From Thermodesulfovibrio sp. (GTDB taxonomy: Bacteria > Nitrospirota > Thermodesulfovibrionia > Thermodesulfovibrionales > Thermodesulfovibrionaceae): 41,320 nucleotides of DNA. The DNA is taken from positions 1 to 41,320 of the forward strand of contig JANXBR010000005.1 of assembly GCA_025060625.1 (NCBI GenBank), read 5' to 3'. A model generated the notes under the pieces. It searched no databases, was not told where the DNA came from, and was given only the letters and a program-made list of their open reading frames with translations. A program made the position numbers and the translations under genes. Positions 1 to 41,320 of this stretch are shown here, one piece after another. Every line of letters starts with the position of its first letter. The stretch's first letter is position 1.

Positions 1-1140
1 GATGGTAGAGACCTTGGTTATTTTAATCCTGGGATAGAAGAAAAACCATCTTTTGAACTTTTTTATTCTACCACCTCTGATTTATGGGAACACTTACTCT
101 GGCAATTAAGATTAAGCAAAGCTCCAGATAATATAAGGGCAGTTGCTGAAGTAGTTATAGGCAATATTGACGAGGATGGATATCTTAAGGCTACTGAAGA
201 TGAGATAGCAAAAATGTCTGATGCAGATAATGAAACAGTCAAAGAGGCAATTAAACTTGTTCAGGGATTTGATCCAGTTGGAGTTGCGGCGAGGGATATT
301 AAAGAATGTTTGATTTTACAAATCAAAGCACTGGGATTAGAAAATAGTTTGGTTCAGTCTATTATTGAAGAACATTTTGATGACATAAAGAGAAAAAAAT
401 TTGATAATATCGCCAAAAAATTTGGTATTTCCGTGGATGAAGTTATAAAAGCCGTTAAGATAATAGAAAAACTTGAACCAAGACCTGGTAGAAACTTCTC
501 TAAGACAATCGTCTCTGTTCCTGTTCCTGATGTTTATGTAAAAAAGGTTGAAGGTGAGTATCAGATTATACTTAATGATGAAGGAATTCCAAAGCTCAGA
601 TTAAGCAAAATTTACAGAGAACTCTTTACTCAGAAAGATCTTCCTGTTCAGGAAATAAGATATCTAAAAGAAAAGTTTAAGAGTGCAGTTGAACTACTTA
701 GAGGTATAGAACAGAGAAATAAAACAATTTATAGAGTAACCGAGAGTATAGTAAAGTTTCAGAGAGAGTTTTTTGATAGAGGAGTAAACCACTTAAAACC
801 GCTTAACTTAAGAGATATAGCATCAGACCTCGGACTTCATGAGAGCACAATAAGTAGAGTAACTTCTAATAAATATCTTGCCTGTGAGCATGGACTATTT
901 AATTTTAGATTTTTTTTCAGCAATGCTCTTTCATCTAATTACGGAGGCATTTCTACCATCCTGGTAAAAGATTTAATCCAGAAGATTATAGATGAAGAAG
1001 ATCATAATAATCCTCTATCTGACAAGGAAATATCAGATATTCTAAAAAAACAGGGTATAGATATTGCACGACGAACTGTTGCAAAATATAGAGAGGAACT
1101 CAAAATACCACCCAGATCTTTAAGAAAATTAAAAAATTAA
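1..1140 (+). CDS. rpoN: RNA polymerase sigma-54 factor, partial (5' end outside window)
   Basis: Frame 1 is open from base 1 (DGRDLGYFNPGIEEKPSFELFYSTTSDLWEHLLWQL...); C-terminal RpoN box ARRTVAKYREELKIPPRSLRKL. The track start at 214 is only an internal Met. Confidence 0.97.
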   Translation, partial: DGRDLGYFNPGIEEKPSFELFYSTTSDLWEHLLWQLRLSKAPDNIRAVAEVVIGNIDEDGYLKATEDEIAKMSDADNETVKEAIKLVQGFDPVGVAARDIKECLILQIKALGLENSLVQSIIEEHFDDIKRKKFDNIAKKFGISVDEVIKAVKIIEKLEPRPGRNFSKTIVSVPVPDVYVKKVEGEYQIILNDEGIPKLRLSKIYRELFTQKDLPVQEIRYLKEKFKSAVELLRGIEQRNKTIYRVTESIVKFQREFFDRGVNHLKPLNLRDIASDLGLHESTISRVTSNKYLACEHGLFNFRFFFSNALSSNYGGISTILVKDLIQKIIDEEDHNNPLSDKEISDILKKQGIDIARRTVAKYREELKIPPRSLRKLKN

Positions 1141-1152
1141 AGAGGAGGAAAG

Positions 1153-1677
1153 ATGATGAAAATAACTATTAGAGGAAAAAATATTGATGTTACAGATGCA
1201 TTAAAAAATTATATTGAAAAAAGAGTTAGTAAATTTGAGAGATTTTTAAGTGATACATCGGAGGCAGTAGTAACAATAAGCACTGAAAAGTTCACCCATA
1301 AAATAGATGTGCTTTTAAAGGTGAATGGGCATTTAATACAGGCTGAAGGAAAAACTGAAGATCTCTACTCAGCAGTGGACATGGTTGTGGAGAAACTTGA
1401 AAAACAAGTTTTAAAATACAAAGAAAAAATTCAGAGTAAAAATAAAAAAGAAGCAGCTAAATACCCCGCAGGATTCTCCGAAGAAAAAGAGATGGTTAAA
1501 AGAATTGTGAAGTATAAAAAGTTTGATTTAAGACCGATGTCTCCTGAAGAAGCAGTAGACCAGTTAGAGTTATTAGACAAAGATTTTTTCATTTTCGTTA
1601 ATTCATTCAGTGGAGATGTTAATGTTGTATACAAGAGAAAAGATGGCAATTTTGGTTTAATTGAACCGGCAAGATAA
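1153..1677 (+). CDS. hpf: Ribosome hibernation promoting factor, long form (HPF/RaiA)
   Basis: MKITIRGKNIDVTDALKNYIEKRVSKFERF N-terminal domain plus C-terminal domain RIVKYKKFDLRPMSPEEAVDQLELLDKDFFIFVNSFSGDVNVVYKRKDGNFGLIEP; downstream of rpoN. Confidence 0.95.
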   Translation: MMKITIRGKNIDVTDALKNYIEKRVSKFERFLSDTSEAVVTISTEKFTHKIDVLLKVNGHLIQAEGKTEDLYSAVDMVVEKLEKQVLKYKEKIQSKNKKEAAKYPAGFSEEKEMVKRIVKYKKFDLRPMSPEEAVDQLELLDKDFFIFVNSFSGDVNVVYKRKDGNFGLIEPAR

Positions 1678-1689
1678 ACTATAGTTGTC

Positions 1690-2541
1690 TTGAAGTCTGA
1701 TAAATTCATAGTAATAGTAACAGGACTTTCAGGAGCAGGTAAGACAGTTACATTAAGGACACTGGAAGATACTGGTTTTTTCTGTGTAGATAATATACCA
1801 CCTCCTATTGTTTTAGAGTTTCTTGGTATACTCAATCAATACAATAATCTAAGGAATATTGCTATTGGAATTGACATAAGAGTTCAGCAATTTTTTGAAA
1901 GAGCTATTGAACTTATGAAAAAAGTAAAGGAGCTTTATAGAATGGAGGTTTTATTCCTTGATGCTGATGATGATACCATTCTCTTAAGATATAAAGAAAC
2001 AAGAAGACCCCATCCTCTCTTATCTCTACATAAAGATTTACAGGAAGCAATAAGAAAGGAGAGAGTTTTACTATATCCTATTAGAGATTTATCAGACAGA
2101 GTAATTGACACTTCAAATTTAAATCCTCATCAGCTAAAATTTTTAATTCGTTCAATCTATGGATCAGAGAAAACATCTCCTTCTATAACAATTATTTCAT
2201 TCGGTTTTAAGAAGGGTATCCCTGCCAATGCAGATTTGGTTTTTGACGCCAGATTTCTACCAAATCCTTATTTCATACCCTCATTGATGGAAAAGAATGG
2301 TCAAGACAGAGAAGTAAAAGATTATGTATTAAAACAAAAAGAGACAATTGAATTTTTAAAATATTTGAAAGATTTCTTAAATTTTGCCATTTCTGGATAT
2401 AAAAGAGAGGGTAGAACCTATGTAACCATAGCAATAGGTTGCACAGGTGGTAAGCATAGGTCAGTAGTGTTAGTAGAAGAAATTTCAGAATATTTAAAAA
2501 GCCTTTCTCTTAATCCAGTAGTTGTCCACAGGGATTTATAA
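1690..2541 (+). CDS. rapZ: RNase adapter / nucleotide-binding protein RapZ (YvcJ family), TTG start
   Basis: Walker A GLSGAGKT, VDNIPPPIV, FLDADDDTILLRYKETRRPHPL, C-terminal IAIGCTGGKHRSVVLVE; rpoN-hpf-rapZ neighbourhood. Confidence 0.95.
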   Translation: MKSDKFIVIVTGLSGAGKTVTLRTLEDTGFFCVDNIPPPIVLEFLGILNQYNNLRNIAIGIDIRVQQFFERAIELMKKVKELYRMEVLFLDADDDTILLRYKETRRPHPLLSLHKDLQEAIRKERVLLYPIRDLSDRVIDTSNLNPHQLKFLIRSIYGSEKTSPSITIISFGFKKGIPANADLVFDARFLPNPYFIPSLMEKNGQDREVKDYVLKQKETIEFLKYLKDFLNFAISGYKREGRTYVTIAIGCTGGKHRSVVLVEEISEYLKSLSLNPVVVHRDL

Positions 2542-2585
2542 GTAAATTTTAAGAAAACCATAAAAATTTAAAATCGTAAAATTTC

Positions 2586-2614
2586 TTGACAAAATAAACG
2601 CTGTATGGTATTCT
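2586..2614 (+). promoter_or_regulatory. Sigma-70-type promoter for the ATP synthase cluster
   Basis: TTGACA (2586-2591), 17-bp spacer, TATTCT (2609-2614), about 50 bp upstream of the atpF' start. Confidence 0.7.
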
Positions 2615-2666
2615 TTTTTGCAGTTGTTTTTAATCTCATAAAAATCTAACAGAAAGAAGGTGGGGT

Positions 2667-3086
2667 ATGTTAGAGTTCAACAATTGGTTCTTTGTATTAA
2701 TGATTCAATTTTTTGTTTTAATTTTTATCCTTAATTCTATCCTTTTTAAACCCATGATGGAACTTTTCAGGCAGAGAGAACAGACAATTAAAGGTGCTCT
2801 TGAGGAAGCCCAGCTGATGAATGAGAAAAAAGAAAAAGCAATCACTCAGATGAATGCGGATTTAGCTCAGGCAAAAGCTCAAGCAAAGCAGATTATTAAC
2901 ACCCTAAGAGAGGAAGGTCTTGCTTATCAGAGAGAAGTTGTATCAAATGCCGAAAAGGAAGCTGTTCAGATGATTGAAAAGGCAAGGGCAGAGATAAAAT
3001 CAGAAACAGAAAAAATAAGAAACATGCTCAGACAGGAAGTTGAAAGACTTTCTGAGGAGATTGTCAATAAACTGGTAAAGGTTTAA
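2667..3086 (+). CDS. F-type ATP synthase subunit b' (F0)
   Basis: N-terminal TM segment then PMMELFRQREQTIKGALEEAQ... long charged helix; paralogue of the next gene, in atp cluster. Confidence 0.88.
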   Translation: MLEFNNWFFVLMIQFFVLIFILNSILFKPMMELFRQREQTIKGALEEAQLMNEKKEKAITQMNADLAQAKAQAKQIINTLREEGLAYQREVVSNAEKEAVQMIEKARAEIKSETEKIRNMLRQEVERLSEEIVNKLVKV

Positions 3087-3097
3087 ATGGAGGGAAT

Positions 3098-3661
3098 ATG
3101 AAAAGGATAAATCTTTTAATTTTCATAATGACAGTAATGATAGCATCCTCAGCTATGGCAGCAGAGGCAGCCCATGGTGGAGATTTCAAAGACTGGGCAT
3201 TTAAAATAATCAATTTTGCCATACTGGTTTTTATAATTGTCAAATTCTTGGGTAAACCTATAAAAAACTACTTTGCCCAGAGAAGAGAGTTAATTGAAAG
3301 GAGTATTCGTGAATCTCAGGAAGCCAAAGAGCTTGCTCAGAAGGCACTTCAAGAAGTAGAGGAAAAGCTTAAACTAAAGGACAAAGAGGTTCAAGATATT
3401 TTAGATACAGCCAAAAAGATTGGTGAACAGGAAAAACTGCAGATTATTCAAGAAACTGAAAAAATAAAGGAGAAAATTCTTGAACAGGCAAAGACAAATA
3501 TAGAGTTTGAGGTAAAGATGGCGAAAGATGCTTTGAGACTCGAGGCTGCAGAGCTTGCTATTCAATTGAGTGAGCAGAAGTTAAAAGAAAAAATAACACC
3601 TGAAGAACAGGAAAAGCTTCTTCAGGAATCAATAAAAATAATAGAGGGGCGGAAAAATTGA
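3098..3661 (+). CDS. atpF: F-type ATP synthase subunit b (F0)
   Basis: Signal/TM N-terminus, [32 protein letters not shown]...; followed by delta subunit with 4-bp overlap. Confidence 0.93.
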
Positions 3662-4203
3662 GAAAGGTAAGAGGCACAAAGGCAAAAAAGTATGCAAAAC
3701 AATTTTTAAGCCTGGTGAATCTTGACCAGGTCCCAGAGATTGTGGCTAAACTTGAAATGGTTGCTTTACTTATGCAAAAGGAAAGGCAGTTTAGAAACAT
3801 GCTTACTTCTCCTTCTTTCAAGGATGAAGAGAGAGTTGGAGTAATTGCTTATCTTTCGGAAAAGTTAGGACTTCCAGAGGAGGTTAAGAAATTCCTAAGT
3901 TTTTTAAGTATTGAAGGAGTACTTATAGGACTTGGAGAGATTGTAAGATATATTAATGCTCTGTATCTGGAAGCTAAGAAAAAGGTAAAAGGTGTGGTTA
4001 CATCTGCTGTAGACCTTCCTGAGAATATAAAACAAAAAATTGCTGAATCTCTCAGGGCTATTACAGGTAAAGAAGTGGAATTACAATATGAGGTTGATCC
4101 ATCATTAATTGGTGGTGTTAGGGTTAAAGTAGGAAGTACTATGTATGATTTGAGTATAAAAGGCCAGTTGGGTCTTTTAAGAGATAAGCTTATAAAGGGG
4201 TGA
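3658..4203 (+). CDS. atpH: F-type ATP synthase subunit delta
   Basis: [13 protein letters not shown]..., C-terminal [32 protein letters not shown]. Confidence 0.94.
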
Positions 4204-4209
4204 GAAACT

Positions 4210-5718
4210 ATGGAACTTAAGATGGAAGAAATTAGTGAGTACCTTAAGAAGCAGATTGCTGACTTTGAGAAAAAAGCTGATGTCAGCGAGGTAGGAATAG
4301 TTACCTCTATCGGTGACGGTGTTGCAAGAATCTATGGATTGGACAATTGTATGGCATCTGAGATGTTAGAACTCCCAAATGGTGTTTATGGAATGGCTCT
4401 TAACCTTGAAGAGGACAATGTAGGTGCCATTCTTTTTGGTGATGACAGACTCGTTAAAGAGGGTGACATTGTCAAGAGAACAGGAAGAGTTATGGAAACA
4501 CCTGTTGGAGAGGAACTTATCGGTAGAGTAGTTAATGCTATTGGTATTCCAATTGACGGTAAAGGTCCAATTAATGCAAAGGCTTCAAGAAAGGTTGATG
4601 TAATAGCACCAGGAATTATTAAACGTCAGCCTGTTAAAGAGCCTCTTCAGACAGGTATTAAAGCAATAGATGCAATGATTCCAATAGGAAGAGGTCAAAG
4701 AGAACTTGTTATTGGTGACCGTCAGACAGGAAAGACCGCTATATTGCTTGATACAATAATCAATCAAAAAGGACAAAATTGTATATGTATATATGTTGCA
4801 TGCGGACAGCGTCGTCAGAGTGTTGTTCAGGTTGTTGAAACTCTTAAGAAGTATGGTGCAATGGATCACACAATAGTTGTTGCTGCAACAGCCTCTGAGC
4901 CTGCATCAATGCAATATATTGCACCATATGTGGGCTGTGCAATGGGTGAGTATTTTAGAGACAAAGGAATGCATGCTTTAGTCTGCTATGATGACCTTAC
5001 AAAGCAGGCATACGCATACAGACAGGTCTCGCTTATTCTAAGAAGACCACCTGGTAGAGAAGCTTATCCTGGTGATGTATTCTATCTCCATTCAAGATTG
5101 CTTGAAAGAGCTGCAAAACTCTCCGATGCCGAGGGTGGAGGCTCACTCACTGCATTGCCTGTTATTGAAACACAGGCAGGTGATGTTTCTGGATATATTC
5201 CAACAAATGTTATTTCAATCACAGATGGTCAGATATATCTTGAACCAGAGCTTTTCTATGCAGGTGTTCGTCCAGCCATTAACGTAGGACTTTCAGTTAG
5301 CCGTGTTGGTGGTGCAGCTCAGATTAAAGCAATGAAGCAGGTTGCAGGTATGTTAAGACTTGACCTTGCTCAGTATAGAGAGCTTGCAGCCTTTGCTCAG
5401 TTCGCTGCAGACCTTGATAAGGCAACGAGAGCTTTGCTTGAGAGAGGACAGAGAATGGTTGAGCTACTCAAGCAAGACCAGTATGTGCCAATGCCAGTTG
5501 AAGACCAGATTATATTGATATTCGCAGGAACACAGGGGCATCTTGATGAACTACCTGTTTCAGCAATCAAGGCTTTTGAACAAGGCTTTTTAAGCTTTAT
5601 TAGAAGCCAAAAAGAAGACCTCAGAAAGGAAATAAGAGAGAAGAAAGAGCTTGATGATACACTTAGACAGAAAATCACAGATGCAATAGTAGAGTTTAAG
5701 AAGACATTTCAGCCTTAA
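4210..5718 (+). CDS. atpA: F-type ATP synthase subunit alpha
   Basis: [62 protein letters not shown]. Confidence 0.99.
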
Positions 5719-5750
5719 TATATAAAAATTCTGAAGGTAGGAGCTGTTAA

Positions 5751-6635
5751 ATGCCAACATTAAGAGATATAAGAAAGAAGATAAAGGCAATACAAGGAAC
5801 AAAGAAAATAACCTCTGCCATGAAGATGGTGGCAGCGGCTAAGCTCCGTAAAGTTCAAGACAGTATGCTTAGGTATAGACCTTATGCTACAAAGATGCAA
5901 CAGGTTTTGTCAGATCTTGCTGGAGCAGTTGAGGCAAGAGGAGATGTTCCACCTTTGCTTTTAAGAAGGCCTATAAAAAATGTAGAAATTCTAATTATCA
6001 CATCCGATAAAGGACTTTGTGGAGCTTTTAATACCAATATCCTTAGAGTTGCTACAAAAGAAATAGAACGGTTAAAGAAAGAAGGATTAAATGTAATAAT
6101 TTCAGTTGTTGGCAGAAAAGCAAGAGATTATTTTAAAAGAAGAGATATTTCACTCAAAAATGTATGGACAGGAATTTCTGGAAAGCTTCAATATGCTCAT
6201 GCTCAAGTTATTACCCAGGAAATGATTAATTCCTATGTAAGCGAAGCGGTGGATGAGATATTAATTATTTACAATGAGTTCAAATCTGTAATAGCTCAGC
6301 GGGTTGTAGTTAATAGAATTTTACCTATTGGAAGAATAGCCTCTGAGCCTACAGAACAGCCTGTATTTATTCCCTTTACATACGAACCAAGAGCACCTGA
6401 ATTACTTGCAATGCTTCTTCCGATCTATATAGAAATTCAGGTTTACAGAGCTTTGCTTGAGTCTCAGGCAGCAGAGGAAGCAGCAAGAATGACAGCAATG
6501 GACAATGCAACAAAGAACTGTGATGAGTTGATTAAGAAGACTACCTTAGTAGCCAACAAGGTAAGACAGGCATCAATTACAAAAGAACTTATGGATATTG
6601 TTGGTGGTGTTGAGGCTTTAAAACAAAATGAATGA
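5751..6635 (+). CDS. atpG: F-type ATP synthase subunit gamma
   Basis: MPTLRDIRKKIKAIQGTKKITSAMKMVAAAKLRK; ITSDKGLCGAFNTN; C-terminal RQASITKELMDIVGGVEAL. Confidence 0.98.
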   Translation: MPTLRDIRKKIKAIQGTKKITSAMKMVAAAKLRKVQDSMLRYRPYATKMQQVLSDLAGAVEARGDVPPLLLRRPIKNVEILIITSDKGLCGAFNTNILRVATKEIERLKKEGLNVIISVVGRKARDYFKRRDISLKNVWTGISGKLQYAHAQVITQEMINSYVSEAVDEILIIYNEFKSVIAQRVVVNRILPIGRIASEPTEQPVFIPFTYEPRAPELLAMLLPIYIEIQVYRALLESQAAEEAARMTAMDNATKNCDELIKKTTLVANKVRQASITKELMDIVGGVEALKQNE

Positions 6636-6656
6636 TAAAATTTTAAAAAAGAATAA

Positions 6657-8093
<1,437 letters not shown>

Positions 8094-8108
8094 TTAAAGG
8101 AGTGCAGA

Positions 8109-8531
8109 ATGGAGAATAAATTGAAGTTAGAAGTTATAACTCCTTATGGTGAAGTATTAAACGAGGAAGTTGATGAAGTTTATACTACAGGGGCGGAGGG
8201 AGATTTTGGAGTATTTCCAGGTCATTGTGCTTTTATGACAGCAATAAGAATTGGTTCTCTCTCATACAAAAAGAATGGACAGATGAATTATCTTTTTGTT
8301 AATAGAGGTTATTGCGAAGTTTTAAATGATAGAGTATTAGTCCTGGTTGGAAGTGCTGAGAGAGTTGAGGAGATTGATATAGAAAGAGCAAAGGCAGCTT
8401 TAGCACGTGCAGAGGAGAGAATTAGAAGAGCAGAGGCTGGAGAGCCTGATATTGATTATGCAAGAGCACAAGCAGCTCTTGAAAGGGCGACAATAAGAAT
8501 TCAGCTTGCAACAAAGCTTATACCAAAATAA
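8109..8531 (+). CDS. atpC: F-type ATP synthase subunit epsilon
   Basis: KLEVITPYGEVLNEEVDEVYTTGAEGDFGVFPGHCAFMTAI; last gene of atp cluster. Confidence 0.96.
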   Translation: MENKLKLEVITPYGEVLNEEVDEVYTTGAEGDFGVFPGHCAFMTAIRIGSLSYKKNGQMNYLFVNRGYCEVLNDRVLVLVGSAERVEEIDIERAKAALARAEERIRRAEAGEPDIDYARAQAALERATIRIQLATKLIPK

Positions 8532-8550
8532 AGACTAATATTTCAACCTA

Positions 8551-8582
8551 AGGTAAAAGGGAGAAGATTCTCCCTTTTACCT
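8551..8582 (+). terminator. Hairpin terminator downstream of atpC
   Basis: Perfect 14-bp stem AGGTAAAAGGGAGA-AGAT-TCTCCCTTTTACCT immediately after atpC; no strong U-tract. Confidence 0.75.
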
Positions 8583-8802
8583 ATTTAAAAAAATTCAAAG
8601 ATAATCAATTTCAAATTGAATTACATATTGTCTTTTTGCCAAGGGCTTGATTATCTTAACATTATATAGAGCAAAAAACATCAGGCAAACCTGGGGGTAT
8701 CTAAAGAAAAAGTTTTTTATCCTGTTATAATTCAATCGCTATCAATTTAAGGCGTATTAAAACAACTTAATATATTTAAAGATTAACAAAATAACAGGTA
8801 GA

Positions 8803-9501
8803 TTATATCTCATAGGACCAGATTACATGCACACCTTTACTAAAACTATACTGCTCTGCTTCTGGTGTCACAGTATATGTCACTACAATGGGAAATATCT
8901 CTCCACTTATTAAGCCCTTCCTTTGAAGTCTATCTATTAGCTTTATAAGATTATCTATATTGCTCTTAGAAAGCCTTGATTTTGCCTCTCCTATCACTGT
9001 TATTTTCTGCCCCTGTCTTTCTCCTTCTCCATATATGTTAATCTCATTGTATTTGCCATTGTATTGAATATACTTCCTTATAAGTCTTCCTTTTATCTTT
9101 ATACCGAATCTCTCAAATAATATTGCAGGTAAAGCCTTCATTGCTCTGTCTTCAAGAGTATATCCAACTGTGTCAGATAGATTGCCTACCATTTGTCTTG
9201 TTTCCTTTAATGCGTGGGTTAACTCTTCTATAGCCTTTTCAGTGCGTTTTTGTGCCTCTGCAAGTTCAGCCAATGCAGTCTCTAAACGACTTACTCTTTC
9301 TTCAGTGCGTTTTTGTGCTTCTGCAAGTTCTTTAACAAAAGTAGCTAAAGTTTGAACTTCTCTCTTAAGCTCAATAAAGTCCTCTCGCTTTACTACTTCT
9401 CCAATCGTCTTTTCAATAGCCTTGAAAACTTTAATAAAGACATCTCTAAGTTGAGGTTCAACCTTTTGAAGTTCTTCTATTACTTCAACAGTAAACAACA
9501 T
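8803..9501 (-). CDS. Coiled-coil protein with predicted C-terminal PD-(D/E)XK nuclease-like domain (DUF3782-like)
   Basis: Tandem coiled-coil LAEAQKRTEERVSRLETALAE / LAEAQKRTEKAIEELTHALKE followed by domain with EINIYGEG...KITVIGEAKSRLS (E...GEAK-type motif). Family assignment from recall. Confidence 0.6.
   Translation of the reverse strand: MLFTVEVIEELQKVEPQLRDVFIKVFKAIEKTIGEVVKREDFIELKREVQTLATFVKELAEAQKRTEERVSRLETALAELAEAQKRTEKAIEELTHALKETRQMVGNLSDTVGYTLEDRAMKALPAILFERFGIKIKGRLIRKYIQYNGKYNEINIYGEGERQGQKITVIGEAKSRLSKSNIDNLIKLIDRLQRKGLISGEIFPIVVTYTVTPEAEQYSFSKGVHVIWSYEI
9238..9330 (-). repeat. Two-copy 63-bp (21-aa, three-heptad) tandem repeat inside the coiled-coil ORF
   Basis: TTCAGTGCGTTTTTGTGCCTCTGCAAGTTC at 9238 and TTCAGTGCGTTTTTGTGCTTCTGCAAGTTC at 9301, offset exactly 63 bp. 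Confidence 0.85.
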
Positions 9502-10046
9502 AATTTTAATATAAGAGGTTTAATTGGATTGAATCAAGTTATTAGTAATAGATGTTTGGTTACTATATCTAATGTCGCACATATTTTAACTTTATTTTAG
9601 GATTTAACTACAAAGTAAGACTAAAGGAAAAACTATAACCTGTCTTTAGCTTGTTTATTCATAAAGAGAAGAAAAGAGAGAATCAAGGCATACAGTTTTA
9701 TGCACACTGGGTAGATAGGAAGACACAAATATTTCAGAACTTTCAGAATACCTTGCAAAGAAGTTTATGGTTCTCTCTAACAGACTTATAGTTATAGATA
9801 AAACAAAGGAAAGCATTTTTTAAATACAACTTATTTAGGCAGATACTTGAAATAATGGCAGTATGTAAGAAATTAAAATGAGAAGAAAGGGAAAGTCTAA
9901 ATATAAGGTAAATATACCATATGTAGAAGAGTAATATTGAGGGCATAGGGAGTAAAAATTCCACAATTATAATAAATATTAGATAAAAATATTCCAGTAG
10001 ATGGGGAGGGTGAGTCTTAAATTTTTAAATTTTAGTTTTCAAAATC

Positions 10047-10072
10047 TAAAAAATAGTGGAGAACACCTCTCC
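10047..10072 (-). terminator. Possible intrinsic terminator downstream of GH1 gene
   Basis: On minus strand GGAGA-GGTGT-TCTCC then ACTATTTTTTAG. Confidence 0.45.
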
Positions 10073-10141
10073 TTTACCTTACATACAAATTGTCACACTA
10101 CCAAGCCAATTAATTTTTATCATCAAGATGATATTATGAAA

Positions 10142-11443
10142 TCATGTTTTTTGAAAATAGAGTTTTTGAAAATTTCTTGATTTTATTATGTATGAATAAA
10201 AAGCAGCTGCCTTTGTGGGAGTTCTTTTATATGTCTTGAAATCAACTCTGTAAAGACCAAATCTTGCATCAAGTCCATGAAGCCATTCATAGTTGTCAAT
10301 CAATGACCAGTAGAAATATCCTCTAACATTAATACCTTCAGATATAGCATTTTCAATTACATCAACATGGGCTTTAATAAATTTCATTTTTTTACTGTCA
10401 TCCTTTGTTGCTATACCATTTTCTGTTATTATTAGAGGAACATTAAGTTGAGAGGCATATCTTAGAACTTTTTTTAAACCCTTTGGATATATCTCCCATC
10501 CCATATCTGTTAAACCATGTCCATCAATATCGCGGTGTCTAAATTCAATAAAAAGCTTTCTTAGAGGATTAAATCTCATATGGACTCTTGTGTAGTAGTT
10601 TATTCCAAAAAAATCAAGTTTTCCCTTGATCGGTACATCTATTTCAAAGGCTTTTCTAAATGGTATGGGAAGTCTAATTCTGCCACTTATAAAACCTTCA
10701 ATAACAGAGTGGTTATAGAATTTTTTAGCAATTTTTGCTAAAACTTTATCAAAGGGATTCCATTTTATCCAAGGTGCAAATACTGCCATGTTGTGAGCTA
10801 TACTTACCATACTATTTTTATTCTTCAGATGAATAAGATCGTACATATGTCCATGACAGATAAATATATTTTTTAATGCTTTTATGGCTAAATTTAGATC
10901 TCTATATCCTGGTGGAATGCATCCCTCAATATATCCTCCAAGTATTAATAAATAGGGTTCATTAAAGGTTATCCAGTAGTCAACGCCCTTAATATTTTCT
11001 ATGAGTCTCTCTACATACTCAAGAAATTTATCAATGGATCTTTTTCTATGCCAGGGATATTTTGTGATAAACCACACAGGGTGGGTGAAATGATGTATGG
11101 TGACCATAGGAGTTATGTTATTTTCATTTAAAAGGTCAATAATTTTTTGATAATGTTTAACTACTTCAGTATTCCAATAATTCTCTGAAGGTTGAATTCT
11201 ACTCCATTCAATGGAGAATCTATAGGCATTTACACCGAGATTTTTAATAAGCCTAATGTCTTCTTTATATAGTTCATAGTGATTGGTTATTTTTGGATTA
11301 AGATTAAAGATGCTGTCCCAGGTAGACCAATCTGCATAAGGCGAGCCCTCCAGTTGAAAAGCAGAGGTTGCTACTCCCCATAGAAAATCATGATTTTTTA
11401 TATCTGCGCGGAATTGAGATATAGACTGTTGTACCTTTTCCAT
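10142..11443 (-). CDS. Glycoside hydrolase family 1 (beta-glucosidase/beta-galactosidase-like)
   Basis: FLWGVATSAFQLEGS, acid/base YWITFNEP, nucleophile LIITENG, YFYWSLIDNYEWLHGLDARFGLYRVDF. Start taken at ATG 11443 (MEKVQQ...); track extends to TTG 11473. Either start overlaps the upstream gene. Confidence 0.95.
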   Translation of the reverse strand: MEKVQQSISQFRADIKNHDFLWGVATSAFQLEGSPYADWSTWDSIFNLNPKITNHYELYKEDIRLIKNLGVNAYRFSIEWSRIQPSENYWNTEVVKHYQKIIDLLNENNITPMVTIHHFTHPVWFITKYPWHRKRSIDKFLEYVERLIENIKGVDYWITFNEPYLLILGGYIEGCIPPGYRDLNLAIKALKNIFICHGHMYDLIHLKNKNSMVSIAHNMAVFAPWIKWNPFDKVLAKIAKKFYNHSVIEGFISGRIRLPIPFRKAFEIDVPIKGKLDFFGINYYTRVHMRFNPLRKLFIEFRHRDIDGHGLTDMGWEIYPKGLKKVLRYASQLNVPLIITENGIATKDDSKKMKFIKAHVDVIENAISEGINVRGYFYWSLIDNYEWLHGLDARFGLYRVDFKTYKRTPTKAAAFYSYIIKSRNFQKLYFQKT

Positions 11444-12089
11444 ATTCACTTTTAATTGAAATGCTTCCTCCAAGCATTTTCAACAATTGATTTGTAATGA
11501 AAAGTCCAAGACCTGAACTTTCCCATATATTTTTATAAATAGATATATCCAAATAGTAGGGATGATTTAAGATCTTACTTAATTCTTCTTCTGCAATTCC
11601 TCTTCCTGTATCCTGAATTCTTATTAAAACATTGTTATTTATCTCTTGCAAGCCAAAAAAAATATAACCTTCCTTTGTGAATTTTACAGAGTTTGACGAT
11701 ATATTTAAGAGAATCTGCTTTATTTTAACAGAGTCTGAAAGAACAATATACTTATCAAAGGCAAATTCCGTTCTTATCTCTATTGGTTTATTCTCTATGA
11801 GAATTTTTGTTAGCTCTACTATTTCATAGATACTTTCTAAAATATCAAACTCCTCAATAATCAATTCTTCCTTGCCTGATTGTATTTTGCCAAATTCAAT
11901 GGTATTTGAAATATAATTTCTCATGAATATTGCCTGAGATATGATATGAGAGAGGTATTTTTTAATCATTTCTTCATTTTGCTTTCCAAGATTAAGTTCA
12001 ATAAGCTTGGCAAGATTAAGTATGTTATTGAGGGGAGATTTAAGTTCATGAGAAAACATTGATAAATTAAGAATATAGTCCTTATTCAT
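11388..12089 (-). CDS. Histidine kinase (HisKA + HATPase_c) with no N-terminal sensor domain
   Basis: H-box MFSHELKSPLNNILN, N-box KQILLNISSNSVKFT, G1 IQDTGRGI, G2 GLGLFITNQLLKMLGGSISIKSEYGKGTTVYISIP. Confidence 0.92.
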   Translation of the reverse strand: MNKDYILNLSMFSHELKSPLNNILNLAKLIELNLGKQNEEMIKKYLSHIISQAIFMRNYISNTIEFGKIQSGKEELIIEEFDILESIYEIVELTKILIENKPIEIRTEFAFDKYIVLSDSVKIKQILLNISSNSVKFTKEGYIFFGLQEINNNVLIRIQDTGRGIAEEELSKILNHPYYLDISIYKNIWESSGLGLFITNQLLKMLGGSISIKSEYGKGTTVYISIPRRYKKS

Positions 12090-13116
12090 CTTTTCTGTCT
12101 ATTCTTCTGTCTCTAAATATGATAGACTTGTTAGTCACTCTTGAAAGCTTTTTTGCTTCTGATTTAACTTCCGATGCAATTGATGCAAGATGAGCAAAGG
12201 AGGTTATATTTCGTGTTTCTGTACTTACTATTGCACAGGTAAGAGATAGAAGTTTGAAAACTTCTTGTTCTTCCTTTCTATTCTTTGAAATATAATATCC
12301 CTTTATGAAGTCTTCTCCATGAAAGAATGGTAGGAGTTCTTCAAAGGCGCTTACTATCTTTTGACATATGGTCATAGAAACTCCAGGTTTTGAAAGCAAA
12401 ATAAAATCATCTCCTCCGATATGTCCTATAAAGACATCATTGGATGTTTTTGCTATATCCTTGAGTATATTACCAAGACTTGTGATTACTTTATCACCCT
12501 TCTCAAATCCATAGCAGTCATTAAAAGGTTTGAAATGATTTATATCTATGTAGCATACATCAAATTCACACTTACATCTAATTTTTCTATCTATCTCTCT
12601 TTGTATAGCCCAATTTCCAGGTAAACCAGTAAGGGGATTAGAATCTCTGGCAATTATTAAGGATCTCTGAGTTATTGCTTCAAGTAAGACACTTATTGGA
12701 ACGACACCATGATACTCATTGTATTTACTTACTATTATATCATCATATATGTTTTTCATTTCTCTTTTCTTGATTATCATTGATGCATCTTCAAGAGTTA
12801 CATCATAATCAATAATAAATGTTGGCTCCTCCATAACTTCAAAAATACACTTTTTAGCATTTAAATGAATACCATAACCAAATCTTCCAAGAACTGTGCG
12901 CTCTAAAAATCTATTTCTTTGTATTTGTCCTATTACAACATTGTTATCTACTACTGGAATAAGACCTATTTTTTCATCTTTCATAAATCTAAGAAAAGCA
13001 TCCATAATCTTGGAATTTTTATTTAATGGTTCAACTTTGATAGCTATATCTCCTATTGATAAGTCAAGAATAGAAGGTTCTAACTTACATTTAGATTCTA
13101 AATCATCTGCTAACAT
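12082..13116 (-). CDS. CBS-pair + GGDEF-type (GGDDF) domain protein
   Basis: N-terminal CBS-like segments (KIMDAFLRFMKDEKIGLIPVVDNNVVIGQIQ), then NPLTGLPGNWAIQREI, DINHFKPFNDCYGFEKGDKVI, GHIGGDDFILL. Confidence 0.88.
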   Translation of the reverse strand: MLADDLESKCKLEPSILDLSIGDIAIKVEPLNKNSKIMDAFLRFMKDEKIGLIPVVDNNVVIGQIQRNRFLERTVLGRFGYGIHLNAKKCIFEVMEEPTFIIDYDVTLEDASMIIKKREMKNIYDDIIVSKYNEYHGVVPISVLLEAITQRSLIIARDSNPLTGLPGNWAIQREIDRKIRCKCEFDVCYIDINHFKPFNDCYGFEKGDKVITSLGNILKDIAKTSNDVFIGHIGGDDFILLSKPGVSMTICQKIVSAFEELLPFFHGEDFIKGYYISKNRKEEQEVFKLLSLTCAIVSTETRNITSFAHLASIASEVKSEAKKLSRVTNKSIIFRDRRIDRKDE

Positions 13117-13858
13117 TTTGAATTTTTTTTATTTTCTCTTCAGGCTTTCCAAGATAAAAGCCTTGTAAAAGATCTACTCCAATCTTGACAACCTCACTTA
13201 ATTGATATGACGTCTCAATTCCTTCAGCAACAACCATTATATTTAATTTGTGACAGGCTGTGACTACAAACTCTATGAAAGATTTTGAAAAATTATTTTC
13301 TTCAAAGGTATGTATAAAGTGTTTATCTATTTTTACAATATCAGGCTCAAGAAGGCTTAAAAGTTTGGGACCTCCAAAGCCTGCTCCAAAGTCATCTATA
13401 GCTATTTTGTAACCTCTACTTTTGTAGTAAGATACTGATTTCATAAAAATCTTATAGTTTTCAATTGCAGACTGCTCAGTTATTTCAAGGACTATTCTTT
13501 CTTTTGGAAAATTGAACTCTTCTGCAAATTTATCAGTTATACCTATTTCGTGTTGAGGATAAAAAAGGGTTTCTGGACAAATATTAATGAAAAGATAACT
13601 TTCAAGATTTTGTCTTGAGGCTTCTTTGATTGAGTTTCTTCTTGCAATCATATCAAGTATGAAGATTGAGCCATTTTTTTTAGCCTCTAGAAAGAGATTC
13701 TTTATATTTAAGTCTTTTGATTTATGCCTTGTTAAAGATTCATAGCCAAAAATTTTACCTTCTTTTGATGAAAATATTGGCTGAAAATAAACTGTAAGTT
13801 CTGAATACAGTGACTCTATGGACTTGTGATTATCAACACTATGCTCTGTTTGTAACAC
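13103..13858 (-). CDS. EAL-domain c-di-GMP phosphodiesterase-like protein (GTG start)
   Basis: YFQPIFSSKEGKIFGYESLTR (ESL variant of EAL), FINICPETL, VLEITEQ, IAIDDFGAGF, PDIVKIDKHFI, VVAEGIET, LLQGFYLGKP. Confidence 0.93.
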   Translation of the reverse strand: MLQTEHSVDNHKSIESLYSELTVYFQPIFSSKEGKIFGYESLTRHKSKDLNIKNLFLEAKKNGSIFILDMIARRNSIKEASRQNLESYLFINICPETLFYPQHEIGITDKFAEEFNFPKERIVLEITEQSAIENYKIFMKSVSYYKSRGYKIAIDDFGAGFGGPKLLSLLEPDIVKIDKHFIHTFEENNFSKSFIEFVVTACHKLNIMVVAEGIETSYQLSEVVKIGVDLLQGFYLGKPEEKIKKIQNVSR

Positions 13859-13891
13859 TATCTATCCTCCAATGAATTTATCCTAAGTAAG

Positions 13892-13946
13892 ATTTTAACA
13901 TAACTTTGTTACATAAAAATTAAGGAATTGTTAAAATCTTGTTAAA
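13892..13946 (-). promoter_or_regulatory. Pho-box-like array and -10 for the EAL/GGDEF/HK/GH1 operon
   Basis: Minus strand: TTTAACA-agat-TTTAACA-attc-CTTAATT-ttta-TGTAACA-aagttatgt-TAAAAT; four units at 11-bp period, 9 nt to the -10-like hexamer. Confidence 0.65.
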
Positions 13947-13959
13947 CTTTAACTAAAAA

Positions 13960-14014
13960 TTTAACAGAAATTTAAAATTATTTTAACTTTTCTGTAACCT
14001 CTTAGGTCTATTAT
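13960..14014 (+). promoter_or_regulatory. Pho-box-like array and -10 for the PHP/GT/alkaline phosphatase operon
   Basis: Plus strand: TTTAACA-gaaa-TTTAAAA-ttat-TTTAACT-tttc-TGTAACC-tcttaggtc-TATTAT; same geometry as the pstS array. Confidence 0.75.
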
Positions 14015-14027
14015 TTAAATAAAAAAT

Positions 14028-14717
14028 ATGCTTTTATGTGACTTTCATATCCATACCAAATATTCAGACGGTTCAATGGAACTTAGAAAGGTCGTTGATC
14101 TATTTGGGCAAGCAGGTTTTGATGTTATAGCAATAACAGATCATGTAGTAAATGGCGATAGTATGATAGGAAAGTTTGCTTACAAGTTTAGATTTACAGT
14201 TACTGAAAAAAATTTCAATGAATATATAGAAAACATAAGATATGAGGCTAAAAGAGCATTAGAAAAATATGGAATGATTGTGATTCCAGGTGTAGAGATA
14301 AGTAAAAACTATCTTTCCTCTGAAAAATCAGCCCATATCCTAATAATTGATATAAAAGACTTTATTCCTGCCTGTGCATCATATGAAACAATATTTCTTG
14401 AGGCAAAAAAACAGAATGCCTTGGTAGTTGCCTGTCATCCTCATCATATAAAAGGAGAGATTCGCAATACTTTATATTTATGGAAAAATAGAAACAAATA
14501 TGGAAAATACATAGATGCATGGGAAATTGCTAACAGAGACGATGTATTCAATGTGGTTAGTCTGAAAAAATATCCCTATATAGCTAATAGTGATTTTCAC
14601 AAAGCAAGACATCTTTATTCATGGAAAACATTACTTAATTGTGATAAAAACGTAGTTTCAATAAAAAACTGTATCAAAAATAATAAAGGCGTAGCAATAA
14701 CACTTTTCAGGGGGTAG
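14028..14717 (+). CDS. PHP-domain metal-dependent phosphoesterase
   Basis: DFHIHTKYSDGSMELRKVVDLFGQAGFDVIAITDH, IPGVEIS, VACHPHH, ANSDFHKA. Confidence 0.92.
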   Translation: MLLCDFHIHTKYSDGSMELRKVVDLFGQAGFDVIAITDHVVNGDSMIGKFAYKFRFTVTEKNFNEYIENIRYEAKRALEKYGMIVIPGVEISKNYLSSEKSAHILIIDIKDFIPACASYETIFLEAKKQNALVVACHPHHIKGEIRNTLYLWKNRNKYGKYIDAWEIANRDDVFNVVSLKKYPYIANSDFHKARHLYSWKTLLNCDKNVVSIKNCIKNNKGVAITLFRG

Positions 14718-15892
14718 TGATGATTTTATGGATAGTTTTATGTCTTGTTTTCTTAAGCTTGACTGTTTATTTTGTACAAATTTTAGCATTAAGGAGAAAG
14801 CTCAGTGAAAGTTATGGTCTTACCAATTTCCCTCCTATATCAATAATAAAACCTTTAAAAGGTCTTGATGACAATCTCTTTGATAATCTTGAAAGCTTCT
14901 GTAAACAGGATTATCCCGAATATGAAGTTATATTCTCATTGCAGGATCGCAATGATCCTGCTTACAGAGTTGCTGAAAAAGTAAGAAATAAATATCCTGA
15001 ACTTGTAAAGATAGTTATTGACAGTTCGTATAATGCCCTGAATCCAAAGGTAAAGAATATGATTTCTGCCTACAAAGAGTCAAAATATGATTATTTTCTT
15101 ATAAGTGATAGCAATGTCTATGTTGAACCTGACTATTTAAAGAAAACGGTTTCCTCCATGACATCGGACACTGGACTTGTCACCAATCTCATTGTAGGAC
15201 ATGGAGGTAAAACCTTGGGTGCTAAACTTGAAAATCTTCAGTTAAACTCCTTTGTAATTACCAGTGTATGCTTTCTTGATAAATTTCTTAAGATGCCATG
15301 TAGTATTGGTAAGTCAATGCTCATGAGAAAGAGTGATTTTGAAGAAATAGGTGGTTTCAATGCAGTTAAAGATGTTTTAGCAGAGGATTATCTTATAGGA
15401 AAACTAATGCACCAAAAAGGCAAGAGAGTTGTTCTCTGTAGCTATACAATTAGAAATATAAATGAGTACTGGTCAATGAATAAATTCCTTAATAGACATA
15501 CAAGATGGGCAAAGATAAGATGGAAAATAGCTGGTTTGAAGTATTTTAGTGAGCCTCTTAGTAATCCTGTTTTTGTATCCTCTTTAATTCCAGTTTTGGA
15601 AGGCTTCTCAAAGATTTCCATGACAGCATTTATATTAGTAGTGACAATAAAAATTGCCTTTGATTTATACATAAGTAGATTAATTAAGTCTCCCATTGGA
15701 CTATCGGGATTGCTTATTCCTCTAAAGGATTTAATTACAGCCATTATATGGTTTGTTCCTTTATTGAGCTGTAAAATCAATTGGAGAGATAATTTATATA
15801 TAATAGGAAAAAATACAGTAATCAAACCATATGAAAGTAATTCTTCCCTTAAGGTTGTCTTTAATAGACTTAAAACAGTAATAACAGGTTAA
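14717..15892 (+). CDS. Glycosyltransferase, ceramide-glucosyltransferase/HpnI-like (GT21-like), membrane-anchored
   Basis: N-terminal TM, PPISIIKPLKGLDDNLFDNLESFCKQDYPEYEVIFSLQD, ISDSNVYVEPDYL, LAEDYLIGKLM, (R/Q)xxRW = RHTRW, C-terminal TM segments. Confidence 0.85.
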   Translation: MMILWIVLCLVFLSLTVYFVQILALRRKLSESYGLTNFPPISIIKPLKGLDDNLFDNLESFCKQDYPEYEVIFSLQDRNDPAYRVAEKVRNKYPELVKIVIDSSYNALNPKVKNMISAYKESKYDYFLISDSNVYVEPDYLKKTVSSMTSDTGLVTNLIVGHGGKTLGAKLENLQLNSFVITSVCFLDKFLKMPCSIGKSMLMRKSDFEEIGGFNAVKDVLAEDYLIGKLMHQKGKRVVLCSYTIRNINEYWSMNKFLNRHTRWAKIRWKIAGLKYFSEPLSNPVFVSSLIPVLEGFSKISMTAFILVVTIKIAFDLYISRLIKSPIGLSGLLIPLKDLITAIIWFVPLLSCKINWRDNLYIIGKNTVIKPYESNSSLKVVFNRLKTVITG

Positions 15893-15903
15893 AGGAGAAA
15901 AAG

Positions 15904-17457
15904 ATGGAAAGAAGACATTTTTTAAAAGTCTCTCTTGCAAGTTTTATTACTCTAATTGCTTCATCTGAAGAGATTTTTGCTAAGGTTATGGATTCAAAAC
16001 AAGCTAAAGGAGCGAAGGGAGTAATATTCATAGTAGGTGACGGCTGGCCACTTGGAGTAATAAAAGCAATGAATGAATTTATGGAGATGAAATTTCAAGA
16101 AAAAAGTAATCTATCAATGCTTTTTAAGGATTCTAAAACAAAACTTTTACTTCAAAATACTTCCTCTCTTTCTTCAGTTGTTACTGACTCTGCTCCAGCT
16201 TCTGTTTCCTGGGCAACTGGTTCAAAGACATTTAACAGAAGTCTTTCTGCTTTACCTGATGGAAGACACTTAAAAACCATATTTGAACTTGCAAAAGAAA
16301 AAGGAATGTCTTGTGGATTTATAACCACCACAAGAGTCACTCATGCCACACCTGCAGCATGGTATAGTCATAACTTAAACAGAGATGACGAGGAAAATAT
16401 TGCCATTGACCTTTTAAATTCTAACTTAGATGTAGCAATGGGAGGAGGTGATAGATTTTTTAATGCTGAGAAGCGTAAAGACAAAAAAGACCTCTATGGA
16501 ATGTTTGCATCAAAAGGTTACAGAGTAGTTAAGTCTAAGGAGGATTTATTAAGTAGTATCTCTGATCAAAGCCCTATTCTTGGAGTTTTCAGTTCTTCGC
16601 ATATGGGTTACTTTGTTGACAGATTAAATGATCAAAAATTAAGCCAAAAACAACCTTCTTTACCAGAGATGACTGCAGTAGCTCTTAATAAATTAGCTAA
16701 GAATAAAAAGGGTTTTGTTCTTCAAATTGAGGCTGGAAGGATTGACCATGCCTGTCATGCCAATGATGCCTATGCTGCAATGATGGATTGCTATGAGCTT
16801 GATAAAACCATCGGAGTAGTGATGGATTTTATTAACAAAAATCCTGATGTAATGCTAATAGTTACATCAGATCATGGAAACTCTGGTTATGGAATAAACG
16901 GCACTGGACCTGAATATAACGATGCTACAGAGGCGTTGTTAAATTATAAAAATAGGGCTTCCTTTGAGTACATGATAGGAAAGATGAAGAATCAGGATTT
17001 AAAAACTGTAAAAGAAATCTTTGAAAACTACACTCAACATGGAATTTCATTAGAGGAAGCAGAAGAAATTTATAAGGGATTAAATGAAAAGAAAAAAATA
17101 GTCATTAACGATATTTGGTATGAGCCAGAAGCTACAATGGGCAGAATTTTGGCAAAGAGTATTTATAACTATGAAAATGAAAAACTTGTAAAACCAGCAA
17201 AAGAAAGAAGGGGAAATGTGGGTTTTACATCAACAAATCATACTGCCGAAGACCAGATTGTCTTAGTATACGGAAAAAAATTCTCAGGGTCAGAATTAAA
17301 AAACCACATTGACAATACTGAATTATTCAATCTCATGTGTGCTTATTTAGGAATAAAATACATAAATCCAAAAATGAATAGACAGGATGCTAAGTTATAC
17401 AGTAAAGCTATATCCATGGAAGAATGGGAAAGGCATCTTAAACTCCATATATCCTGA
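15904..17457 (+). CDS. Alkaline phosphatase (PhoA-type) with Tat signal
   Basis: Tat-like MERRHFLKVSLASFITLIAS; catalytic VTDSAPASVSWATGSKT; IEAGRIDHACHANDAYAAM; IVTSDHGN; TSTNHTAED. Confidence 0.93.
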   Translation: MERRHFLKVSLASFITLIASSEEIFAKVMDSKQAKGAKGVIFIVGDGWPLGVIKAMNEFMEMKFQEKSNLSMLFKDSKTKLLLQNTSSLSSVVTDSAPASVSWATGSKTFNRSLSALPDGRHLKTIFELAKEKGMSCGFITTTRVTHATPAAWYSHNLNRDDEENIAIDLLNSNLDVAMGGGDRFFNAEKRKDKKDLYGMFASKGYRVVKSKEDLLSSISDQSPILGVFSSSHMGYFVDRLNDQKLSQKQPSLPEMTAVALNKLAKNKKGFVLQIEAGRIDHACHANDAYAAMMDCYELDKTIGVVMDFINKNPDVMLIVTSDHGNSGYGINGTGPEYNDATEALLNYKNRASFEYMIGKMKNQDLKTVKEIFENYTQHGISLEEAEEIYKGLNEKKKIVINDIWYEPEATMGRILAKSIYNYENEKLVKPAKERRGNVGFTSTNHTAEDQIVLVYGKKFSGSELKNHIDNTELFNLMCAYLGIKYINPKMNRQDAKLYSKAISMEEWERHLKLHIS

Positions 17458-17475
17458 ATAAGATTAATTTGAACG

Positions 17476-18192
17476 ATGAGATTAGGGATATTGGGTGACA
17501 TTCATGGAAATTTAGAGGCATTGAAGACTGCCTACCAAACTGCGATTGATGAAGGTGTGAACAAGATATATCACCTTGGAGACCTTGGCGGATATGCACC
17601 TTTTGTTAATGAGGTTGTAGATTTCCTTATTGAACACAATATTGAGGGAGTTCAGGGAAATTATGATGAAGCTATTGCATATGACAGAGTTCATTGCGGA
17701 TGCAAGTATGAAAATGATTTTCAGGCTAAAATGGCTCAATTATCCTTTGAATGGACAAAAAGGGCAGTAAAGGAAAAGTCAAAAGACTATATGAAAAATT
17801 TACCCTTCAGTATTGATCTTAATGTTAATAGTAGGAAGATTAAAATCTTTCATGCAACGCCGGTTAAAAACAACATTTACTGGTATGAGGATAGGAATGA
17901 AAAATTTTTTCTTCTAATGGCTCAAAAGGCAAAGGCTGATGTAATGATTTATGGACATACTCATCTTCCCTATTTTAAAAAGATTGGAAGTTTTTATTTC
18001 ATTAATGCAGGAAGTGTAGGAAAACCAAAGGACGGAGACTCAAGAACCTGTATCTGTATAATTGATATTAATTATCATGATATAAAGGTTAAATTTATAA
18101 GAAAAAACTATGACATTAAAAAAGTTGTTGATGCAATAATTGAAAGTGGATTACCTGATTACTTTGCAGAAAAATTAGTTTTAGCTAAGTAG
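17476..18192 (+). CDS. Calcineurin-like metallophosphoesterase (YfcE/MJ0936-like)
   Basis: LGILGDIHGNLEALK, IYHLGDLGGYAP, VQGNYDEAI, MIYGHTHLPYF, FINAGSVGKPKDGD. Confidence 0.92.
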   Translation: MRLGILGDIHGNLEALKTAYQTAIDEGVNKIYHLGDLGGYAPFVNEVVDFLIEHNIEGVQGNYDEAIAYDRVHCGCKYENDFQAKMAQLSFEWTKRAVKEKSKDYMKNLPFSIDLNVNSRKIKIFHATPVKNNIYWYEDRNEKFFLLMAQKAKADVMIYGHTHLPYFKKIGSFYFINAGSVGKPKDGDSRTCICIIDINYHDIKVKFIRKNYDIKKVVDAIIESGLPDYFAEKLVLAK

Positions 18193-18201
18193 GAGGAGTG
18201 T

Positions 18202-18579
18202 ATGAATAGGGGTAAAATATTATTGATTGATGACAATGAAGAGGATTTAATATTTACTAAGGAACTTCTTGAAAAAGTAGGATATACTGTAATTCAGAAT
18301 GTGGGATGGCTTGGAACAACAAAGAATATTAAATATCTTAATCCTGATATAGTGCTTCTTGATGTTAATATGCCTGCCTTACCTGGGGACAAGCTTTACG
18401 ATTTAGTGCTAAATCTTGTGAAAGAGAAGAAAATTCCTGTCTTATTTTATTCTGCTATGGATGAATCCTATCTTAAAAAGCTTAAAATAATGAAAGGTAT
18501 TACAGACTATATTGTCAAGGGTGATATATTCCAGCTTTACAGAAAGTTATCACTTTACATGAATAGAAAATTGAACTAA
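18202..18579 (+). CDS. Single-domain response regulator receiver protein
   Basis: KILLIDDNEEDLIFTKELLEK, IVLLDVNMPALPGDKL, VLFYSAMDESYL, DYIVKGD; no output domain. Confidence 0.9.
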   Translation: MNRGKILLIDDNEEDLIFTKELLEKVGYTVIQNVGWLGTTKNIKYLNPDIVLLDVNMPALPGDKLYDLVLNLVKEKKIPVLFYSAMDESYLKKLKIMKGITDYIVKGDIFQLYRKLSLYMNRKLN

Positions 18580-18607
18580 AAATGCCTCAAGCCCTCCCCC
18601 TCCTCCC

Positions 18608-18648
18608 AAAAGCTCTGAGTTCTGAACAGGACTCAGAGCTTTTCTATT
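18608..18648 (+). terminator. Intrinsic terminator after the response regulator gene
   Basis: AAAAGCTCTGAGT - 10-nt loop - ACTCAGAGCTTTT (13-bp perfect stem) followed by CTATTT. Confidence 0.85.
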
Positions 18649-18652
18649 TGAA

Positions 18653-19363
18653 TTGAAGAATCCAAAATTGTTAAAATTTCAAATGTTTTTAAATAACATA
18701 CCTGCCATAGCTGTTGTTCTTAAAGATAAAGATGTCTTGTCTTTCTCTGAGGAAGAATTAAGGGGTGCTGATATTATTGAACTAAGAGTTGATATGTTTA
18801 GTGAAACTGAAAATGTAAGGGATTTTTTTGCTTTAGCAAGAAGAAAATTTGGTTTGCCTTTGCTGTGCACAATAAGACTACCAGATGAGGGTGGTAAAAA
18901 GGAGATAAAAGAGAGGGTAAATATATATGAAAGAGTATTACCTTTTTGTAGTTTTTTTGATATTGAGATTTTTTCCAAGGAAGCTTTATATTTAAGAGAT
19001 TTGACTACAGGGTCTGATATATCTATCATTGGTTCTTATCATAATTTTACTCATACACCTCCTTTGAAAGAATTAGAGAGGATTTTTGAGAAAGGCAAAG
19101 ACATTGGTATGGATATTATTAAGATAGCCACTATGGTTAATGAAGAAAAAGACCTGGAAACATTACTTTTTTTTACTATCAGGCATAAAAATGATAAAAT
19201 AGTTGTTTTAGGAATGGGTCAAAGAGGTATTCCTTCAAGAATAATAAATCCTTTTTTTGGTTCATTAATAACCTATGCCAGTCTTAGTGAAGCTTCTGCG
19301 CCTGGGCAACTCCATCTTAAAGATATGGTTCATATATTTAAAATTATGGGATTAAGGCATTAA
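18653..19363 (+). CDS. aroD: 3-dehydroquinate dehydratase, type I (TTG start or a later ATG at 18683)
   Basis: ADIIELRVDMF, LLCTIRLPDEGGKK, IIGSYHNFTHTP, MDIIKIATMV (Schiff-base Lys), GQRGIPSRIINPFFGSLITYASLSEASAPGQL. Confidence 0.93.
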   Translation: MKNPKLLKFQMFLNNIPAIAVVLKDKDVLSFSEEELRGADIIELRVDMFSETENVRDFFALARRKFGLPLLCTIRLPDEGGKKEIKERVNIYERVLPFCSFFDIEIFSKEALYLRDLTTGSDISIIGSYHNFTHTPPLKELERIFEKGKDIGMDIIKIATMVNEEKDLETLLFFTIRHKNDKIVVLGMGQRGIPSRIINPFFGSLITYASLSEASAPGQLHLKDMVHIFKIMGLRH

Positions 19364-19370
19364 AAAAATT

Positions 19371-20405
19371 CTATTTTATATAAGTTTTCCAGTATTTTCT
19401 AATTTTATCTTTTAGATTTGAAGGTAATGGAACATAATCAAGCTTTTTAACAGTGCTATCACCACTTTTAAATGCCTATTCAAAGAATTTTATTACAGTC
19501 TTGTTTATATCGTTTTTTTCCTTGCAAGAAGAATATAAGTAGCACTGGTAATAGGCAATGCCTTTTTACCGGGTGCATTTGTCATCCATGAATAGAAGTG
19601 AGTTTTTGTATCAAGATTTGCTGAAGATGCAGCCTTAGCAAAGCTTTCAAAGTCCGCTGCCACAATCTGCCCTGCAGGATTTTTAAGTTTTGAAACAGCC
19701 AGTTTATTCTGTTTTGCATAGGCAAATTCAACATTTCCAATGGAGTTTTGCGTTCTCTTCTCATTGTTTGCCACTCATTCATTGCCTTTACTTCCAGTTC
19801 TCCATTTTACAGATGTTCCATATCCCACATTGTAAGCCCAGTTTTTACATGCACCACTTAGATAGTGATTGAAAATAGTGGTTGTTCCCGAACCATCGGA
19901 ACGATAAATGACTGTTATGGGTTTTGACGGTAACTTTAGATTAGGATTTAGTGCTTTAATTTTAGGGTCATCCCAGTTCTTTATCTAACCAAGAAATATC
20001 TCGTAAATTGTTGTTCCGTCAAGAACCAAGTTTCCGGAGGTTATACCCTGGATATTTACAACGGGAACAACCCCACCAATAACAGCAGGAAATTGCAAAA
20101 GTTTTGAATTTTCTATTTCTTCAGGCTTAAGTGCCATATAAGAGGCGCCAAAATGAACTGTTCTCTCTGTAATCTGTCTTATTCAATCACCCGAGCCAAT
20201 GGATTGATAGTTAACCTTAATTCCTATGACTTTTTTATAATCATCTGCCCAGCTTGAATAAAGAGGATAGGGAAAGGTTACACAAGCTCCATTAATCATG
20301 CCAGCAGAGTATGAATGGGCAAAATTTAACAAAATAAACACTAAAGAGATTAAAATTATCCATTTTTTATTGATAAAAATCTTCCTTAAGTAATTGATTT
20401 TTCAT
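19371..20405 (-). pseudogene. Decayed phosphate ABC transporter substrate-binding gene (pstS-like)
   Basis: Minus-strand reading gives PstS-like sequence interrupted by GSGD*IRQITERTVHFGAS, EIFLG*IKNWDDPKI, GNE*VANNEKRTQNSIGNVEFAYA, a frame change at an A7 run (ARKK/NDINKTVIKFFE) and FFE*AFKSGDSTVKKLDYVPLPSNLKDKIRKYWKTYIK. The SD/ATG at 20405 is also out of frame with the signal peptide. Confidence 0.9.
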
Positions 20406-20427
20406 ATTTTATCACACCTCAATTTTT

Positions 20428-20482
20428 TGTAACAGAAATTTAACATTTCCGTAAAATTACTGTAACATTAACCCTCTATACT
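20428..20482 (+). promoter_or_regulatory. Pho-box array and -10 of the pst operon
   Basis: TGTAACA-gaaa-TTTAACA-tttc-CGTAAAA-ttac-TGTAACA-ttaaccctc-TATACT; four units at 11-bp period upstream of pstS. Confidence 0.85.
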
Positions 20483-20521
20483 AAATCTATAAAAATATCA
20501 AAATCAAAAAGGAGGAAGTTT

Positions 20522-21541
20522 ATGAGAAGTTTAAGACGTTTATTCTTAAGTAGCTTTATCTTGTCTGTCTTAGTCTTGTTCATCTCTTCTGTCACAGTCA
20601 ATGCTCAACCTATTATTAAGATTGATGGATCTTCAACTGTTTTTCCAATTACAGAGGGTGTGGCTGAGGATTTCCAGAAAGCAAAGAAAGGTGCAGTAAA
20701 GATAACAGTTGGTATTTCAGGGACTGGTGGTGGATTTAAGAGATTTTGTAGAGGTGAGACAGACATTTCCAATGCATCAAGACCTATCATGAAAAAAGAA
20801 ATTGAAGCATGTAAAGAGGCAGGAATTAGATATATAGAACTCCCAATTGCCTATGACGCTCTTTCTGTTTTTGTTAATGTAAAAAACAAATGGATAAAGG
20901 ATGACTGTATTACTATTGAGCAACTTAAAAAAATGTGGGAGCCTGATGCACAGGGTAAAATAACAAAATGGAATCAGGTTGACCCAAGTTGGCCAGACAA
21001 AAACTTAAGACTTGCAGGTCCTGGCGCAGATTCAGGGACATTTGATTACTTTACCGAGGCTGTCGTAGGTAAAGCAAAGGCAAGCAGGGGTGATTATGTG
21101 GCAAGTGAAGATGACAATGTAATTATGAACGCAGTTATTAAGGAGGAAGGTGGACTCGGTTATGTAGGGTTAGCCTATGTTCTTGAGAATAAAGGAAAAG
21201 TAAAACCTCTTTCAGTTAAAAATCCTAAGACTGGAAAATGTGTTTTACCAAGTGACAAAACAGTTATGGATGGATCCTATCAGCCACTTTCAAGACCTCT
21301 CTTTATCTATATAAACGAAAAGGCTGCAAAGGAAAGACCAGAGGTTAAAGAGTTTGTAGATTATTATCTCAAAAATGCAGCTAAGATATCAAAACAAGTA
21401 GGATATATACCTCTTCCAGCAAAAGCTTATGATCTGGCAGCTGAGAGATTCAAAAAGATGCATGTTGGAACAGTTTTTGGTGGTGAACCACAGGTTGGAT
21501 TAACAGTTGAAGAGCTACTAAAGAGAGAGGCGAAATACTAA
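20522..21541 (+). CDS. pstS: Phosphate ABC transporter substrate-binding protein
   Basis: Signal peptide; IIKIDGSSTVFPITEGVAEDFQK, GISGTGGGFKRFCRGETDISNASRPI, LAGPGADSGTFDYFTEAV; followed by pstCAB. Confidence 0.96.
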   Translation: MRSLRRLFLSSFILSVLVLFISSVTVNAQPIIKIDGSSTVFPITEGVAEDFQKAKKGAVKITVGISGTGGGFKRFCRGETDISNASRPIMKKEIEACKEAGIRYIELPIAYDALSVFVNVKNKWIKDDCITIEQLKKMWEPDAQGKITKWNQVDPSWPDKNLRLAGPGADSGTFDYFTEAVVGKAKASRGDYVASEDDNVIMNAVIKEEGGLGYVGLAYVLENKGKVKPLSVKNPKTGKCVLPSDKTVMDGSYQPLSRPLFIYINEKAAKERPEVKEFVDYYLKNAAKISKQVGYIPLPAKAYDLAAERFKKMHVGTVFGGEPQVGLTVEELLKREAKY

Positions 21542-21553
21542 GGGAGAGATATT

Positions 21554-22447
21554 TTGTTAACTTTCATAACACGAAAAAAAATCTTAGATAGATTTATGCT
21601 GGCGGTGTTTTTCACCGCCGGCTTTATTACTATATTTATCACTGTTGGCATAGTTTATGTTTTACTGGCGGACTCAATTAAGTTTTTTCAAGAAGTATCA
21701 ATTAAAGAATTTCTTACAGAAAAGGAGTGGACACCAGTTTTTGCCACTAAAAAATTCGGAATCTGGCCCCTAATATCAGGTACCTTTCTAATTGCTGCAA
21801 TTGCTATGGTAGTGTCAATTCCTCTTGGAATTTTAATTGCCATATATCTTAGCGAGTATGCTTCAGTAAGGGTAAAGGAAATAGCAAAACCAATAATTGA
21901 GTTTATGGAGGCTATCCCAACGGTAGTATATGGTTATTTTACTCTTCTATTTGTGACACCAATTCTTCAGTCTATAGTTCCAGATTTAGAAGCCTTTAAC
22001 TCTCTTGCACCAGGGATTGTTCTTGGATTTATGATTCTTCCCTATACAGCTTCTATGGCAGAAGATTCAATGAAAGGAGTTCCTCAAAGAATAAGGGAAG
22101 CCTCATACGCACTTGGAGCAACCAAATTGAGAACTGCAGTAACAATCGTAATTCCAGCAGCAATTTCAGGAATTGTAGCAGGTTTTATACTTGGAGCATC
22201 AAGAGCAATTGGAGAGACAATGGTAGTTGCCATAGCAGCAGGAATGTATCCTAATTTAACCTTAGACCCAAGAGAACCCATTCAAACAATGACTGGTTAT
22301 ATAGTTCAAGTTGCTTTAGGAGATTTACCCTATGGTTCTATTGAGTATCTGTCAATATTTGCAGTTGGATTAGCTCTGTTTATAATCGCTTTTATTTTTA
22401 ACTCAATTGCCCTTTGGCTTAGATCAAGAATAAGAGAGGCTTATTAA
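21554..22447 (+). CDS. pstC: Phosphate ABC transporter permease PstC (TTG start)
   Basis: Multiple TM segments; [96 protein letters not shown]. Confidence 0.96.
   Translation: MLTFITRKKILDRFMLAVFFTAGFITIFITVGIVYVLLADSIKFFQEVSIKEFLTEKEWTPVFATKKFGIWPLISGTFLIAAIAMVVSIPLGILIAIYLSEYASVRVKEIAKPIIEFMEAIPTVVYGYFTLLFVTPILQSIVPDLEAFNSLAPGIVLGFMILPYTASMAEDSMKGVPQRIREASYALGATKLRTAVTIVIPAAISGIVAGFILGASRAIGETMVVAIAAGMYPNLTLDPREPIQTMTGYIVQVALGDLPYGSIEYLSIFAVGLALFIIAFIFNSIALWLRSRIREAY
21598..21622 (+). other. GC-rich hairpin inside the 5' part of pstC
   Basis: GCTGGCGGTG-TTTTT-CACCGCCGGC (10-bp stem with one G-T pair), followed by TTTATTA. Confidence 0.7.
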
Positions 22448-22452
22448 ACAAT

Positions 22453-23382
22453 ATGAACAAAAAAGACAAGATTTCTGATTCAAAGGCTGATATAATATAT
22501 CCTATATTTGGTTTCATTGGATTTTTTTTAGTTATTTCATTTCTTGTTACTCTTATTATTGACATACTTATAGATGGTTATGAAAAACTTGTTGATCCTT
22601 CCTTTTATGTTTCATATCCATCAAGATTTCCTGAAAAAGCTGGTATACTTTCAGGATGGGTTGGAACCACGCTTGTAATGGCTGGTGCTATATTCTGGTC
22701 ACTATTGATAGGGATACCAGCGGGAATTTATCTTGAAGAGTATGCAACAAAAAGAGGCATTATTGGTAAAATTGAGCATATAATTGAACTTAATATAAAT
22801 AATCTTGCTGCAGTTCCTGCAATTATATATGGACTTTTAGCATTAGGTATATTTGTATACAGGTTTCAATTGGGAGAGAGTATTCTAACTGCAGGACTAA
22901 CCTTAGCAATTCTTATGCTACCCGTAATCGTGGTAAATACGAGAGAGGCAATAAGAAGAATTCCCCGTGATATAAGAGAAGGGGCTTATGCAGTGGGTGC
23001 TACAAAATGGGATACAGTGAGAGACCATATATTGCCGTACTCTCTTGGAGGTATTCTTACAGGATTAATAATTGCAGCATCCCGTGCAATAGGTGAAACA
23101 GCTCCTCTTGTAACAATAGGTGCTTTAACATTTATTGCCTTCCTGCCTCCATCACCTTTTGTTTCAGAGTTTCCTTTTTTATCACCAGAAAAGGCATGGG
23201 AGTTATTTATGTCACCTTTTACAGTTTTACCAATACAGATTTTTAACTGGGTTTCAAGGCCTCAGGCTGCCTTTCAGATAAATGCTGCAGCTGCAGGTTT
23301 TGTATTATTAATTTTAACAGTACTAATGAACGCTTTAGCTTACTACTTTAGGCAGAAAGTGAGGAGAAAATATATATGGTAA
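22453..23382 (+). CDS. pstA: Phosphate ABC transporter permease PstA
   Basis: [69 protein letters not shown]. Confidence 0.96.
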
Positions 23383-24248
23383 TGGTTAATACTATAATTG
23401 ATAGCATTAAATCTCTATTTTTAGGAGCAACAAATAGGTCTATGGAAGATATTAAGTCTAAGACAAAGGATAACTTTAAGAGAGAGGGTGATGTCAAACT
23501 TGAAGTAAAAGAGCTAAATTTTTATTATGGTGAATTTAAAGCTTTGAAAAATATAAATTTAAAAATTCCTACAAAAAAAATTACAGCACTAATAGGTCCC
23601 AGTGGCTGCGGAAAGACCACACTGCTAAGATGTTTTAACAGAATGCATGACCTATATCCTGGTTCAAAGTATGAGGGTTCTATAATTTTTCATCCTGATG
23701 GAATAAATATAGCAAGTCCACATATAGACCTACTTGATTTAAGGCGTAGAGTGGGAATGGTATTTCAAAGACCCAATCCTTTTCCTAAATCAATATTTGA
23801 AAATGTTGCTTATGGATTAAGGGTAAACGGAGTAAGGGATAAAAAATTAATTAAGGAAAGAGTTGAATGGGCACTTCAGTCTGCAGCACTTTGGGATGAA
23901 GTTAAGGATAGACTTGATGCAAATGCTTACTCTCTTTCAGGTGGGCAACAGCAGAGACTTTGCATTGCAAGAGCCATTGCAATTGAGCCAGATATAGTCT
24001 TATTTGATGAACCAACCAGTGCCCTTGATCCCATATCAACCTCTAAGATTGAAGAGTTAATAATGACTCTTAAGGAAAAACTTACAATAATCATTGTAAC
24101 CCACAATATGCAGCAGGCAGCAAGAGTGTCAGATTATACAGGTTTCATGTATTTAGGAGAACTAATTGAATTTGATAAAACACAAAAAATATTCACCATA
24201 CCTTCGCAAAAATTAACAGAAGATTATATAACAGGTAGATTTGGATAA
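23376..24248 (+). CDS. pstB: Phosphate ABC transporter ATP-binding protein PstB
   Basis: Walker [72 protein letters not shown]. Confidence 0.98.
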
Positions 24249-24250
24249 AA

Positions 24251-24667
24251 ATGATTCACTTCTTTTGTCCTTCTTGCTGGAGAGGAATATTAGAAAATAT
24301 AGTTATCTGTCCCTATTGTAACTATGATTTAAAAGATTTTAATGCTTTATCTTATGATGATAAGTTAATACTATCACTAAAACATCCTGTTAAGGAAATA
24401 AGAAGACTGGTAATTTTTGTAATTGGATTAAAAAAATTAAAAAAAGCACTACCAGAACTGGAGAAAATGATTGATCACGAAGAAGATCCAATCATATTAA
24501 TTGAGATTGTAAAAGCCTTGCGACAAATAAATGATAAAGACTCAAAGGCAATTCTGGAAAAGATGCGATCTCACAGATTTTCAATAATATCTCAATACAT
24601 TGAACAGATAGAAAATCCTCAAATTAAAGAATTTTATGGCAAGACAATAAATTTTAATAACAAATAA
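24251..24667 (+). CDS. Small zinc-ribbon + HEAT-repeat-like protein encoded between pstB and phoU
   Basis: FFCPSCWRGILENIVICPYC (two CxxC) followed by HEAT-like helices (HPVKEIRRLVIFVIGLKKLKKALPELEKMIDHEEDPIILIEIVKALRQI); start 2 nt after pstB stop. Confidence 0.75.
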   Translation: MIHFFCPSCWRGILENIVICPYCNYDLKDFNALSYDDKLILSLKHPVKEIRRLVIFVIGLKKLKKALPELEKMIDHEEDPIILIEIVKALRQINDKDSKAILEKMRSHRFSIISQYIEQIENPQIKEFYGKTINFNNK

Positions 24668-24669
24668 GC

Positions 24670-24699
24670 TTGTTAATAAAAATTTCCAAGCTGTATAAT
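24670..24699 (+). promoter_or_regulatory. Candidate sigma-70 promoter for phoU
   Basis: TTGTTA - 18 bp - TATAAT, about 28 bp upstream of the phoU start; no 11-bp Pho repeats seen. Confidence 0.5.
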
Positions 24700-24726
24700 A
24701 AGCTAATGAATGATTAGGAGGATGGG

Positions 24727-25431
24727 ATGGGTGTTTTAGATGATGAACTGAGAAAACTAAAGGAAAGGATATTAATACTTGGGTGTCTTGTCGAAGAAGG
24801 GATAAGAAAGGCTATTAAGGCATTAATTGACAGAGAAATTGAATTGGCAAAACAGGTTATATCAAGGGACAACCTTATTAATGGACTTGAGGTTGAAATA
24901 AATGAGGAATGTATAAGACTTATTGCATTAAGACAGCCAATGGCTAAGGATTTAAGATTTATAACCACTGCAATGAAAATATGCACGGATTTAGAGCGTA
25001 TGGGAGATTTTGCAGTAAATATTGCAGAGAGAGCCATTGAATTAGCTCAAGAGCCTTTTTTAAAACCCTTTGTTAATATTCCAAAAATGGCTGAAATAAC
25101 GGAAAGTATGGTTGAAGATGCTATTAATGCCTTTGTAAAAGAAGATGTGGATTTATGTTATGAGGTAATTAAGAGAGATGATCAGGTAGATGAATTATTA
25201 GAGAACAATCATAATGAACTGTTTGAACTTATGGTAAAAAATCCCGAGATTATCCCACTTGCCATTAAAAGAATGTTTATTGCTAAATATCTTGAAAGAA
25301 TATCTGATCATGCAACAAACATAGCAGAGATGGTTATTTATATGGTTGAAGGAAAGATGCTCAGAGGAACCTTTGTAACCGAGGAAATTCAGAAACTTTG
25401 TCTTGAAGATTTTCTATCAAGACAAAAATAA
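24727..25431 (+). CDS. phoU: Phosphate transport system regulator PhoU
   Basis: LKERILILGCLVEEGIRKAIKALIDRE, ITTAMKICTDLERMGDFAVNIAERA, IAKYLERISDHATNIAEMVIYMVEGK. Confidence 0.96.
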   Translation: MGVLDDELRKLKERILILGCLVEEGIRKAIKALIDREIELAKQVISRDNLINGLEVEINEECIRLIALRQPMAKDLRFITTAMKICTDLERMGDFAVNIAERAIELAQEPFLKPFVNIPKMAEITESMVEDAINAFVKEDVDLCYEVIKRDDQVDELLENNHNELFELMVKNPEIIPLAIKRMFIAKYLERISDHATNIAEMVIYMVEGKMLRGTFVTEEIQKLCLEDFLSRQK

Positions 25432-25442
25432 AAAATTAAATT

Positions 25443-26363
25443 TTAATACAACCAGCATCTGACCATATGTCCAGGTGAAACCTCTTGAAGAACAGAAGAT
25501 TCATTCAAACATCTTTTAATTTTACTATTGCATCTTGGATAAAATACACATCCCTTGGATAAATTTTTGAGATCTGGAATACTACCAGGAATTCCCTCTA
25601 TTTTTTTGCCTTCTCTTGGCAAACAATTCAAAAGAGCTTTAGTATAGGGATGTAGAGGGTTTTTAAATATTTCTTCAGTTGAACCAATCTCCATAATTCT
25701 TCCTGCATACAAAACCATAACTCTGTCGGCATATTCACCAAGAATGTTAATGTCATGGGTTATCAAAAGCATTGATCTGTTTTCTTTTTTAACGAGTAAA
25801 TAGAGCAGATCAAGAATTTCTTCCTGCACAGTTACATCAAGAGCAGTTGTCGGTTCATCAGCAATTATAAGTTCTGGTTCACATACAACCGCCATGGCTA
25901 TCATTACTCTCTGTCTCATTCCGCCTGAAAGTTGATGGGGATAACTATTAATTACATGGGATATCTTAAGCTTATGAAATAGTTCCTTTGTTTTTTCCAG
26001 GGCTTCCTTTTTAGATATCTTGTAATGATAAACCAGCATTTCTGCGACTTGATATCCAACCTTTAAAACAGGATTCAAAGAAGTCATTGTATCCTGAAAT
26101 ATGAAGGAGATTTTTTTTCCTCTTATGTTTCTTATTTCTTGAGGATTAAGACTCAGAATATTTTTGTCTTTGAATAATACTTTACCACTTACATAGATAT
26201 ATTCAGGCAAAAGATTTACTATTGATAGTCCAGTTAAAGTTTTTCCACTACCACTTTCACCAACAATAGAAAATATCTCACCTCTGTCTATATGGAAATT
26301 TATATTCTCAATTATGGATACATTTTTGTAAAAAATATTAAGATTTTGAACCTGTAGGAGCAC
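25443..26363 (-). CDS. Oligopeptide/dipeptide-type ABC transporter ATP-binding protein (OppD/DppD family)
   Basis: GESGSGKTLTGLSIVNLLP, FIFQDTMTSLNPVLKVG, HQLSGGMRQRVMIAMAVVCEPELIIADEPTTALDVTVQ, C-terminal CxFYPRC motif (GCVFYPRCNSKIKRC). Confidence 0.93.
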   Translation of the reverse strand: MLLQVQNLNIFYKNVSIIENINFHIDRGEIFSIVGESGSGKTLTGLSIVNLLPEYIYVSGKVLFKDKNILSLNPQEIRNIRGKKISFIFQDTMTSLNPVLKVGYQVAEMLVYHYKISKKEALEKTKELFHKLKISHVINSYPHQLSGGMRQRVMIAMAVVCEPELIIADEPTTALDVTVQEEILDLLYLLVKKENRSMLLITHDINILGEYADRVMVLYAGRIMEIGSTEEIFKNPLHPYTKALLNCLPREGKKIEGIPGSIPDLKNLSKGCVFYPRCNSKIKRCLNESSVLQEVSPGHMVRCWLY

Positions 26364-26364
26364 T

Positions 26365-26643
26365 TCACTTATTTAAAGCTTCTTTAAGAGTCTTGCTCAT
26401 CTTAAAGCCTATTGCTCTTTGAGCAGGAACCTTAATCTGTTGCCCTGTCTTTGGATTTCTCGCAATCCTCTCTGGTCTTTTTTTAACTTTGAAGTTAGCA
26501 AATCCTCTTATTTCAATCTTTTCTCCCCGTGATAGAGTCTCTTTCATGCAGTCAAAAATCATATCTATTATCGTTTCAATCTGCTTTCTTGTTAAAATAT
26601 CTACTCTTTTAGAGACTCTCTCAATTAATTCTGATTTTTTCAT
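26365..26643 (-). CDS. HU/IHF-family DNA-binding protein
   Basis: MKKSELIERVSKRVDILTRKQIETIIDMIF, IEIRGFANFKVKKRPERIARNPKTGQQIKVPAQRAIGFK. Confidence 0.95.
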   Translation of the reverse strand: MKKSELIERVSKRVDILTRKQIETIIDMIFDCMKETLSRGEKIEIRGFANFKVKKRPERIARNPKTGQQIKVPAQRAIGFKMSKTLKEALNK

Positions 26644-26658
26644 ATGTTGCCTCCTTGA

Positions 26659-27519
26659 TTAGTTTTGTATTATTGGTGAATAAAGGTAGTAAATCTGAAT
26701 ATAGGGTAAAAGTCTTTTTAAAAATGATTCGGTATTACCTTTTAATAAATCATATATAATAGTTGACTTCCTTGATACTATCTCTGGTTCACCTTTTATT
26801 TTAGCAATTTGGGCTGCTACCTTAATAGCATGCTCAAGATCTCCTAACTCATCCACAAGACCGAGTTCTTTTGCTTTTGCTCCTGTAAATACTCTTCCAT
26901 CGGCTATTTTTTTAATCTCTTCAAAAGGAACCTTTCTACCTTCTGCCACAGCTCTGATAAACTGCTCATGTATGTCATTTGTTAACCTCTGTAAAATTTC
27001 TCTCTCTTCATTTTGTAAATGTTTAAAAGGTGAGGTGATATCCTTGTATTTACCACTCTTTATTACTTCTGATTTTATTCCTATTTTATCCATCAAACCC
27101 TTAATATTTGGTATTTCTATTAAGACACCTATTGAGCCTGTTAATGTACCTGGATTAGCAACAATTTTCGTAGCAGGACTTGATATATAATAACCTCCCG
27201 AGGCTGCTATAGCACCCATAGATACTACAACTGGTTTATGCTTAATTGTTCTCTTTATCTCCTCATATATTTCCTGTGAGGGAACAACAGCACCACCAGG
27301 ACTGTCTACTCTTAAAACAATAGCTTTTATTGAAGGGTCTTTTCTGTATTGTTTAATCTCATCTATTGTTGACTTGGAATCAACGATAATACCTTTAATG
27401 TAAACAATAGCTATCTTACCTGTAGCCAAGCTACTTTCCATAATTGTTATTAAAAGACTTATCAATATGAGAGTTCCTAAAATGATAAAGAAAATTTTAA
27501 GTTTTTTACTCATCCTCAT
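26659..27519 (-). CDS. sppA: Signal peptide peptidase SppA
   Basis: N-terminal TM, VLRVDSPGGAVVPSQEIY, SMGAIAASGGYYISSPATKIVANPGTLTGSIGVL, K in SGKYKDITSPF. Confidence 0.95.
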   Translation of the reverse strand: MRMSKKLKIFFIILGTLILISLLITIMESSLATGKIAIVYIKGIIVDSKSTIDEIKQYRKDPSIKAIVLRVDSPGGAVVPSQEIYEEIKRTIKHKPVVVSMGAIAASGGYYISSPATKIVANPGTLTGSIGVLIEIPNIKGLMDKIGIKSEVIKSGKYKDITSPFKHLQNEEREILQRLTNDIHEQFIRAVAEGRKVPFEEIKKIADGRVFTGAKAKELGLVDELGDLEHAIKVAAQIAKIKGEPEIVSRKSTIIYDLLKGNTESFLKRLLPYIQIYYLYSPIIQN

Positions 27520-29107
27520 ATATTCCTTTCATACTGAGTCCTATTTTTCTCTTTTCTTTATCTATCTTAACAACAATCACCTTTATTTGGTCACCTTCTT
27601 TTGCAGGATGATTTTTGTCAATTTCTGAATTATAAACCAGTCCTTCTACAATGCCTTCAATATCAACAAACAATCCATGTTCAGTCTTTTTAATGACCTT
27701 GGCATTATAAACCTCACCTACCTTGAATCTTTCTGGAATTTCTTTTATCCATGGGTCTTCGGTAAGTTGTTTTATACCCAGTGAGAGTTTTTCTTTATCT
27801 GGTTCAAGATTTAAAATTATGGCATCAACTTTCTGCCCTTTTTTAAAAACTTGAGAGGGATGGTCAATGTGTTTTGTCCATGAAATATCAGAAATATGAA
27901 CAAGTCCGTCAACACCTTCTGGAAGTCTAACAAATACTCCGAAATCGGTTATTGTCTTAACTTTTCCAGATACTCTGTCACCAACCTTGTATTTTTTAGA
28001 AACGATCTCCCATGGTTTTGGTTTAAGCTGTTTCAAGCTTAGAGAGATTCTTCTGTTTTCCTTGTCTATATCAAGAATTTTAACATTTATCCATTCATCT
28101 ACATCGGCGTAATAGGTGGGATGTTTTGGAGTAGTCCAGTCAAGTTCACTTGTGTGAATTAGTCCTTCTATTCCTTCTTCAAGTTCAACAAAGAGTCCAA
28201 AATCTTCAACCTTAGTTACTTTACCCCTTACCTTCATGCCAACTTGATATTTTTTCTCAATATTTTCCCATGGATCAGCCTTCTTTTGCTTGTATCCAAG
28301 TGATATTCTTTCATTTTCGGTATCAGCCTTCAAAACTATAAATTCATACTCATTACCTATTTCAAAAAATTGTGAGGGATGTTTGATTTTACCCCATGAT
28401 ATATCGGAAATATGTAGAAAACCATCTATTCCGCCAAGATCAACGAAAACTCCATAGTTTGTAATGTTTTTTACAGTTCCTCTTACTTTGGCTCCTTCTT
28501 TAATTTTTTCAGATATTTCTTTTTTAATTTTTTCCTTTTCTTCCTGTAAATAGGATTTTCTCGAAAAAATCAGGGATGTTTTAAGATTTCTCCAAGTTCC
28601 ATATAGGTTTTTTGGTGGCTCAATCTTTTCTATTTTTACCTTAAGAGTCTTTCCTATATATTCATCAAGATTTTTAGGCTTACTAATTTCAAGTAAGGAA
28701 GCTGGAATAAAACCATTTACTCCATAAAAGGATGTTAAAACTCCTCCTTTTGTTTTTCCTACAACCTTTACTTCAACAGGAATTCCTTTTTCATAGGCAT
28801 CAATAAGAATTTGCCAACCCCTTATTTTAAGAGCCCTATCTTTTGATAAAGATATAATTCCTTGAGTATCGTCTATTTTTTCAATGAATACCTCTATTTG
28901 TTCGGATTCTTTTATATTTTTTAATTCTTCTTCTGAAAATTCATTAAGGGGAATAATTCCTTCAAATTTATATCCTACATCTACTATTACACCATCATTT
29001 CTTATACCCATTACTTTGCCTTTTATAATCTCTCCTCTTTCTAAATGAGAAAGTGTTCCTTCATAAAGACTTTCCAAGTCTTGCTTGTCACTTATCTGAT
29101 TCTGCAT
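27506..29107 (-). CDS. rpsA: 30S ribosomal protein S1 (multiple S1 domains)
   Basis: Repeated S1 motifs, e.g. GTVKNITNYGVFVDLGGIDGFLHISDISW, GKVTKVEDFGLFVELEEGIEGLIHTSEL, GKVKTITDFGVFVRLPEGVDGLVHISDISW. Confidence 0.96.
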   Translation of the reverse strand: MQNQISDKQDLESLYEGTLSHLERGEIIKGKVMGIRNDGVIVDVGYKFEGIIPLNEFSEEELKNIKESEQIEVFIEKIDDTQGIISLSKDRALKIRGWQILIDAYEKGIPVEVKVVGKTKGGVLTSFYGVNGFIPASLLEISKPKNLDEYIGKTLKVKIEKIEPPKNLYGTWRNLKTSLIFSRKSYLQEEKEKIKKEISEKIKEGAKVRGTVKNITNYGVFVDLGGIDGFLHISDISWGKIKHPSQFFEIGNEYEFIVLKADTENERISLGYKQKKADPWENIEKKYQVGMKVRGKVTKVEDFGLFVELEEGIEGLIHTSELDWTTPKHPTYYADVDEWINVKILDIDKENRRISLSLKQLKPKPWEIVSKKYKVGDRVSGKVKTITDFGVFVRLPEGVDGLVHISDISWTKHIDHPSQVFKKGQKVDAIILNLEPDKEKLSLGIKQLTEDPWIKEIPERFKVGEVYNAKVIKKTEHGLFVDIEGIVEGLVYNSEIDKNHPAKEGDQIKVIVVKIDKEKRKIGLSMKGIYEDE

Positions 29108-29121
29108 GGCCCTGTTCCTCC

Positions 29122-29991
29122 TTAATTTGTAAACTTTTTAATTCTATCAATAACTTCATCTATTATCCACTGTGGTGTTGATGCTCCTGCTGTAACTCCA
29201 ATTTTTTTTGCAGAACTAAACCATTCTATCTTAATTTCCTGAGCATCTTCAATATGATATGTTTTTACTCCAATTTCTTTACATAGATTGGCAAGTTGAG
29301 TTGTATTTGCACTGTTTTTACCTCCTACAACCAGCATGAGTTCAACCTCTTTGGCAACCTTTTTTGTCTCTTCCAACCTTTTTGATGTAAAATTACATAA
29401 AGTATTAAAAATTCTTATTTCCTCAAATTCGGAAAGAGAGTTAATAATTCTATTCATTATCTCTTTAGCCTTGTGCAATGGTTGGGTTGTTTGTTGAATT
29501 ATACCAATTTTTTTGTCAAGGGAAGGAATTTTCTCATCTTTATCAAATTGGTTATTTTCTTTTTCAATTACAACTGCCTTTTCTCCTGCATAGCTTAATA
29601 TGCCTTTAACTTCTGGATGTTTTTTGTCTCCAATGATCAAAACTTGATAACCTTCAGAGGCTAATTTTTCAGCAAGATTTTGAGCTTTTTTTACAAATGG
29701 ACAGGTAGCATCAATTATTTCACATCCAAGTTTTTTTATTTCATTGAATTTTTCCTTGGGGATTCCATGGGCTCTTATTATTAAAGTCTTTATTTTTTCT
29801 TGAGATATATCATCTATTGGATGTACGCCTAAGTCTTTTAGTTTTTCTACAACTTGAGGATTATGAATTATGGGACCCAAGGTAAAAACATTATCTTTAT
29901 GCTTTTGAGCAACATCAAAGGCGATATCAATTGCTCTTTTTACCCCAAAACAAAAACCCGCACCCTCAACAAGAACAATATTTTTTTTCAT
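29122..29991 (-). CDS. ispH: 4-hydroxy-3-methylbut-2-enyl diphosphate reductase
   Basis: AGFCFGVKRAID, IIRAHGIPKEKF, IDATCPFVKKAQ, TLCNFTSKRLEE, VTAGASTPQWIIDEVI. Confidence 0.97.
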   Translation of the reverse strand: MKKNIVLVEGAGFCFGVKRAIDIAFDVAQKHKDNVFTLGPIIHNPQVVEKLKDLGVHPIDDISQEKIKTLIIRAHGIPKEKFNEIKKLGCEIIDATCPFVKKAQNLAEKLASEGYQVLIIGDKKHPEVKGILSYAGEKAVVIEKENNQFDKDEKIPSLDKKIGIIQQTTQPLHKAKEIMNRIINSLSEFEEIRIFNTLCNFTSKRLEETKKVAKEVELMLVVGGKNSANTTQLANLCKEIGVKTYHIEDAQEIKIEWFSSAKKIGVTAGASTPQWIIDEVIDRIKKFTN

Positions 29992-30014
29992 ATTGTTTTT
30001 GATAATACATGATA

Positions 30015-30683
30015 TTAGGCATCCTCTGCAACTTTTTTTAAAACAATCTCTATAACCTCTTGTAGTGTAAGCTCTGATGTATCAATATAAAAAGCATCAT
30101 TACTGATTTTTAAAGGAGCATTCTCCCGAGAGCTATCTCTTTTGTCCCTCTCTATTACATCTTTTAATGCCTCTTCAAAGGTTATATTTTTACCCAATCT
30201 AATAAGTTGTTCAAATCTTCTCCTTGCTCTTATCTCTGGTGATGCATCAAGATAAAATTTCTTCCATGCATCAGGAAAAACGACTGTTGTCATGTCTCTA
30301 CCTTCAGCAACAGTATTTTCTTTTTCGGCAAAACTTCTCTGCAAAGGCATTAGATAATTTCTAACAATTTTTAGAGTAGAAAGCTGTGAAGTTATTTCTC
30401 CAATTTTTGGGTCTCTAATTAGATCGGATACATCTTCATCTGATAGAAAAATTTTACCATTATGATAATTAATTGTTATATTTTTAAGCTCGTTCTGAAT
30501 TTCTTGTTCAGTCATAGATGAAAAATCTTTAATAGATGAAAATTTTTTAAAAAAATAGTATGCCACTGCTCTGTATAAAGCACCTGTATCAAGATATTGA
30601 AATCCTAAGGCTTTTGCTACTTCTCTGGAAACTGTGCTTTTGCCTGCTCCTGATGGTCCATCAATTGCTATTACTTTTTTCAT
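30015..30683 (-). CDS. cmk: Cytidylate kinase
   Basis: IAIDGPSGAGKSTVSREVAKALGFQYLDTGALYRAVAYY, AEGRDMTTVVFPDAWKKFYLDASPEIRARRR. Confidence 0.97.
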   Translation of the reverse strand: MKKVIAIDGPSGAGKSTVSREVAKALGFQYLDTGALYRAVAYYFFKKFSSIKDFSSMTEQEIQNELKNITINYHNGKIFLSDEDVSDLIRDPKIGEITSQLSTLKIVRNYLMPLQRSFAEKENTVAEGRDMTTVVFPDAWKKFYLDASPEIRARRRFEQLIRLGKNITFEEALKDVIERDKRDSSRENAPLKISNDAFYIDTSELTLQEVIEIVLKKVAEDA

Positions 30684-31981
30684 CGCTGAAGTATCTCCAG
30701 TAACTCATAAAACTGAGGGAATGATATGTCAACACATTCTGAGTCCTTTATCTTAGTTTCACCCTCTGCAATGAGTCCTGCGATGCTCAGTGCCATTGCT
30801 ATTCTGTGGTCTTTATAAGAGTGCACATCAGTACCAATAAGTTTACAGGGTCCTTCTATTTCTACTCCATCTTCAAATTCTTCTATTTTCACTCCCATTT
30901 TTTTTAACTCTAAGGTCATGGTTTTAATTCTATCTGATTCTTTTGCTCTTAATTCCTTGGCATCTTTTATAACAGTTTTACCCTCTGCCTGTGTTGCTAA
31001 AACACAAAGAATTGGAAACTCGTCTATTAATCTCGGAATAATATCTCCCTGGACTGTAACACCTTTTAGTTCAGAGGAACTTTTTACAAAGATATCTCCA
31101 ACAGGCTCTCCTGCTTGTTCGTTTAAATTAAAGATTTCTATAGTTGCTCCCATCAGTTTTAAAGTATCAAGTAATCCTGTTCTTGTCTCATTTAGATTGA
31201 CCTGTTTAATTATTAATTCTGATTTTGGTACCAAACATGTAGCAGCAATAAAGAAACAAGCTGAAGAAAAATCATTTGGAATAGTTATATCCAGAGGGTT
31301 AAGCTCATACTTTTTGGGGATAAGTTTTATTGTGTTATCATTTATTTCAATATGGGCGCCCATATTTTTTAACATTTTTTCTGTATGGTCTCTACTTTTA
31401 TATGGTTCTTTCACTGTTGTTTCTTCTTTAGCATAAAGTCCAGCAAGTAAAATAGCGCTTTTTACCTGTGCACTCGCCACTGGCATTACATAGTTTATTC
31501 CCCTTAATGGACCTCCTTTAATAACGATGGGAGGGAATTTATTGTCATCTCTTGCTATAATATTTGCACCCATTAATGAGAGAGGTTTAATAATACGTCT
31601 CATCGGTCTGTATCTTAATGAGTCATCTCCAGTAAGTATAGAGAGGAATGGCTGTGCTGAGAGTATTCCACTAAGTAGTCTCATTGTTGTTCCTGAATTT
31701 CCGCAATCTATAACATTATCGGGTTCCTTTAATGAGCTTAAGCCTTTACCATTAACTATGATTTCCTTTGACTCAGTTATTTCTATCTCAACACTGAGTG
31801 ATTTCATGGAATTAAGACTACTTATTGGGTCTTTTGCCCAAAGAAAATTTCTTATTCTTGACTTTCCTTTTGCTAAGGAAGCAAACATTATTGCTCTGTG
31901 TGATATTGATTTGTCAGGTGGTGGAATTATTTCTCCTTTTATTGTTTGAGCTTTTTTAATAACTCTGTCCATATTAATCAA
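30680..31981 (-). CDS. aroA: 3-phosphoshikimate 1-carboxyvinyltransferase (EPSP synthase)
   Basis: PPDKSISHRAIMFASLAKG, NSGTTMRLLSGIL, LRYRPMRRIIKPL, AKESDRIKTM, DHRIAMALSIAGL. Confidence 0.97.
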   Translation of the reverse strand: MINMDRVIKKAQTIKGEIIPPPDKSISHRAIMFASLAKGKSRIRNFLWAKDPISSLNSMKSLSVEIEITESKEIIVNGKGLSSLKEPDNVIDCGNSGTTMRLLSGILSAQPFLSILTGDDSLRYRPMRRIIKPLSLMGANIIARDDNKFPPIVIKGGPLRGINYVMPVASAQVKSAILLAGLYAKEETTVKEPYKSRDHTEKMLKNMGAHIEINDNTIKLIPKKYELNPLDITIPNDFSSACFFIAATCLVPKSELIIKQVNLNETRTGLLDTLKLMGATIEIFNLNEQAGEPVGDIFVKSSSELKGVTVQGDIIPRLIDEFPILCVLATQAEGKTVIKDAKELRAKESDRIKTMTLELKKMGVKIEEFEDGVEIEGPCKLIGTDVHSYKDHRIAMALSIAGLIAEGETKIKDSECVDISFPQFYELLEILQR

Positions 31982-32825
31982 TCTCTTGTCTTAATTTATT
32001 TGCTTTTTCTATAAATTGGTTAACTCCTTCTAAGTCCTTTTGAGAAAGAATTTTTTTTATTCGTTCAAGATTTTCTGTGAAAACTTCCAGGCATTGAAAA
32101 ATATTTTTATCATTCATAATGAAAATATCTCTCCATACCTCTGCAGAACTTTTAGCAATTCTTGTTGAATCCTTGAATCCTGTCCCAGCATATTTTATAA
32201 AATTTTTATTTATATCCGCCACAGTATTTACCATGCAAAAAGAAATTAAATGGGGAAGATGACTTACAAGAGCATAAATTTTATCATGGAATTCGGCAGT
32301 CATGAACTCAACCTGAGCACCTATTTGTTGCCAAAGCTTAGAAACTTTTTCCAGTGCAGTTTTATCAGTATTTTCAGTTGGAGTTATGATAACTCTTGCA
32401 TTTTTAAAAAGATCTCCTTTTGCATTTTCAAAGCCTGTTTTGTCTGAACCAGCAATTGGATGAGTTCCAACAAATAAAATTCCCTTTGGCAAAATTCTTT
32501 CAAAGGTATTTACGATACTTTCTTTCACACTGCCCACATCAATAATTATTGTTCCATTTTTAAGAAACTGAAGCATTTCATTGATAATTCTCTCAAAAAC
32601 ACTCGTTGGAGTGGCTAAGACTATGAGTTCTGCCTGGGAAGCTTCTCTTATTTCAGTAGTGTAACTGTCTATAATTCCAAGTTTTAAAGCTTCTTTAAGC
32701 CTTTCTTCGTTTCTTCCATAACCAATGATTTTATTGGTTAAATTTCTCTGCTTTAATGCCAAAGCTAATGAACCTCCGATTAAACCAACTCCAATAATTG
32801 ATACAACTTTAAATCCATCCTCCAT
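31974..32825 (-). CDS. tyrA: Prephenate dehydrogenase
   Basis: IIGVGLIGGSLALALK, VGTHPIAGSDKTGFENA, DKIYALVSHLPHLISF, GTGFKDSTRIAKSSAEVWRDIF. Confidence 0.95.
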   Translation of the reverse strand: MEDGFKVVSIIGVGLIGGSLALALKQRNLTNKIIGYGRNEERLKEALKLGIIDSYTTEIREASQAELIVLATPTSVFERIINEMLQFLKNGTIIIDVGSVKESIVNTFERILPKGILFVGTHPIAGSDKTGFENAKGDLFKNARVIITPTENTDKTALEKVSKLWQQIGAQVEFMTAEFHDKIYALVSHLPHLISFCMVNTVADINKNFIKYAGTGFKDSTRIAKSSAEVWRDIFIMNDKNIFQCLEVFTENLERIKKILSQKDLEGVNQFIEKANKLRQEID

Positions 32826-32826
32826 T

Positions 32827-33852
32827 TCAGACTTCCCTACCTAAAGCCTTTGCAACAGCTTCAACTTTTTTCATCATCTCTTTAAACTGTTCTGGTGTAA
32901 GTGATTGTTCACCATCAGAGAGAGCTTCTTCAGGATTTATGTGAACTTCAATCAAGAGCATATCTGCACCTGCGGCAACTGCAGCAACTGCCATAGGACT
33001 AACAAGGTCACGTTTTCCTACTCCGTGACTTGGGTCTACTGCCACAGGAAGATGACTTAAAGACTTTAAGAGAGGAACTGCACTTAGGTCAAGAGTATTT
33101 CTTGTTGCTGTTTCAAAGGTTCTGATGCCTCTTTCACAAAGTATGACTTTTTCATTTCCTCTTGAGAGAATATACTCAGCCGCCATAAGAAGCTCCTTTA
33201 TTGTGGCAGACATTCCTCTTTTTAGTAAAACTGGTTTATCTACCGAACCTACTTCCATGAGAAGTTTAAAATTCTGCATGTTTCTTGTGCCTATTTGAAG
33301 AATATCAACATAATCAATCATTACATCTATATCCCTCGGATCCATTATTTCACTTATTACAGGTAGTCCTGTTTTTTCCTTTGCTTCTGCTAAATACTTA
33401 AGTCCTTCCACTCCAAGTCCCTGGAAAGAATAGGGTGATGTACGTGGCTTAAAAGCTCCTCCCCTTAAAAAAGTAGCGCCTGCAGATTTTATCTTCTCAG
33501 CGATACTCATTAGAGTAACTCTATTTTCTACAGCACAAGGACCTGCTGCCACATGAACTCTTTTTCCACCAATTTCATGATGGTCAACTTTAATAATAGT
33601 GTCTGTTTTTTGAAAATCTCTACTTGCGAGTTTATAGGGTTTGAGAATTCTTAATACTTCCTCTACACCAGGAATGGCTCTAATTGCGTTTTCTTCATCT
33701 TCTGTGATCTTTGAGGTATCTCCGATTACACCAATAATTGTTCTTTCAGTTCCTTTTGAGATATGGGGTTTCAATCCTTTAAGTTCAAGTTTTTTTACGA
33801 TTTTTTCAATCTGTTCTTCACTTACATCTGGTTTTAATACAATAATATCCAT
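32827..33852 (-). CDS. aroF: 3-deoxy-7-phosphoheptulonate (DAHP) synthase, AroAI-beta type with N-terminal ferredoxin-like domain
   Basis: [93 protein letters not shown]. Confidence 0.95.
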
Positions 33853-33855
33853 ATT

Positions 33856-34965
33856 TTAACCTCCAAGGTATTTTTTAAATGCTTTAATAAACTCTCTGTT
33901 TTCTTTCGGTAGTCCTATTGTAACTCTTATATGTCTTGGTCCAACAGGTCTTACAATAACTCCCTCTTTGAGGAGAAAGTCAAATGCCTCTTTTGATGTA
34001 GTATTTTCAGGTAAAACTATGTATATAAAATTCGTTTGCGTGGGTAAAAATTTGATATTTGGTATTTTTTCAAGCTCCTTATAAAGATATTTTTTTCCTC
34101 TTTCATTTGTCTCAAGTACTTTTTTTAGATGTTTCTCATCTTTTAACGCAACCTCTGCGGCAATTTGAGCTATGGTGTTTGTATTAAAGGGCTCTCTAAT
34201 TCTGTTCATTTCTGAGATAATCTCTTTTTTAGCAATTCCATAACCTATTCGAAGACTGGCAAGTCCATAAGCTTTTGAAAAAGTTCTAAGGATTAGTATA
34301 TCTTTGCCTTCTTTAAAATATTTTAAGCTGTCAGGATACTCCTTGTCTGTAACATACTCATAATAGGCTTCATCAACAATTATCAGTATTCCTTCTGGAA
34401 GAGTTCTTATAAACTTATCAAACTCATCTTTATAGTTGATTGTACCTGTAGGATTATTTGGATTGGCAATGAATACAATTCTTGTTTTATCTGTTATTTC
34501 ATTAAGCATTCCTTCAAGGTCATGTCTCCATTCTTTAAGTGGTACTTCCTTTGCAATACCTCCCTGCGAAGTTATACTCATTGCATAAACAATAAAGGAA
34601 GGATTAGCCATTACAGCTTCATCTCCTGGAGCTACATAGGTTCTTACTGCAATATCTATGAGTTCATTTGAGCCATTTCCAAGAATTATTTCATCATGGG
34701 TGAGGTCTATTCCCTTTTTGGCAAACATTTCACATAGAGCATTTTTTAGATAGTATCCGCTTCCTTCAGGATATCTGGCAACCTCAGATGGAATGGAGAG
34801 GAAATCTTTAATTGCTTTAATAACTTTTAGAGAAGGGCCAATAGGATTTTCATTGGAAGCAAGTTTTACACACTCTTTTATTCCAAGCTCTCTCTCCACT
34901 TCTTTAATAGGTTTGCCAGGAATATAAGGTTGAATTTTTTGAACATATGGAAGCGCTTTTACCAT
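33856..34965 (-). CDS. hisC: Histidinol-phosphate aminotransferase family (class I/II PLP)
   Basis: YIPGKPIKEVERELGIKECVKLASNENPIGPS, FIANPNNPTGT, VDEAYYEYV, LRTFSKAYGLASLRIGYG. Confidence 0.93.
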   Translation of the reverse strand: MVKALPYVQKIQPYIPGKPIKEVERELGIKECVKLASNENPIGPSLKVIKAIKDFLSIPSEVARYPEGSGYYLKNALCEMFAKKGIDLTHDEIILGNGSNELIDIAVRTYVAPGDEAVMANPSFIVYAMSITSQGGIAKEVPLKEWRHDLEGMLNEITDKTRIVFIANPNNPTGTINYKDEFDKFIRTLPEGILIIVDEAYYEYVTDKEYPDSLKYFKEGKDILILRTFSKAYGLASLRIGYGIAKKEIISEMNRIREPFNTNTIAQIAAEVALKDEKHLKKVLETNERGKKYLYKELEKIPNIKFLPTQTNFIYIVLPENTTSKEAFDFLLKEGVIVRPVGPRHIRVTIGLPKENREFIKAFKKYLGG

Positions 34966-34979
34966 AAAGTTTCCTCCCT

Positions 34980-36053
34980 TTATTCAAATATTGGATATGA
35001 ACCAAGATGTACAAGCTCAATGCATTGATTTTTTACATCTTCTAAGGTGCTCTTAACCACCTCATCCTCAATGTGACCAATAAAGTCAACAAAAAATATA
35101 TACTCCCACTTTCTCATCTTTGCTGGACGAGACTCTATCTTTGTAAGATTTATTCCCGAATCTTTAAAGGGTTTAAGAGCATTATAGAGAGCTCCTGGTT
35201 TGTCTTGAAGTGAAAACATTATAGATGTTTTATCAGAACCTGTTTTACCAGGAAAAGTTTTTCCAAGTATAAAGAATCTCGTAAAGTTATTTTTGTAGTC
35301 TTCTATATGTTTTGCAATAAATTTAAGACCGTAAATATTTGCTGCAAAATCGCTCGCTATTGCTGCGACCTCTTCATCTAAGGAAGCCTGTCTTGCTGCT
35401 TCAGCAGTGGATGCAACATCATAAACGGGAATTTCAGGCATATTCTTGCGCAACCACTCTCTACATTGAGCTCTTGCATGAGGATGGGAGTATATTTTCT
35501 TTATTTTTTCCTTTTGTCCTGTAAGGGAAAGCAGGTTGTGGGTTATTGGTATTATTATTTCTCCAGCAATTTTTACCTCATACTGCATAAACATATCAAG
35601 GGTATAGGTGACAGTGCCCTCATTTGAGTTTTCTATTGGCACAACGCCGAATTTTGTTAGTCCCTTTTCCACACACTCAAAGATATTTTTAATATTGTCC
35701 TCAGGTTCAAACTGAGCAAAGCTTCCAAAATACTTTATTGCTGCAAGATGAGTAAATGTTCCCTCTGGTCCAAGATAAGAAATTTTTTGCGATTCCTGTA
35801 GTGCAAGAGTTGCTGAAAGAATCTCTCTAAAAAGAGTCTTAATTACATCATCAGAAAAAGGTCCTTTATTCAATTTGAGGATTTTATCTATGATATTTTT
35901 TTCTCTTACAGGATCATAAAAAGAAAGTCCTTGTGTTTTTTTAATTTCTGCTATTTTTATAGCGAGTTTTCCTCGTTGACTTAAGAGTTTAAGAATTTCT
36001 GTATCAATTTTGTCAATCTTATCTCTTAAATTCTGCAATTTTTCATTTTCCAT
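34980..36053 (-). CDS. pheA: Bifunctional chorismate mutase / prephenate dehydratase
   Basis: N-terminal LRDKIDKIDTEILKLLSQRGKLAIKIAEIKK (AroQ), SYLGPEGTFTHLAA, VPIENSNEGTV, NFTRFFILGK, ACT GALYNALKPFKDSGINLTKIESRP. Confidence 0.96.
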   Translation of the reverse strand: MENEKLQNLRDKIDKIDTEILKLLSQRGKLAIKIAEIKKTQGLSFYDPVREKNIIDKILKLNKGPFSDDVIKTLFREILSATLALQESQKISYLGPEGTFTHLAAIKYFGSFAQFEPEDNIKNIFECVEKGLTKFGVVPIENSNEGTVTYTLDMFMQYEVKIAGEIIIPITHNLLSLTGQKEKIKKIYSHPHARAQCREWLRKNMPEIPVYDVASTAEAARQASLDEEVAAIASDFAANIYGLKFIAKHIEDYKNNFTRFFILGKTFPGKTGSDKTSIMFSLQDKPGALYNALKPFKDSGINLTKIESRPAKMRKWEYIFFVDFIGHIEDEVVKSTLEDVKNQCIELVHLGSYPIFE

Positions 36054-36092
36054 TTTTTATTCTATCACAGAATATGATAAAATTTTAAAATT

Positions 36093-37211
36093 ATGACAAA
36101 TCGCAAAAATACTCTCATGGATAGAATATTAAACTGGATAGCTTCTCATGATGACGAACCTCCCTATCTTCTTCTTGATAGACAACTACTAAAGGAAAAA
36201 ATCTCTCTCATAGGTAAGGGAATTAAAAACTCAAAGGTCTTTTATGCTGTAAAGGCTAATCCAGATATAGAGGTTCTTAGGTATTTAAATAGTTTTAATT
36301 TGGGTTTTGAAATTGCTTCAGAAGGAGAACTGGCAATTCTAAAACAATTGAATGTTGATCCTCAAAGAATAATAACGAGTAATCCTATAAAGACTTTTAA
36401 ATTTCTTAGAGAGGCAGTTGAATATGGCATTGATTATTATGCCTTTGATTCTGTGTCAGAAGTTGAAAAGCTTGCAAAATATACACCGGGAAAGAAAGTT
36501 TATGTAAGACTTTCAGTGCCAAATGAAGGAAGTGAATGGCCCTTAAGTAAGAAATTCGGGGTTGAGATGGAAGAAGCTTCAGAATTGCTTATTTATGCTA
36601 AACAAAAAGGGCTTGAGCCTGTAGGGATAACATTTCATGTTGGTTCACAATGCAGTAACATTTATAATTGGCATACAGCAATACATAAGGCAGCCCAATT
36701 AAAAGAGCTTACAGAAAAAGCTGGTATTAAAATAAAAATGTTGAATATTGGTGGTGGATATCCTATTGAGTATATAAAGAGAGTTCCTTCCATAGAGACA
36801 ATTGAGACAAAAATTAACTCTCTCCTTGAAGAATATTTTCCCGATACAGAGATTTTTATAGAGCCTGGAAGAGCTGTTGTTGGAGATGCTGGAGTTTTTG
36901 TATCAAGAATTATTGGTAAAGCTCAAAGAGGAGACGAAAACTGGCTTTATATAGATGTAGGTGTTTTTAATGGATTAATGGAAAGCATAGGAGGTATTAA
37001 ATATCAATATGTTGTAGGAAGTAGAGGAGAAGAAAAGGAATGGACAATTGCTGGACCAAGTTGTGATAGTTTTGATGTAATAGACAGAGGAGTTTTGCTT
37101 CCTGAACCAGATGTTGGAAGCCTTATTCTTATTCTGTCTGCAGGTGCATACACAATATCCTATGCATCAGAGTTTAATGGATTTTCCATACCAAAAACAT
37201 TTTTAATTTAG
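36093..37211 (+). CDS. PLP type III decarboxylase (ornithine/lysine-type)
   Basis: VFYAVKANPDIEVLRYL, GFEIASEGEL, SLSKKFGVE-like WPLSKKFGVEM, ITFHVGSQC, LNIGGGYPIEY, EPGRAVVGDAG, GPSCDSFDVI. ODC-type CDSFD and neighbouring speE favour ODC/LDC over LysA. Confidence 0.85.
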   Translation: MTNRKNTLMDRILNWIASHDDEPPYLLLDRQLLKEKISLIGKGIKNSKVFYAVKANPDIEVLRYLNSFNLGFEIASEGELAILKQLNVDPQRIITSNPIKTFKFLREAVEYGIDYYAFDSVSEVEKLAKYTPGKKVYVRLSVPNEGSEWPLSKKFGVEMEEASELLIYAKQKGLEPVGITFHVGSQCSNIYNWHTAIHKAAQLKELTEKAGIKIKMLNIGGGYPIEYIKRVPSIETIETKINSLLEEYFPDTEIFIEPGRAVVGDAGVFVSRIIGKAQRGDENWLYIDVGVFNGLMESIGGIKYQYVVGSRGEEKEWTIAGPSCDSFDVIDRGVLLPEPDVGSLILILSAGAYTISYASEFNGFSIPKTFLI

Positions 37212-37221
37212 GAGGTTTGTT

Positions 37222-38058
37222 ATGATTAAATTTTTTGAGAAAGACCCTTATGCTCCAATACAGTATGTATATGAAGTGGAAAAGGTTCTGTATAAGGGCA
37301 AAAGTAAATTTCAGGAGATAATGGTCTTTGAAAATCCCTATTTTGGAAGAATTCTTGTTCTTGATAATGTTGTCCAGCTTACTGAAAGAGATGAGTTTAT
37401 CTATCATGAAATGCTAACCCATGTTCTTATGCATGCTCATCCAGAAGCAAAGAATGTTGCAGTTATAGGTGGTGGAGATGGCGGTGCAGTAAGGGAAGTT
37501 CTTAAACATGATTGTGTGAAAAAACTTTATTTTATTGAGATTGATGAAGAAGTTATAAATGTCTCAAAAAAATTTTTCCCCTCTGTTTCTTCGGCTATAG
37601 ATGATCCAAGAGTTGAGATTAGATGCATGGATGGAGCAGAGTTTATAAAAGAGATGAAAAACTCTCTTGATGTCATAATTGTTGATTCAACGGATATAAT
37701 AGGTTTTGCCAAAAGCCTTTTTACGGTTGAGTTTTTCAAATCTGTAAGAGATGCATTAACTGAAAATGGGATGTTTGTAACCCTTTCAGAGTCTCTTATA
37801 TTTCATAAAGAGCTTGTGTATGAAGTACAGAATTCAATGAAACTCATATTTCCAATTGTAGACCTTTATACTGCAAGTATAGCAACCTATGCTGGAAACT
37901 GGTGGAGTTTTTCTGTTGGCTCAAAATCTTTAGACCCCCGCGAAATGAGAAAAGCCATAAAAATAAATACCAAACTTTATACAGCAGATTTGCATAAAGC
38001 CTGCTTTTTACCCCGTGATATTTATAAAAAACTTTTAAATAAAGAGCTTATCTGGTAA
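37222..38058 (+). CDS. speE: Polyamine aminopropyltransferase (spermidine synthase)
   Basis: ILVLDNVVQLTERDEFIYHEMLTHV, VAVIGGGDGGAVREVLKH, CMDGAEFIKE, VDSTDIIGFAKSLFTVEFFK. Confidence 0.95.
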   Translation: MIKFFEKDPYAPIQYVYEVEKVLYKGKSKFQEIMVFENPYFGRILVLDNVVQLTERDEFIYHEMLTHVLMHAHPEAKNVAVIGGGDGGAVREVLKHDCVKKLYFIEIDEEVINVSKKFFPSVSSAIDDPRVEIRCMDGAEFIKEMKNSLDVIIVDSTDIIGFAKSLFTVEFFKSVRDALTENGMFVTLSESLIFHKELVYEVQNSMKLIFPIVDLYTASIATYAGNWWSFSVGSKSLDPREMRKAIKINTKLYTADLHKACFLPRDIYKKLLNKELIW

Positions 38059-38063
38059 AATAT

Positions 38064-38091
38064 TTGACTTTTTTAATGTTATCGTGATAAC
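38064..38091 (+). promoter_or_regulatory. Candidate sigma-70 promoter for hrcA-grpE-dnaK
   Basis: TTGACT (38064-38069) with GATAAC/TGATAA (38085-38091) at about 16-bp spacing, just upstream of CIRCE. Confidence 0.55.
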
Positions 38092-38099
38092 TTTAAACA

Positions 38100-38126
38100 T
38101 TAGCACTTAAATAAGAGGAGTGCTAA
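38100..38126 (+). promoter_or_regulatory. CIRCE operator (HrcA binding site)
   Basis: TTAGCACTT-N9-GAGTGCTAA, one mismatch in the inverted repeat relative to TTAGCACTC-N9-GAGTGCTAA, directly upstream of hrcA. Confidence 0.95.
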
Positions 38127-38127
38127 A

Positions 38128-39174
38128 ATGAGAGATACAATGCTTGATGAAAGAACTAAAAGAGTGCTTTACGCAGTCGTGGAAAGTTACATTGAAAAAC
38201 CTGAACCGGTGGGTTCTCGTTACATCATGAAAAAATACGGTTTTGATGTTTGTTCTGCTACAATAAGAAATATAATGTCAGATTTAGAAGATGCAGGCTT
38301 TCTGTCCCAACCTCACACCTCAGCTGGAAGAGTGCCAACAGATAGAGCCTATAGATTTTATGTTGATTATATATTTCACAAGGCTCTACTCTCACAATCC
38401 CAGGAGATTAAAAAAATTATAGAAAGTTTAACAAAAAAGTTAAGAAAACTCAGAAACAATATGGATTCTTTATTTTTAGAAGCAACTCAAAGTTTATCTC
38501 AGGCAACCAGGTATCTTGGATTAACGCTTTTACCAGCAACTGAAAAAACTGCATTGCATCGGGTAGATTTTATAAAATTTAAGGAAGACCTTGTAATAGC
38601 AGTTGTTGTAAATGACAAGGGTATTGTAAAAAATAAAATCATAAAAGCCTATCCTGAAATAACCCAGAAAGACCTCAACAGTCTTGCTGATTTTGTTAAT
38701 CAAAATTATCACGGAAAAACTATTGATGAAATAAGAGTTGATATGATGATTAGACTAAAAAAAGAAAAGCTTTTCTGGGATAAATTAATTTCAAAGATTT
38801 TAAAAATGTGTCAGGAAGCATTGAATTTTTCAAGAGAAGATGTTTATGTATCAGGATTTTATCACATAATGCATTTACCAGATTTTTCCGATATAGAAAA
38901 ACTCAGAGAGGTTGCAAAAACAATACAGGATAGACACCTTTTACTTAAGCTTTTTGAAAATATCTCTGAGGATGAGGATATGAAAGTAATCATAGGGCAG
39001 GAAAATCCTGTAGAGGAGTTTAGAAGCTTTAGTATAATTGCCTCACCTTATAAAGAAAAAGATAAATCGCTTGGTGTTATTGCTCTTGTTGGACCAAAGA
39101 GAATGAACTATCAAAGGGCAATAATGTTAGTTAACGCCTTTGCAAGATCATTAACCAGGACACTTTCAGATTAG
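38128..39174 (+). CDS. hrcA: Heat-inducible transcription repressor HrcA
   Basis: LDERTKRVLYAVVESYIEKPEPVGSRYIMKKYGFDVCSATIRNIMSDLEDAGFLSQPHTSAGRVPTDRAYRFYVD. Confidence 0.98.
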   Translation: MRDTMLDERTKRVLYAVVESYIEKPEPVGSRYIMKKYGFDVCSATIRNIMSDLEDAGFLSQPHTSAGRVPTDRAYRFYVDYIFHKALLSQSQEIKKIIESLTKKLRKLRNNMDSLFLEATQSLSQATRYLGLTLLPATEKTALHRVDFIKFKEDLVIAVVVNDKGIVKNKIIKAYPEITQKDLNSLADFVNQNYHGKTIDEIRVDMMIRLKKEKLFWDKLISKILKMCQEALNFSREDVYVSGFYHIMHLPDFSDIEKLREVAKTIQDRHLLLKLFENISEDEDMKVIIGQENPVEEFRSFSIIASPYKEKDKSLGVIALVGPKRMNYQRAIMLVNAFARSLTRTLSD

Positions 39175-39186
39175 GAGGGATATTTA

Positions 39187-39801
39187 ATGGAAGAGATAAA
39201 AAAAGATACATCTACTGAAAACAAAGAGATTGAAGAAATTTCTTATGAAGGCTCGGCAATTGAGGATAAACCAAGAGATATTGTGGAAAATCTTCAAAAT
39301 GAACTTGCTGAACAGAAAGAGAAATATTTAAGGCTTTATGCGGAGTTTGAAAATTACAAAAGAATGATTCAAAAAGAAAAAGAGGAATTAATAAACTATG
39401 CCAATGAAAAATTAATCAAAGATTTACTACCAGTTATAGATAACTTTGAATTAGCAATCAAACATGCAGGTAGTGAACTTAATTCAGAATGGCTTGAAGG
39501 TATGAAAAGAGGAGTTGAGAATACACTAAAGGAGTTTTTACGAATCTTGGAAAAATATGGAGTAAAACAGATTGAAACAGTCGGACAGGTTTTTAATCCT
39601 GAGTTTCATCATGCTGTCTCTACTGTTGAAAAGGAAGATGTAGAAGATAACATAATTGTAGAGGAACTACGTAAGGGATATTTATATAAAAACAAGCTTT
39701 TAAGAGAACCTTTGGTAGCTGTTTCCAAAAAATCTAAAACCTCTAAGGAGGGATCACACCCATCGGGTGTTCATAATGAAAGCACTAAAAAGGAGGATTA
39801 A
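39187..39801 (+). CDS. grpE: Nucleotide exchange factor GrpE
   Basis: [91 protein letters not shown]. Confidence 0.96.
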
Positions 39802-39803
39802 TT

Positions 39804-41320
39804 ATGGGAAAAGCAATAGGAATAGACCTTGGTACAACTAACTCTGTTGTAGCAGTAGTTATAGGCGGTGAGCCTGTAGTAATACCAAATCAGGAAGGAC
39901 AAAGAACAACACCTTCAGTAGTTGCATTTACAGATAAAGGTGAAAGACTGGTTGGACAGGTTGCAAAAAGACAGGCAATAACTAATCCTGAAAATACAAT
40001 TTTCTCTATAAAAAGATTGATGGGAAGGAAGTATAATTCTCCAGAAGTTCAAGAAGCAAAAAAGAGACTTCCATATAAAATTGTAGAAGCTCCAAATGGT
40101 GATGCACATGTTGAAATAATGGGAAAGAGATACTCTCCCCCAGAAATATCTGCTATGATACTTCAAAAGCTTAAACAGGCAGCAGAGGATTATCTCGGTG
40201 AGCCTGTAACTGAGGCAGTCATTACAGTACCTGCTTATTTTGATGACAGTCAGCGTCAAGCAACAAAGGATGCAGGAAGAATAGCAGGACTTAATGTGCT
40301 AAGAATAATAAACGAGCCAACAGCTGCAGCACTTGCTTATGGACTTGATAAGAAAAAAGAGGAAAAAATAGCTGTCTATGATCTTGGCGGTGGAACATTT
40401 GATATCTCCATTCTTGAGATAGGAGAAGGAGTTATTGAAGTAAAGGCAACCAATGGAGATACCTATCTTGGTGGAGATGATTTTGACATAAGAGTTATGG
40501 ATTGGCTAATAGATGAATTTAAAAAACAGGAAGGAATAGATTTACGTAAAGACAGAATGGCACTTCAGAGACTTAAAGAGGCGGCTGAAAGAGCAAAAAT
40601 AGAACTTAGCTCAGCAATGGAAACTGAGATAAATCTTCCATTTATAACAGCTGATGCTTCAGGACCAAAGCATTTACTTATGAAGTTAACCCGTGCTAAG
40701 CTTGAACAGCTTGTTGATGATTTAATTCAAAAAAGCCTTGACCCATGTAAAAAGGCTCTTTCTGATGCAGGACTTTCAACCACCCAGATAGATGAGGTTG
40801 TACTTGTTGGTGGACAGACAAGAACTCCAAAGGTTCAGAAAGCTGTGCAGGATTTCTTTGGAAAAGAGCCCCATAAGGGTGTAAATCCAGATGAAGTGGT
40901 TGCCATTGGTGCTGCTATTCAGGCAGCTATTCTTAAGGGTGAGGTAAAGGAGGTTTTACTGCTTGATGTAACACCACTTTCCCTTGGAATTGAAACACTT
41001 GGTGGAGTTTTTACAAAGATAATTGAGAGAAATACAACTATACCAACTAAAAAGTCTCAGATATTTACCACTGCTGCTGACAATCAGACCGCTGTTACAA
41101 TCAAAGTCTATCAGGGTGAAAGAGAGATGGCAGCAGACAACAAGCTTCTTGGTGTATTTGAGCTTGTGGGAATTCCACCAGCACCAAGAGGTATTCCTCA
41201 GATAGAAGTTACCTTTGATATTGATGCTAATGGAATACTGCATGTCTCTGCAAAGGACCTGGCAACTGGTAAAGAGCAGTCCATTAGAATTACTGCTTCA
41301 AGTGGACTTACTGAGGACGA
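39804..41320 (+). CDS. dnaK: Chaperone protein DnaK, partial (3' end outside window)
   Basis: ATG at 39804 after [107 protein letters not shown]. Open to the window end, so absent from the ORF track. Confidence 0.98.

Follow-up and report, generated by a model that had tools for sequence, protein, structure and literature searches.

Which signal governs two operons that diverge from a 169-bp intergenic region (13859-14027) in the genome of a Thermodesulfovibrio species? The window that we analysed, a stretch of 41,320 nt, is contig C140 of a 1.47-Mb, 66.6%-complete MAG. The region in question separates the gene for a predicted EAL-domain c-di-GMP phosphodiesterase, whose start lies at 13858 on the minus strand, from that for a PHP-family phosphoesterase, which starts at 14028 on the plus strand. 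We regard it as highly probable (roughly 90%) that two divergent PhoB-activated promoters reside here and that they would co-induce phosphate- and lipid-related enzymes together with the c-di-GMP phosphodiesterase.

On the plus strand, an array with the sequence TTTAACA-GAAA-TTTAAAA-TTAT-TTTAACT-TTTC-TGTAACC occupies positions 13960-13999. It consists of four 7-mers (13960-13966, 13971-13977, 13982-13988 and 13993-13999) with an 11-bp period and is followed, after 9 nt (14000-14008), by the -10 hexamer TATTAT (14009-14014), a position that reads TATYAT in all orthologues of the genus. The minus strand carries TTTAACA-AGAT-TTTAACA-ATTC-CTTAATT-TTTA-TGTAACA (13946-13907), likewise four 7-mers with an 11-bp period, and 9 nt past this array the -10 TAAAAT (13897-13892). 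A previous sequence-only reading of this DNA had described two divergent four-unit arrays of identical geometry and had equated their period, unit count and 9-nt gap with those of an array in front of pstS (20428-20482). The sequences agree base for base with this description, and the common layout of all three arrays (four 7-mers, 11-bp period, 9 nt, -10) is directly visible: the pstS array (20428-20467, plus strand; TGTAACA-GAAA-TTTAACA-TTTC-CGTAAAA-TTAC-TGTAACA) is followed after 9 nt by TATACT (20477-20482), upstream of pstS (20522-21541) and then pstC-pstA-pstB-HEAT-phoU. The HEAT-repeat protein encoded between pstB and phoU (24251-24667) is present in several members of the genus and absent in others. 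Neither -10 of the divergent pair belongs to a consensus sigma-70 -35/-10 pair, as had been anticipated for Pho boxes upstream of a -10 without a good -35, and ordinary sigma-70 promoters at these positions were rejected on this ground. Four direct repeats of 7 bp with an 11-bp period, set at a fixed short distance from a -10 that has no consensus -35, are features by which a PhoB-dependent promoter is recognised.

The intergenic region is very AT-rich, as are the units themselves, and chance repeats in such DNA would be the most trivial explanation. A loose 40-nt pattern allowing up to two mismatches matched the entire 1.47-Mb genome at the plus, minus and pstS arrays only, and the same pattern reversed as a control gave no match in this genome. 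A 55-nt sequence-only model was then built from 28 orthologous promoters of the plus operon; the plus array belongs to this training set, and the pstS array and all minus arrays were left out of it. In the window's own genome, this model returned E-values of 2.9e-10 for the plus array, 3.8e-8 for pstS and 2.7e-6 for the minus array, with the next match at 0.03. A model derived from one promoter consequently recovers the other array and that of pstS with a clean gap to the background, the outcome that the proposed genome scan called for. A second matrix, trained on orthologues with the window itself left out, scored 44.0, 37.4 and 35.6 at the three arrays (plus, 44.0; minus, 35.6), and the best non-overlapping site in the window reached 5.5. 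The maximum in 100 simulated 41-kb windows was 15.6, and 20.8 when the composition of the very AT-rich intergenic region was used, so that composition-matched random DNA stays far below the arrays. The arrays are far beyond chance; pattern scan, model search, simulations and an order-wide conservation effectively refute the chance explanation, whose probability we regard as negligible.

Rightward of the intergenic region, the genes encode, all on the plus strand, the PHP-family phosphoesterase (14028-14717), a GT21-family, HpnI-like glycosyltransferase (14717-15892), an alkaline phosphatase (15904-17457; PF00245), a YfcE-type metallophosphoesterase (17476-18192) and a single-domain CheY-like response regulator (18202-18579). 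Here and for the opposite operon, the enzymes are assigned from family profiles and sequence motifs. The PHP phosphoesterase is 69-92% identical across the families of the order, with invariant His/Asp metal ligands, whereas its GT21 neighbour is just about 50-55% identical outside the genus. An identity of the latter protein as HpnI was rejected (TIGR03472, 238.3 bits against a curated cut-off of 310), and the assignment stays at the level of the GT21 family.

The sequence-only reading had made its case contingent on conservation in orthologous intergenic regions, and this is found genus-wide for both arrays and order-wide for the plus operon. The plus array lies upstream of the PHP-GT21 operon in all 14 Thermodesulfovibrio loci that have this operon and in nearly all order-level loci examined; the operon itself is missing in two genomes of the genus (G001 and G010), which we count against our reading. 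In a further test, a matrix derived exclusively from the genus was applied to 63 additional non-genus loci; the median score was 17.5 for the upstream regions and -17.5 for the control means. The upstream score exceeded 5 in 52 of the 63 and, in 44, surpassed every one of some 55 control segments taken from the same locus. Some control maxima were high (24-33); arrays of neighbouring genes, of the kind mapped elsewhere in the order, may account for them. The information content in 49 of these loci amounts to 1.25 bits per column in the 7-mers, 0.72 in the linkers, 0.18 in the 9-nt spacer and 1.04 in the -10, as one would predict for a binding array with a -10 behind it. Sequences resembling the array extend to three loci (L205, L206 and L208) whose records bear the titles Syntrophaceae and uncultured proteobacterium.

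A separate observation concerns the start of the plus transcript. The -10 sits 13 nt 5' of the PHP start codon in the window, where no obvious Shine-Dalgarno sequence is seen, and by manual count it is only about 6-13 nt from this start in about 38 of the 63 non-genus loci. We predict a PHP transcript with no 5' leader or hardly any.

The leftward genes, on the minus strand, begin with that of the predicted EAL phosphodiesterase (13103-13858; GTG start; PF00563, E 2e-45), in which the motifs ESL, INICP, EITE, DDFGAG, VKID, AEGIE and QGF, read by eye, would provide the catalytic residues. It overlaps by 14 bp with a gene for a CBS-GGDEF protein (12082-13116), followed by a histidine kinase core with HisKA and HATPase_c and no input domain (11388-12089) and by a GH1-family glycosidase with NEP and TENG motifs (10142-11473), the listed TTG start of which is probably too far upstream. 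Where an active diguanylate cyclase has GG(D/E)EF, the window protein and all orthologues of this group have GGDDF. Given this and the EAL motifs, a net breakdown of c-di-GMP is to be expected, and the GGDDF part would be a partner with a regulatory role. The earlier proposal that c-di-GMP turnover and lipid/phosphoester genes share one regulon is supported as regards the joint regulon, but turnover has to be narrowed, probably to degradation only.

The minus array is present in 12 of the 14 genus loci (degraded in G006), and the gap to the plus array is 12-13 nt in 11 of these 12, with a varying sequence. In the window the two arrays are merely 13 bp apart, and the minus array resembles the 55-nt model less than the plus array does (28.1 versus 40.7 bits). 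One could hence imagine that the plus array alone works as a promoter, that the minus array is an upstream extension for PhoB binding and that the EAL operon escapes phosphate control. The distribution of the minus array speaks against this. It faces the EAL operon, towards which it has a separate 9-nt gap and -10; it is absent in the two genomes whose locus lacks the EAL gene (G009 and G014), despite a plus operon with a retained plus array; and in G003, from which the EAL, GGDEF and histidine kinase genes have gone, it still stands directly 5' of the GH1 gene. Moreover, fused EAL genes elsewhere have arrays of their own, far from the PHP promoter. We judge a plus-only promoter to be very improbable and retain the reading of two active, divergent promoters.

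Outside the genus, EAL and CBS-GGDEF form one protein of 618-629 aa with GH1 downstream, and both lie on the strand of PHP-GT21. The two overlapping genes seen within Thermodesulfovibrio represent a conserved split of this gene; an assembly frameshift was rejected as its cause since the split recurs across the genus. In three genomes of one family (G026, G037 and G046), an array that belongs to the fused gene is found about 400 nt upstream of it and has TATGCT as its -10; in G046 the stretch between this array and the gene contains a small Cys-containing ORF. A weaker array (score 14.5) in G028 likewise precedes a small ORF, and that of G055 is weaker still (12.6). The minus array hence ranges over one genus plus one clear outside family, with G028 and G055 contributing weaker versions only, and this narrow range also counts against our reading. 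Because the fused gene outside the genus has an array of its own, the EAL operon was probably under Pho-type control before the rearrangement brought the promoters into divergent orientation. Homologues of the histidine kinase (34-40% identity) and of the receiver (43-46%) are adjacent outside the genus, which suggests that the kinase at 11388-12089 and the CheY-like protein at 18202-18579 are a separated pair, a probable cognate two-component system split across both divergent operons in Thermodesulfovibrio. In six genomes of the genus (G002, G005, G006, G012, G013 and G015), a second pstC-pstA-pstB set lies downstream of the minus operon and in its orientation.

The genes that carry the array elsewhere identify it as a Pho site independently of motif resemblance. 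When the best 150 first-look candidates per genome were scored in relatives, 11 Thermodesulfovibrio genomes gave 24 matches at E<1e-3 among these candidates, all before a few gene classes: pstS genes, which are of two types, account for 10, PHP operons for 9 and a small gene of the InsA-type Zn-ribbon class for 3, and one match each lies before the gene of a CheY-like regulator and before phnD, the latter phosphonate-binding (PF12974, E 6e-72). At the level of the order, arrays also precede pstC, YfcE, HK-RR and a PhoA-family gene. The same site is in this manner found before core phosphate genes in the window's own genome and in related ones.

The Zn-ribbon gene merits a remark of its own. 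It encodes a stand-alone InsA-type protein (PF03811) about 92-116 aa long and is preceded by a Pho array with a score of 25-47; this combination occurs in 12 of the 16 loci checked in genus and order (L244-L254 and L256); examples are G005:C31:146050-146325, G004:C19:31432-31704 and G046:C47:10926-11192. The gene was not found in the window's own incomplete genome. Its product is possibly a Pho-controlled DNA-binding protein.

The best PhoB candidate in the genome is encoded at C139:1984-2661, followed by the gene of a histidine kinase that we call PhoR. PhoB makes base contacts through R201, T194, V197 and R219 and has the activation-loop residues W184, G185, V190 and D192 (PMC3973317). The candidate is 43% identical to PhoB of E. 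coli, possesses the identical helix RTVDVHIRRLR and keeps all four contact residues as well as W184, G185 and V190; D192 is replaced by S. It scores 277.4 bits, below the TIGR02154 cut-off of 296.2, and we name it PhoB on account of residue conservation and target genes, not of this score. No array precedes phoB on contig C139. The sub-threshold score, the D192 substitution and the missing array before phoB all count against our reading.

Tandem 7+4 sites are common to several regulators of the OmpR family. A different OmpR/PhoB-family protein with a similar tandem site might consequently act here, in which case the operons would answer another signal, and the genome does encode a second full-length OmpR-type candidate (C143:5193-5834). 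This protein attains just 112.6 bits against the PhoB model, and the array has the geometry of the E. coli pstS promoter; in relatives it stands before pstS, pstC and phnD, among further phosphate genes, and in the window before pstS. Control by another regulator is in our view very improbable, and we keep PhoB as the presumed activator.

The suggestion of the sequence-only reading that both operons consist of phosphate-starvation genes hence receives support from conservation, from the associations with phosphate genes, from the PhoB-PhoR pair and from the E. coli geometry; induction under phosphate limitation is predicted for both. From the arrays, their conservation, the gene associations and the PhoB residues, all read from sequence, we would expect PhoB binding, induction at low phosphate, co-transcription of the genes, the assigned enzyme activities and an effect on glycolipids and c-di-GMP to connect as follows. 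Upon phosphate starvation, PhoB~P generated by the PhoR-PhoB pair of contig C139 would bind head to tail along the four 11-bp units, would stand in for the missing -35 contact and would recruit sigma-70 polymerase to each -10. Rightward induction would raise the PHP phosphoesterase, the GT21 glycosyltransferase, the alkaline phosphatase, the YfcE phosphoesterase and the CheY-like regulator; leftward induction would raise the EAL phosphodiesterase, its CBS-GGDDF partner, the histidine kinase and the GH1 glycosidase. Starved cells could in this way combine the release of phosphate from esters with changes to glycolipids or glycans and a fall in c-di-GMP. The glycolipid part of this scheme is an idea suggested by the GT21, GH1 and phosphoesterase content. 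As a tentative extension, which may well prove wrong, we envisage a phosphate-starvation module of the Thermodesulfovibrionales in which a PhoB-controlled EAL-CBS-GGDDF c-di-GMP phosphodiesterase, GH1, GT21, the highly conserved PHP hydrolase and a two-component pair link glycolipid remodelling to a drop in c-di-GMP, and which in Thermodesulfovibrio would have been reorganised into two back-to-back Pho promoters with kinase and receiver separated.

These data extend a well-defined Pho promoter architecture to the Nitrospirota with strong comparative support, and they provide a site model that can be used to annotate the Pho regulon across the group. They suggest that the phosphate response includes the strongly conserved, uncharacterised pair of PHP hydrolase and GT21 protein and the small Zn-ribbon protein, and they predict a fall in c-di-GMP under phosphate stress in these bacteria, as occurs in Pseudomonas fluorescens. 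In open-access full texts we found no prior description of a Pho regulon in Thermodesulfovibrio or the Nitrospirota, though such a search argues only weakly that none exists. Promoters of this type are classical, and PhoB control of a c-di-GMP phosphodiesterase is already known from P. fluorescens; the novelty lies in the member and its phylum, in the gene set and in the back-to-back arrangement.

The pstS promoter of E. coli MG1655, which we read directly, is TGTCATA-N4-TGTCATA-N4-TTACATA-N4-TGTCACC-N9-TATTTT and has the same 55-nt geometry of four 7-mers, 11-bp period, 9 nt and -10. Its units are TGTCATA, whereas those of Thermodesulfovibrio are TTTAACA/TGTAACA, with TCAT-containing units in more distant relatives, and Thermodesulfovibrio has two such promoters back to back. 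In the sulfate reducer Desulfovibrio vulgaris, pst genes, phoU and HD/EAL genes are among the targets of PhoB (DVU1083), and its box is a repeat of (c/t)GT(n)AC with a 4-bp spacer (PMC3333781), which resembles the TGTAAC-N4 of Thermodesulfovibrio. This bacterium belongs to a different phylum, and the PhoB targets that we read of there include neither a PHP-GT21-PhoA operon nor the divergent pair. A close parallel in role and promoter is RapA of P. fluorescens, a c-di-GMP phosphodiesterase encoded behind a Pho box, expressed at low phosphate and lowering c-di-GMP (PMC3032545). Thermodesulfovibrio differs from this precedent in its phylum, in the CBS-GGDDF protein, the kinase and the GH1 glycosidase that join the EAL protein, and in a promoter region held in common with a PHP-GT21-PhoA operon.
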